From Chloroflexota bacterium (GTDB lineage: Bacteria; Chloroflexota; Anaerolineae; Aggregatilineales; Phototrophicaceae), in assembly GCA_003696565.1 (NCBI GenBank), contig RFHA01000129.1, forward strand, positions 1 to 53,874: a DNA stretch of 53,874 bases, read 5' to 3'. Below, in pieces: positions 1 through 53,874 of this stretch. Every line of letters begins with the position of its first letter. Position 1 is the first letter of the stretch. The notes under the pieces were generated by a model, which saw only the letters and a program-made list of their open reading frames with translations, did not search any database and was not told the DNA's origin. A program made the position numbers and the translations under genes.

Positions 1-332
1 CTGAATTTTACTTGCGATTATTGCAGCGTGGGCGGTTTGATGCCGTTCATCCACAGGCACAGGAGGCAGTTGATACGACACGCTGGTTGCTCTCCTTACA
101 GGCGGATGAATATCAGTCATTTATTGAACGTGTATGGGGAGAATACATCGGCAAGGATGGCGTTATCCCTGCGGAAGATTCCCCAGTGGGGCGAGTAACA
201 AATGATGCCGGAATTGTGCAGGTTGGCAGCAGCACATACATCATCAGTGCAATGTATACTGATGGGGAATTCCGCTTTTTAGAATTGCTACGTGGCGTAT
301 TTGATGCCTTGCGTGAATATGAAGATGTTTAG
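1..332 (+). CDS. C-terminal fragment of a probable class A beta-lactamase-like serine hydrolase
   Basis: The frame is open from the left window edge to a TAG stop at 330-332, so only the last ~110 residues are present and the start lies outside. The segment has a KDG triplet about 15 residues before the stretch GRVTNDAGIV, followed by a strand-like STYIISAMY. In class A beta-lactamase-fold hydrolases the last domain carries a K-[TSD]-G triplet, then a G-V-x-[HN]-D-x-G-I-V strand and a hydrophobic strand, so the match is to that fold's C-terminal half. The Ser-x-x-Lys nucleophile region is not in the window. Family assignment is inference from this pattern only, and the substrate is unknown. 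It converges on the endonuclease V gene. Confidence 0.5.
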   Translation, partial: EFYLRLLQRGRFDAVHPQAQEAVDTTRWLLSLQADEYQSFIERVWGEYIGKDGVIPAEDSPVGRVTNDAGIVQVGSSTYIISAMYTDGEFRFLELLRGVFDALREYEDV

Positions 333-370
333 TCTCTAGTAACTGTTGTCATTGAGCGTTGTTTCATATT

Positions 371-395
371 GGATTAGTCTTCATAAGACTGATCC
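371..395. terminator. Hairpin between convergent genes
   Basis: GGATTAGTCTT and AAGACTGATCC form an 11-bp stem (one T-G pair) around a CAT loop, overlapping the endonuclease V stop codon. There is no clear T-run on either strand, so efficient intrinsic termination is doubtful. It may act as a bidirectional 3'-end stabiliser. Confidence 0.4.
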
Positions 396-1046
396 TGCTG
401 CATTATGTGCCTGACGAATTGGTTCTGGTAAGCGATATTTGGGCGTGCAAGCTAGTGTGATTGTGATGGCAGATTCGAGATTAATTCGATGTCCAGTTGA
501 GATATACACGGGTTTGACGTTTGTACGAGTGCGTAGCACAACGCCCACTATCTCACCGTGATCCATGACATGACAATACGCGCCGCGTGTGTTATCTGGT
601 TCATCGTATGTGCCGATAAAGTGTGTTTTGCCACAACCAATCGTAGGCTTATTGAGCCATAATCCAATATGTGAAGCAATGCCGATGCGTCGTGGGTGCA
701 TCCGCCCCATGCCATCAAAAATGAAAACATCTGGCTCTTGGTGTAGTTGTTCAAATGCTTGGACGAGTACCGGACCTTCCCGAAAACTCAATAAACCAGG
801 GATATAAGGGAAGGGGGTAGGCATGGTTGCGGTAACCGTCTCAGTTACAGTGAGTTCGGGGAAGCGCAAGACAACCACTGCCGCCCGTGAAATATTGTTT
901 TTGACACTAACATCCACGCCGGCAACATATTGAATATCGTGTGTATGAAGAGGCGTGTTATCAATGATTTTGCTGGCGAGCGTTTTTTGTAATTGAACGG
1001 CTTGCTTTGGGCTGATAGCCCACTGATGCAGTGTCGTGATATTCAC
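381..1046 (-). CDS. nfi: Endonuclease V (deoxyinosine 3'-endonuclease)
   Basis: 221 residues, the usual family length. EndoV cuts the second phosphodiester bond 3' of deoxyinosine and begins repair of deaminated adenine in the cytoplasm. All catalytic acids are visible: D45 in VAGVDVSV, E90 in LLSFREGP, D111 and H117 in FDGMGRMHPRR, and K140. The substrate-binding wedge FPYIPGLLSF and the KPVYISTGHRI motif are also present. The start codon is GTG with AAGG eight bases upstream. The gene follows the kamA-like gene on the same strand across a 119-bp gap that holds a 10-bp inverted repeat, so it may have its own promoter. Identification is firm. Confidence 0.95.
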   Translation of the reverse strand: MNITTLHQWAISPKQAVQLQKTLASKIIDNTPLHTHDIQYVAGVDVSVKNNISRAAVVVLRFPELTVTETVTATMPTPFPYIPGLLSFREGPVLVQAFEQLHQEPDVFIFDGMGRMHPRRIGIASHIGLWLNKPTIGCGKTHFIGTYDEPDNTRGAYCHVMDHGEIVGVVLRTRTNVKPVYISTGHRINLESAITITLACTPKYRLPEPIRQAHNAAGSVL

Positions 1047-1088
1047 AATAATACCTTATGAGGATGGACGATTATTAAGGATGAAATG

Positions 1089-1147
1089 ATGCGGACAATT
1101 ATTAGGCAAAGTATGATGTGTGTAAGTTTTATTGCTGTTGTCCGCAT
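1089..1147. repeat. 10-bp perfect inverted repeat with 39-nt spacer
   Basis: ATGCGGACAA at 1089-1098 is repeated in inverted form as TTGTCCGCAT at 1138-1147. It fills most of the gap between the kamA-like gene and nfi. Neither arm is followed by a T-run, so a plain terminator is unlikely. A paired operator or the stem of a structured RNA are both possible. Confidence 0.55.
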
Positions 1148-1165
1148 AGATTCTAGACCTGTTTC

Positions 1166-2524
1166 TTAAGCTGTGGTTGCTGTTTGTTTATCAACAAGCA
1201 TCTGTTTTTCATCTTGCTCGAAGAAAAACTGTTTCTCACCAAATGCGGGGGATAATTCAGTGGGCCAAATGGCTTTGTCGTCATATTCACCAAAAAATGG
1301 ACGATGCACCCAATTAGGATTACGTCCCTGTATAAAACGCATAGCAATGACTTTTTTACCAGCCACTTGTGTTACGCCCAGAATTTGAATTTTGCCGGGT
1401 TTGGCACTAGCACTTGGTCCACGTACAGTACGGCAAATACCGCTGACTTGCTTATAGGCATCACGGAAAATCTCCCAGGCACGAACAAGTGGGATACCAA
1501 AAAAATGTTGTGCGCCGGTATCTCGGACGATAAACATATAGTAAGGGATCATCCCTAAATTAACTTGTTGTTGCCACATGGTTGCCCAGGTTTTTGCATC
1601 ATCATTAATATGTGCAAGGATAGGGGATTGTGTACGGATTTGTGCGCCTGTACTACGAATTCGTTCTACCGCTGCTTCTAGTGCGTGTGTTTGAAGTTCT
1701 CTCGGATGATTAAAATGTGCCATGATTGCCAAATGGATACCAGAATCAACGATTCGCTTGAATAAGTCTAGCATTGCATCTGCATCAGAATCCGTGAGGA
1801 ACCGATAGGGCCAATAACTTAATGATTTGGTACCAATGCGAATGGTCTTGATATTCGGTAGATTAGCTTGCAGGATTGGTTCGATGTAAGAAGCGAACGC
1901 TTTTGTCCGCATAATCATTGGATCGCCACCGGTGAATAAAATATCTGTTACCTCCGGGTGCTGCCGAAGATATTTGATAAGCAATTGCGTTTCTTTCATT
2001 GCAAATTTGAGTTCATCTATACCTACAAACTGGGGCCAACGAAAACAGAATGAGCAATATGCATGGCATGTTTGCCCCTGGCTGGGGAAGAATAACACAG
2101 TCTCTCGATATTTGTGTTGCACGCCTGTCAGCTTAATACCATCAACCTGAGGAACATTGTGTTCTATTTGTCCGGCGGGGTGGGGGTTAAGCTGCATACG
2201 AATAGCATTGGCTGTTTTGTGGATGACTTGTGATGATGCACCTTGTTTTAATAGCGTTGCCATTTGATTAAAATGAGTTGGTATGAGCATCCCTTTTTGG
2301 GGGAATGTTAGGGTGAAGATAGGGTCATCTTGGTAATTGTCCCAATCGATCAATTCTTCTATGACGTAATTATTGACACGGAAAGGTAGCACATTGCCAA
2401 CGACTTTAATAGCAAATTTTTCTTCTTTGGATAATCGAGCGATTTGTGGGATTTTTTGAAAAGTTTGCAATGTAAAAGCACGATACTTAGGCGGCGTGCC
2501 TTCGATCTTAAATGCTTGTCTCAT
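1166..2524 (-). CDS. KamA-family radical SAM protein (lysine 2,3-aminomutase-like)
   Basis: 452 residues from ATG 2524, which has GGAG nine bases upstream. An upstream in-frame TTG at 2554 lacks a ribosome site. The radical SAM cluster motif is C-H-A-Y-C-S-F-C (C153, C157, C160 from this start) and FTGGDPM is the SAM-binding GGD motif. Downstream, HFNHPREL, HIND and a late PGK triplet align with lysine 2,3-aminomutase positions for substrate contact and the PLP-binding lysine. The second substrate Asp of true aminomutases (YVCDLS type) is shifted by one residue here, so the substrate may not be lysine. No partner gene for lysine catabolism or EF-P modification lies nearby. Family is confident; reaction is unknown. 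Confidence 0.8.
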   Translation of the reverse strand: MRQAFKIEGTPPKYRAFTLQTFQKIPQIARLSKEEKFAIKVVGNVLPFRVNNYVIEELIDWDNYQDDPIFTLTFPQKGMLIPTHFNQMATLLKQGASSQVIHKTANAIRMQLNPHPAGQIEHNVPQVDGIKLTGVQHKYRETVLFFPSQGQTCHAYCSFCFRWPQFVGIDELKFAMKETQLLIKYLRQHPEVTDILFTGGDPMIMRTKAFASYIEPILQANLPNIKTIRIGTKSLSYWPYRFLTDSDADAMLDLFKRIVDSGIHLAIMAHFNHPRELQTHALEAAVERIRSTGAQIRTQSPILAHINDDAKTWATMWQQQVNLGMIPYYMFIVRDTGAQHFFGIPLVRAWEIFRDAYKQVSGICRTVRGPSASAKPGKIQILGVTQVAGKKVIAMRFIQGRNPNWVHRPFFGEYDDKAIWPTELSPAFGEKQFFFEQDEKQMLVDKQTATTA

Positions 2525-2576
2525 ATTACAATACTCCAGTAATTTTATCAGCAAGTTATATTTGTCTTTAAGGATG

Positions 2577-2595
2577 ATAGGGGAAAAACCCCTAT
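2577..2595 (-). other. Hairpin in the leader of the kamA-like gene
   Basis: ATAGGGG and CCCCTAT form a perfect 7-bp stem around five A (five T on the minus strand), between the rpoB terminator and the kamA-like start. It would sit in the 5' untranslated RNA. Function is not evident. Confidence 0.4.
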
Positions 2596-2615
2596 GTATA
2601 TAAACTGCGTGGCAT

Positions 2616-2645
2616 AGAAAAAGGGTAGCTCATCGGGCTACCCTT
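2616..2645 (-). terminator. Intrinsic terminator downstream of rpoB
   Basis: AAGGGTAGC (2621-2629) and GCTACCCTT (2637-2645) make a perfect 9-bp stem with a 7-nt loop. On the minus strand the stem ends in a T-run (2622-2618). It lies 109 bp past the rpoB stop and separates rpoB from the kamA-like gene. Confidence 0.85.
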
Positions 2646-2697
2646 ATTTTACCTTAAAAGCGGCTTGTACCTCAAATAGATTAGGTGAGAAAAGCGG

Positions 2698-2723
2698 TTG
2701 CCAAGGGATAAATCTCCTGGCAA
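2698..2723. repeat. 26-bp interrupted palindrome, copy 1
   Basis: TTGCCA and TGGCAA arms enclose AGGGAT-AA-ATCTCC. The same 6-6-2-6-6 layout with identical outer arms recurs at 17160-17185 (20 of 26 positions identical). Both copies are intergenic and lie just after a gene end. This may be a small dispersed palindromic repeat. Confidence 0.5.
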
Positions 2724-2753
2724 TGCTACTCATAAATAGTGTTTCTAATGAGG

Positions 2754-5700
2754 TTACTCTGATTCAGAGTCGATCTTACCAAAAATACCTGTAGGCATTT
2801 TGGGCTGTTTGTTTTGGTCATCGTCTTTACCAAAGCTGAGAATTTCACCGCTATCTGTGATGGCTTCTACAGCAAGACCGAGGCTTTGCAGTTCCTTGAC
2901 CAATACGCGGAAACTGGTTGGGATGCCTGGTTCTTCAATTGGCTCACCTTTGACGATTGACTCATAAGTCTTAACACGTCCTTGTACGTCGTCCGATTTA
3001 ACGGTCAACATTTCCTGTAGGGTATAGGCTGCACCGTATGCTTCTAACGCCCACACTTCCATCTCACCGAACCGCTGCCCACCAAATTGTGCCTTACCGC
3101 CAAGCGGTTGTTGGGTCACTAAGGAGTAAGGTCCGGTTGAACGTGCGTGAACTTTGTCCTCTACCAAGTGAGCGAGCTTGAGCATATGGACATATCCTAC
3201 TGCAACCGGATTATCAAATGGATCACCGGTGCGTCCATCATAGAGTTTATGCTTGCCATAAAGCGGGATAGGCTGCCCAACTTCAAACATGACACGATCA
3301 GCAATACGTTGTACTTCCTTGGGGTCTGCTCCTTCTGGAATGACCGTGTCTGGTGAATATTTGGCGACCCACAGACGATAGAGTGCATCAATGGCGTTGT
3401 CATCGCGGCGGGCGCGCTCTTCTACACTGAGACCAGTCGTATCAAACATCAGGATGTCGTCGGGGTTATAGCCTTTTTCTGTCAGCCACTCATATAATAC
3501 GGCGCGACGGGCATAATTTTGATCTGTGATGAGCAGATCAGTGTTGTATTTAGGATCATCTTTGAGCCATTCATGGATAAACAAACGACGTACTTCATCG
3601 TCATCTTGTAAATCGTCAGGATCATAATCAAAGCTTTTGATCCATGCCCATGCCCGTTCAGTGATTTCACCCCAGGCTTCATCAATCATCCAGGCGCGCC
3701 CCATATCGGCACGGATTTCATATTCTTTTGCGCCGTCAAACACTGGTGTGATGGCACGGAAGCCGAGTCGATCCGCAGCCCAGCCGAGATGCAACTCCAA
3801 AACCTGCCCGATATTCATACGTCCTGGAACACCGGTTGGGTTGAGGATGATTTCAACAGGAGTACCATCTTCTAAGTAGGGCATATCTTCAATGGCGACA
3901 ATACGTGAGATCACGCCTTTGTTACCATGACGACCTGCCATTTTATCTCCAACGGTTAATTTACGACGCTGTGCCACGCTGACCCGCACCATTTTTTCTA
4001 CGCCAGCGGGTAAGTCTCGGTGTTCTTCGCGGGTGAAGGTTTTAACATCCACCACCTTACCACGATCACCGTGTGGCAGGCGCAAGGAAGAGTCTTTGAC
4101 TTCGCGGGCTTGTTCACCAAAAATTGCACGGAGCAATTTCTCTTCTGGACTGAGTTCTTTTTCCCCTTTGGGGGTGATCTTACCAACTAAGATGTCGTTG
4201 GGTCCAACTTCTGCCCCAATGCGAATAATCCCAAATTCGTCTAGGTCTTTAAGGGCTTCTTCACCGACGTTGGGAATGTCGTAGGTGATCTCTTCCGGTC
4301 CGAGTTTGGTATCCCGTGCTTCGACTTCATGTTTTTCAATGTGGATGCTGGTAAACTTGTCATTACGCAGCATTTCTTCACTGATAAGCAGCGCGTCCTC
4401 ATAGTTACCACCATCCCAGGAGAGGAATGCCGCTAAGACATCATGACCTAATGCCAAATTGCCGTAAACGGTGGATGAGCTATCGGCGATAATTTGCCCG
4501 GCGTGGACGTATTCCCCTTTACGGACGACGGGGCGTTGGTCGATGCAGGTGGATTGATTAGAGCGATCATATTTTCGTAGGCGATAGACTTTTTCTTCGC
4601 CATTTTCCATGCGGATGACAATGCGCTCGCCTTGTACACTGGTGACTTCGCCACTAACCTCACTGATCAACACCTGACCGCTATCGTAAGCGGCTTGGCT
4701 TTCCATACCGGTAGTCACGCGGGAGACCTCTGGTTTGAGCAACGGCACAGCCTGACGCTGCATGTTAGACCCCATCAAAGCACGATTTGCGTCGTCATGC
4801 TCCAAGAAGGGAATCAACGCCGCGCTAATCCCTACGATTTGACGTGGGGCAACGTCCATATAGTCGATGCGTTGGCGTGGTACAATGGTGAACAATTGAT
4901 TATGCCGTGCTGATACGCGATTGGTTGAAATTTGCATCATCGAATCCACAGGGGTATTTGCCTGGGCGATGACGTAGTTGTCTTCTGCATCTGCTGAAAG
5001 ATAGACAATTTCTGGCGTGACGAAGGGAACAACAGGTACTTTTTCAATGCCAGCTTTTTTAAGGGTATTCAGGACAGCTTCATCAATAATTGTCCCTTCT
5101 TCTGCTAGCAAATTGCCATCTTTATCCTCAATATCATCGCGGAGTTCACGCCCTAAAATGCGCTCATCATCTAATTCCAGGAATTTGATGACTTTACGAT
5201 AGGGCGTTTCAATAAAACCATATTCATTGACCCGCGCATAGCTTGCCAAACGACCGATCAAACCGATGTTGGGACCTTCTGGCGTTTCGATTGGGCAAAT
5301 GCGCCCATAATGACTATGATGCACGTCACGAACATCGAACCCGGCACGCTCACGCCGCAACCCACCAGGACCAAGTGCGGATAAAGTGCGCTTGTGGGTT
5401 AATTCCGCTAAGGGGTTGGTTTGTTCCATAAATTGGGAAAGCTGTGATGAGCCGAAGAACTCACGGATGGCGGCAACCACTGGGCGGATGTTGATTAAGC
5501 TAACAGGCGTGAGGTTATCTGTCTCGCGGATGGACATGCGCTCTTTGACGACGCGCTCAGTCCGGCGTAGCCCTACGCGCAGCTTATTCATAATCAATTC
5601 GCCAACGGTTTTAACGCGGCGATTACCCAGATGATCAATATCATCCGGTCCAACTTTGCCGTTGTTGATTAAAATCATCCGCTCGACCAATTTGACAATA

Positions 5701-6683
5701 TCAGCTTTGGTGACGGTGCGGATTTTGCGGGAAATAGTGCCATCTAGATTCAACCGTTGGTTGAGTTTATACCGACCAACACGCTCTAGGTCATAACGCC
5801 GTTGATCAAATAGTTGGCTTTGTAGATATTCACGGGCGTTATCCAAGGTTGGGGGGTCTCCTGGGCGCATCCGTTTATAAAATTCCAGCAATGCGGCTTC
5901 TGCAATTGTCTGGTCTTTTTTCAATTCCCACTGAGGTTCAACTTTGATAGTACTTGCGATGAATTGATGCGCTTCGTTGTCATCAACTTCGGCATAGAGT
6001 GCTAGTAGCTCATCATCTTCGCCCGTTTGGATAGGAGAAAGCTCTGCTGGCAAGCCATCATCGACTGCCGCCAATGCCCGTAACAAGATGGTAACGGGGA
6101 TGGTGCGTTTACGGTTGAACTTGATGGTGAGGTGGTCTGTTTTGCGGGTTTCAAACTCCATCCATGCCCCACGATCTGGGATGAGTTTGGCGTTTGCTAG
6201 CAGGCGACCGGTGGTACGATCTTCTTCTGCATCAAAATAGACCCCTGGAGAACGGATTAACTGGCTGACGACGACACGTTCGGTTCCATTGATAATAAAC
6301 GTGCCTTTTTCCGTCATGATAGGGAAGTCACCCATGAAAATATCGGAGATGACGACTTCATCACCGGCTTCACGGTTGACCAACGCTACACGAATATACA
6401 GCGGAGCCGCATAGGACATATCACGTTCTAGGCATAGTTCCTTGCTGTATTTCGGTTCTTCAAACCAATATGTCAGCCCAAACTGTTCTGCTTCTGGGCT
6501 GTTGCCGGGTAGATACAACCGTAAGTTACCATTAAAGCTTTCAATTGGGCTGATTTCGTCAAATAGCTCAATTAGCCCTTCACGGATGAACCACTCAAAA
6601 GATTGTAATTGGACTTCAATCAGTGAGGGAAGTTCTTGCACATCGGCTGTACGGGCATAGTTCTTAATCTTAGATATATCCAA
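2754..6683 (-). CDS. rpoB: DNA-directed RNA polymerase beta subunit
   Basis: 1309 residues from a TTG start at 6683, chosen because AAGGAG (6696-6691) lies seven bases upstream. An earlier in-frame TTG at 6704 would place that site inside the gene. RpoB forms the catalytic cleft of RNA polymerase with RpoC. Clear landmarks are PGVYFD, the rifampicin region with [35 protein letters not shown], the [12 protein letters not shown] motif and C-terminal [19 protein letters not shown]. The residue aligned with E. coli Arg529 is Thr (T433, codon ACT at 5387-5385), and D516 aligns with Glu. No rpoC follows and no rplJL precedes; a strong terminator ends the unit. A consensus promoter lies upstream at 6785-6814. 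Confidence 0.97.
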
Positions 6684-6784
6684 AGCGCCGCTCCTTAGAC
6701 ACAATCACACACAAGCCGGGGAAGGTTCGCTTTCATTCTGAGAAAACAATTTAGATATGAATCAATAGAGGTACAGGAACGTAT

Positions 6785-6814
6785 ATTATAGACAACGCCG
6801 TGCCTGCCTGTCAA
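6785..6814 (-). promoter_or_regulatory. Consensus sigma-70 promoter for rpoB
   Basis: On the minus strand TTGACA (6814-6809) and TATAAT (6790-6785) are both perfect consensus hexamers with an 18-bp spacer. Transcription would start near 6778, giving a leader of about 95 nt before the rpoB TTG. Confidence 0.85.
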
Positions 6815-6829
6815 GCCATGAATATGAGG

Positions 6830-6848
6830 TAGGCGCGATTTGCGCCTA
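6830..6848 (-). terminator. Hairpin after the ECF operon
   Basis: TAGGCGC and GCGCCTA form a 7-bp stem with a 5-nt loop, 41 bp past the stop at 6889. No T-run follows on the minus strand, so it may be a weak terminator. It stands immediately upstream of the rpoB promoter. Confidence 0.4.
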
Positions 6849-6888
6849 TTTGAAGAGATTATACAAATTTCAGGTTTGTTTGGCAAGT

Positions 6889-7260
6889 TTATGGCTGCTG
6901 CTGTAAAACGGGGACATCGACATCGTTTGTACTACGGACATCGCGCCGCCGTGCGACCCACATCAACCCGGCAACTAAAGCAGCAATGCCGGTAGCAAGC
7001 TGAACACGCCCCGGCAAGCGGTGAACACGGCTTGTACGGGGATAATTTTGCCCGATGAGATCGCGCTTAAGTGAACGAACAAACTGATCAGACGGTTGCT
7101 TTAACTGAAAAGCAGTGTGTAGCTCATGAATCAATAAGGGGATTTCATGAGGTACGTTGGGTGCCAGTTGATTAACAGTTGTTTCATCACCGGTTAGGAT
7201 GGCATCCGTTATATCATTAAATAGATTTTGTAATTCTACATCTGACATAGCCTGTCTCAT
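6889..7260 (-). CDS. Small membrane protein coupled to an ECF sigma factor (possible anti-sigma factor)
   Basis: 123 residues. The ATG overlaps the sigma factor stop as ATGA, so translation is probably coupled; a second Met at residue 5 is an alternative start. The first ~85 residues are soluble, helical and acidic to mixed. One membrane segment spans about residues 86-104 (GIAALVAGLMWVA) followed by positive RRRD, predicting a cytoplasmic N-terminal domain or a tail anchor. No His-x3-Cys-x2-Cys zinc motif of ZAS anti-sigma factors is present. The role as anti-sigma factor is inferred only from position and topology. Confidence 0.6.
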   Translation of the reverse strand: MRQAMSDVELQNLFNDITDAILTGDETTVNQLAPNVPHEIPLLIHELHTAFQLKQPSDQFVRSLKRDLIGQNYPRTSRVHRLPGRVQLATGIAALVAGLMWVARRRDVRSTNDVDVPVLQQQP

Positions 7261-7859
7261 TTCGCCTTTCTATGGGTCATTTCTTGTATCTGTAAATCGT
7301 CACGTAGGGCGATAAGCGTACGGTGGTACAAAGATTTAATAGCACCTTCTGTTCGATTCATAATCTCGCCAATTTCTGCGTTGGAAAGTTGCTCAACAAA
7401 TTTTAGAATCAGAAGTTGTTGGCGTTCCGGTGGTAGGCGGCGAATGGCTGCGAGTAGTTGTTCTTGCTCTTCGTTGCTTTCTGCGGCGTAGTCTGGTGCT
7501 TCTGACCGCAGGCTTGTTGCGACAAACTCGTCTAGCGGGATAATTTTATGCCGTCCCCGGTCACGATGCCAGTTTGCCACTAAGTTATGTGCAATGCGAT
7601 ATAACCACGCCTGAAAAGGCACCCCTTTATCTTCATAATTTTTGATATGATTCATCGCCCGATAAAACACACGAGCTGTTAAATCTTCTGCATCATGCTG
7701 GTTGCTGGTGCGATAATAGATATAGTTGTAGATTTTTTTGACATAGCGTTCATAGATTTCCCCAAAAGCATCTTGGTCATCCTTCGCTAGCTCTACCAAC
7801 TCGAGATCGGTTAAGTCTTTGTAATTGGGTTTTTTAGGCTTGCGACTGAAAAAACTCAA
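7257..7859 (-). CDS. ECF-type RNA polymerase sigma factor
   Basis: 200 residues from a TTG start with AAGGAG seven bases upstream. Region 2 covers about residues 25-95 (AFGEIYERYVKKIYNYIYYR, DAEDLTARVFYRA, PFQAWLYRIAHNLV). Region 4 covers about 130-190 (LPPERQQLLILKFVEQLS, NAEIGEIMNRTEGAIKSL). Regions 1 and 3 are missing, as in ECF sigma factors. These redirect RNA polymerase to small stress or envelope regulons. It forms a two-gene unit with the following membrane protein and diverges from glyQS across 149 bp. Target promoters cannot be read from this window. Confidence 0.92.
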   Translation of the reverse strand: MSFFSRKPKKPNYKDLTDLELVELAKDDQDAFGEIYERYVKKIYNYIYYRTSNQHDAEDLTARVFYRAMNHIKNYEDKGVPFQAWLYRIAHNLVANWHRDRGRHKIIPLDEFVATSLRSEAPDYAAESNEEQEQLLAAIRRLPPERQQLLILKFVEQLSNAEIGEIMNRTEGAIKSLYHRTLIALRDDLQIQEMTHRKAK

Positions 7860-7940
7860 GTGTTGCTCCTTCCTTTCATGTAACTAAAACACAGGGGATC
7901 AACGAACGTTACGCCTTCTAGGCAAATATTAACCTTTCGG

Positions 7941-7969
7941 TGGATAATCAGGCATGATCACATTATAAT
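7941..7969 (+). promoter_or_regulatory. Probable promoter of glyQS
   Basis: TATAAT at 7964-7969 is a perfect -10 box. TGGATA at 7941-7946 is a 4/6 match to the -35 box at a 17-bp spacing. The glyQS ATG is 39 bp downstream of the -10 box. Confidence 0.6.
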
Positions 7970-8008
7970 GATGATGTTGTTAGCAAAACAAACACATTAG
8001 GAAATACT

Positions 8009-11000
8009 ATGGCTAAACCGCTTAACTTCCAGCAAGTTATCCTTAGATTACATGAATTTTGGGCAGAGCAAGGCTGTTTGATTTGGGAACCGTATAATGT
8101 GCAAGTTGGTGCAGGGACGGGGAACCCAGCAACGACGTTGCGCGTGCTTGGTCCTGAACCCTGGCGTGTGGCATATGTTGAGCCATCTGTCCGCCCAGAT
8201 GATGGGCGGTTTGGAGAAAACCCAAACCGAATGCAAAAGTATTATCAATATCAGGTGATCCTCAAACCTGACCCCGGTAATCCGCAGGAACTCTATTTAA
8301 AGTCATTAGAAGCATTAGGGATCAACCCGCGTGAGCATGACATCCGTTTTGTGGAAGATAATTGGGAATCGCCTGCATTAGGGGCTTGGGGGTTAGGCTG
8401 GGAAGTCTGGCTAGATGGTCAAGAAATTACTCAGTTTACTTATTTTCAACAAGCTGGCGGGGTTGAATTAGACCCGGTCTCTGTAGAAATTACTTACGGA
8501 ATTGAGCGGATTGTATTGGCATTACAAGGTAAAAACTCCGTTTGGGAAATTGATTGGCTGCCTGGTGTCACCTACCATGAGATGATGTTCAAAGAGGAAG
8601 TTGAACATTGTAAATATTATTTTGATATTGCTGATGTGGATGCACTCAAGCAGGTGTATGACATTTACGAGAATGAATATAAAAACGCATTGGCGGGCGG
8701 GGCGTTGATTTCTGCCTATGATTATGTGTTGAAATGCAGTCACTTATTTAATGTGTTAGATACCCGTGGCGCAATCGGCGTGACAGAACGTGCCAATTAC
8801 TTCCGACGGATGCGTGATATGACGCGCAACGTGGCTAAAGCCTATGTTGCGGATCGAGAAGCATTAGGGTATCCCTTATTGAAGAAAAGCGAAGATTGGG
8901 GTGAACCGCCTGTTCGTAAAGTGAGCGAAACGGCATTGTTGCATGCACCGCCAAATGAACCTGCGGATGTATTGCTGGAAATTGGTGTAGAGGAATTGCC
9001 TGCGGATGATTTGGATGACGCGCTGGCACAGTTAACCGATTCTGCGCCGCGCTTGTTTGATCGTTTGCGCTTAGAGCATGAAGGGGTCTTTGTATATGGC
9101 ACACCTCGGCGATTGGTTGTGTATGCTAAAAAGGTTGCACCATATCAGACCGATATTGAACGGGTAGAGAAAGGACCACCAGCAAGCCGTGCGTTTGATG
9201 CGGATGGTAAACCAACCAAAGCTGCGGAAGGTTTTGCGCGTGGTAAGGGGGTGGATGTCTCGGATTTGCGTGTTGAAGACGTTGATGGTGGGCAGTATGT
9301 TATGGTCACTGTCAAAGAGCAGGGACAACCAGTTGGTGTAGTGCTACAAGAAGCATTCCCTGCTTTAATTGCAGATTTAAAGTTCAAAAAATCTATACGA
9401 TGGAACCACACGAATATCACATTTTCACGCCCAATTCGCTGGATTGTGGCATTATTCGGCGATTCGATTATCCCGTTTGAATATGCTGGCGTGGTGAGTG
9501 GCAATGTGACACATGGGTTGCGTCCATATGGCTCTTTGCCAGAATTGTTGGAAGATATCCAAGATTATTTTGATACGATGGGGACACAGGGGATTGCTAT
9601 TTCACGTGAAGAACGGCGTGAAATCATTGTTGAACAACTCAACAAGTTGGCGACAGAAGTGAATGGTACGATTCCTGATGATCCGGCGTTGTTGGATGAG
9701 GTGACTAATTTAGTTGAAGCACCCACAGCATTACTGGGGCGGTTTGATGAAAAGTATTTACAATTGCCGCGCGAAGTGCTGATTACGGTTATGCGGAAGC
9801 ATCAACGTTATTTCCCGGTGTTGGATGCTGAAGGCAAACTGATGCCATATTTCATCACAGTGCGCAACGGTGATGACAAGCATTTGGACAAAGTAACACA
9901 TGGGAATGAGCATGTGATTCGGGCACGCTTCTCTGATGCGGAATTTTTCTATAATGAAGATCGCAAAAAACGTCTTGAGGATTATTTGCCGCGCCTTAGT
10001 ACGCTCACATTCCAAGAGCATTTAGGCTCTATGTTAGATAAAAATCATCGTGTGGCAGGGTTAGTTGCTGGTTTAGGCAATTTGTTTAGGATAGATAGCA
10101 CGGATATTGCGATTGCGGAGCGTGCCGCGCAAATTGCCAAAGCAGACCTAGCGACGCAGATGGTTGTTGAAATGACCTCCTTACAAGGGATAATGGGGCG
10201 TGAATATGCGCTGTTAAGTGGTTATCCACAAGAGGTTGCTGACGCGATATTCGAGCATTGGTTGCCACGTCATGCTGGGGATATGTTGCCTGCTTCGCCA
10301 TCTGGCACGCTACTCGCATTAACGGATCGTCTGGATAGCTTAGTGGGGTTATTTGCTGCTGGGCTTGCACCAAAATCTACCGCAGACCCGTATGGCTTAC
10401 GCCGGGCGGCGTTAGGCATCATTGAAATTATGATAAATAAAGCGATTGATGCGGATTTGCTACAGGCAGTGAATTTAGTGGCGGCGGCACAACCGATTCA
10501 CGTTACAGAGGCGGCTAAAACCCAAGTGCTGGAGTTTATTGCCGGACGGTTGCGGGTATGGTTAAGTGAGAAGGGCTTTGCGACCGATGTGATTAATGCA
10601 GTTTTAGCAGCGCAAAGCACAAATCCATATCGGGCATTACAGGGGGTGGAGCAGCTTTCTGCTTGGGTCATACGTGAGGACTGGGCAGAAATTCTGGATA
10701 GCTTTGCACGGTGTGTTCGCATCACACGGGGGGATACAGAACGATACACCATTGATCCGGGGTTATTCCAACAGGCGGAAGAGCATGCTTTGTATGAGGC
10801 GTTTCAAGCTGCACAGATTCCATCTGATGGGAATGTAGATGCCTTTCTGACGGCATTTGTGCCAATGATCCCAGCAGTGACGGCATATTTTGGCACGGGC
10901 AAGAACGATGGGGTACTCGTCAATGCCGATGACCCGGCAATTCGTCAAAATCGTCACGCACTTTTACAAGCGATTAGTGCGATGCAAACAGGGCGAGCCG

Positions 11001-11026
11001 ATTTAAGTGAATTAGCTGGATTTTAA
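8009..11026 (+). CDS. glyQS: Fused glycyl-tRNA synthetase, alpha and beta subunits in one chain
   Basis: 1005 residues. The enzyme charges tRNA-Gly with glycine using ATP. Residues 1 to ~290 match the catalytic alpha subunit GlyQ ([67 protein letters not shown]). A linker of about 30 residues leads into the beta subunit from about residue 318 ([32 protein letters not shown]), ending in an anticodon-binding-like domain. Most bacteria with this enzyme type encode two polypeptides, and fused forms are known in scattered lineages. It is a single-gene unit closed by an intrinsic terminator. Confidence 0.96.
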
Positions 11027-11033
11027 GAACTTT

Positions 11034-11060
11034 ACGGGTGGGGATGCTCACCCGTTTTTT
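11034..11060 (+). terminator. Intrinsic terminator of glyQS
   Basis: ACGGGTG (11034-11040) and CACCCGT (11049-11055) form a 7-bp stem with an 8-nt loop, followed directly by six T. Confidence 0.9.
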
Positions 11061-11100
11061 ATTACCAACCGATTCTTAATCCTTTTCTGAAAGTGTTATG

Positions 11101-11129
11101 TTGCACGTCCTATTCCCCACCTATATAAT
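11101..11129 (+). promoter_or_regulatory. Probable promoter of dnaG-rpoD
   Basis: TATAAT at 11124-11129 is a perfect -10 box with TTGCAC at 11101-11106 (3/6 match) at 17 bp. The dnaG start is 33 bp beyond the -10 box. Confidence 0.6.
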
Positions 11130-11161
11130 GATTGATCTAAAGAGGGTCAATAGGGTGCGGG

Positions 11162-13192
11162 ATGTCGGTAACTGAGGAAATTAAAACAAGGCTGGATATT
11201 GTTAGTTATATTCAGCAGTATGTTCCCATCAAAAAAGCCGGGCGATATTATAAAGCCTGTTGTCCATTTCACAATGAGAAAACTCCATCCTTTGTCGTAA
11301 ACCCAGATACTCAAAGTTGGCGTTGTTTTGGTGCGTGTGCAGAAGGCGGGGATATTTTTAGTTTTGCACAAAAATATCATGGTTGGGACTTTCGTGAGGC
11401 ACTGACCGAACTCGCTAAGCAAGCGGGTGTTCGTCTACAAGAAGAGTCGCCACAAGCGCGTGAGCGTGCGGAACGTGGGGATATTTTACGAGGTGTTTTG
11501 CAGGCTGCTGCCGATATTTTTCATCAACAACTGATGCAAAATGATACAGCGTTGGGATATGCGCGGGATAAGCGTGGGTTTACGTTAGAAACAATTCAGC
11601 GTTTCCAAATTGGCTATGCCTTACCGAGTTGGCAACATATTTTGGATGAACTGAAGCAACTTGGCTATCCTGAGGAGGACATCATCGAGGCGGGTTTAGC
11701 CATTAAAAACGATCAAGGACAGGTATATGACCGGTTTCGTAATCGGTTGATGATACCAATCCGAGATGAACGGGGACGGGTCATTGGATTTGGGGCACGT
11801 GCTTTAGACCCACAGGACAGTCCTAAATATCTCAATTCACCTCAAACACCGGTGTTTGATAAAAGTCAAACGTTGTTCGGGCTAGATACAGCAAAGCGCA
11901 CTATTCGTGACACAGAAACGGCGGTGATTGTGGAAGGCTATATGGATGCAATCACCGCGCAGCAGGCAGGGTTTATGAATGTGGTAGCGCAAATGGGCAC
12001 AGCCCTAACTGAAACACAGATCAAAACCCTGGCACGCTACGCCAAAAAATTGATCCTCGCCTTGGATGCTGATGTTGCTGGGCAAAATGCAATGCGCCGT
12101 AGTTTGGAAACAGCCCGTCAAACATTGCAAGCGGATTACGCTGGGCGGTTGATGGTTGATATTCGTATTTTGCAAATTCCAGATGCCAAAGACCCTGATG
12201 ATTTCATCCGCGAACACCCTGAACAATGGCAGACCGTGTTAGACAGTGCGATGCCTGTGGCAGATTTTGTCATCGACATGGAATTGGCGACATTACCGGC
12301 GGATGCTGGGTTACCACAGCGTGAGGCAGTGGCACGGCGGGTATTGCCTATTCTAACTGCTTCAGAAAGTAACATTTATACCAGAGAGAACGTCCAGAAA
12401 TTAGCGCGAAGGTTGCGTATTGCTGAGGCAGACTTGTTGGCATGGGCACAGGAGGAGCAAGCGCGTCATCAAAAATTAGCTCGTCCACCATCAACTAATG
12501 AACCGCCACCATTAGACTATGACGATGCCATGATTCCGCCGAGTTTAGAGGATGATGATTATGGCTTGTCTGTTGCGCCACAACCGCAAGTGTTACCGGA
12601 ATCTTCACCGCCACATGAGCCAGAACGCTACTGTCTGAAGATGTTGATTCAGTATCCTGATATGTATTATCAGGTTAACCGTAAATTTCGTGAGTTGGCA
12701 AATGGGGATGCACGGCTGCTAAACGGTCCATTAAGTGATTTTAATTGGGGGGATTTTACACGGACGGATTATCAGGTAATCATGAAATTATTTGAAATGG
12801 CAATTCAACAACAGGATCAGGACGTGCAGGATTATTTGCAGTCAACGCTTGACATCATATTACACCCAGTATTGGATAGCTTATTAAACTGGAATGATAC
12901 TCATATGATTACAGCCCGCATCAAGGGGCGTTTTCAGGCGGATTTGACAAGTGCTTTACGGCAATATGAAAAACAGGCGCGTTCTGTTTTGAATGATGGT
13001 CTGGAATTAGTCTTAAAAGCGATGGAATTACGCCGGAATCGGATTCGACAGCAATTAACAGAGTTATATTTCATTCAATCGGATTTGCCGGCTCAGGACA
13101 TGTTACAGACAAGTCAGCAAGTGTCTTTATTAAAATTAGCACGAGAAAAACTTGACTACGAAATTCAGCAGCAAAGCAAGAAATTTTCATAA
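11162..13192 (+). CDS. dnaG: DNA primase
   Basis: 676 residues. DnaG makes RNA primers for replication. The N-terminal zinc-binding domain shows CPFHNEKTPSF (C34, H37) and CFGAC (C55, C59). The second cysteine pair is spaced by three residues, not two as in E. coli. The TOPRIM core has IVEGYMDAI (E258, D262) and ALDADVAGQ (D302, D304), the metal-binding acids. A Pro/acid-rich linker around residues 455-490 leads to a C-terminal helical domain for helicase contact. rpoD follows after 16 bp, the classic primase-sigma pair, so both are probably on one transcript. Confidence 0.96.
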   Translation: MSVTEEIKTRLDIVSYIQQYVPIKKAGRYYKACCPFHNEKTPSFVVNPDTQSWRCFGACAEGGDIFSFAQKYHGWDFREALTELAKQAGVRLQEESPQARERAERGDILRGVLQAAADIFHQQLMQNDTALGYARDKRGFTLETIQRFQIGYALPSWQHILDELKQLGYPEEDIIEAGLAIKNDQGQVYDRFRNRLMIPIRDERGRVIGFGARALDPQDSPKYLNSPQTPVFDKSQTLFGLDTAKRTIRDTETAVIVEGYMDAITAQQAGFMNVVAQMGTALTETQIKTLARYAKKLILALDADVAGQNAMRRSLETARQTLQADYAGRLMVDIRILQIPDAKDPDDFIREHPEQWQTVLDSAMPVADFVIDMELATLPADAGLPQREAVARRVLPILTASESNIYTRENVQKLARRLRIAEADLLAWAQEEQARHQKLARPPSTNEPPPLDYDDAMIPPSLEDDDYGLSVAPQPQVLPESSPPHEPERYCLKMLIQYPDMYYQVNRKFRELANGDARLLNGPLSDFNWGDFTRTDYQVIMKLFEMAIQQQDQDVQDYLQSTLDIILHPVLDSLLNWNDTHMITARIKGRFQADLTSALRQYEKQARSVLNDGLELVLKAMELRRNRIRQQLTELYFIQSDLPAQDMLQTSQQVSLLKLAREKLDYEIQQQSKKFS

Positions 13193-13208
13193 GCGAGGTT
13201 AACAATAG

Positions 13209-14816
13209 ATGCCTAAAAAACGTGAACAACCCAAAAAGAAACAGCAACAACCCGTTGATGACCTGGCAGAAGACTTTGATTTTGATGATGATGATATGGA
13301 CGATGATGGGTTGGATGAGTTAGTCACGGAAGATATAGATGACGATTTAGATGACTTAGATGAACTGGATGATGACGATGAGCTGGACACCAGTCGGATA
13401 GAAGCGATCACGCTGGCGGATGATCCGGTGCGGATGTATTTGAAAGAGATTGGGCAGGTGCCGCTCTTAAATACCAATCGTGAGATATGGCTGAGTATTC
13501 AAATTGCAGCAGAACGCCTAGTACAAGAATTGTTGGATGATCTATCACGGATTGATGACACTCAAACTGAGGTAGATAAAGGCTTGCCCCGTCTAATTGA
13601 TGTTGTTCAGCGGGCTTATGAGCATGTGATGAACAACTGGGAAACAGTTGAGCAGTTAGCTGAGCAATTTGAGGTAGACCCACCGGATTTTCGTCAATTG
13701 GTGGATGAAGTACAAGCGGTGTATCAAGATTGGGATGTGGATAATACATCTTATATCCGACAATACTTACGACAAAAGGAATGGGGACGGGATGAGCAAT
13801 GGAACGAACTTGCACACAGATTATTTGATGTGATGCATGGACTATCACTCATTCCATTTGATTTACAGATGGAAATCCGCCGCTACTATCGAGAAAACAA
13901 GGGGCAATTACCATCTAAAGAACAATTTCAACACTGGTTATTGGCAGATGAGGAATCCGTTGAAGATTTGCCATATTTGTTTGAACAAATTGAAAATAAA
14001 GCAGAAATGGCGGCAGAAGCGTTAACACGTGCCAACTTGCGCCTGGTTGTTAGTGTAGCCAAGCGGTATATGGGGCGAGGGATTAACTTTCTGGATTTGA
14101 TACAAGAGGGCAACATCGGTTTGTTGCGGGCGGTGGCAAAGTTTGATCATACAAAAGGGTATAAGTTTAGCACCTATGCAACCTGGTGGATTCGACAAGC
14201 GATTAGCCGAGCAATTGCTGACCAGGCACGTACGATTCGTATTCCGGTTCATATGGTAGAGACGATCAATCGGCTGATGCGTGTTCAGCGTGATTTATTG
14301 CAAAAATATGGCGCAGAACCATCTGCGGAACAAATCGCATTGGAAATGGATTTCCTAACGCCAGAAGAAACCCAAGCAATTAAATTATTGCGAGAAAGTG
14401 GTACACACTTAGACCCGGGATTACAACGTAAACTACGCCGGGCAGCACAAAAAGTCCGCAAAATTATGCGCATCAGCCAAGAGCCAATGAGCTTAGAGAT
14501 GCCTATTGGACAGGAAGATAGCAGCTTGTTGGGGGACTTTATTGAAGATGATAAGATTATGGGTCCGGTGGATGCTGCTAGTCGCCAGCTTTTAAAAGAG
14601 CAAATTCGTTCCGCACTAGGGGTATTAAGTGACCGTGAGCGTGAGGTCTTGCAAATGCGTTTCGGCTTATTAGATGGGCAAGATCATACGCTAGAGGAAG
14701 TTGGTAAACACTTTGGTGTAACCCGCGAGCGCATTCGCCAGATTGAAGCGAAAGCATTGCGTAAATTGCGGCATCCAACACGCAGCCGTCAATTGCGTGA
14801 TTATCTCGAAATGTAA
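13209..14816 (+). CDS. rpoD: Principal RNA polymerase sigma factor (sigma-70 family, group 1)
   Basis: 535 residues. The N-terminus has a strongly acidic Asp/Glu stretch (residues ~17-62) in place of a typical region 1.1. Region 1.2 ([17 protein letters not shown]), a spacer region, region 2 ([49 protein letters not shown]), region 3 ([14 protein letters not shown]) and region 4 with helix-turn-helix [17 protein letters not shown] follow in order. The [13 protein letters not shown] core recognises the -10 box, in line with the TATAAT and TTGACA elements seen in this window. The start follows GAGG. An intrinsic terminator closes the unit. Confidence 0.96.
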
Positions 14817-14872
14817 CATACTTCGTAGCAACTGTTTCTCATTTAATTTTGAAACTGACATATTCTTATGAT

Positions 14873-14896
14873 GAGGGGGATGTGCCCCCTCTTTTT
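14873..14896 (+). terminator. Intrinsic terminator of dnaG-rpoD
   Basis: GAGGGGG (14873-14879) and CCCCCTC (14885-14891) form a 7-bp stem with a 5-nt loop followed by five T. Confidence 0.92.
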
Positions 14897-14951
14897 GATT
14901 TTGTTTATGCTATGATTCAACCTGTGATGTTTTACCGAAAGTAGAAAGTCG

Positions 14952-15920
14952 ATGACAGACCTCAAATATTGCCCAATTTGTACACATGAATTGACCTTAC
15001 GTGAGGAAGGCGGGCGGATGCGCCCTTCTTGTGATCATTGTGGCTATGTTTATTATCATAATCCGGTGCCGGGTGTTGGTTTACTAATTGAGATGAATGG
15101 TGGGGTGGTGTTGATCCAGCGTAAGAATCCCCCGCACCAAGGTGAATGGACATTACCAAGTGGCTTTGTAGAAGCAGACGAATCTGCGGAGGAAGCGGCG
15201 ATTCGTGAGGCAGAAGAAGAAACCGGCTTAAAAGTAGAAATTATCGAGCTGATGGGGGTTAATTCTTTCCCAGAAGGTCCACCCGTCAGTGGGATTATGA
15301 TCTTTTATCGGATGCGTCCTATTGGAGGAGAGTTACGCGCAGGGGACGATGCAGCGGATGCACGGGTGTTCACACCAACTGAAGTGCCGCTTATCCCGTT
15401 TCGGACTCATCGCGAGATCATGGCTGAGTGGTTGCGACTACAAGCGAGTGGTATTTTGAATGACCAAAAACAGCCGGACGATGTCGATTTTATTATCCGC
15501 CGGGCAGAGGCGAATGATTATCGTGAAGTCATGGCACTGTTGGAATTAATCCCGTCTAATCGTCAACTCACTGCGGAACAGTGGCGCGAAGTTGAATTGC
15601 GTTTTCGTGAATCATATGGGATGGAAATTTATGTTGCACAGACCTGTCAATCCACCCCGATGATTATTGGGTGTATTGTGTTATCGATTGTGCGCGGATT
15701 AACAGAAGGACGTGGGTTTATTAACGATATGGCGGTATTGCCGACATTTCAGCGGCGTGGGGTGGGGGCAGCATTGATGGGGGAAGTGTTGCGGCGTGCG
15801 GATCAACTAAATTTGGGGTCTGTGATGGTCAATACGCACCGTGCAAATGACCAAGCACGGGCATTTTATGCGGCAACAGGATTTTCTGAAACTGTTATTA
15901 TGCGGCTGAAGTTGCGTTAA
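14952..15920 (+). CDS. Nudix hydrolase fused to a GNAT acetyltransferase
   Basis: 322 residues with two enzyme domains. Residues 1-35 form a zinc ribbon (C7, C10, C27, C30) as in NudC-type and related Nudix proteins. Residues ~38-165 are a Nudix domain whose box starts at G71 and runs through E77, R85-E86 and E89-E90 to G92, with all metal-binding residues kept. Residues ~180-322 are a GNAT fold with the acetyl-CoA loop QRRGVGAAL (267-275). The Nudix half should cleave a nucleoside diphosphate linked to another group; the acetyl acceptor is unknown. It is flanked by the rpoD terminator and a separate hydrolase gene. The domain calls are firm, the substrates are not. Confidence 0.9.
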   Translation: MTDLKYCPICTHELTLREEGGRMRPSCDHCGYVYYHNPVPGVGLLIEMNGGVVLIQRKNPPHQGEWTLPSGFVEADESAEEAAIREAEEETGLKVEIIELMGVNSFPEGPPVSGIMIFYRMRPIGGELRAGDDAADARVFTPTEVPLIPFRTHREIMAEWLRLQASGILNDQKQPDDVDFIIRRAEANDYREVMALLELIPSNRQLTAEQWREVELRFRESYGMEIYVAQTCQSTPMIIGCIVLSIVRGLTEGRGFINDMAVLPTFQRRGVGAALMGEVLRRADQLNLGSVMVNTHRANDQARAFYAATGFSETVIMRLKLR

Positions 15921-15991
15921 TGTTGGCTTGCCTCCAAAATAAATCAAGATAGCGCAATGCTTGATGAGCATTTTATGGAGGATTGCACAAC

Positions 15992-17113
15992 ATGCAACGA
16001 CGCTCTTCAACTATGACATGGGTATTAGGGTATTCTGAACGTGCAGTAGGGGATGTCCCTAACACTTATACAGCGACATATTATTTAACACATCTAATTG
16101 AACGGGGCTATATTCCAGCGGATGAGGGATATGCTTTTTTAGAAGAAGCTGGTTTGACGGAGTTCAAATGGCAGATCATCTGGACGGAAGATTATGAAAC
16201 GCCCGATGAGTTGTTAGTAGCGCGGTTGGATCATGAAGTGCAGGGTTATGTGATCTTCATCCACGGTTGGACGGGGAATTATCGAATTTGGGAAGACCTA
16301 CCAGGGATGGTAACTATGTCCAACCGACGGTTGGTGTCTATTGCTGTAGATCATAATGGCTTTGGTGGAACGATATTTGAGACAGAAACACCAGCATTAG
16401 AAGCATGTAATCCGCCGGCTGCGATGCGTACATTGCAACGCTGGATTGACCTGATGCGAATCCGTCGTCAACGTGGTGAACTGAATCATAAGGTGATTAA
16501 TTTAGTGGGGCATAGTATGGGCGGCGCGACATTGTTCTATCTCAATCCAATTCATTGGAACGATGGCGAAGTCACTCGTTACGCGCTTGCCCCAGCTTTG
16601 TTATTAGAAGATGAACAGTATCGTCGGTTTTATACCACATTAGGATTAGGCATTGGCATTTTACAACGAGTGAGTGCGTTAAAAATTTTTGAGCGCATGA
16701 TTAAACCGACAATGATTGAGATATTATGTGCGGGTGCTAGTGAACGAGTAAAAGGTATTCACAGTGATCAATATAATGAGACCCCACGTGGTGTAACTGG
16801 TGCGACGTTTATGGCGATGGGGCGGTTAGATAACTATGAAATTGCACGTAATTGGGAATTCTTTCGGATTATGTTAGGGCATCGAGATCGCTTGGTGGGG
16901 TTAACTGGTATGATGGACTTTCTATCTTTGATGGAATTTCCCTCTGCTAATTTACGGGTTGTACCTGGCACGCATTATATGTTCAGTGTTGGGACGGAAG
17001 ACCCACAAAACGCATTTCAACATGCGCAAAATCGTGAACTAGTTGTTCAAGATATTTTGACATTACATGAACGAGCGATCACAATTCAATTAAAAGGACG
17101 ACTCTACGGTTAG
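15992..17113 (+). CDS. Alpha/beta-hydrolase fold protein
   Basis: 373 residues from ATG 15992, which has GGAGGA nine bases upstream; an in-frame TTG three codons earlier overlaps that spacing and is less likely. Landmarks are the oxyanion motif FIHGWTGNY, the nucleophile elbow GHSMGG (Ser175), a likely catalytic Asp in GHRDRL and a likely His in PGTHYMF. The N-terminal ~75 residues before the hydrolase core are unusual and show no signal peptide. The protein is probably a cytoplasmic esterase- or lipase-like hydrolase, but the substrate cannot be told. It is followed by a palindromic intergenic stretch and then the nuo promoter. Confidence 0.8.
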   Translation: MQRRSSTMTWVLGYSERAVGDVPNTYTATYYLTHLIERGYIPADEGYAFLEEAGLTEFKWQIIWTEDYETPDELLVARLDHEVQGYVIFIHGWTGNYRIWEDLPGMVTMSNRRLVSIAVDHNGFGGTIFETETPALEACNPPAAMRTLQRWIDLMRIRRQRGELNHKVINLVGHSMGGATLFYLNPIHWNDGEVTRYALAPALLLEDEQYRRFYTTLGLGIGILQRVSALKIFERMIKPTMIEILCAGASERVKGIHSDQYNETPRGVTGATFMAMGRLDNYEIARNWEFFRIMLGHRDRLVGLTGMMDFLSLMEFPSANLRVVPGTHYMFSVGTEDPQNAFQHAQNRELVVQDILTLHERAITIQLKGRLYG

Positions 17114-17136
17114 GGAGTGGGGATGTTTCCGGCTAG

Positions 17137-17178
17137 AGGATAAATCCCACATGTTAGCGTTGCCAGGGGATTTATCCT
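17137..17178. repeat. 12-bp inverted repeat downstream of the hydrolase gene
   Basis: AGGATAAATCCC (17137-17148) is matched in inverted form by GGGATTTATCCT (17167-17178) with an 18-nt spacer. The right arm overlaps the 26-bp palindrome at 17160-17185, so two alternative hairpins can form. It may terminate hydrolase transcription, but there is no long T-run. Confidence 0.5.
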
Positions 17179-17185
17179 TTGGCAA
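17160..17185. repeat. 26-bp interrupted palindrome, copy 2
   Basis: TTGCCA and TGGCAA enclose GGGGAT-TT-ATCCTT. Arms and layout match the copy at 2698-2723. Confidence 0.5.
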
Positions 17186-17317
17186 TACCGAGATAATCTC
17201 ATCATTTTTTAAAGCATGTTAATTTTTATATCCATAAAATTCTTTATTCCCAATTCCCACGGTTAAATTCACTTTTTTTTTCGTCTAAAGTACGTTATCC
17301 TTGTGCCGATAGCCTAT

Positions 17318-17346
17318 TTGACGTGCTACCACCATTATGCTAATCT
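17318..17346 (+). promoter_or_regulatory. Candidate promoter of the nuo operon
   Basis: TTGACG at 17318-17323 (5/6 to the -35 consensus) and TAATCT at 17341-17346 with an upstream TGC (extended -10) are separated by 17 bp. The -10 box itself is a weak match. nuoA begins 46 bp further on. Confidence 0.5.
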
Positions 17347-17361
17347 ATATTTAGTTTTTGA

Positions 17362-17379
17362 TTGTTCAAAAATGAACAA
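17362..17379. promoter_or_regulatory. Operator-like palindrome between the nuo promoter and nuoA
   Basis: TTGTTCA and TGAACAA are perfect 7-bp inverted arms around AAAA. The site lies just before the nuoA ribosome site (GAGAGG), where a dimeric repressor or an RNA hairpin could act. The regulator is unknown. Confidence 0.45.
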
Positions 17380-17392
17380 ATGAGAGGTTCTT

Positions 17393-17752
17393 ATGGCACT
17401 TGAACAATTTGCCCCCGTTGGTATGTTGCTTTTGCTATCAACCGGGCTTGTTTTGATCATTCTCAACATTTCGGCAGTGTTTGGTCCTAAAAACCCAACC
17501 ACCCGTAAAACAGCACCATATGAAAGTGGTATGAAGCCAATCGGTCCGGCGGTGCGTCGTTTGCCGGTTAAATTTTATTTGATTGGTGTGTTATTTATTT
17601 TGTTTGATATTGAAGTCATCTTCTTTTTGCCCTGGGCGGTTGTGTTCCGTGGGCTTGGCTTTTATGGTTTGATTGTGATGGGCTTATTTGTATTTATTCT
17701 AACTGTTGGTCTGATATATGAGTGGAAGAAGGGTGCGTTGGAATGGGAGTAA
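17393..17752 (+). CDS. nuoA: NADH-quinone oxidoreductase subunit A
   Basis: 119 residues with three membrane helices (about 7-29, 60-82 and 89-110). NuoA helps seal the quinone cavity at the junction of the two complex I arms. The cytoplasmic loop carries PYESGM (Y43-M47), and TM2 has the conserved acids D72 and E74 in FDIEV. First gene of the 14-subunit operon, overlapping nuoB by 10 bases, which implies coupled translation. Confidence 0.95.
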
Positions 17753-18228
17753 CACCAAAACTCGGTAATTTAGGCGTTGTGACCTCAACATTAGAGGAAG
17801 CCATTAATTGGGCACGGACAGGTGCAACTTGGCCCCTGTTGTTTGGCTTGGCGTGCTGCGCTATTGAATATATGAGTACCCAGGCAAGCAACTATGACTT
17901 ATCACGCTTTGGGATGGAACTCAACCGCGCTAGCCCACGCCAAGCCGACTTGATGATTGTGGCGGGGCGTGTGACGCGCAAAATGGCTCCGGTTGTGCGC
18001 CAACTTTATGATCAAATGTCTGATCCTAAGTGGGTGATCTCGATGGGAGATTGTGCGTCTTGCGGTGGCGTTTATAACAATTATGCGGTTGTACAAGGCG
18101 TGGATGAAATTATTCCGGTGGATGTTTATGTTGCGGGTTGCCCGCCACGCCCAGAGCAATTAATGCATGGCATCCTCACGCTGCATGAAAAGATACGCGG
18201 TGAGCGTATTGCAGATTGGGCAAGTTAG
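17743..18228 (+). CDS. nuoB: NADH-quinone oxidoreductase subunit B
   Basis: 161 residues from ATG 17743, inside the end of nuoA; an in-frame GTG at 17722 gives a less likely extension. NuoB carries the terminal [4Fe-4S] cluster N2 that passes electrons to quinone. The four ligands are C38-C39 (LACCAIEYM), C104 (GDCASCGG) and C133 (AGCPPRPE). It is followed by a 111-bp gap with hairpins before nuoC. Confidence 0.95.
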
Positions 18229-18244
18229 TTTGAATAAAAGCAAT

Positions 18245-18271
18245 AACCACCTGCTTAAGCCGGGTGGTTTT
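18245..18271 (+). terminator. Weak hairpin in the nuoB-nuoC gap
   Basis: AACCACC (18245-18251) and GGTGGTT (18263-18269) pair around an 11-nt loop and are followed by a short T tract. It may partly terminate or serve as a processing site, since the operon continues. Confidence 0.4.
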
Positions 18272-18339
18272 CAACATCGAGGATTAGATGAAATCAGCAT
18301 CGCCCGGCTTTGAGTCGGCTTTTGCTGTGGAGGTGATTG

Positions 18340-18870
18340 ATGCAAAAAGCTTTAGTACCAGAAGATGCAGTGCGGGCAGCCTTCCCTGATAAAGTTCAGG
18401 CGGTCAAGCACTTTCGGGATGAGACAACAATTATTGTTGCACCGGAAGACGTGCCAACTGTTTTGAAATATCTGCGGGATACCCCTGGTTTGCTATACAA
18501 CTATCTATCCGATATTAGCGCGGTAGATTATTATCCAGAAAACACCCGTCCAGGGCGATTTGGGGTGAGTTATCATATTTATTCGATGCTGTATAATCGC
18601 CGTTTACGTGTTAAAGCATTTGTTGATGAAGATGAGCCGGTAATCCCGAGCGTTGTGACTATTTGGCCCGCTGCCAATTGGTTAGAACGTGAGATTATGG
18701 ACATGATGGGAATTGATTTTGACGGGAATCCAGATAAGCGTCGTTTATTGATGCCGCAGGATTGGGATGGGCATCCACATCGTCGTGATTATCCACTTGG
18801 CTATGAAACCATCCAGTTTTCTTTCAATGTGGAAGAAATTTTGCAGCATAAACCATTTGCGAAAGAGTAG
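18340..18870 (+). CDS. nuoC: NADH-quinone oxidoreductase subunit C
   Basis: 176 residues from ATG 18340 with GGAGGT five bases upstream; the TTG three bases earlier is too close to the ribosome site. NuoC is a peripheral-arm structural subunit next to NuoD. The family signature is clear near the C-terminus: EREIMDMMGIDFDG, PDKRRLLMP and DWDGHPHRRDYPLG. It is separate from nuoD, unlike the fused NuoCD of enterobacteria. Confidence 0.94.
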   Translation: MQKALVPEDAVRAAFPDKVQAVKHFRDETTIIVAPEDVPTVLKYLRDTPGLLYNYLSDISAVDYYPENTRPGRFGVSYHIYSMLYNRRLRVKAFVDEDEPVIPSVVTIWPAANWLEREIMDMMGIDFDGNPDKRRLLMPQDWDGHPHRRDYPLGYETIQFSFNVEEILQHKPFAKE

Positions 18871-18882
18871 AGGATTATTGTT

Positions 18883-20136
18883 ATGGCTGATTTGGTGATT
18901 AGTGACACAATGAAGCAGTGGGAAGGCAGCCTGATGGAGTTAAAAGGGCTGGTTTCCGAACGGGCGTTTACCGGTGAAACCATGTTGTTAAACATGGGTC
19001 CACATCATCCAAGTACGCATGGCGTGCTGCGTTTGTTGTTGGAACTGGATGGGGAAGAAATTGTCAATTGCTTGCCAGATATTGGCTTTTTGCACACTGG
19101 CATTGAGAAAAATATCGAGAGCAAGAGTTACGAAAAAGCGGTGACTCTGACAGATCGTATGGATTATCTTTCGCCGATGTCAAATAACATGGTATTTTGC
19201 ATGGCGATTGAGAAACTGGTTGATCTGGATGTTCCACCGCGTGCCCAGGCGATCCGTGTGATTTGCTTGGAGTTGTCGCGGATTGCCAGTCATTTGGTGT
19301 GGCTAGGCACCCAGGCGATGGATTTAGGTGCGATGAGCGTCTTTCTCTATTGCTTCCGTGAGCGTGAGAAAATCCTGGATATGTTTGAGATGCTTTCTGG
19401 GCAGCGGATGATGGGGTCATATTTCCGCCCTGGTGGTGTATGGCGTGATCTGCGTCCAGAATTTTTACCAGCATTGGAAGCCTTTTTAGAAGATTTCCCC
19501 CGCCGTGTGGATGACTATGAAGCGTTGCTAACCAATAACCCCATTTGGGTTGATCGCACACAAGGGGTTGGGATCATCGATCCTGATCAAGCTCTTGCCT
19601 GGGGATTGAGTGGTGCAGCGTTGCGTGGCAGCGGGGTAAACTGGGATATCCGCAAAGCGATGCCCTATAGTGGTTACGATCAATATGAGTTTGATGTACC
19701 ACTAGGTGAGCATGGCGATGTATTTGATCGCTTTATGTGCCGTGTGCAAGAAATGCGCCAAAGTCATCGGATCATTCGCCAAGCGGTGGATAAATTACCA
19801 GATGGTCCTTTCCGCTCAGAGAATCGTAAATATGTTCCGCCGCCGCGTTCTGAATTAGGCACGAGTATGGAAGCGGTTATTCATCACTTTAAATTGTGGA
19901 CAGAAGGTTTTTCTGCACCAGATGAAGAAGTGTATGTAGCGATCGAAAGCCCGCGCGGTGAAATTGGGTGTTATCTACATGGGACTGGTGGTAACAAGCC
20001 GCGTCGTGTGCATTTTAAAACACCGTCGTTTATGCACATTCAGGCGATCCCGGTTTTAGCGAAAGATCACATGATTGCAGACTTAATTGCAATTATCGGT
20101 AGTGTTGATATTGTGTTGGGTGACTGTGATCGTTAG
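18883..20136 (+). CDS. nuoD: NADH-quinone oxidoreductase subunit D
   Basis: 417 residues. NuoD forms the quinone-binding cavity with NuoB and resembles the large subunit of [NiFe] hydrogenases without the metal ligands. HHPSTHG (H41, H42, H46) and Y83 in SKSYEKAV are the known quinone-site residues. DRMDYLSPMSNN and the C-terminal IIGSVDIVLGDCDR are also typical. AGAGGA precedes the start. The spacing to nuoC is 12 bp. Confidence 0.96.
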   Translation: MADLVISDTMKQWEGSLMELKGLVSERAFTGETMLLNMGPHHPSTHGVLRLLLELDGEEIVNCLPDIGFLHTGIEKNIESKSYEKAVTLTDRMDYLSPMSNNMVFCMAIEKLVDLDVPPRAQAIRVICLELSRIASHLVWLGTQAMDLGAMSVFLYCFREREKILDMFEMLSGQRMMGSYFRPGGVWRDLRPEFLPALEAFLEDFPRRVDDYEALLTNNPIWVDRTQGVGIIDPDQALAWGLSGAALRGSGVNWDIRKAMPYSGYDQYEFDVPLGEHGDVFDRFMCRVQEMRQSHRIIRQAVDKLPDGPFRSENRKYVPPPRSELGTSMEAVIHHFKLWTEGFSAPDEEVYVAIESPRGEIGCYLHGTGGNKPRRVHFKTPSFMHIQAIPVLAKDHMIADLIAIIGSVDIVLGDCDR

Positions 20137-20197
20137 TCATGAACCGTTAGCCAACAGCTAAGCATAAACAGCTTTCTACTGAAAAAGGGATGAATTT

Positions 20198-20704
20198 ATG
20201 GCAAACACTTTAGCAGAGAAATACGCAGAGCGTATTCAGCATCATCTATCAAAATACCCGGATAAGCGTTCTGCCGTGATGCCGCTTCTGTATATTGCAC
20301 AGGAAGAATATGGCTGGCTTTCGCCCCAGGGGATCGAAGAAGTTGCAGAATTATGTGACATGGACCCCACTCAGGTAAAATCGATTGCGGGGTTCTATAC
20401 GATGTATCGTGAACAGCCAAAGGGTAAGTTTTGGTTGCATGTTTGTACCGACTTGCCATGTGCTTTAAAAGGGGCAGAAACGTTTTATGCGGATCTGCTG
20501 GCACATTTAGGGATTGAAGACGGGGGTACAACCGAGGACGGGACGTTCACGGTAGAGCATGTGATGTGCTTGGCAGCCTGTGACCGTGCGCCGATGCTAC
20601 AATGTAATTTCCATTTCCATGAGCATTTAGATATGGATAAAATGCGCGAATTGCTGGATCAGTGGCGTAAAGAAGCGGAAGCATACGCGAATAAGGATGT
20701 ATAG
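20198..20704 (+). CDS. nuoE: NADH-quinone oxidoreductase subunit E
   Basis: 168 residues. NuoE is a thioredoxin-like subunit holding the [2Fe-2S] cluster N1a next to the FMN site. The four ligands are C83 and C88 (CTDLPCAL) and C124 and C128 (CLAACDRAP). With NuoF and NuoG it forms the electron-input module, which implies NADH as donor. Confidence 0.95.
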   Translation: MANTLAEKYAERIQHHLSKYPDKRSAVMPLLYIAQEEYGWLSPQGIEEVAELCDMDPTQVKSIAGFYTMYREQPKGKFWLHVCTDLPCALKGAETFYADLLAHLGIEDGGTTEDGTFTVEHVMCLAACDRAPMLQCNFHFHEHLDMDKMRELLDQWRKEAEAYANKDV

Positions 20705-20725
20705 GCGGAGTTTGGAGTTTATTGT

Positions 20726-21997
20726 ATGAATATTATCTTTCGTGAAAAAGATATCCCGAATATTCGTGAATTTGATGTTTATGTGAAGCACGATGGCTAT
20801 AAGGCGTTTGAAAAAGCCTTGAGGATGAAGCCTATCGACGTGATTAACGAGGTAAAAGCATCAAATTTACGCGGACGGGGTGGGGCGGGTTTCCCTACTG
20901 GGGTCAAGTGGAGCTTTATCCCCCAGAGTGAGCCGATTAAATATGTGGTGGTTAACGCTGATGAGAGTGAAACCGGCACGTTTAAAGATCGGCAGATTAT
21001 GGAAAATAACCCCCATCAATTGATTGAAGGGGCGTTGATCGCTGCTTGGGCAATTCAAGCGACGGCGGTTTATATTTATTTGCGGGGCGAATTTTGGGAT
21101 ATTGCCCATGCATTAGATAAACATATTGAAGATGCACGCCAAGCGGGCTATGTGGGTGAAAACATCAAAGGAAGTGGTTGGTCTTGTGAAGTTTATACTC
21201 ACTTAGGCGCAGGTGCCTATATTTGTGGTGAAGAAAGTGCGTTGCTTAACAGCTTAGAGGGTAAGCTGGGGCAACCCCGTGTACGTCCACCATTCCCAGC
21301 ACAAAAAGGCGGTGGATTGTATTCTGAACCGACTGTTGTCAATAATGTGGAAACCCTGGCAAATGTGCCGTTTATCATTATGAATGGCGCGGATGAATAC
21401 AAGAAAATTGGCACAGAACAAAGCACTGGCACCAAGATTTTTTGTGTCAGCGGTCATGTTAACAATCCGGGTAACTTTGAGTTCCCAATGGGGGAGATTA
21501 CCTTCCGTCAATTAATCTTTGATCATGCGGGGGGTATTCCTGATGGGAAGCAAATTAAGGCAATTTTGCCCTCTGGTGGTTCTGGTCCAATTGTTCCTGC
21601 CACAGATGAGATACTAGATACACCTCTGACCTATGAAGATTTGCAGAAACATGGCACAATTTTAGGGTCAGCGTCTATTATCATTTTGGATGAAACCGTC
21701 GATATTACTTGGGCGGCATCAAAAATGACGAAGTTCTTTAAGCATGAAAGCTGCGGGAAATGCACACCATGCCGTGAAGGAACCTATTGGTTAGATAAAG
21801 TGTTGGATCGTATCTTACGTGGAGAAGGTAAACCTTCTGATGTAGATTTGATCAACAATATCGCGGCGAATATGCAAGGGGTCACCTTGTGTGCATTAGG
21901 AGATTTTGCTGCTAACCCGATTTTGGCGACCATCAAGCATTTTCCAAATGATTTTATGGCGCATGTCGGCGGTGAACTGAAGGCAGCGGGTGATTAA
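20726..21997 (+). CDS. nuoF: NADH-quinone oxidoreductase subunit F
   Basis: 423 residues. NuoF binds NADH and FMN and carries cluster N3. GRGGAGFPTG (50-59) is the FMN/NADH loop, followed by NADESETGTFKDR and CGEESALLNSLEG. The [4Fe-4S] ligands are C343, C346, C349 (ESCGKCTPCREGT) and C389. The last eight bases overlap the GTG of the next small gene. Confidence 0.96.
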   Translation: MNIIFREKDIPNIREFDVYVKHDGYKAFEKALRMKPIDVINEVKASNLRGRGGAGFPTGVKWSFIPQSEPIKYVVVNADESETGTFKDRQIMENNPHQLIEGALIAAWAIQATAVYIYLRGEFWDIAHALDKHIEDARQAGYVGENIKGSGWSCEVYTHLGAGAYICGEESALLNSLEGKLGQPRVRPPFPAQKGGGLYSEPTVVNNVETLANVPFIIMNGADEYKKIGTEQSTGTKIFCVSGHVNNPGNFEFPMGEITFRQLIFDHAGGIPDGKQIKAILPSGGSGPIVPATDEILDTPLTYEDLQKHGTILGSASIIILDETVDITWAASKMTKFFKHESCGKCTPCREGTYWLDKVLDRILRGEGKPSDVDLINNIAANMQGVTLCALGDFAANPILATIKHFPNDFMAHVGGELKAAGD

Positions 21998-22382
21998 CGT
22001 GAGTGACGAGCAACAAACGGTAGCAGAAGTTGAAGAAACACAACTGCCGCCGCGTGTGGGCTTTTGGGGGCGGTTACGGCGGTGGGTATTCCCCACAGTA
22101 GATGACCTGCGGGCATATTATCATCAACAGTTGGTTGAATTAGATGATGCTGTCGCCCTGCACCCGGAAAGCCCAACAAATTATCTGTTACGGGGTGAGG
22201 TGTATTTGATCATGAATCAACCCCAAATTGCCCTGGCAGATTTTGAGAAAGCGTTTGAATTAGCATCGGAACACCTGGAAAAAGCCCATTGGGGCATTAT
22301 CATGCAGGTTGTTCAGGATCGCGCTCAACGAGGTTTATTAAAAGCAAAACAGCGTTTGTGGAGAGATGTGAATGTCCGATAA
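21990..22382 (+). CDS. TPR-like small protein embedded between nuoF and nuoG
   Basis: 130 residues from GTG 21990, with GAAGG upstream; a second GTG at 21999 is possible. It overlaps nuoF by 8 bases and nuoG by 11, so its translation is tied to both. Residues ~18-40 hold an amphipathic basic stretch (FWGRLRRWVFP). Residues ~48-95 fit one to one and a half TPR units (NYLLRGEVYLIMNQPQIAL then ADFEKAFELA). There is no signal peptide or membrane helix. It is not a canonical complex I subunit. A role in assembly of, or as an added subunit on, the NADH-input module is inferred from position alone. Confidence 0.75.
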   Translation: MINVSDEQQTVAEVEETQLPPRVGFWGRLRRWVFPTVDDLRAYYHQQLVELDDAVALHPESPTNYLLRGEVYLIMNQPQIALADFEKAFELASEHLEKAHWGIIMQVVQDRAQRGLLKAKQRLWRDVNVR

Positions 22383-24843
22383 GGTCAAGATCATCATAGA
22401 TGATATTGAATATGAAGTCCCTGCCGGGTCTAATCTGGTAGATATGGCAAAGTGGTATGCAGACAACGATATTCCGGTGTTCTGTTACCATCCGAAGATG
22501 GAACCTGTCGGCATGTGCCGGATGTGCCTTGTTGAGCAGGGTTCAATTGTCAAAGACCGCGAAACAGGTGAGGTTGTGTTGGATGAAAACGGCAACCCGC
22601 AGGTTCGTTGGTTCCCTAAATTACAAACTGCCTGTACGCAGATCGTCCATGATGGGATGGTGATCCGCACCAATACCGAAGCGGTAAAGGCTGCCCGTGA
22701 AAATGTGGTGGAATTTTTGCTAACGAGCCACCCATTAGATTGCCCGATCTGTGATAAGGGTGGGGAGTGCCCGTTACAAAACTTAACCATGGCACATGGA
22801 CCAGGCACCAGCCGCATGAATTATGACGATAAAATGCACCTGGATAAGCACGTGCCACTGGGTGATTTAATCTTCTTAGATGAGGAACGTTGCATCCAAT
22901 GTGCGCGTTGTATCCGCTTCCAAGATGAAATTGTGGGGGATGATGTGTTGGCGTTCCATGAACGTGGGCGCAAATTACAAATCATCACCAATAGCGACCC
23001 CGGGTTTGACACATACTTCTCTGGTAATACAACCGATATTTGCCCGGTGGGAGCATTGACTACGGCTGATTTCCGCTTTGGGGCGCGCCCTTGGGAATTA
23101 ACCGAAGTGCCCAGCATTTGCCCACACGACGCGGCTGGCTCTAATATCAGCCTAAGCGTGCGCTTAGATCGTGATTTCGGTGGGCGGGCGATGATCAAAC
23201 GGGTTATGCCGCGTCAGAACGAATATGTCAATGAAATTTGGATTTCGGATAAGACACGTTTTGGGCATCATTTTACCCGCAGTGAAGACCGTCTGAAAAA
23301 GCCAATGATTAAGAAAGGTGGAGTGCTGACTGAAGCCACCTGGGATGAAGCGATCCGCTTTGTTGTGGATGCGCTAAAAGCAGCCGATGGCAGTGTGGCG
23401 GCAATTGCCGGAAGTTCCACCCCGAATGAAGATTTATGGACGCTGCGTAAGCTGGTAGAAGGATTAGGTGGCGGGCTGCTTGGGGCTTGGACACCGACCC
23501 ATGCTGGCGCAGATTTGGTGGCACAGGTTGGTGTGGGTAAAGGCACAAACTTGGGTGATCTTGGGCAGGGCGATGCCGTGTTGATTATCGCGACTGACCT
23601 GGAGGAAGAAGTCCCCATCTGGCGGTTGCGCTTAAAGCAGGCTGCAGATCGTGGCGCGTATTTGGTTGTGGCGAATGCCCGTAAAACACGCATGGATGAC
23701 TTTGCGTCAGATACAGTGCGCTATGATTATGGTCAGGCTGCACATGCCATGCAAAATTTGGATGCAGCTATTGCTAAAAAGCTAAAGGAAGCCAACAACC
23801 TGATTATTGTTGCAGGGGCAGAAGGCTTAACACTGGATGGTAGCCGGGCATTAATGCAGGCGGCGGCGAATTTCTTGATTGAATCTGGGCATATTGGCAA
23901 ACCAAACAATGGATTGCTTTCACCGTTCCCTGGTGCCAATGGCATGGGGTTGCATTACATGGGCTTTTCACCAGAAGCAACATTACAAATTATGCAAAAT
24001 CCGCCCAAATTATTGATCGTTAATCAAGCAGAGCTATTGGCGGATGATCCCTTTGCGGCAGAATGGCTCAATAAGGTTGAAACCATTATCAGCCTGAACT
24101 TGTTCCCAGATGCGGTGAGCAATATGGCGGCGGCAGCTTTGCCCATTCAGAGCTTTGCGGAACGTGACGGTACGTTTACGAATGGTGAACGGCGTGTTCA
24201 ACGTTTCTATATGGCTCAAGGTCCTATGGGAGAGGCTTTACCGGCTTGGCAGGTGTTTAGCCAACTGAGTGAAGCACTTGGACAGGGACATGCTAAGCTA
24301 TCAGCAGCGGCGGTGATGAAAGAAATCACTGAAAATGTTGAGGCATTTGCCGGGATGCGTTATAAAGAGCTTGCCCGTGTGGAACGTCAATTCCCAGATG
24401 TAGGTGGTGAAGACCTATATTATGGTGGTACAGCCTATCAGAATAAAGGTGGTCTAGGTGTTCAGATTGAAACATCTGCCGATAAGGGAGAGGCGGTTTC
24501 AGTCGGTGAGGTCAAGCTTCCGGATTCGCCCAAGCCCAAGAAAGGGCAGGTTTTAGTTGTTCCGGTGGCGCAGTTATTCAACCGTCAAAGCACCTTTAAG
24601 CCTAGCGTTTTAGTTCATCCACGTGTGCCACAACCATATGTGGAAATCAACAGCAAAGATGCTGCACGGATGAACATCAAGACAGGGGACTTAGTTGAGG
24701 TGATGATGGCGGATCAGATACGTGTGACAGTGCAAGCGCATGTCAATGGCGGCGCGCCAGAAGGGGCGGCTGTGTTGCCGCGCTATCTGACCGATGAAGC
24801 AACACCGATGGTATTGACAGTCGGTGAGATCAAGAAAGTTTAG
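22372..24843 (+). CDS. nuoG: NADH-quinone oxidoreductase subunit G
   Basis: 823 residues. NuoG carries several clusters of the electron wire. Visible ligands: [2Fe-2S] N1b C38, C49, C52, C88; N5 H120, C124, C127, C133; N4 C174, C177, C180 and C224. The region that holds the extra cluster N7 in some bacteria reads C250-P-H-D-A-A-G-S, so only one ligand survives and N7 is predicted absent. The remainder is a molybdopterin-oxidoreductase-like fold used structurally. A GGAGAG site precedes the ATG inside the preceding gene. Confidence 0.95.
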   Translation: MSDKVKIIIDDIEYEVPAGSNLVDMAKWYADNDIPVFCYHPKMEPVGMCRMCLVEQGSIVKDRETGEVVLDENGNPQVRWFPKLQTACTQIVHDGMVIRTNTEAVKAARENVVEFLLTSHPLDCPICDKGGECPLQNLTMAHGPGTSRMNYDDKMHLDKHVPLGDLIFLDEERCIQCARCIRFQDEIVGDDVLAFHERGRKLQIITNSDPGFDTYFSGNTTDICPVGALTTADFRFGARPWELTEVPSICPHDAAGSNISLSVRLDRDFGGRAMIKRVMPRQNEYVNEIWISDKTRFGHHFTRSEDRLKKPMIKKGGVLTEATWDEAIRFVVDALKAADGSVAAIAGSSTPNEDLWTLRKLVEGLGGGLLGAWTPTHAGADLVAQVGVGKGTNLGDLGQGDAVLIIATDLEEEVPIWRLRLKQAADRGAYLVVANARKTRMDDFASDTVRYDYGQAAHAMQNLDAAIAKKLKEANNLIIVAGAEGLTLDGSRALMQAAANFLIESGHIGKPNNGLLSPFPGANGMGLHYMGFSPEATLQIMQNPPKLLIVNQAELLADDPFAAEWLNKVETIISLNLFPDAVSNMAAAALPIQSFAERDGTFTNGERRVQRFYMAQGPMGEALPAWQVFSQLSEALGQGHAKLSAAAVMKEITENVEAFAGMRYKELARVERQFPDVGGEDLYYGGTAYQNKGGLGVQIETSADKGEAVSVGEVKLPDSPKPKKGQVLVVPVAQLFNRQSTFKPSVLVHPRVPQPYVEINSKDAARMNIKTGDLVEVMMADQIRVTVQAHVNGGAPEGAAVLPRYLTDEATPMVLTVGEIKKV

Positions 24844-24851
24844 GGGGTGGT

Positions 24852-26450
24852 ATGAACCGGAAAATTCTAGGCATTCCATTATGGGTTCCGCTGGTCTCTG
24901 CTGGGTTTGTGGTGCTGCTACTGGTTGTCTCGCTTTTGTCTAACTGGGGCAGTGTATTGAACGCTGGAGAAGATGTGTTGGAATTTATCTTCCGTCCAGA
25001 CCAGCGCGTAGATGAAGTTGTACAATGTTCTGAATCAGATGGCTGTGTGTTTGTCCATTCCATCATCTATTCGGCAGTGCTGCTGTTTGTGTTACTAACG
25101 GGGTTTGCATATACCACCTTGTTGGAACGGAAGTTTATTGCGTGGTTTCAGCAGCGGGTTGGTCCAAACCGAGTTGGTCCTGGCGGCTTATTGCAACCAC
25201 TTGCTGATGGTATCAAGCTGATTTTCAAAGAAGATATTTTGCCCACACAGGTTAATAAAGTCGTGTATCGCCTAGCTCCGATGATCAAAGTGATACCGGT
25301 GCTAGTGGTGTTGGCGGTTATTCCACTGGGCCCAGAAATTATTGTCCCGTGGTTTGATGGCAATTGGTACCAAGTGCCACTGCACTTGATTGATCCGGGT
25401 GTAGGGGTATTGTGGATTTTGGGAATCACTAGCTTGGCGACTTATGGTGTGGTGTTGGCTGGCTGGTCTAGCAGCAATAAATACTCAATGCTTGGTGGAA
25501 TGCGTGCCTCGGCACAGATGGTCAGTTATGAGCTGAGCATGGGGATCACCTTTGCTGTTCCGGTGTTGTTGGCTGGCAGTTTGTCAATTGGGACGATTGT
25601 GCAAGATCAAAGTGGGATGTTCTGGAACTGGTATATTTTCCAGAATCCGCTGGCAGCAATCATTTTGATGATCGCATTAATTGCTGAAACAAACCGTGCC
25701 CCGTTTGATTTACCAGAAGCGGAACAAGAATTAACCGCTGGGTATATGACAGAATACAGTGGGATGAAATTCGCCTTGTTTATGATGGCAGAATATCTGG
25801 GGATGATTGGGGTTAGTCTGATTGCATCCTCATTGTTCTTGGGCGGATATAATGACGGTTTTGGGCTGGTGGATCATATCCCGATTTTGGGTCCGTTAGT
25901 TTTGACGGGTAAAGTTGTTCTGTTGTTAATTGGGTTTATCTGGATTCGTGCGACACTGCCACGCTTGCGTTATGACCGGCTTATGATGTTTGGGTGGAAG
26001 GTGATGCTCCCGCTCTCTATTATCGCCGTGATTTGGACTGCTGTGGCGGTTATCATTGGTGAAGAACTTGGCAGTGGGGCGTATATTGTGTTCTCTGGCA
26101 TGATGATTGTGTTATTGATGGCTGGTTCAGTATTCTTTTTGGGTCGCCCGCAGCAAGACGATACCACGGATGACGTAGAAGATGATCCGATTATCACGGG
26201 TGAACGTGATGGGTTGGGTTATGCGTTGTTGATGGTTTTGGCAGGACTTGCGGGTATACCCTTTGCTCTTTACAATGCTACCGCGCCCTTGGTGAAGTTA
26301 GGCTATAATTTGACGATTGTTCCGTTGCTAGCCTTGCTTAACATCGGTGAAAATCGTGATAAGGTGAAACAATCGATCGTTTCTGCGGCGGAATACATCG
26401 CTGGACCACAAGATGCTGCTGATCAACCGAAGTTAGGAAGTGGGGATTAG
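24852..26450 (+). CDS. nuoH: NADH-quinone oxidoreductase subunit H, with N- and C-terminal extensions
   Basis: 532 residues, against roughly 320-430 usual for the family. NuoH joins the peripheral arm to the membrane arm and lines the quinone channel. The canonical core runs from about residue 68 (FERK-type LLERKFIAWFQQRVGPNR) to about 402, with AETNRAPFDLPEAE at 278-291. Before it lie ~65 added residues with an extra membrane helix (9-30) and a loop with two Cys (C59, C65). After it lie ~130 residues with an extra helix (410-430), an acidic linker (436-452) and one or two more hydrophobic segments (457-476, 484-498). The core identity is firm; the extensions have no recognised homology. Confidence 0.94.
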   Translation: MNRKILGIPLWVPLVSAGFVVLLLVVSLLSNWGSVLNAGEDVLEFIFRPDQRVDEVVQCSESDGCVFVHSIIYSAVLLFVLLTGFAYTTLLERKFIAWFQQRVGPNRVGPGGLLQPLADGIKLIFKEDILPTQVNKVVYRLAPMIKVIPVLVVLAVIPLGPEIIVPWFDGNWYQVPLHLIDPGVGVLWILGITSLATYGVVLAGWSSSNKYSMLGGMRASAQMVSYELSMGITFAVPVLLAGSLSIGTIVQDQSGMFWNWYIFQNPLAAIILMIALIAETNRAPFDLPEAEQELTAGYMTEYSGMKFALFMMAEYLGMIGVSLIASSLFLGGYNDGFGLVDHIPILGPLVLTGKVVLLLIGFIWIRATLPRLRYDRLMMFGWKVMLPLSIIAVIWTAVAVIIGEELGSGAYIVFSGMMIVLLMAGSVFFLGRPQQDDTTDDVEDDPIITGERDGLGYALLMVLAGLAGIPFALYNATAPLVKLGYNLTIVPLLALLNIGENRDKVKQSIVSAAEYIAGPQDAADQPKLGSGD

Positions 26451-26453
26451 TGT

Positions 26454-26948
26454 ATGAATATCATTCGTGGATTTATGACGACGTTTAAACACCTGAGCGA
26501 AGAGCCGGTGACGTTACAATATCCTGAGCAAGTACGCCCGTTCCAAGTGCGTTTTAAGGGGCGGCATCATCTGCGTCGCTATGAAAACGGTTTGGAAAAA
26601 TGCATTGGTTGTGCACTATGTGCTGCGGCGTGCCCGGCAGATGCGATTTGGGTAGAAGCAGCAGAAAACACCGATGAAGCACGCTATAGCCCTGGTGAAC
26701 GATATGCCAAGACCTATGAAATCAATATGTTGCGGTGCATTTTTTGTGGATATTGTGAAGATGCTTGCCCAACCCAAGCGATTGAATTGGGGCATGAACA
26801 TCAATTGAGCTTTACTGATCGCCGTGATGCGATTTACACCAAAGATATGCTCATTGATCCTGTGCCAGAAGGTGGGCAAGATACACCACAACAGGTTGAG
26901 CCTGGTGTATTTACCCGTTCTATTCCGGTTATGCCGGATGCAAAGTAG
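26454..26948 (+). CDS. nuoI: NADH-quinone oxidoreductase subunit I
   Basis: 164 residues. NuoI holds two [4Fe-4S] clusters, N6a and N6b, bridging NuoG and NuoB. Two ferredoxin motifs are intact: C50-x2-C53-x2-C56-x3-C60 and C95-x2-C98-x2-C101-x3-C105. It starts three bases after the nuoH stop. The C-terminal ~50 residues are a Pro/acid-rich tail. Confidence 0.95.
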   Translation: MNIIRGFMTTFKHLSEEPVTLQYPEQVRPFQVRFKGRHHLRRYENGLEKCIGCALCAAACPADAIWVEAAENTDEARYSPGERYAKTYEINMLRCIFCGYCEDACPTQAIELGHEHQLSFTDRRDAIYTKDMLIDPVPEGGQDTPQQVEPGVFTRSIPVMPDAK

Positions 26949-26968
26949 TTAGTGGGAAGTTAGAATAG

Positions 26969-27000
26969 AAAAAACGCCGGAGTCGTTGTACTCTGGCGTT
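26969..27000. terminator. 11-bp hairpin between nuoI and nuoJ
   Basis: AACGCCGGAGT (26973-26983) and ACTCTGGCGTT (26990-27000) form a long stem with one G-U pair and a 6-nt loop. On the plus strand only a short TTCTTT follows; on the minus strand six T follow. As nuoJ continues in the same direction it may be an attenuator or an RNA-processing element. Confidence 0.5.
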
Positions 27001-27054
27001 CTTTGTGCTAAACTGCACAACTGTCTACGCGAACATCCAATAGGACATGCACAA

Positions 27055-28350
27055 ATGTCAATAGAAGTGATTTTATTTCTTATAATTGGTTCTGTATCAG
27101 TCTTATCAGCTTTGATGATGCTGATTAGTAAGGAAGCGGTACACAGCGCACTGTATCTGATTTTGAACTTTGCCTGTATTGCCATCCTCTTTTTGATGCT
27201 GGATGCACCGTTTTTGGCGATGGTTCAAATCGCGGTTTATGCTGGTGCCATTATGGTCTTGTTCTTGTTCGTCATTATGCTTTTAGGGGCGGATAAGGCA
27301 AGAGAGGAATTGCGCCAGTTCAAGACCGTGTTTGCCGGAGGTGGGGTGTTGGCTCTCGGTTTGATGCTGATGCTAGGAGCCTTCTTTATCTCTGCTGGGA
27401 CAGACGATATTCAACCTATACCGGAAAACCCACAGGTACGTGTCCTCAATGCCTTGACCAGCTTCCCTAGTGCGGATTTCTATTTACTGAATGAAGCTGG
27501 AGATGTGGTAGCAACCTTTGAGGGAGTTCAGTTTGGTACGCCGGAAGAAGTGCCGCCTTTTGTCTCTGTTGAGCCGGGTACATATATTTTGCGTGTTGCT
27601 AATGCCGGTGAGGATCGTTCTTTACCGGTGACTTCTCAAACGCCCTTGACGCTTGAAGCGGATCAGGATGTGACAATTGTGGCATATGGCACGTTAGGTG
27701 CGGCAATGCTGGCATTACCGGAAGATATGAGCTACCTGGAAGGGAATACCGGGCGTTTGGCGTTGGTGAATACGACTGAAACGCCACTTGCTCTGATCGA
27801 TGTTGGGTCAGATTTTGAACTCAACGATGAAAACGAGCTAGAAACGGCAGAGGTGATCCTCCCCAATTTAGCACCGGGGGATGTCTTTGTTGCGGAATAT
27901 CGCGCAGATACCCCTTATTGGGCATTTGTAGAAACCACGCCAGAAGGTGAATTGACGGATCGGATTGTGTTACGCCTGCGTGGGTTTGTTATCCACGGCG
28001 GACGTTCCAACCTGTTGGTGGTTGGTACCGAACGCGGTGTTGAAAACACGCTGTATCCGGTGGCGATTAAATTTGTCACACCGCTGAACCCGGCTGCTGG
28101 TAGCCCGGAACAAATTGGTGCATCTTTATTTGTTGATTATGTGCTGCCATTTGAGCTTGTCGCGCTTTTGCTACTGGCGGCAATGGTTGGCGCGATTGTA
28201 TTAACGCAACGCAGCGGGGTTAAGCCAAAGCCTGGTCGTCCAACGCGCCGTAAGGTCAGTCGTCCATTGACCAGCGTTATCGCGACACAAACTGGGCAGC
28301 AGGATGTGATTGGTGAACCTGCGCAGCTTAATGAACCAGCTGGTGATTAG
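27055..28350 (+). CDS. nuoJ: NADH-quinone oxidoreductase subunit J with inserted tandem DUF4397-like domains
   Basis: 431 residues from ATG 27055 (AGGA upstream), against about 160-200 in most bacteria. TM1-TM4 lie in residues 2-115, including the conserved TM3 (MVQIAVYAGAIMVLFLFVIM). TM5 is at 362-385 (YVLPFELVALLLLAAMVGAI), as in normal NuoJ. Between them sit ~240 extra residues. The first half (127-215) has the DUF4397 pattern: VRVLNA, a D-x-Y strand, PGTYILRV, then LTLEADQDVTIVAYGTLG. The second half (~233-325) repeats it more loosely (RLALVNTT, LPNLAPGD, NLLVVGT). NuoJ topology puts the TM4-TM5 loop outside the cytoplasm. A basic, Pro-rich cytoplasmic tail ends the chain. Confidence 0.92.
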   Translation: MSIEVILFLIIGSVSVLSALMMLISKEAVHSALYLILNFACIAILFLMLDAPFLAMVQIAVYAGAIMVLFLFVIMLLGADKAREELRQFKTVFAGGGVLALGLMLMLGAFFISAGTDDIQPIPENPQVRVLNALTSFPSADFYLLNEAGDVVATFEGVQFGTPEEVPPFVSVEPGTYILRVANAGEDRSLPVTSQTPLTLEADQDVTIVAYGTLGAAMLALPEDMSYLEGNTGRLALVNTTETPLALIDVGSDFELNDENELETAEVILPNLAPGDVFVAEYRADTPYWAFVETTPEGELTDRIVLRLRGFVIHGGRSNLLVVGTERGVENTLYPVAIKFVTPLNPAAGSPEQIGASLFVDYVLPFELVALLLLAAMVGAIVLTQRSGVKPKPGRPTRRKVSRPLTSVIATQTGQQDVIGEPAQLNEPAGD

Positions 28351-28369
28351 TTTTTAAGGAGGGGCACAC

Positions 28370-28672
28370 ATGGTTGGAATGGAAGCTTACGTTATCCTGA
28401 GTGCGGTGCTGTTTGTTTTAGGGGCGATGGGCGTGATGATGCGCCGTAACGCGATCCTTGTTTTTATGTCTGTTGAGTTGATGCTGAATGCTGCAAATTT
28501 GGCATTGGTGGCTTTTTCTCGCCAATGGAGTGGTGTTGATGGACAAGTATTTGTGTTTTTCGTCATCACGGTGGCAGCAGCAGAGGTTGCGGTGGGGTTG
28601 GCATTAATTGTCACTATTTTCCGCACCAAGCAGAGCATCAACATTGATGTACTGCACCAGATGGAAGGGTAA
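28370..28672 (+). CDS. nuoK: NADH-quinone oxidoreductase subunit K
   Basis: 100 residues, three membrane helices. E36 ([13 protein letters not shown]) and E72 ([12 protein letters not shown]) are the two buried glutamates needed for proton transfer. AAGGAGGGG precedes the start. Normal length, in contrast to its neighbours NuoJ and NuoL. Confidence 0.96.
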
Positions 28673-28675
28673 GGT

Positions 28676-31237
28676 ATGGAAAACTTAGCACAACTTGCAC
28701 CGTTGATTATCCTTTCTCCGGCAATTGGCGCATTCATCAACTTCTTTTGGGGTGCGCGGATGGGGGAACGGGCATCTGCCTTGGTGGGGCAGGTTGCCTC
28801 TGGATTATCATTTGTGGTCGCTGTTTGTTTGTATTTGTATCTGGTCAATAACAATTTTGTGCCAGCTGTGATTGATCCACCTTTGTTAGATAGCTGGATT
28901 CGGATTGAATCGGCTGGTTTAGAAATTGCTTGGCAAACGCGGGTGGATACACTAAGCGTTTCGATGATGCTCTTTGTGACGTTCGTCGGCACGCTGATTC
29001 ATATCTATGCGGCTGGCTACATGCACGGTGATGAGCGTTTTTCTCGCTTTTTCGCTTATTTAAATATGTTCCTCACCTTTATGCTGATCTTGATTTCCGG
29101 CAATAACTATCTGATGATGTTTGTCGGTTGGGAAGGCGTGGGGCTATGTTCCTATTTGTTGATCAGCTTCTGGTGGGATAAACCGAACGGTGTTGGCTGG
29201 AAAAACAGTGACGCGGGACGCAAAGCATTTATTGCCAACCGTGTTGGTGATTTTGGCGTGCTGATGGCAGTCTTTTTAATGTTCTGGGCTTTTGGTACGC
29301 TGGATTTTTATAAGCCTGGAGAAATTGTTAATCCAACTGCTGGTCAACATCATGGTGATGAACCTCATGCTACTGGCGATACGCATGGCGAAGAAGCAGA
29401 AGATGCTCATGGTGCAGAAGAAGATGCACACGGTGAGGATGGTGAAGCTGCTGCTGAAAGCGTCATGTTTGTTTTTGCTGGTGATGTCCCCGCTACGTTT
29501 GAGGGAGAGGGGGATGGACATGGTGAGGATACCGCTGCGCACGGTGAAGAAACCGCTGCACACGGTGAGGATGCTGCACATGGCGAAGAAGCGCATGGTG
29601 TAACAGAACCATTCTTATATTACACCGACATCAAAGATGGCACAGCCGAGCTGAATCAGTTTGGTGTGTTTAATCAGGTGCAATATTATGTGGCACTGGA
29701 TGAGACTGAAGATGTTGAGTTTGAGCTGGGTCCAATCAAGTTTGAATTAGAGACTTTGTTGGTCATCATCACGTTGTTTATGTTGCTAGGGGCAACGGGG
29801 AAATCAGCACAAATACCATTATTTGTTTGGTTACCGGACGCGATGGCTGGTCCAACACCGGTTAGTGCGTTGATCCATGCGGCAACGATGGTGACGGCAG
29901 GTGTTTATATGATGGTACGTTCCAACGTGCTGTTTTATAACGCGGAATTGACCTCAATTATCGTCACAATCGTTGGGTCTACAACGGCACTTGTCGCGGG
30001 CTTTATTGCAATTGCCCAGTTCGATATTAAGCGTGTTTTAGCATATAGTACCGTCAGCCAGTTAGGTTTTATGGTGGCGGCGGTTGGGCTAGGTGCTTAT
30101 GTGGCGGCGATGTTCCACATGATTACCCATGCCTTCTTTAAGGCGTTGCTGTTCTTGGGGAGCGGCTCAGTCATTCATGGCATGGAGCATGGACATCACC
30201 ATGTTGCGCATCATGATGGGCATGGCGATGAGCATCATCATGAAGATGAGTTTGACCCACAGGATATGCGCAATATGGGTGGCTTAAGCAAGCAGATGCC
30301 TATCACCTATTGGACCTATCTCATTGGGACACTAGCACTAGCGGGTATTTATCCGTTAGCGGGTTTTTGGTCTAAAGATGAGATTTTGGCAGATGCTTGG
30401 ATCGTCGGATTTGAAGACGGGCAGTTGAAGGGCTTTATTGCATTGGGCTTTTTGATATTAGCTGCTGGCTTCACCGCATTTTATATGTGGCGACAAATTG
30501 AGATGGTGTTCCATGGTAAGCCACGTACCGAAGCAGCTGCCCATGCGCCAGAAAGCGCACCGTCTATGGTGATCCCGTTGGTGATCTTGGCGTTCTTTAG
30601 TGTGTTTATTGGGTTTATCAACCTACCAAGTGGTTTGGGTTTCCCCTTTACGTTGGGGTTTGAAGGCTCTTTAGGACTGCATGGGTTAGGGAACTTCTTA
30701 GAACACAGTATTGCCAAGTTCCACCTGCCAGACTTCCAGCCGTTGATTGCGATCACCGCAACTGCGATTGGTTTAGGGGCGATCTTCTTCGCTCGGTCAA
30801 TTTATGGTGGTGTGAAGGCGATCAATGCTGATGGTAAAGACCCCTTTGAAGCCGATGAGAACATTGCGCCGATTTGGCAAATGGCACATGGACGGTTGTA
30901 TTGGGATGAGCTTTACTTTGCCGTCATCATCAACCCCTATATTCGCATTGCACGTTTCCTGGCGAACGTGGTTGACTGGGACTTCCTGCATGATTACTTC
31001 CATGATTCCGTCATTACACGCGGATATAAAGCGATGGGAGAACTACTTGCTAAACCGTTTGATTTAGGTATTATCGATGGGGCAGTTAACGGTGTTGGCT
31101 GGGTAGTCCGCCAGGTGAGTGGGTCAATGCGTCGTATTCAAACTGGTTATGTTCGCACTTATGCTGTGGCGTTACTGCTCGGTGTGGTGCTTGTGGTTAT
31201 TGTCATGTTGCTGCCGCTGTTACAGCAAATTGGTTAG
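28676..31237 (+). CDS. nuoL: NADH-quinone oxidoreductase subunit L with a His/acid-rich insertion
   Basis: 853 residues, against roughly 610-680 usual. NuoL is the distal antiporter-like proton pump with the lateral helix. Key residues are E153 (VGWEGVGL) and K376 (ATGKSAQIPL). After TM6 (GTLDF, ~210) come ~145 extra residues to ~358, dominated by repeats of A-H-G-E-[ED]. They also hold two short hydrophobic or aromatic patches (VMFVFAGDVPATF, FGVFNQVQYYVAL). By helix counting this loop is on the outer face. A second His-rich loop (about residues 500-530) replaces the short loop before GGLSKQMP and should be on the other face. The lateral helix and last TM close the chain. Confidence 0.94.
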   Translation: MENLAQLAPLIILSPAIGAFINFFWGARMGERASALVGQVASGLSFVVAVCLYLYLVNNNFVPAVIDPPLLDSWIRIESAGLEIAWQTRVDTLSVSMMLFVTFVGTLIHIYAAGYMHGDERFSRFFAYLNMFLTFMLILISGNNYLMMFVGWEGVGLCSYLLISFWWDKPNGVGWKNSDAGRKAFIANRVGDFGVLMAVFLMFWAFGTLDFYKPGEIVNPTAGQHHGDEPHATGDTHGEEAEDAHGAEEDAHGEDGEAAAESVMFVFAGDVPATFEGEGDGHGEDTAAHGEETAAHGEDAAHGEEAHGVTEPFLYYTDIKDGTAELNQFGVFNQVQYYVALDETEDVEFELGPIKFELETLLVIITLFMLLGATGKSAQIPLFVWLPDAMAGPTPVSALIHAATMVTAGVYMMVRSNVLFYNAELTSIIVTIVGSTTALVAGFIAIAQFDIKRVLAYSTVSQLGFMVAAVGLGAYVAAMFHMITHAFFKALLFLGSGSVIHGMEHGHHHVAHHDGHGDEHHHEDEFDPQDMRNMGGLSKQMPITYWTYLIGTLALAGIYPLAGFWSKDEILADAWIVGFEDGQLKGFIALGFLILAAGFTAFYMWRQIEMVFHGKPRTEAAAHAPESAPSMVIPLVILAFFSVFIGFINLPSGLGFPFTLGFEGSLGLHGLGNFLEHSIAKFHLPDFQPLIAITATAIGLGAIFFARSIYGGVKAINADGKDPFEADENIAPIWQMAHGRLYWDELYFAVIINPYIRIARFLANVVDWDFLHDYFHDSVITRGYKAMGELLAKPFDLGIIDGAVNGVGWVVRQVSGSMRRIQTGYVRTYAVALLLGVVLVVIVMLLPLLQQIG
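29518..29598 (+). repeat. Short tandem repeat coding for HGE-type heptads in nuoL
   Basis: Units that begin CA[CT]GG[TC]GA repeat at decreasing lengths of 21, 21, 18 and 15 bases, coding HGEDTAA, HGEETAA, HGEDAA and HGEEA. The regular period and similar codons suggest growth by slippage or unequal exchange. Confidence 0.75.
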
Positions 31238-31249
31238 GAGCTTTAAGCG

Positions 31250-32848
31250 ATGGAATTTAGTTCAAGCCTTTCGCTCACAACGATTACGCTCTTCTTGCCG
31301 ATGGTGGGATTCACAATCCTGCTGTTCATGAATGAGCAGAAAGACAAAGAAGCGATCAAATGGACGGCATTTGGCTTTAGTGTTGCGACATTCATTGCAT
31401 CATTGCTGATGGCGTTCCAGTTCGATAACAACGACTCTGGGCTGCAATTAGCACAACGTATTAACTGGTTGCCAAGCCTGGGGATCAGTTATTTTGTCGG
31501 CGTGGACGGGTTGAGTATGCTGTTGGTGCTGCTCTCAACGGTCATCATGCCAATTGCCATTTTTGCCTCGTTTAACGCAGGGGTAATTGAAGAACGCGGG
31601 CGCGTGAAACTGTATTATCTGTTCATGTTGCTGCTAGAATGGGCGATGATCGGCGTGTTTGTGGTTCAAGACCTGATCATCTTCTATATTTTCTGGGAAG
31701 TGACACTGGTGCCGATGTATTTCCTCATCGGTATTTGGGGCGCAGAGAACCGCGTATATGCTGCTGTGAAGTTCTTCTTGTATACAATGGCGGGGTCTGT
31801 TTTGATGCTGCTTGCACTGCTGTACGTTGGTGGGCAAGCGGGGACGTTTGCCGTACCGGAGATTGTGGCACAAGTCCAAAGTGGGCAATTGAGCTTCCCA
31901 ATGGACGGTATTTTTAGCACACAGTCATTCCTTTTCTTGGGCTTCTTGATTGCCTTTGCCATCAAAGTGCCGGTTTGGCCCCTGCACAGTTGGTTGCCGG
32001 ATGCACACGTGCAAGCCCCAACGGCTGGCTCTGTCATTCTGGCGGGCGTGCTGCTGAAGATGGGGACTTATGGTATGGTACGCTTCTGCTTACCGATGTT
32101 CCCACAAGCTAGCGTAGAGTGGGCACCGATTATTGCTGCGCTTGGTGTAATCGGCATCATTTATGGTGCATGGGTCAGCTTTGCCCAAACAGACATCAAG
32201 AAATTGGTTGCTTATTCCTCTGTTAGCCACTTGGGTTTTGTTGTGTTGGGCATTTTCTCCCTGACTTCAGCAGGTATTCAAGGCGCAACCCTGCAAATGA
32301 TTAGCCACGGTGTTAGCACTGGCGGGTTGTTCTTGCTGGTTGGGATGCTTTATGAGCGTCGTCACACCAAATTGATGGCGGCATATGGCGGTATCTGGAA
32401 AGTGATGCCGTTGTTTGGTGGTATCAGCTTGGTGGTATCACTTAGCAGTATGGGGTTACCAGGGCTTAACGGCTTCGTAGGTGAATTTACCATTCTGCTT
32501 GGTACACTTGGCAGTGATGTACTTGGTACGTTATTCGCCTTGTTTGCCACTGCCGGTGTGATTATGGCTGCGGTCTATATTCTCTATATGTTCCAAAAAG
32601 TTTATATGGGTGAAGTAGACAAAGCAGAGAACAAGAACTTGCCAGACATGAATTGGCAAGAAGTGGCGGTGATGGTACCTATCCTATTGCTGATTTTCTG
32701 GATTGGGTTACAGCCATCAGCTTGGTTCGATGTCATGGATGCTACAGCTAACGCATTGGTCAACCAACTGCAACCGCATATTGAAGCGGTTAAAAATAGT
32801 GGGGTACCAACTGCTTTCCATGATTTAATGATGCATATTTGGGCTTAG
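31250..32848 (+). CDS. nuoM: NADH-quinone oxidoreductase subunit M
   Basis: 532 residues, about 14 membrane helices, normal length. NuoM is an antiporter-like proton pump. E150 (IFYIFWEVTLVPMYF) and K239 (AFAIKVPVWPLHSWLPDAH) are the conserved TM5 and TM7 charges. GGAG precedes the start; the gap to nuoL is 12 bp. No His-rich or DUF4397-like insertion is present here. Confidence 0.96.
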   Translation: MEFSSSLSLTTITLFLPMVGFTILLFMNEQKDKEAIKWTAFGFSVATFIASLLMAFQFDNNDSGLQLAQRINWLPSLGISYFVGVDGLSMLLVLLSTVIMPIAIFASFNAGVIEERGRVKLYYLFMLLLEWAMIGVFVVQDLIIFYIFWEVTLVPMYFLIGIWGAENRVYAAVKFFLYTMAGSVLMLLALLYVGGQAGTFAVPEIVAQVQSGQLSFPMDGIFSTQSFLFLGFLIAFAIKVPVWPLHSWLPDAHVQAPTAGSVILAGVLLKMGTYGMVRFCLPMFPQASVEWAPIIAALGVIGIIYGAWVSFAQTDIKKLVAYSSVSHLGFVVLGIFSLTSAGIQGATLQMISHGVSTGGLFLLVGMLYERRHTKLMAAYGGIWKVMPLFGGISLVVSLSSMGLPGLNGFVGEFTILLGTLGSDVLGTLFALFATAGVIMAAVYILYMFQKVYMGEVDKAENKNLPDMNWQEVAVMVPILLLIFWIGLQPSAWFDVMDATANALVNQLQPHIEAVKNSGVPTAFHDLMMHIWA

Positions 32849-32858
32849 GGGCGGCAAG

Positions 32859-34463
32859 ATGATTGACGTACCGAGTTTTGCAGAATTAAACCTGGAAGTT
32901 GCGCTTCCGGGGATATTTCTGGCACTGTTCACCACTGTGCTGCTAATTGTTGACTTGTTTATCCCTAAAGATCGCAAAATTACCACCGCGCACCTAACTA
33001 TTGGTGCGTTGGTGGTTGCCTTTGTGCTAAATTTACCTGCTTTTAACGCCGGTGAAACCGCTATGAATGAGATGTTCATTGCGGATGCCTTTGCGGGATT
33101 TGTAAATATGATCGTCATAACAGGTGCGATCATCACCGTACTGCTTTCTGTGGATTACATGAAACGTAGCGGCATAGAACACGGGGAGTTTTATTCCCTG
33201 CTGCTGTTCTCTGTTTCTGGCATTATGTTTATGGGCAGTGCCAACGATTTGATTGTTGTGTTTATTGCACTGGAATTGTTGAGCATCCCGCTGTATGTCA
33301 TGGCGGCTTTACGGCATGATGATGTGAAATCAGAAGAGAGCGGGATCAAATATTTCATTTTGGGGGCATTTGCCAGTGCTTTCTTTGTTTATGGGGCGGC
33401 GTTAATTTACGGTGCGACAGGCACCACCAATTTACCAGAGATTTTCCGTGCGATTGCCGGGGCAGATGGCATTGTGGCGACTGAAAACAGCGCAATGATT
33501 TATCTGGTTATTGGGGCTGCAATGGTGATTGTGGCATTGGGCTTTAAAGTGGCAGCCGTGCCATTCCATATGTGGACACCGGATGTTTATGAAGGTGCGC
33601 CCACACCGGTTACGGCTTTTATGAGCGTTGGGGCAAAGGCAGGTGGTTTTGCTGGTCTGCTGCGCGTTATGATTATTGGCTTGCCGTTGTTGGTTGTTAA
33701 CTTTGGTGATGCTGTGGAAACAATGGCAATCGGTGAGACTATCACTGTGCCATCAGCATGGCAAACAGCCCTGTGGTTGATCGCCGCGGCAACGATGATC
33801 TTTGGGAATTTCATCGCAATTTCTCAAACGAATGTTAAACGTATGCTGGCGTATTCGTCTATTGCCCACGCGGGTTATATCTTAATGGCTGTTGCCGCCG
33901 TTGGGACGGTGCAAATCACCAAAGTAGCAGAAAATGATTACACAATGGTGGCTGTTTATGCGGAATCAGCCCTAAACGGCGCGCTGGTTTATTTACTGGC
34001 TTATACGTTTACCAACTTAGGCGCGTTTGCAGTGGTGATGTCACTTGAAAACAATGATGGTAGCGGCACCATGCTGGATGATTTTAATGGATTATCTAAG
34101 CGTCACCCGCTTACTGCTGCGATGATGGCGTTTTTCATGCTCAGTTTAATTGGTGTACCAACCACCGCTGGCTTTATTGGCAAGTTCCTGATTTTTGATG
34201 CTGCCATTCAAGCCGGGTTGATCCCACTGACGATTATTGGTGTCTTAACCAGTGCTGTCAGTGCGTATTATTACGTGCGGATCATTGTCAATATGTATTT
34301 GAAGGATGCAGCAGTGACCGACGAGGCGGTTGGTTTAACGCCATATGTTAATTATGCGACGATTGTCGCTTTTGCCGGTACTCTGATCTTTGGTCTGTTC
34401 CCAATGCTCGCCCTTGATCTGCTGGCAAGCTCTGGGGCACAAATCGCTACATTACTATTCTAA
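32859..34463 (+). CDS. nuoN: NADH-quinone oxidoreductase subunit N
   Basis: 534 residues, about 14 membrane helices. NuoN is the antiporter-like pump nearest NuoK. The TM5 glutamate is in FIALELLSIPLYVMAAL and the TM7 lysine in GFKVAAVPFHMWTPDVYEG. AGGGGCGG precedes the start. It is the last canonical gene of the operon. Confidence 0.96.
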   Translation: MIDVPSFAELNLEVALPGIFLALFTTVLLIVDLFIPKDRKITTAHLTIGALVVAFVLNLPAFNAGETAMNEMFIADAFAGFVNMIVITGAIITVLLSVDYMKRSGIEHGEFYSLLLFSVSGIMFMGSANDLIVVFIALELLSIPLYVMAALRHDDVKSEESGIKYFILGAFASAFFVYGAALIYGATGTTNLPEIFRAIAGADGIVATENSAMIYLVIGAAMVIVALGFKVAAVPFHMWTPDVYEGAPTPVTAFMSVGAKAGGFAGLLRVMIIGLPLLVVNFGDAVETMAIGETITVPSAWQTALWLIAAATMIFGNFIAISQTNVKRMLAYSSIAHAGYILMAVAAVGTVQITKVAENDYTMVAVYAESALNGALVYLLAYTFTNLGAFAVVMSLENNDGSGTMLDDFNGLSKRHPLTAAMMAFFMLSLIGVPTTAGFIGKFLIFDAAIQAGLIPLTIIGVLTSAVSAYYYVRIIVNMYLKDAAVTDEAVGLTPYVNYATIVAFAGTLIFGLFPMLALDLLASSGAQIATLLF

Positions 34464-34475
34464 TTCATCACATAG

Positions 34476-34500
34476 TAGGGTGTGTATCTCATACACCCTA
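34476..34500 (+). terminator. Hairpin at the end of the nuo operon
   Basis: TAGGGTGT (34476-34483) and ACACCCTA (34493-34500) pair perfectly around a 9-nt loop, 13 bp after the nuoN stop. No T-run follows, so termination may be partial and the next gene may be read through. Confidence 0.5.
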
Positions 34501-34514
34501 CTGATACCCCTCTT

Positions 34515-37157
34515 ATGCGCACTTATTTTCTTTCTCTTGTAACACTCATACTTATTTGCGCGGCATTTCTACGGATTAATGGATTACATCAATATCCGCC
34601 CGGACCGCATTACGACGAAGCCGCGAATATCCTTATTACCCGTAGCATTGCTTTTGACGGGGCAAATTTGTTCCCGATTGCGAACAGTTATCAGGGGAGA
34701 GAGAGCCTATATTATTATCTCAATGCGCCGTTATTTCATTTAATTGGAGATGATTATTTTACGCTTAAGCTTTCCAGCGTATATCTTAATTTGTTGACGA
34801 TCGCTGCGTCTATCAGCTTAGGGCGTGTGATGTTTGGTGGTCAACGTGGATATGTTATCGGCTTGGCTACCGGGGTAATGATGACGTTTTCGTTTCATCA
34901 AATTTTGATGAGTCGCCAAGCATTCCGCGCAGTGACATTACCTGCTATGCAAGCTCTGGGGTTGCTGTTGTTATTTTATGGGGTGCGGACGGGGCGAACA
35001 GTCGGGTTTGTTTTTGGGGGTGTTTTTTCTGCCGGTGCGTTATATACCTATATGGCTTCACGGTTGTTTCCGGTTTGGTTAGGTCTTGGTGGGTTAAGTT
35101 TGTTATGGTTTGACCGAGCAAACTGGCGCAAGCGGTTAAAACAAGGCTGTATCTTCTTCGGTATGATGACGTTCACTGCTCTACCGATGATCGTTTATGC
35201 ACTGCAACATCCTGATATTTTCTTCCAGCGATTGACCGAAGTGAGTGAGGGAGAAGTAACCGTCTCTTTGACGGAAAGCATTCGCCGCCATATAGAGATG
35301 TTCTTTATCCATGGCGACTTTGGTAATCTGCGATATAACGATCCTGGTAGACCATATTTTACGCTAGTAGAAGGCGGCTTGCTTGTCCTTGGCTGGTTTT
35401 TTGCTCTGTGGCAGGTCAGGCAACGCAGATCACCGGTTGAACGCCTAGCCTATGTATTCGTGTTGTTGTCGCCATTTATGGTGATTCCAAGTGTAATCTC
35501 TGTTGCAGGTTTTCCACCAAGTCACATGCGTTCGTTGGGGATGGTGCCTCTAATTTTTATTCTAGTTGCCATCGGCTTTGAGTGGTTGGTATCGCGCTTA
35601 AACTGGCGTTATATCACCATTCTGATGACCATGGCGTTGTTGATAGGTAGTGGATTTGTCTGGCGAGACTATAGCAACTGGGTAAAGCGGGCGGATTTAT
35701 TTTATCAAGCAGATGGTGATTTGGCGGCGGCAGCCCGTTGGTTGAAGGAGCATCCCGCTGATATTGTCTATATATCATCTTTTCATCGTGCGCATCCAAC
35801 AGTCTTAGCGTTATATGGTGATGATGTAATCTGGCTGGGGTTAGATAGTTTATTTGTTCCCCCGGCTGACCGAGATGCTTTGGTGATTTTTTCTCATGAT
35901 TATCCACCACCACAAGACTGGATGAGATTTTTGCAGCCGATAACAGATGCGCCAGCAGGTGATGTGTTTGGGGCTTATCGTTTTGTTGATTATTCGGTGG
36001 ATGCCCCAGATGAAGCTGTGCGTAATCCTTATCTTGCTTTTATTGATTTTACTAGCGAGCCTATACCAGCCGGCGAAACGGGTGAGATCATGATGACATG
36101 GCAAATTACACAATCTCCACCATTCTATGGCTTGCGTCCTATTCTTAACTTGAAGAACGCAGACGATGTTATTATCGCTTCAGCAGATTTATATTTGCTT
36201 GGTACAGATCAATGGCAAATTGGTGATCTGATGATTCAGCGGGTGCGTTTGCCAATACCAATTGGAACACTACCCGGCGACTATCGGCTAGAAGTAACCT
36301 GGGCAGACCGGCATACACAAACAGTTATTCCGTATCTGGATGGTGGGGTAACGGCGGAAATTGGGCAGATAACGATTCTGCCATCTGTACGTCAATTTGA
36401 CGCGAGGTCACTCCCTGCTGAGATTTTCCAACCGCGTAGGTTGACGGATATGATCGAATTGATTGGATGGAATCCGCCACAAAATACAGCACGACCTGGT
36501 GAGGCAATTCATCCTGTTTTGTTTGTATCTACTGAGCGCGGTGTTACATTGAGCATTGAGGTGTTATTAGGCTCGGATGTCATCTTATCTCGTGAGCTTC
36601 AGGCTCAAGATAATTTGCTCACGATTGATTTGCCAGTAGGTATCCCGCGTGATTTCCCTGTTGGAACATATCCACTGCAATTAACGATTAATGGCGTGGA
36701 TGTTAGCTTAGGGCAAGTGATAGTAGAAGGAGTTGCTCGTTTGTTTGAACCGCCGCCAATCCAAACACCATTGAACGCCAATTTTGATGACTTAATAGAG
36801 CTAGTTGGCTATACGCTGACATGGCAAGATCAGACGTTGATGATTGATTTGTTGTGGCAGGCGTTGGCACCGATTGATCAGAATTATACGGTTTTTGTGC
36901 ATCTAGTGAATGCAGATGGCATAATTGTTGCTCAGCAAGATGCAATGCCACAGAGTTACACTTATCCCACCTCGCTGTGGTTAGAGGGTGAGTATGTGTT
37001 GGATTCATACCGACTGACTGCCATACTAGATGATACGTATCAGATACGCATCGGCTTATATTTACAAGAAACAGGTGACCGCTTGATGGTTATTAATGAG
37101 GATGATCAGGATATTGCTGATTTTGTGAAAATTAACTTAATGAACATTAACTCTTAA
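34515..37157 (+). CDS. GT-C fold membrane glycosyltransferase (GT39/ArnT-like) with extracytoplasmic beta domains
   Basis: 880 residues from ATG 34515; an upstream in-frame GTG at 34482 falls inside the nuo terminator hairpin. The first ~400 residues hold about ten membrane helices. The first external loop carries PPGPHYDEAAN (D34-E35), the metal/catalytic acids of lipid-linked-sugar GT-C enzymes. After the last helix (~385) come ~480 soluble residues, probably outside. They include at least two beta-rich domains with repeated IELIGW / IELVGY motifs (about 650 and 775). Such enzymes move a sugar from a polyprenyl phosphate to protein or glycan. There is no clear Shine-Dalgarno site. Acceptor and sugar are unknown. 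Confidence 0.8.
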   Translation: MRTYFLSLVTLILICAAFLRINGLHQYPPGPHYDEAANILITRSIAFDGANLFPIANSYQGRESLYYYLNAPLFHLIGDDYFTLKLSSVYLNLLTIAASISLGRVMFGGQRGYVIGLATGVMMTFSFHQILMSRQAFRAVTLPAMQALGLLLLFYGVRTGRTVGFVFGGVFSAGALYTYMASRLFPVWLGLGGLSLLWFDRANWRKRLKQGCIFFGMMTFTALPMIVYALQHPDIFFQRLTEVSEGEVTVSLTESIRRHIEMFFIHGDFGNLRYNDPGRPYFTLVEGGLLVLGWFFALWQVRQRRSPVERLAYVFVLLSPFMVIPSVISVAGFPPSHMRSLGMVPLIFILVAIGFEWLVSRLNWRYITILMTMALLIGSGFVWRDYSNWVKRADLFYQADGDLAAAARWLKEHPADIVYISSFHRAHPTVLALYGDDVIWLGLDSLFVPPADRDALVIFSHDYPPPQDWMRFLQPITDAPAGDVFGAYRFVDYSVDAPDEAVRNPYLAFIDFTSEPIPAGETGEIMMTWQITQSPPFYGLRPILNLKNADDVIIASADLYLLGTDQWQIGDLMIQRVRLPIPIGTLPGDYRLEVTWADRHTQTVIPYLDGGVTAEIGQITILPSVRQFDARSLPAEIFQPRRLTDMIELIGWNPPQNTARPGEAIHPVLFVSTERGVTLSIEVLLGSDVILSRELQAQDNLLTIDLPVGIPRDFPVGTYPLQLTINGVDVSLGQVIVEGVARLFEPPPIQTPLNANFDDLIELVGYTLTWQDQTLMIDLLWQALAPIDQNYTVFVHLVNADGIIVAQQDAMPQSYTYPTSLWLEGEYVLDSYRLTAILDDTYQIRIGLYLQETGDRLMVINEDDQDIADFVKINLMNINS

Positions 37158-37186
37158 TTCCCAAACGCTGTTATATTATGTATAAT
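37158..37186 (+). promoter_or_regulatory. Probable promoter of the FHA-MarR pair
   Basis: TATAAT at 37181-37186 is a perfect -10 box. TTCCCA at 37158-37163 is a 4/6 match to -35 with 17 bp between. The start codon at 37218 follows at 31 bp. Confidence 0.6.
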
Positions 37187-37217
37187 AATCGGGATTTGAA
37201 ATGTAAGCTTTAAGATT

Positions 37218-37583
37218 ATGCAGCCAATTGAAGCAAAGGGTCAAATTGTTATCCAAATCGTACAACAAGATGCAGAAGACAATCCTGTTTTACAGCTAGA
37301 CTCACCTGGGGTTGAAGGCTATGTGATTGGGCGTTCAGATGAGGGTAGCAGTTATCAACCGGATATTGACCTGACGGCGCATAATGCACAATCCTTAGGT
37401 TTGTCTCGGCGGCATGCGGCATTAGTCCGGTATCGTGGCTATGTTCATGTGATGGATTTAGGCTCAATGAACGGGACATTCATCAATGGGGAGCGTTTAT
37501 TACCGTTTGACGCTTATGCACTAAAATCTGGTGATCAAGTTAGCTTAGCTAATTTGCTTATTCGTGTTTTACAAGAATTATAA
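37218..37583 (+). CDS. FHA-domain protein
   Basis: 121 residues, almost all one forkhead-associated domain, which binds phosphothreonine peptides. The conserved residues are G38-R39 (VIGRS), S63-R-x-H66 (LSRRHA) and N85-G86 (GSMNGTFING). The segment PDIDLTAHNAQSLGLSRRHA closely parallels PDIDLEPYHAYDLGVSRKHA of the FHA-receiver protein at 48727, so the two are related. No strong ribosome site is seen. A MarR gene follows after 22 bp. No Ser/Thr kinase is present in the window. Confidence 0.9.
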   Translation: MQPIEAKGQIVIQIVQQDAEDNPVLQLDSPGVEGYVIGRSDEGSSYQPDIDLTAHNAQSLGLSRRHAALVRYRGYVHVMDLGSMNGTFINGERLLPFDAYALKSGDQVSLANLLIRVLQEL

Positions 37584-37605
37584 AGAAAGTGAAATCGGTT
37601 TTATC

Positions 37606-38070
37606 ATGAAAGAAAACACATCGCAATCAGAGTTACTATTTGAAGGTTCTGTTTGGTGTAATCTGGATGTGGCTCTTCGGCAGTTGGATCAATATTTCCG
37701 GCATTGGATTAAACCCAAAGGGCTGGCAGTTATTGAATGGTATATTTTACGCGCGCTGTATGAAAAAGATGGGCAACATGCCTCAGAGTTAGCGCGTGCT
37801 GTGGGGCGTGCCGCTACATCCTTTACCCCCAATTTAGATAAACTACAGGATAAAGGCTATATTGAACGTCAACCGGATAAATTAGATCGCCGTGCAGTAC
37901 GTATCTTTTTGACGGATAAAGGTCATGCCCAACGAGAAGCAGTACTGCAAAGTGCACAGCAAATTGATGCAAAAATTAGAGAACTTTTCTCCGAATCTGA
38001 CTTTAACACGTTCTTGTGTGTGTTAAATGGGCTGCAGCAGTTGGGAGCACCAGAAGAGCCAATCTTCTAA
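37606..38070 (+). CDS. MarR-family transcriptional regulator
   Basis: 154 residues from ATG 37606; an in-frame GTG further up lies inside the FHA gene and has no ribosome site. The winged helix-turn-helix spans about residues 40-115: LAVIEWYILRALYEKDG, then HASELARAVGRAATSFTPNL as recognition helix, then the wing with RQPDKLDRRAVRIFLTDKG. Terminal helices should form the dimer. MarR proteins usually repress nearby genes and respond to small molecules. The stop overlaps the stop of the macro-domain gene on the other strand. Targets are unknown. Confidence 0.88.
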   Translation: MKENTSQSELLFEGSVWCNLDVALRQLDQYFRHWIKPKGLAVIEWYILRALYEKDGQHASELARAVGRAATSFTPNLDKLQDKGYIERQPDKLDRRAVRIFLTDKGHAQREAVLQSAQQIDAKIRELFSESDFNTFLCVLNGLQQLGAPEEPIF

Positions 38071-38597
38071 ATAAGACGCGCGAGCGTGTCTTCAAACACG
38101 TTTAGTGCCTCAGCTGTGAATAAGACAAACCGCACCAACTTGATTTGAGTATTTTGCTGCAAAAAGTCTATCACTGTTTTAAGTGAGATTTCAGCTGCTT
38201 CTTGCATAGGGTAGCCATAAACACCCGTGCTAATTGCGGGAAAGGCAATACTTTCAAGTTGGTGTTCGGTTGCAATTTCTAAGTTGCGCTGATAAACACT
38301 GGCAAGTAATTTGGGGATATTTGGGTCTTTGCTGTTATAAACAGGACCCACCCCATGAATGACATATTTGGCTTTTAAGTTATAGCCTTTTGTGATTTTT
38401 GCATCACCTGCGCGGCAGCCACCGAGTTGACTACATTCTGCTAGCAAACCAGGTCCTGCTGCCCGGTGGATGGCTCCATCTACGCCCCCCCCACCCAATA
38501 ACGATGAATTGGCGGCATTGACAATTGCATCGGTTTCTTGTTGAGTAATGTCTCCTTGTATCAAATCGAGAGTGGTTTGGTTGATTTGTGTCTGCAT
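38067..38597 (-). CDS. Macro-domain protein (O-acetyl-ADP-ribose deacetylase-like)
   Basis: 176 residues, one macro domain. The ADP-ribose pocket motifs are IVNAANSSLLGGGGVDGAIH (residues 25-44) and the phosphate loop AISTGVYGYP. This resembles the MacroD/YmdB class, which hydrolyses O-acetyl-ADP-ribose or removes mono-ADP-ribose from protein. It is convergent with the MarR gene (4-bp overlap) and downstream of mfd on the same strand, across 61 bp. Confidence 0.92.
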   Translation of the reverse strand: MQTQINQTTLDLIQGDITQQETDAIVNAANSSLLGGGGVDGAIHRAAGPGLLAECSQLGGCRAGDAKITKGYNLKAKYVIHGVGPVYNSKDPNIPKLLASVYQRNLEIATEHQLESIAFPAISTGVYGYPMQEAAEISLKTVIDFLQQNTQIKLVRFVLFTAEALNVFEDTLARLI

Positions 38598-38658
38598 GTT
38601 AAAAATCCAGTTATGCTTAATTACTCAAGGTTTAGTATGTGCCAAAATCTCAAACAGA

Positions 38659-41600
38659 TCAAATGCCCTGCTCGTTTTCAAGCTGTTGAATGCTTTCTGC
38701 TAAGTATTGAAGAACCTCCAAAAGGCGTAATTGCCATATTCCTTCATCATCTCGTTGGAACTGGATTGCCGTTCGCGATACTTGAATATCCTCACCAAGT
38801 TGATGCTCTAACGCACCTCGATTGACCTCACCGAGATAGGGGAGCTTAATTTGTACTTGTTTATTGCGGGCGATGATATGGGTAGCGTTGGCAGCTTGTG
38901 CAAGGAGTTTAACCTCAATTTGGTATAGTAAGCCAGCAACAGCCCCCGGCAAACTCCCAAAACGATCAACCAATTCTCTGCGCATCGCCTCAATTTTGTT
39001 TTGGTCGGTTAATCCACCGATGCGCCGATAAATTTGTAAACGCATTGCCATATCGGGGATCCAATCAGTTGGGATGTAGGACGGAATCGGTAAATCAATG
39101 ACGATGCCTTGCTGAGTAGTGGGGTGGCTGGGTTGTTCGCCTTTTAGGCGGCTAACAGCTTCGCTCAAAAGTTGTGTATAAAGATGTAACCCAATGGCAC
39201 TAACATGCCCGGTTTGGCGTGTGCTGAGGATGTCCCCCGCACCACGAATTTCCAAATCACGCATGGCAATCTGGAAGCCTGCTCCTAAACTCGTGTTTTC
39301 TGCAAGTGTTTCTAGGCGGGCTTTGGCTTCTTCGGTTAATTTGCGTGGATGGAAAAAATAAGCATATCCTTGCTGTGCCCCACGCCCAACACGCCCACGC
39401 AGTTGATATAACTGTGCTAAACCGAGATGATCTGCATGATCGACGATTAATGTGTTGGCATTTGGAATGTCTATGCCGCTTTCGATGATTGTTGTAGAGA
39501 GCAGAATATCGTGTTTCCCATGTGCAAAATCACTCATAACACGTTCAAGCTCCCGTTCGCCCATTTGCCCATGCCCGATAACAATACGCGCTTCTGGTAC
39601 AAGTTCCTGGATTTTTTCTGCTAATGACTCAATGGTTTTGATACGATTATGCACGATGAACACCTGCCCACCGCGTTCTAGCTCTCGCAAGATTGCCTGG
39701 CGTATCAGTTTTTCATCGAACCTGCCAACATGAGTAATAACAGGGAGACGTTCTTCTGGTGGGGTCTGGATCATACTAATATCACGCACACCGGTTAGGC
39801 TCATATGGAGCGTGCGGGGGATAGGGGTGGCAGTCAGAGTCAACACATCTACCTCCGTCCGCAATCGCTTAAAGTGTTCTTTGTGTTTGACCCCAAAGCG
39901 TTGTTCTTCATCGATGATAACCAACCCTAAATCTTTAAAAGTCACATCTTGAGACAGAATGCGATGCGTGCCGATTAAAATATCAATTTCGCCAGATGCT
40001 ACTTTTGGCAATAGCCGAGATTGTTCTTCCTTGCTGCGGAAGCGGGACATCACCGCAATTTTGAGTGGGAAATTCACCAAGCGGTTGGTGAATGTTTCAT
40101 AATGTTGTTGCGCTAAAACAGTCGTGGGGACTAGCACGGCAACTTGTTTTCCGTCGTTGACCGCCTTAAACGCCGCCCGTAGTGCCACTTCTGTTTTGCC
40201 ATAACCGACATCACCACAAATGAGACGATCCATTGGATGGGCTGCTTCCATATCCGCTTTAACTTCCCGCAGTGAACGCAACTGATCTTCTGTTTCGACA
40301 TATGGGAAGGATGCTTCTAATTCGTGCTGCCAATGATTATCTGGGCTGAAAGCGAAGCCAGTGCTATGAATGCGTTTGGCATATAACGCTAATAAATCAT
40401 GCGCTTCTTCCTCCACAGCCTTTTGAACGCGGTTGCGAACACGTAACCAATCTGGTTTACCTAGGCGGTGCAGTGCTGGCGGGGTATCATCAGCACCAAC
40501 GTAGCGGGTCAACCGGTCTGCCTGGTGAATAGGCACAAACAACATATCATTATCACCGTAGTGAATCAGTAAATATTCACGTTCGTTGCCGTCTACGGTA
40601 CGATGTTTTAAACCGCCAAATCGTCCGATCCCATAATCCACATGGACGACAAAATCCCCCTCTTTCCAATCGCTATATGCTGTTTCTGGTGTGCGCTGAC
40701 GACGGGTTAACTTGCGGCGGCGTGGTTCTGGACGATCCCAACCGAAAATTTCTGCTTCTGTAAATACGTGTAAATAACCGGTTGAGGTGCTAAGGTTCCA
40801 CCCTTCTTGCATTGTACCGTTAACAAAGTACAAAGTATGCCGTGCTAATGGTTGCTCAATGTTTTGCTGTGTGGGAATAAATTCAGAGGCATCTTGATCT
40901 ATCCATAACTTTTTGAGCCGTTCGGCTTGTTCACTGATGATCAAAATACGCCCCCCTTTGTTTCGTAATTCGCGCACGGTATTGAGCATAGAGCGTAATT
41001 GACCACCAAACCGCGAGCCTGGCGAAAAAACGCCGCTTTGACTGGTTAATTCTAAACGTGTGTGTTCTTCTAGCATCATGTTTAGAATATCCCATGTAAT
41101 GTAAGGTTGCGGATAATCTGGCGGGTGGAAAGAATGGTTCTGTTGCGTGTGTCGTTCAATATCTTGAACTGTTTCTTGCAAGTTTTCCCAATCTTCTATG
41201 ACAATTAAGGCGTTTGTGCTGGCATAATCTAGCAGGCTAACTGGTTGTGGATAGAGATAGGGTAAGTAATATTCTAAATTGGCAAAGCTACGTCCGGCTT
41301 GCAATGGCTCAAAATCACTCATAGGGGTGGTCATATCATCTTCTGTGGGGGGGAGTGTTGCAAACCAAGATTTGAGATGTTCTGCAATCGGCGGAGTGAG
41401 TTTTGGGAGTGCTTCCCGTGCTGGTGTAATCCGCACATTATCAATTGCGGTGTGGCTGCGTTGTGTGGCGGGGTCAAAAAGACGCAATGAGTCGATCTCA
41501 TCATCAAAAAAATCGACACGCACCGGCTCTGCTTGATTAACTGGATAAATATCAATCACACCACCGCGCCGGCTAAACGTCCCCGGTTCCACTACAATAG

Positions 41601-42102
41601 AAGCCGGCTCATACCCTAAACTGAGTAAGGTCTCTAATAGATTGTTGAGTGCGTAACGCTCACCTGTTTGTAGTAACAGGGTATGTTGCCGGAATGTATT
41701 AACTGGGATTGTGCGCTGCATCAATGCCCGTGCTGATGTAACAATGATGGGATTATCATCATAAAGCAGCGCAGCTAATGCCTCGATACGACTATGAATA
41801 ACGGAGCTACCCCATGGGGCGCGCTCATAAAAGCTGGATGCCGGTTCTGCATAGCGCAAGATAGGGCGTGTTTGAGTAATCCAGACCGGCAATTGTTCCA
41901 CGATATTATAAGCACGCTTAATTTGCCCGGTGATGAATATGATGGGACCGTCCCAATCGTGTGCTAATGTGCTCAAAACAAATGGACGAGCTGCGCGAAT
42001 AACCGGGAACTGCACGAAACGTTGTTGTCCCTTAATCTGCTTTAACAGAGCTTGATATGCTTCTGTTTGCCGGAGGTGTTCAGTTAAACCGGAAAGCAGC
42101 AT
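38659..42102 (-). CDS. mfd: Transcription-repair coupling factor
   Basis: 1147 residues. Mfd removes RNA polymerase stalled at lesions and recruits UvrA. The N-terminal UvrB-like module (about 1-330) includes [16 protein letters not shown]. The polymerase-interaction domain is around 480-540 ([17 protein letters not shown]). The RecG-like motor has Walker [17 protein letters not shown] (~633), the [15 protein letters not shown] box (~730), [13 protein letters not shown] and QLRGRVGR. The TRCF domain closes the C-terminus. It begins one base after the pth stop, so both share a transcript. Confidence 0.97.
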
Positions 42103-42103
42103 C

Positions 42104-42691
42104 TTAAGGGGTCTCTTTTTCTACTGCACCGTTATAGCGGTTCATGGCGATATCAATGCCATCACTCAACCAAGTTTCAACCGCATCAGCGGCGCGGTCT
42201 ACCATCAGCCTAGCAGTGATTTCTTGATCGCCTTTGAATGGCTCTAACACATAATCCGCCGGGTCCATGCGCCCCGGTGGACGACCAATGCCGCAGCGTA
42301 TCCGTTTGAAGTTCTGTGTATGGAGATGTTGGATGATGTTCTTAACACCATTTTGACCCCCTGCACTTCCTCCTTTGCGGATGCGCAACACACCAAAATC
42401 GACATCTAAATCGTCATGAATGACAATCAGATTTTCAATATCTAACTTATAAAAGTCGATGATTGCACGGACAGCTTCTCCGCTGAGGTTCATATAAGTT
42501 TGTGGCTTGATAAGCAGTACCCGCTGATTTTTGATGGTTGCATCGGCAACTAATGCCTTGCGTTCTGTTTTGAAATTGCTTGCATTCCAACGGCGAGCAA
42601 GTTCATCCACAACCCAGAAGCCAATGTTATGCCGGGTTTTCTCATAACGAACCCCAGGATTACCTAACCCTACAACTAAATAGCGTGTCAT
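42104..42691 (-). CDS. pth: Peptidyl-tRNA hydrolase
   Basis: 195 residues, normal length. Pth frees tRNA from peptidyl-tRNAs that drop off the ribosome. Visible residues: N11 (GLGNPGVRYEKTRHNIGF), catalytic H21, the QTYMNLSGEAV loop, and IHDDLDVDFG with the partner Asp. RKGGSAGGQNGVKNII follows, then RCGIGRPPGRMDPADYVL. It is transcribed ahead of mfd with no gap. Confidence 0.96.
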   Translation of the reverse strand: MTRYLVVGLGNPGVRYEKTRHNIGFWVVDELARRWNASNFKTERKALVADATIKNQRVLLIKPQTYMNLSGEAVRAIIDFYKLDIENLIVIHDDLDVDFGVLRIRKGGSAGGQNGVKNIIQHLHTQNFKRIRCGIGRPPGRMDPADYVLEPFKGDQEITARLMVDRAADAVETWLSDGIDIAMNRYNGAVEKETP

Positions 42692-42784
42692 GTTTTATCT
42701 CGTTTTGAATGATCTTATATCGGTTTGATTTTACGACAAACGATGCGTTATATCCTGTAATATTGCCAAAATCATCATGAATTT

Positions 42785-44722
42785 TTAATTCACGGATTGA
42801 GAAACAGCGTGCTGTTGGTTGCGGAACTGTGTTTCATATAGATTGGCATAAATACCGCCTAACGCCAAGAGTTCTTTGTGCGTGCCACGCTCCACAATCT
42901 CGCCGCGATTCATAACTAAGATTACGTCGGCTGCCAAAATAGTACTCAGACGATGGGCGATTACAAAACTTGTACGCCCTGCCATGACTCGTTTTAGTGC
43001 TTCTTGGATCAACGCTTCAGATTGACTATCTAAGCTAGATGTGGCTTCATCTAAGACCAAGATACGCGGATTTTTCAGGATGACTCGTGCTAGGGTGATC
43101 CGTTGTTTTTCCCCGCCGCTTAGGCGATACCCGCGCTCACCGACAACTGTATCATAACCATTTGGCAAACTAGCAATGAAATCATGAATATTGGCAGCCC
43201 GGCATGCTGCTTCAATTTCTTCTTGTGTGGCATCTAAACGAGCATATAGTAGGTTTGTCCGTAGTGTATCATGGAACAGATAAGTTTCTTGGGTCACCAT
43301 CCCGATCTGATTTGCTAATGATTCCAATGTAACATCACGTAGATCATGCCCATCAATCAGGACACGTCCTTCTGTTGGGTCGTACAAACGGGGAATAAGA
43401 TATGTGAAGGTTGTTTTACCTGCGCCACTTGGTCCAACAAGTGCAACTAACTGCCCGGCTTCAGCCTTAAATGAGATGTTATTTAGTGCGATCTCACGAG
43501 CTTGAGTGATGTTGGCTGATGGTGCGTTGTTTTCGCCATCACCAGAAAGCGCGGTCTGAACATCATCGGTATTATATCGTTGAACAGAGCTGAGTAAGTT
43601 TTCTGCCTTGACCTCATAGATAAACGTAACATGATCGAATGTAATTTCCCCGGCAACGTTTTCTAGGGAAATAGCGTTTGGCTTTTCGCTAATTTCTAAT
43701 GGGAGGTCAATGACTTCAAACACACGCTCAAAGCTAACAATGGATGTGGCAAAATCGACCGGTGCATTAGTGAGTGCTTGTAGTGGACCATAAAGCTGTG
43801 TGAGGTATGATCCGAAAGCAACAATCGTCCCGATGGTAAACGTGCCATTTAACACGAAATGTCCCCCCATCCAATAGACAAGTGCGGTTCCCATGGCACT
43901 AACCAACATAATCACGACAAAAAACTGCGCACCAATCACTGCTCGCTGTACCCCAATATCCCGCACTTTAGAGGCACGTTCCTCAAAACGCTGGACTTCC
44001 ATTTTGCGTCGCCCAAATAATTTGACAAGCAGTGCCCCACTGATGTTCAGTGTTTCGTTCATCATGGCGTTCATCATGGCATTATGTTTCATCTGGTCAC
44101 GGGCGATCTCTCTTAAAACATTGCCTACGCGCCGAGCAATGAGAATAAAAAAAGGTAATACCAACACCCCTAAGATCGTTAATCGCCATTCCAGTGTGAG
44201 CATGACGGCAAGTGTGGCGATCACGGTAATAAAATTTGTGATGATTTCAACAATGGTGTTACTGATGGCGCGTTGGGCATCCACCACATCATTGTTAAGG
44301 CGGCTCATCAATTCTCCAGTTTTGGTGTTGGTAAAAAAGCGCAGGGACATCTTTTGCAAGTGATCATATAGCGCGACACGCAGATCATAAATGACCCCTT
44401 CACCAATGGTTGCATTGAGATAGCGTTGATAAACTCGTATACCCCCGCTAACAATTGGGATCAGAATTAAACCGAGTGCCAGTAAATTGAGGCGGTTTGT
44501 GTCTCGATTCGGCAGGGTGTAATCAATCAGATCACGGAAAATCAACGGGGTAATTAACCCTAAACCAGTTGTGAGTAAGATTGTAAATAGTAGCAAGATA
44601 ATCAGGCGGCGGTAGGGGCGAGCATAGTGTAATACACGTTTGATCAATGACCAACTGACATGCGGTTTTTGTGTATCGCTACGCATGTAGTTAAACCAAC
44701 CACCACTATGGAACATCATCAT
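42785..44722 (-). CDS. ABC exporter half-transporter (TMD-NBD fusion)
   Basis: 645 residues. It starts at the first of three consecutive ATG codons, with AAAGG at the proper distance. The type IV (ABCB-like) transmembrane domain spans about 35-330 with six helices. The nucleotide-binding domain follows with A-loop Y369, Walker A GPSGAGKT (430-437), Q478, signature LSGGEKQ (534-540), Walker B ILVLDE (554-559) and H590. Between the A-loop strand and the next beta strand there is an extra ~39-residue polar segment (371-409) not usual in the family. It should act as a dimer and export lipids, peptides or drugs; the substrate is not evident. Confidence 0.93.
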   Translation of the reverse strand: MMMFHSGGWFNYMRSDTQKPHVSWSLIKRVLHYARPYRRLIILLLFTILLTTGLGLITPLIFRDLIDYTLPNRDTNRLNLLALGLILIPIVSGGIRVYQRYLNATIGEGVIYDLRVALYDHLQKMSLRFFTNTKTGELMSRLNNDVVDAQRAISNTIVEIITNFITVIATLAVMLTLEWRLTILGVLVLPFFILIARRVGNVLREIARDQMKHNAMMNAMMNETLNISGALLVKLFGRRKMEVQRFEERASKVRDIGVQRAVIGAQFFVVIMLVSAMGTALVYWMGGHFVLNGTFTIGTIVAFGSYLTQLYGPLQALTNAPVDFATSIVSFERVFEVIDLPLEISEKPNAISLENVAGEITFDHVTFIYEVKAENLLSSVQRYNTDDVQTALSGDGENNAPSANITQAREIALNNISFKAEAGQLVALVGPSGAGKTTFTYLIPRLYDPTEGRVLIDGHDLRDVTLESLANQIGMVTQETYLFHDTLRTNLLYARLDATQEEIEAACRAANIHDFIASLPNGYDTVVGERGYRLSGGEKQRITLARVILKNPRILVLDEATSSLDSQSEALIQEALKRVMAGRTSFVIAHRLSTILAADVILVMNRGEIVERGTHKELLALGGIYANLYETQFRNQQHAVSQSVN

Positions 44723-44806
44723 ATTTAACCTTTAGTAAAACAATCTTCTACATAGGTTAAATATATCAGAGGATGACCTGAAAGCATACTACCGAATTAG
44801 ATGGAC

Positions 44807-45565
44807 TTATGGAGCGGTGATAACAAACGGAATTGGATCACTTACGGGTTGCCCATTGACTTCTAATACAACGGCATAATTACCCGCGTTGAAAGGGAAA
44901 TCATCCGCTGTGGCATAAAACCAAATGCAGGCATCGTCAATTGCAAAATCGGGCGTAAAATCAAAAGCAGCGAGTTCTTCACCCGTATCTTGATTAAACC
45001 AGCGTGAAAGGAACTGCGTGCCGGCGCGGGTGTTGTGTGCCCGTGCAACGACATAAATTTCAGCCGTTTGAGGACTAAATTGATTGGTAATGGATTGGGC
45101 ACAATCGTCCGCCCCAACACTGCTTGCCATAACAAAGTCAGACAAAGGACTAGACGGAACATCAGCATTGGTGATAGTGGGTTGTGCTGGCTGAGGTGTA
45201 AAAAAAGGTGTAATAACCAATTGGGGAGTGGCGGTTGGTTGGGCTTCATCATTTGGTGTGGTGGTGGTTAGGGGCGGAGTAGGTGTGGGTGCTGCAGCTT
45301 GCACGGGTAAAATGTTGACGACAAACCCGCGTGCCTCTAATGTCGAAATCATGGCGTTTTGTTGGTTAAGGGCACGGGCAACCTGTGTTTGAGAATATTC
45401 GAGTGTGACGAGTAATCGCTCATATTCAACGGTGCCAACCTGGGCAATGCGCTCTTGTTCTGTGGCTACAAATGTTTGGTGTGCAACCAGGGTTTGCTGC
45501 TGCGTGCCTGGGGCAGCGCATGCGCCTAAAATTAATAAAAAAACAATGGGGATATATCGCAGCAT
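44807..45565 (-). CDS. Lipoprotein with Thr/Pro-rich linker
   Basis: 252 residues from ATG 45565. The N-terminus is a lipoprotein signal, with LILGAC as lipobox and C16 as the lipidated residue. A helical, Gln-rich segment (about 22-82) precedes a Thr/Pro-rich linker (91-140), and a beta-rich C-terminal domain (~142-252) has Cys155 and Cys213. A longer reading frame extends to 45676, but that part is the tmRNA 3' end plus its terminator. The protein should be anchored outside the cytoplasmic membrane. The domain is not recognised; it resembles small beta-sandwich modules for ligand or wall contact. Confidence 0.8.
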   Translation of the reverse strand: MLRYIPIVFLLILGACAAPGTQQQTLVAHQTFVATEQERIAQVGTVEYERLLVTLEYSQTQVARALNQQNAMISTLEARGFVVNILPVQAAAPTPTPPLTTTTPNDEAQPTATPQLVITPFFTPQPAQPTITNADVPSSPLSDFVMASSVGADDCAQSITNQFSPQTAEIYVVARAHNTRAGTQFLSRWFNQDTGEELAAFDFTPDFAIDDACIWFYATADDFPFNAGNYAVVLEVNGQPVSDPIPFVITAP

Positions 45566-45599
45566 AATTGAGTCGTCTTGTGAGTTTGTGAAATAGAAT

Positions 45600-45625
45600 G
45601 ACCTTACCTCAAGTTGGGTAAGGTC
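45600..45625 (-). terminator. Intrinsic terminator of ssrA
   Basis: GACCTTACC and GGTAAGGTC form a perfect 9-bp stem with an 8-nt loop, immediately after the tmRNA 3' end. On the minus strand it is followed by a T-rich but mixed tract. Confidence 0.85.
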
Positions 45626-45630
45626 TGGTG

Positions 45631-46021
45631 TGGAAGTGCCCGGGTTCGAACCGGGGTCCACGAGATTCGATGCCACACGTCTACAAGCTTAGTTGATTGT
45701 TAGGATTTCGCAGTTGGTAGCCCCAATCAACACGGTACGCCAACTGCTAGCCGATGGTCTCTTCGCCAAGCTTTATCGGCGTAGGCAAGGCTGCACACTA
45801 TCTTTTATGACGCCCGCCAAACCACCCGGATAGTGACGGATGGGGCAGACGGCTAGACACTCGCAGGTCTAGCGACTTAGGCTACGCCGGAATTAGGCGG
45901 CGTAAGCGTAAGCCGGTTGGTTATTGTTGGCACCTATAGTGCTAGCCTGTTGTTAACGCAGCCAGACTCTGCGGCTTGCAATGTGACCTCAGCCTCCCGT
46001 GTCGAAGCCAAAATCACTCCC
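45631..46021 (-). ncRNA. ssrA: Transfer-messenger RNA (tmRNA)
   Basis: About 391 nt, one-piece type. The 5' end GGGAGTG (46021-46015) pairs with CACTTCC near the 3' end (45638-45632) to form the acceptor stem, with A45631 as discriminator. CCA is not encoded directly after it. The T-arm has GGTTCGAACC, and the stretch CTAAGCTTGTAGA is characteristic of the 3' half. The 5' part GGCTTCGACACGGG is the D-like region. The tag frame begins at GCC 45931 and reads ANNNQPAYAYAA, ending in TAA at 45895-45893. tmRNA with SmpB frees stalled ribosomes and marks the nascent chain for proteolysis. It explains the ~700-bp stretch without protein genes. Confidence 0.95.
45893..45931 (-). other. tmRNA proteolysis-tag reading frame
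   Basis: Twelve codons from GCC to TAA encode ANNNQPAYAYAA, followed by the stop. The usual end is LAA or a similar aliphatic residue followed by AA; here the third-last residue is Tyr. Confidence 0.85.
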
Positions 46022-46031
46022 ATTTGTTTAA

Positions 46032-46060
46032 ATTATAACAAATTTTGCTTAATCTGTATA
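46032..46060 (-). promoter_or_regulatory. Promoter of ssrA
   Basis: On the minus strand TATAAT (46037-46032) is a perfect -10 box and TATACA (46060-46055) a 4/6 -35 box, 17 bp apart. Transcription should start a few bases before the mature 5' end at 46021. Confidence 0.7.
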
Positions 46061-46146
46061 TAGTTTTGCGTTATAGTTATAATAGTTGATTAAATATGGT
46101 GAGTAGGATAGTAATAATCATTCGATACACTGCTTTTGGAATTCAC

Positions 46147-46167
46147 AAAGATATATTTTATATCTTT
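46147..46167. promoter_or_regulatory. 9-bp palindrome upstream of the FAD oxidoreductase
   Basis: AAAGATATA and TATATCTTT are perfect inverted arms around TTT. It lies between the divergent ssrA promoter and the oxidoreductase gene and may be an operator. Confidence 0.45.
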
Positions 46168-46222
46168 GGCGGTTAACCTACGCGATTTGTTTTTAAAAAT
46201 CAAAAGAAAGGAGAAGCGACTT

Positions 46223-46255
46223 TTGCCATCGGTTCATACGATGGTTTTGTCGTAA
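46223..46255 (+). CDS. Candidate 10-codon leader peptide
   Basis: TTG 46223 has AAAGGAG at a good distance (46207-46213) and reads MPSVHTMVLS to a TAA at 46253. The downstream gene starts five bases later and has no ribosome site of its own. The frame contains CCATCG (46226-46231) and CGATGG (46239-46244), which pair and are followed by TTTT. A ribosome on the leader would melt this hairpin. This is inference from sequence only. Confidence 0.4.
   Translation: MPSVHTMVLS
46226..46248 (+). terminator. Terminator-like hairpin inside the leader peptide frame
   Basis: CCATCG and CGATGG pair around a 7-nt loop and are followed by four T, 12 bp before the oxidoreductase ATG. It could act as an attenuator. 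Confidence 0.45.
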
Positions 46256-46260
46256 TTCTG

Positions 46261-47271
46261 ATGAACAATAACGCGAGTGCTGATGTGATTATTGTAGGGG
46301 CAGGCATGTCTGGCTTGATGGCGGCACATGTCCTGGAAGATGCTGGTTATTCTGTGTTAGTGTTGGATAAAGCAAAAAGTGTGGGGGGGAGGATGGCAAC
46401 GCGCCGTATTGGGCACGGCGTTGCGGATCATGGCGCACAGTTTTTTACAGCACGTGAACCCGTTTTTCAGCAATATGTTGACCGCTGGATTGATGAAAAT
46501 ATCGTCTATGTTTGGTCGATGGGTTTTAGTGATGGTAGCTTAGTGCCTGAACCACAAGATGGGCATCCACGTTATGCGGTGCATGGAGGGATGAACAAAC
46601 TCCCTAAGCATTTGGCTGCCTCGCTTAAAAATGTGCAAACAGACACTTACCTAGTCTCTGTAACCGGGGATGAACAAGGATGGATTGTGCAGGATGATAA
46701 TGGTGATCTTTATACTAGCCAGGGGCTTATTTTAACCTCACCTGTGCCACAGTCACTAGATTTAATGGATGCTGGGGCGACATTCTTATCCGAACCGGAT
46801 TTCATAGAACTTGCCAAGATTACTTATGCGATGTGCTTATGTGGTTTATTCTGGATTGAAGGACGGGTGACATTGCCACAACCGGGCGCAGTGCAGAGAC
46901 GTAACTCTAATATTGTGTGGATTGCGGATAACCAACAGAAAGGCATTTCGCCAGAGGCAACGTTAATCACCGTTCAGGCAGGGGAACAATATAGCCGGCA
47001 AATGTGGAACGCGCCGGAGTATCGCATCCTCAATGCGCTTAAAACGGATTTAATGCTATATGTTGATCAAGATGTTGAATTCAAAGAGGCACAATTGAAA
47101 CGGTGGCGTTATTCGCGCCCGTTAGTCACATATCATGAAAGATGTATGGTAGCGGATTACTCCCCACCGTTGATCTTTGCTGGTGATGCTTTTGGTGGTC
47201 CGCGTGTAGAAGGGGCTGTGCTTTCTGGTTTGGCGGCGGGGCAGCAGATGATAGCTCAGCTATCAAAATAA
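46261..47271 (+). CDS. FAD-dependent oxidoreductase (COG3380, renalase/amine-oxidase-like)
   Basis: 336 residues. The N-terminal Rossmann motif GAGMSGLMAAHVLEDAG (13-29) binds FAD. The following KSVGGRMATRR and DHGAQFFTAR are typical of this oxidoreductase group. The C-terminal end has APDAFGG-like AGDAFGGPRVEGAVLSGLAA, the FAD-closing motif. Substrates of this group are not settled; amine or nicotinamide-type electron donors have been suggested for relatives. No Shine-Dalgarno site is found directly before the ATG. The gene ends in a strong terminator. Confidence 0.85.
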   Translation: MNNNASADVIIVGAGMSGLMAAHVLEDAGYSVLVLDKAKSVGGRMATRRIGHGVADHGAQFFTAREPVFQQYVDRWIDENIVYVWSMGFSDGSLVPEPQDGHPRYAVHGGMNKLPKHLAASLKNVQTDTYLVSVTGDEQGWIVQDDNGDLYTSQGLILTSPVPQSLDLMDAGATFLSEPDFIELAKITYAMCLCGLFWIEGRVTLPQPGAVQRRNSNIVWIADNQQKGISPEATLITVQAGEQYSRQMWNAPEYRILNALKTDLMLYVDQDVEFKEAQLKRWRYSRPLVTYHERCMVADYSPPLIFAGDAFGGPRVEGAVLSGLAAGQQMIAQLSK

Positions 47272-47294
47272 AAAAACATTGAGTGGAATTTATT

Positions 47295-47331
47295 AAAAAG
47301 GCACAGAAAAATAAGTGCCTTTTTAATTTTT
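47295..47331 (+). terminator. Intrinsic terminator of the FAD oxidoreductase gene
   Basis: AAAAAGGCAC (47295-47304) and GTGCCTTTTT (47315-47324) form a 10-bp stem with a 10-nt loop and further T. Confidence 0.9.
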
Positions 47332-47360
47332 TGCAGATGCTTGACAATTAGTGTTATAAT
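47331..47360 (+). promoter_or_regulatory. Extended -10 promoter of the acyl-CoA dehydrogenase gene
   Basis: TGT-TATAAT at 47352-47360 is a perfect extended -10 element. TTGCAG (47331-47336) is a weak -35 at 18 bp. A TTGACA at 47341 is too close to the -10 box (8 bp) to serve as its -35. Confidence 0.65.
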
Positions 47361-47403
47361 CAAATGAACGTTAAATTACAAAATAAAATGGAGTCGTTAA
47401 ATT

Positions 47404-48585
47404 ATGGTTCAGGCAGCAAAAGATTTAAATATAGGTGTTAGCTTTGCTTTGACAGAAGAGCAGCAGATGCTCCAAAAAATGGCGCGGGATTTTACACGTG
47501 AGGAGATTATCCCCGTTGCAGAAGAGCATGACCGCGAAGCAAAATTCCCAAAAGAAATTTTTGATAAAGCGTTTGATCTTGGTTTGGTCAATATGAACAT
47601 TCCAGAGGCTTATGGTGGAGTTGGTGCCTCAATTTTAGAAGAGTGTTTAGTTGGTGAGGAACTCGCCTATGGCTGCTCTGGGATCAGCACCAGCATCAGC
47701 ACAAATAACTTAGGTGCTTTGCCAATTATCCTTGCTGGGAATGAAAAACAAAAAGAATATTGGTTAGGCGATCGCCTGATGGGAAATCGGGAATTTGTAT
47801 CCTACGGGGTAACGGAAGCGGCAGCTGGCTCAAACGTGGTTGGTATGGAGACCCGTGCAGAAAAGAAAGGTGCCAAGTGGGTTATCAATGGGAGCAAGAC
47901 GTTTATTACCAATGCTTCTCATGCCCATTTCTTTACAGTCTTTGCCAAGACAGACCCTTCTGCTGGACATCGTGGTTTAACATGCTTTGTTGTGGATCGT
48001 AACACGCCAGGTGTTAGTGTAGGGAAGAAGTTCGATAAAATTGGGCAACGTGCTTCTGATACTGCGGAAATCGTGTTTGAAAACGTAGAAGTGCCAGAAG
48101 AAAACATGATTGGTCAATTAGGGCAGGGCTTCTATTTGGCGATGAGTGTGTTTGATCACAGCCGTCCCGGTGTAGCTGCTGGTGCAGTGGGGTTACAACG
48201 GCGCGCTTTAGAGGAAGCCACCAAATATGCTGGTGAACGCGAAGCATTTGGTGTGCCTATTGCGCAACATCAGGCGATCGGTCATAAATTGGCGGATATG
48301 GCGATCAATTATGAAGCCTCGCGCTTGTTGGTTTGGCAAGCTGCCTGGGCGGTGGATAACGGCATCAACAACCCAATGTTCCCGGCGTTTGCTAAGGCGT
48401 TTGCCGCAGATATGGCAACCAAAGCAGCAGTTGATGCTGTACAGATTTTTGGTGGGTACGGTTATATGAAAGAATACCCAGTGGAAAAACTGCTGCGTGA
48501 TGTTAAAATTTTCCAAATTTATGAAGGAACGAGTGAAATTCAACGGAATATTATCGTTCGGGAATTGTATCGCGGTAAGAAATAA
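47404..48585 (+). CDS. Acyl-CoA dehydrogenase
   Basis: 393 residues. These flavoenzymes oxidise acyl-CoA to trans-2-enoyl-CoA and hand electrons to ETF. YGVTEAAAGSNVVGM is the FAD/substrate loop, GRTF-like INGSKTFITNA the middle strand, and IFGGYGYMKEYPVEKLLRD precedes the catalytic base E374 in IYEGTSEIQR. A short- to medium-chain enzyme is likely but the chain length cannot be told. GGAG lies ten bases before the ATG. It is a single-gene unit with its own promoter and terminator; no other beta-oxidation gene is in the window. Confidence 0.93.
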   Translation: MVQAAKDLNIGVSFALTEEQQMLQKMARDFTREEIIPVAEEHDREAKFPKEIFDKAFDLGLVNMNIPEAYGGVGASILEECLVGEELAYGCSGISTSISTNNLGALPIILAGNEKQKEYWLGDRLMGNREFVSYGVTEAAAGSNVVGMETRAEKKGAKWVINGSKTFITNASHAHFFTVFAKTDPSAGHRGLTCFVVDRNTPGVSVGKKFDKIGQRASDTAEIVFENVEVPEENMIGQLGQGFYLAMSVFDHSRPGVAAGAVGLQRRALEEATKYAGEREAFGVPIAQHQAIGHKLADMAINYEASRLLVWQAAWAVDNGINNPMFPAFAKAFAADMATKAAVDAVQIFGGYGYMKEYPVEKLLRDVKIFQIYEGTSEIQRNIIVRELYRGKK

Positions 48586-48611
48586 GCTCATAATTTTTGT
48601 GGATGTGATCA

Positions 48612-48642
48612 AAAAACCCTGGGCAATTTGTCCGGGGTTTTT
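48612..48642 (+). terminator. Intrinsic terminator of the acyl-CoA dehydrogenase gene
   Basis: AAAAACCCTGG and CCGGGGTTTTT form an 11-bp stem with one G-U pair and a 9-nt loop, ending in the T-run. Confidence 0.85.
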
Positions 48643-48726
48643 AACATTTTCAACCATATGTGCTTAAAACTGAAGTATGATATGGATACATTTACATCGG
48701 CAGTGAATGATTTGGGGTAATTTGTT

Positions 48727-49596
48727 TTGAGTAATGAGCAACGCAAAATCAAACATACACGACGCTTTGATTTAGAGAGTGTTGATTATGTCCCGCCAGT
48801 GAGTGGAACGGGTCCTTTGGATTATGCCATCCCCTGGGTGATGGAGCTGCGCATTGTTGGTACGGCTTCCGTTCTTCAAGTTCAAGTGCGTGAGTCAATG
48901 GTCATTGGGCGTGGCGATCAATCGACTAGCAAGCCGGATATTGATTTAGAGCCGTATCATGCTTATGATCTGGGTGTTTCTCGTAAACACGCCATGATTT
49001 ATGCTCGTAACAGCCGAGTCACTGTGCGAGATTTACATAGTTCCAATGGGACATTTATTAATGATGGGCGGTTAGAGCCAGATAAAGATTATCGTTTAAG
49101 GCATGGCGATACACTTGCTTTCGGCAAATTAAAATTTCAAGTTTTTTTTGTGATTACACCCAGCAGCCATGAAAAATACGATACCGCTTTTCATGAAGTG
49201 GTGATTCCCAAAGTTGGTAACGGGCAAAAAGTGCTGATTGTGGAAGGCGATCATCATGTGGCAAACGCTTTAGGGTCGGTGTTGGATCAAGCTGGGTTTG
49301 TTACCAGTTGGGCGGATAACGTCACAAAAGCCATCATGCTGTTTGATGAAATCCAGCCATTTGCAACCTTAACTGAAATTATGTTAGAAGACCGTAGCGG
49401 GTTAGAATTAGTGAGCTATATTCGCAGCCATGCTCAGCATAAAACATCACCGATTATTGTCGTCAGTGGGACAACCGGCGGCTATCAGATGGGGCAGGCG
49501 ATGGAAGCCGGTGCGGATGTTTTTTTGACCAAACCGATTGGAATTGATGAGTTGGTGCGTAGCTTTAGCAAAATTTTGACCACACAGGATAAATAG
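48727..49596 (+). CDS. FHA domain fused to a degenerate response-regulator receiver domain
   Basis: 289 residues from TTG 48727 (GGGG upstream). Residues ~36-142 are an FHA domain: GR at 61-62, SRKHA 85-89, SSNGTFIND 105-113. Residues ~167-285 are a CheY-like receiver fold: KVLIVEGD with E173 and D175, VVSG (S247) and TKPIG with K269. The phosphoacceptor Asp is replaced by Glu (E217 in TLTEIMLED), so normal phosphorylation is not expected. No DNA-binding or enzymatic output domain is present, and no histidine kinase lies nearby. Its FHA half is related to the 37218 protein. It may act as a signal adaptor. Confidence 0.88.
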   Translation: MSNEQRKIKHTRRFDLESVDYVPPVSGTGPLDYAIPWVMELRIVGTASVLQVQVRESMVIGRGDQSTSKPDIDLEPYHAYDLGVSRKHAMIYARNSRVTVRDLHSSNGTFINDGRLEPDKDYRLRHGDTLAFGKLKFQVFFVITPSSHEKYDTAFHEVVIPKVGNGQKVLIVEGDHHVANALGSVLDQAGFVTSWADNVTKAIMLFDEIQPFATLTEIMLEDRSGLELVSYIRSHAQHKTSPIIVVSGTTGGYQMGQAMEAGADVFLTKPIGIDELVRSFSKILTTQDK

Positions 49597-49632
49597 CATA
49601 AAATTTTTTAGGCAATTTAGCTATTGCATCCC

Positions 49633-49661
49633 TTGACAGTTACGCTATGGAATGATAGTAT
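49633..49661 (+). promoter_or_regulatory. Promoter of the str operon
   Basis: TTGACA (49633-49638) is a perfect -35 box, followed after 17 bp by TAGTAT (49656-49661) with an upstream TGA (extended -10). The rpsL ATG is 190 bp further, leaving an unusually long leader. Confidence 0.7.
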
Positions 49662-49781
49662 AACACACCAATAAACCGCAGTACACATCCTCATATTGAG
49701 GCAATGCTGTATTGAATTGATGAAGTAATGGCGAAAGCGCTTTGCAATCTTGCAGGTGGCTCGCCGTTGGGCAAGCAATAT

Positions 49782-49814
49782 ACAGGCGTATATAGGTTTA
49801 TTTACGCCTGTTTT
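49782..49814 (+). terminator. Terminator hairpin in the rpsL leader
   Basis: ACAGGCGTA (49782-49790) and TACGCCTGT (49803-49811) form a perfect 9-bp stem with a 12-nt loop, followed by TTTTC. It lies 38 bp before rpsL. Confidence 0.6.
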
Positions 49815-49830
49815 CGTGCCTAAAAACAGG
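49807..49830 (+). promoter_or_regulatory. Alternative (antiterminator-like) hairpin in the rpsL leader
   Basis: CCTGTTTT (49807-49814) and AAAACAGG (49823-49830) pair perfectly. The left arm shares bases with the right arm of the preceding hairpin, so the two structures exclude each other. Confidence 0.5.
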
Positions 49831-49851
49831 TGAGTTATTTTGGAGAGTTTT

Positions 49852-50271
49852 ATGCCTACCATCAACCAGTTGGTACGCAAGGGTCGCAAGACAAAGAAGA
49901 AGAAGACTAAAGCGCCTGCGCTTCAGTACACTCTCAACGCTTACACCCAAAAGCGTACTCGTCGTCCAAAGGGCGCACCGGCTAAACGCGGTGTGTGTAC
50001 ACAAGTCAGGACCATGACCCCAAAGAAGCCCAATTCCGCTTTGCGTAAGGTGGCGCGTGTCCGCCTAACCAATGGGATTGAAGTGACAGCTTATATCCCA
50101 GGGGAAGGTCACAGCCTGCAAGAACACAGTGTTGTTTTGGTGCGTGGTGGTCGTGTGAAGGACTTACCCGGTGTGCGTTATCACATTGTTCGTGGCACGC
50201 TTGATGCCGACGGTGTGAACAAGCGCAAACAAGGTCGTAGTAAATACGGTACCAAGCGTCCTAAGAATTAA
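49852..50271 (+). CDS. rpsL: 30S ribosomal protein S12
   Basis: 139 residues from ATG 49852 with GGAG seven bases upstream; an in-frame TTG at 49840 would overlap that site. S12 sits in the decoding centre. [11 protein letters not shown] (56-66) includes K58-K59; K59 aligns with E. coli K43 and is the streptomycin-sensitive type. [12 protein letters not shown] and KYGTKRPK follow. Compared with the compact N-terminus of most S12, about 15 residues ([15 protein letters not shown]) are added between PALQ and GAPAKRGVC. First gene of the str operon. Confidence 0.96.
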
Positions 50272-50287
50272 ATAGAGGTTAGAGTTC

Positions 50288-50758
50288 ATGCCAAGAAGAA
50301 AAAGTCCACCTAAGCGTCAGATTCCGCCGGACAACAAATACAACAGTGTGCATGTGGCGATGTTCATCAACCGCATGATGTACGGCGGTAAGAAAAGTAC
50401 AGCCCAACGGATTATGTATCAAGCATTTGATATTATTGAAGAACGCACCAAAAAGAACCCGTTGGAAGTCTTTGAACAGGCGTTACGTAATGTCACCCCG
50501 TCGGTTGAGGTTAAGCCTCGTCGTGTGGGTGGGTCAACCTATCAGGTGCCGATTGAAGTTGACCGTGATCGGCGTGGCATCCCGTTGGCTATGCGCTGGA
50601 TTTTACAGAATGCCCGCACACGTGGCGGACGTGGGATGTCTAATAAACTGGCAGCTGAATTAATGGACGCCGCCGAGGGGCAAGGTGCATCCGTCAAGAA
50701 GAAGGATGATACCCATCGGATGGCAGAAGCGAACCGGGCATTTGCACACTTCCGCTAA
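50288..50758 (+). CDS. rpsG: 30S ribosomal protein S7
   Basis: 156 residues, normal length. S7 nucleates assembly of the 30S head and binds 16S r[29 protein letters not shown] and [12 protein letters not shown] are typical. AGAGG precedes the start. The gap to rpsL is only 16 bp, which leaves little space for an E. coli-type S7 control site. Confidence 0.96.
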
Positions 50759-50804
50759 ATGACCGACCATTCCAAAGATCACACGAGGAAAACCAGTAAA
50801 ACCA

Positions 50805-52934
50805 ATGGCAAAAAAGACCAACAAATTTGACCTAAGCAAAGTGCGTAATATCGGTATCATTGCCCATATTGATGCCGGTAAAACCACAACAACTGAACGT
50901 ATTTTGTACTACACCGGTATGGTTCACCGGATTGGTGAAGTACACGATGGTGCAGCCACAACCGATTATATGGAACAAGAACGCGAACGCGGTATCACCA
51001 TTACATCGGCAGCAGTAACGGCATCATGGGCAGGGCACCAAATCAACATCATTGACACACCGGGGCACGTGGACTTTACAGCCGAAGTTCAGCGTAGTTT
51101 GCGTGTGTTGGATGGTGGTGTGGTGGTGTTTGATGGCGTGGCTGGTGTTGAGCCACAGTCCGAAACAGTTTGGCGGCAGGCAGATCAATACAAAGTTCCA
51201 CGTATTTGCTTCGTCAACAAGATGGATCGTACTGGCGCAAACTTCCAACGCTGCGTGGATATGATTAAAGAGCGTGTCAATGGCAACCCGGTTAAAATTC
51301 AAATTCCTTATGGGGAAGGCGATGAATTCGCTGGCATCATTGACCTGCTGAAGATGGAACTAGTGACCTATGGCGATGACCTGGGAACAGCTATTGAGCG
51401 TCATCCCATCCCAGAAAGTCATCGTGAAGCAGCCGAAACCGAACGCGCCGAAATGATTGAGTTAATCATCGAAAATGATGAATACTTGACAGAAAAGTAC
51501 CTCATGGAAGAAGAAATTACCGATGAGGAATTAATGGGCGCGCTGCGTGCTGCAACCATTGCTGGCAAGATTCAACCCGTGCTATGCGGCTCTGCATTAA
51601 AGAACAAAGGTGTTCAGATGATGCTTGACCGTGTGGTAGATTTACTCCCATCTCCGTTGGATATTCCGCCAGTTGTTGGAGAAGACCCCAAAACCGGTGA
51701 AGAGCTGGTTCGCCACGCTAGTGATGATGAACCCCTAGCGGCTTTGGTCTTTAAGATTGTTTCTGATCCATATGGTCGCTTGGCATTCACTCGTGTTTAC
51801 TCCGGTGTGTTGCGTTCCGGTACAACTGTCCAGAACACCACACAGGGTAAACGTGAACGGATTGGGCGTATTGTGCGCATGTTTGCGGATCGTCGTGAAG
51901 ATGTGGATGAAGTCCGTGCCGGTGACATTGCTGCGATTATCGGTTTAAAAGAAACCTTTACCGGGGAAACCTTAGCAGCACCAGAAGCACCGATTGTTCT
52001 GGAAAACATTACCTTCCCAGAACCAGTGATTGAAGTCGCTGTTGAACCAAACAGTAAGGCTGATCAAGATAAAATGGGTGTGGCACTGCGCAAATTAGCA
52101 GAAGAAGACCCAACCTTCAAAGTGGAAGTTGATGATCAGCTTGGACAGACCAAGATCAAAGGGATGGGTGAGCTACACCTTGAGGTGTTGGTTGATCGCA
52201 TGATGCGTGAATATGGCGTAGAGGCAACCGTTGGTCGTCCACGTGTTGCTTATCGTGAAACCATCACACGCTCAACCCGTGTCGATGTTATTTTTAAGCG
52301 GCAAACGGGTGGGTCTGGTCAATACGCGCGCGTGGTGCTGGAATTTGAACCGATGACCGATGAAGATCGCGAACTCCTCAAGCAACAAGATAACAAAAAA
52401 CGCGCTGGCGACAATGAATTGTTGTTTGTTGATGAAATTAAGGGTGGGGCGATCCCGCGTGAATTTATCCGTCCGACGGAAAACGGTATTCGTGAAGCGA
52501 TGCAGGCGGGTGTTATCGCTGGGTATCCAGTGGTAAATGTGAAGGCACGCCTGGTAGATGGTAGCTATCATGAAGTTGACTCCAGCGAAATTGCGTTTAA
52601 GATCGCTGGTTCAATGGCACTGAAGGAAGCTGTGCCAAAGGCTGGTCCAGCAATTTTGGAACCATCCATGAAGGTTGAGGTGGTTGTGCCGGATGATTAT
52701 ACCGGGGCGGTTGTAGGTGATCTTTCATCTCGTCGTGGCATCATCCAGGGGATGCAACCGCGTGGTGTTGGTGTCAGCACTATCACTGCACAGGTGCCGC
52801 TTGGTGAAATGTTTGGTTATGCCACGCATTTGCGGAATATTACCCAGGGACGTGGTAACTTTACAATGGTATTTGATAAGTATACGATTGCGCCGGATAG
52901 TATTGCCGAAGAGGTTAAGAAAGGGGCGCGCTAA
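50805..52934 (+). CDS. fusA: Elongation factor G
   Basis: 709 residues. EF-G drives translocation and ribosome recycling with GTP. G1 [15 protein letters not shown], the switch [11 protein letters not shown]3 DTPGHVDF and G4 NKMDR are intact. Domain IV has the GGSGQYARV loop and domain V ends with [11 protein letters not shown]. It follows rpsG by 46 bp in the usual rpsL-rpsG-fusA-tuf order. Confidence 0.97.
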
Positions 52935-53004
52935 CCCGCACCCCTCCGGCGTTGGTATAAACCCTTAAATCGTGTGAAAGTTGAGATAAAGGACTGAATG
53001 AACA

Positions 53005-53874
53005 ATGGCTAAAGGAAAATTCGACCGTAGCAAACCCCATGTAAACATCGGTACAATTGGTCACGTTGACCATGGCAAGACCACGCTGACCGCTGCCATT
53101 ACAAAGGTGCTGGGTCTGTATGGTAAAGCACAAAAGATGAACTATGAAGATATTGATAACGCGCCAGAAGAAAAGGCTCGTGGTATTACCATCAATATCC
53201 GTCATGTGGAATATGAAACCGACAACCGTCACTATGCACACGTGGACTGCCCAGGTCACCGCGACTACATCAAGAACATGATCACCGGTGCTGCCCAGAT
53301 GGACGGTGCAATCCTGGTGGTGAGCGCGCCTGATGGTCCCATGCCACAGACCCGTGAACACGTGCTGTTGGCACGCCAGGTGGAAGTGCCCGCCATGGTG
53401 GTGTTCCTCAACAAAGTTGATCAAATGGACGATGAGGAACTGTTGGAACTGGTGGAAATGGAATTGTTGGAACTGCTGGAAAGCTACGGCTTCTCTGGCG
53501 AAACCCCCATCATCCGCGGCTCTGCATTGGCTGCTACTGAATCAGATAGCACTGATCCATCCGCACCAGAATATGCACCAATCCTGAAGTTGATGGAAGC
53601 AGTGGATGAATGGATCCCCACACCAACCCGTGAAACCGATAAGCCATTCCTCATGCCGGTGGAAGACGTTTTCTCCATCAAGGGGCGTGGTACCGTGGTG
53701 ACCGGGCGTGTGGAACGCGGCACCCTGAAGAAGGGTGATGAAATTGAAATCATCGGGCTGCGTGATGAAACCCTCAAGACTGTGGTGACCGGTATCGAAA
53801 TGTTCCACAAGGAACTGGATCAGGCAGAAGCAGGCGATAATGCTGGTATTCTGCTGCGTGGTGTCACCCGTGAA
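53005..53874 (+). CDS. tuf: Elongation factor Tu, 5' part (cut by the window end)
   Basis: The first 290 codons are present and the frame is open at the right edge. EF-Tu carries aminoacyl-tRNA to the ribosome. [15 protein letters not shown] is G1, [14 protein letters not shown] switch I, DCPGH G3 and NKVDQMDD G4. Domain 2 begins near [16 protein letters not shown]. After DCPGH the next residue is Arg (HRDYIKNM) where most EF-Tu have Ala. AGGA lies 12 bases before the ATG. Confidence 0.96.

Follow-up and report, generated by a model that had tools for sequence, protein, structure and literature searches.

What is a long acidic and histidine-rich segment doing on the outside of a proton-pumping subunit, and how did it come to be there? 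As a rule, the core membrane subunits of complex I keep their outer face to a minimum. In the window analysed here (the whole stretch of 53,874 nucleotides from a Chloroflexota bacterium), the nuoL gene nevertheless encodes a protein of 853 amino acids whose sixth and seventh transmembrane helices (TM6 and TM7) are separated by such a segment. The identity of the gene is clear: it sits within the nuo gene cluster, its product scores above the curated cut-offs of NF005141 (636.7 bits against 556) and of NCBIfam NDH_I_L (632.5 against 407.5), and its predicted fold resembles that of E. coli NuoL (7z84_L; Z 46.2, rmsd 2.0, 544 residues). Among 40 relatives the pump residues E153, K376 and H401, i.e. 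the conserved TM5 Glu, TM7 Lys and TM8 His, are invariant, and K567, the TM12 Lys, is nearly so. The features discussed below are collected in Table 1. Elsewhere in the cluster, between nuoF and nuoG, there is also a 130-aa TPR-like ORF (21990-22382), whose TPR matches are weak and all under curated cut-offs.

Table 1. Features of nuoL and of the neighbouring nuo genes in the window
Feature	Coordinates	Strand	Details
nuoH	24852..26450	+	extra N-terminal 61 and C-terminal 125 residues
nuoJ with enlarged TM4-TM5 outer loop	27055..28350	+	
Tandem beta-sandwich (DUF4397) insert in NuoJ	27433..28083	+	model residues 126-342; profile, AlphaFold, Foldseek
nuoL	28676..31237	+	853 aa; profile and fold matches
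TM6-TM7 insertion, outer face of NuoL	29309..29746	+	residues 212-357
Disordered acidic/His-rich linker	29357..29611	+	residues 228-312; AlphaFold, composition
HGE[DE] array	29519..29593	+	unit lengths 21-21-18-15 bases
Ordered cap ahead of TM7	29612..29746	+	residues 313-357; AlphaFold
Second His-rich NuoL loop, TM11-TM12	30179..30286	+	residues 502-537; cytoplasmic by charge; separate from the outer insertion
NuoM 10-residue insertion	31880..31909	+	residues 211-220, just before TM7 (motif placement)

Position and two-part anatomy of the insertion

A preliminary description, made from the letters of the sequence, had reported a His/Asp/Glu-rich insertion at 29309-29749 and had placed it on the outer face by counting helices, and both statements hold. 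About 139 extra residues are present in frame between TM6 and TM7; in the alignment with Thermus Nqo12, residues 213-351 are without counterpart, and the composition of residues 207-357 (39 D/E, 11 H and 3 K/R) is indeed acid- and histidine-rich. The insertion faces the outside of the membrane, as indicated by the distribution of charges, with basic R/K residues in loops 1, 5, 9, 11 and 13, on the presumed cytoplasmic side, and mostly few or none in the loops on the opposite side, by the periplasmic location of the corresponding ND5 TMH6-7 loop in the Paracoccus structure (PMC11522691), and by a predicted fold equal to that of E. coli NuoL. Neither the loop nor its ordered part matched any Pfam family or any PDB sequence; hits to cytochrome c oxidase subunit 6 were weak (E 0.7) and were taken as noise.

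Single-chain AlphaFold models, that of NuoL using 40 relatives, divide the insertion into two parts. The linker is predicted to be disordered, with pLDDT below 50 at residues 228-262 and 269-310, and it is followed by a cap, in which pLDDT reaches 79-94 for most of residues 313-357. The latter coincides with the structured-looking part suspected earlier near residues 312-358. It is predicted to comprise a helix (331-344) and then a beta-hairpin (348-351/354-357) located directly before TM7, and its residues G330, F332 and G352 are nearly invariant in the 40 relatives. Both parts can be recognized in the relatives, where a variable stretch rich in D/E/H/A/G is joined to a conserved segment like LGVFGQAERxxxxGxxVxFGPFSLPIETV. 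In one relative, L058, the cap itself is interrupted by an insertion of its own, about 40 residues long (L058:5600-6000).

Distribution and enlargement of the partner subunits

Every genome of this family and of this order with a readable NuoL has the loop; among the named relatives, most are MAGs that carry the label Anaerolineae, Anaerolineaceae or Chloroflexi. On a tree calculated for 87 NuoL cores, from which the loop columns were excluded, the distribution of the loop takes a single change leading to 71 rows, which form one order-level lineage of Chloroflexota (SH-aLRT 90); it was gained once, with no later loss in the sample. In 150 genomes of the class, the loop was absent from the matches outside the order, as judged by match extents and ORF lengths: these NuoL matches mostly start near query residue 360 and lie in ORFs of mostly 640-800 aa. 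One member of the clade, L066 (JAPUDW010000428.1), is labelled Bacteroidetes and encodes NuoL and NuoJ of the Anaerolineae type; it is probably a mislabelled bin. The genome of the window encodes also a second complex I (L057, G000:C184:18000-30000), the NuoL of which has an ordinary TM6-TM7 loop, so the insertion is a trait of one enzyme and not of the membrane proteins of this organism generally.

In the loop lineage NuoM, NuoH and NuoJ are all enlarged. NuoH has 532 aa, compared with about 335-367 aa in relatives that lack the loop, and its C-terminal extension holds further hydrophobic stretches. The insert of NuoJ is a confidently predicted folded domain: it matches DUF4397 (PF14344; 41.6 bits against the gathering cut-off of 30.6), a DUF4397 match is found in the TM4-5 outer loop of all 38 aligned NuoJ relatives (E <= 0.001), AlphaFold predicts two beta-sandwich lobes with pLDDT mostly 93-97, and Foldseek finds its best matches among solved folds in the extracellular domains of PepT2 and PepT1 (5a9i, E 4e-10). 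DUF4397 is abundant in the order, with 14 matches in the genome of the window, but it is absent from two genomes of an early-branching family; the donor of the NuoJ domain was therefore likely a protein already resident in the lineage. NuoJ ORFs of the 150 genomes mentioned above mostly encode about 170-290 aa.

On the tree the NuoJ insert also takes one change, nested in the clade of the loop (65 rows, SH-aLRT 100), and like the loop it is nowhere lost among the 87 rows. The early branches (L048/L054, L049 and L050-L052) possess the acidic NuoL loop, while NuoJ is short in those where it is readable (L048, L049, L050 and L054). A dependence of the loop on the NuoJ domain, considered separately, found no support: the early branches pair the loop with a short NuoJ, and the independent-pairs test, which comprised one pair, had no power. 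The order of the two gains bears also on the idea that the loop, by itself or jointly with the NuoJ domain, is a docking element for a partner on the outer side, e.g. alternative complex III, a cytochrome or the envelope. Such a role would fit the appearance of a folded outer domain of NuoJ within the loop lineage and the enlargement of NuoH, but on the tree the NuoL loop is older than the NuoJ domain, and we regard docking as distinctly unlikely.

We favor a reading of the insertion, held with confidence about evenly balanced between belief and doubt, as a lineage-specific accessory element on one of the two complex I enzymes, composed of a structured cap and a disordered acidic linker. Within this accessory element the linker, which connects TM6 with the cap, would serve as a hydrophilic tether or brush of strongly negative charge.

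Evolution of the linker, its repeats and its histidines

The two parts evolve in very different ways. In nine close pairs, the linker has 17.0 indels per 1000 residues, the core 0.62 and the cap none, i.e. the rate in the linker is 27 times that in the core, and omega is 0.148 (0.109-0.191) for the linker, 0.060 for the cap and 0.052 for the core. The cap is therefore constrained as strongly as the core. The variation in length between strains that had been anticipated from the repeats is evident at the level of species: by one measure the loop has 41-147 aa across the relatives, and in close relatives it differs by at most 29 residues, with duplications visible, for instance, between L074 and L102.

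The repeats themselves proved to be partly as described. The preliminary description had regarded the HGE[DE] units, encoded by segments of shrinking length (Table 1), as slippage-like. Six HGE[DE] words occur in the loop of the window, compared with a mean of 0.08 and a maximum of 2 in 5000 shuffles of the loop, which rules out chance composition alone. At the same time, the units share codons at a rate of 0.48 against 0.43 under synonymous resampling (P=0.35; 29 comparisons, low power), as expected from the codon usage of nuoL, so repetition is demonstrated for the protein sequence, while recent slippage of this array, examined as its source, is unsupported. In L058, to which the window is closest on the tree, the variable part is only 39 residues long, with a single histidine and no HGE array. 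The earlier account had named a close relative without the segment and with an unchanged complex I as a case that would speak against it, and L058 represents such a case in part, as it is without the His/acid array and has intact genes for NuoJ and NuoM.

To learn what is retained in the linker, 83 single-base replacements in twelve pairs were compared with the expectation at kappa 2. D/E swaps make up 22% of the changes versus 5% expected (about four times the neutral rate), charge changes are depleted (22% versus 36% expected, p=0.006), K/R changes are depleted as well (5% versus 14%, p=0.01), and so are hydrophobic changes; however, aligners favor D/E mismatches in low-complexity sequence, which may reduce omega and exaggerate the number of D/E swaps. 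The retention of histidines in these replacements goes in the same direction and is not significant. Of the 70 loops, 69 have a negative net charge (DE 0.232, KR 0.031). The linker is thus kept acidic and hydrophilic by selection, with neither its sequence nor its length kept, although the alignment may bias the counts toward conservative changes. Its charge is not strictly required, since the linker of L056 is short and neutral and L058 has lost most of it.

These figures can be weighed against the simplest alternative, a tolerated, unconstrained outer loop that has grown by repeat duplication and serves mere solubility. The high indel rate of the linker, the large in-frame length changes among close species and the tandem arrays, which are 4.5 times denser in TM6-TM7 loops than in the rest of nuoL and whose periods are all divisible by three, are what this alternative would lead one to see. 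It accords poorly, however, with the omega of the linker and its charge-biased substitutions, with the conservation of the cap, and with the persistence of the loop throughout the sample; besides, a detectable tandem array is found in only eight of the 70 loops and that of the window has no excess of shared codons. We consider it rather unlikely. As sequence and length of the linker drift while negative charge is kept, it probably acts, as part of the accessory element, by bulk properties, which would leave the outer surface anionic, hydrated and free of obstruction.

The histidines had suggested two more specific roles, namely binding of divalent metals and buffering of protons. The former has in its favor that the loop of the window contains 11 His together with 39 acidic residues, but clustered histidines are depleted across the 70 outer loops relative to shuffles: HxH occurs 4 times versus 26 expected, HxxH 6 versus 25, and HHxH-type motifs 0 versus 3. 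The content of histidine is not conserved either. Metal binding by the His/acid runs of the outer loop is therefore highly improbable, and a candidate metal-binding His-rich outer loop, for which clustered histidines had been the test, was rejected. A second His-rich loop of NuoL, between TM11 and TM12 (EHGHHH...FDPQDM), is shared by some relatives that lack the outer loop. It contains 30% His, and in contrast to the outer loop it is enriched in HxH (174 versus 113 expected) as well as in HxxxH. If either loop of NuoL binds metal, its sequence makes this cytoplasmic one the better candidate.

Buffering leads to the idea of a proton or cation antenna, in which an acid/His brush near the proposed exit of NuoL would raise the local proton capacity on the outer side and speed the release of protons or retain them close to the membrane. 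The antenna draws on the proposal that NuoL is the sole exit for all four protons (PMC10212512) and on the suggestion that acidic outer segments serve alkaliphile cytochrome c as a proton capacitor (PMC12457358), and it agrees with the conserved negative charge and with a His content of 7.7% in the linker versus 0.9% in the NuoJ inserts. Yet carboxylates do not buffer at neutral pH, and the loops of L049, L050, L051, L052, L056 and L058 have no more than one histidine each; as L058 has one and L051 and L052 have none, a role based on histidine cannot be general, and the array is missing from L058, the nearest relative. The proposed buffering is weakened by the histidines, which are nearly absent from L051, L052, L056 and L058 and whose retention is not significant. 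Judging from these sequences, His buffering is not required, an antenna, perhaps acting through carboxylates, is unlikely, and any effect of the linker on local protons and cations would be minor at most.

Comparison with known systems and significance

The closest parallel to the cap is in complex I of Paracoccus denitrificans (PDB 8qby; PMC11522691), where the TMH6-7 loops of ND4 and ND5 form beta-hairpins; a hairpin is predicted here as well, outside by the charge pattern. By analogy with these hairpins, the cap most likely lies packed against the outer surface, stabilizing the distal arm. ND5 of Paracoccus also has 44 disordered periplasmic residues modelled by AlphaFold with very low confidence (PMC11522691), but they are located in the TMH14-15 loop, whereas here the disorder, which is longer (about 80 residues), and the hairpin are joined in the TMH6-7 loop. 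Since the cap has no PDB match and the TM6-TM7 loop is short in related Anaerolineae, the two hairpins are likely independent in origin, as far as sequences can tell.

Other likenesses are looser. The G-loop of E. coli NuoG (94 residues) and the C-terminal extensions, which stabilize the enzyme (PMC8357420), are likewise lineage-specific insertions in core subunits, but the G-loop is in the peripheral arm, ordered and with mapped contacts, whereas the insertion described here lies on the outer side and is for the most part disordered. The proton-capacitor segment of alkaliphile cytochrome c (PMC12457358) is also long, acidic and on the outer membrane face, and the acid excess expected of such a segment is present in the NuoL loops; it belongs, however, to another protein, is Asn-rich, and its role with protons is a hypothesis too. 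Finally, the NuoJ insert shares with the extracellular domain of PepT1/PepT2 (PDB 5a9i) two beta-sandwich lobes placed in an extracellular loop (TM-score 0.73 by target length), but at 10% identity and in an unrelated carrier protein this likeness of fold shows no common function.

The NuoL loop is thus not a new kind of system, as lineage-specific insertions in core complex I subunits are already known. The more surprising part is the folded domain of NuoJ, and the stepwise remodelling of the outer face would surprise a specialist. In the open-access literature searched there is no description of the NuoL loop, the NuoJ domain or the enlargements of NuoH and NuoM in complex I, which is not proof of absence, and the papers in it that name DUF4397 do not, by title and abstract, treat complex I. 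The boldest reading, that the outer face has been rebuilt as a functional module in which an anionic brush and cap at the proton exit of NuoL act together with the folded, two-lobed NuoJ domain to retain protons or to dock the next complex that consumes protons or accepts electrons, seems to us improbable; if it were true, the outer surface would take part in energy coupling. If, on the other hand, the loop is purely structural, it would be another case of core subunits taking over the stabilizing role of supernumerary subunits. The stepwise acquisition of an acidic NuoL loop and then of a two-domain NuoJ insert amounts to an experiment of nature on what complex I tolerates and needs on its outer face, and it bears also on whether surface charge near the proposed exit of NuoL affects pumping.
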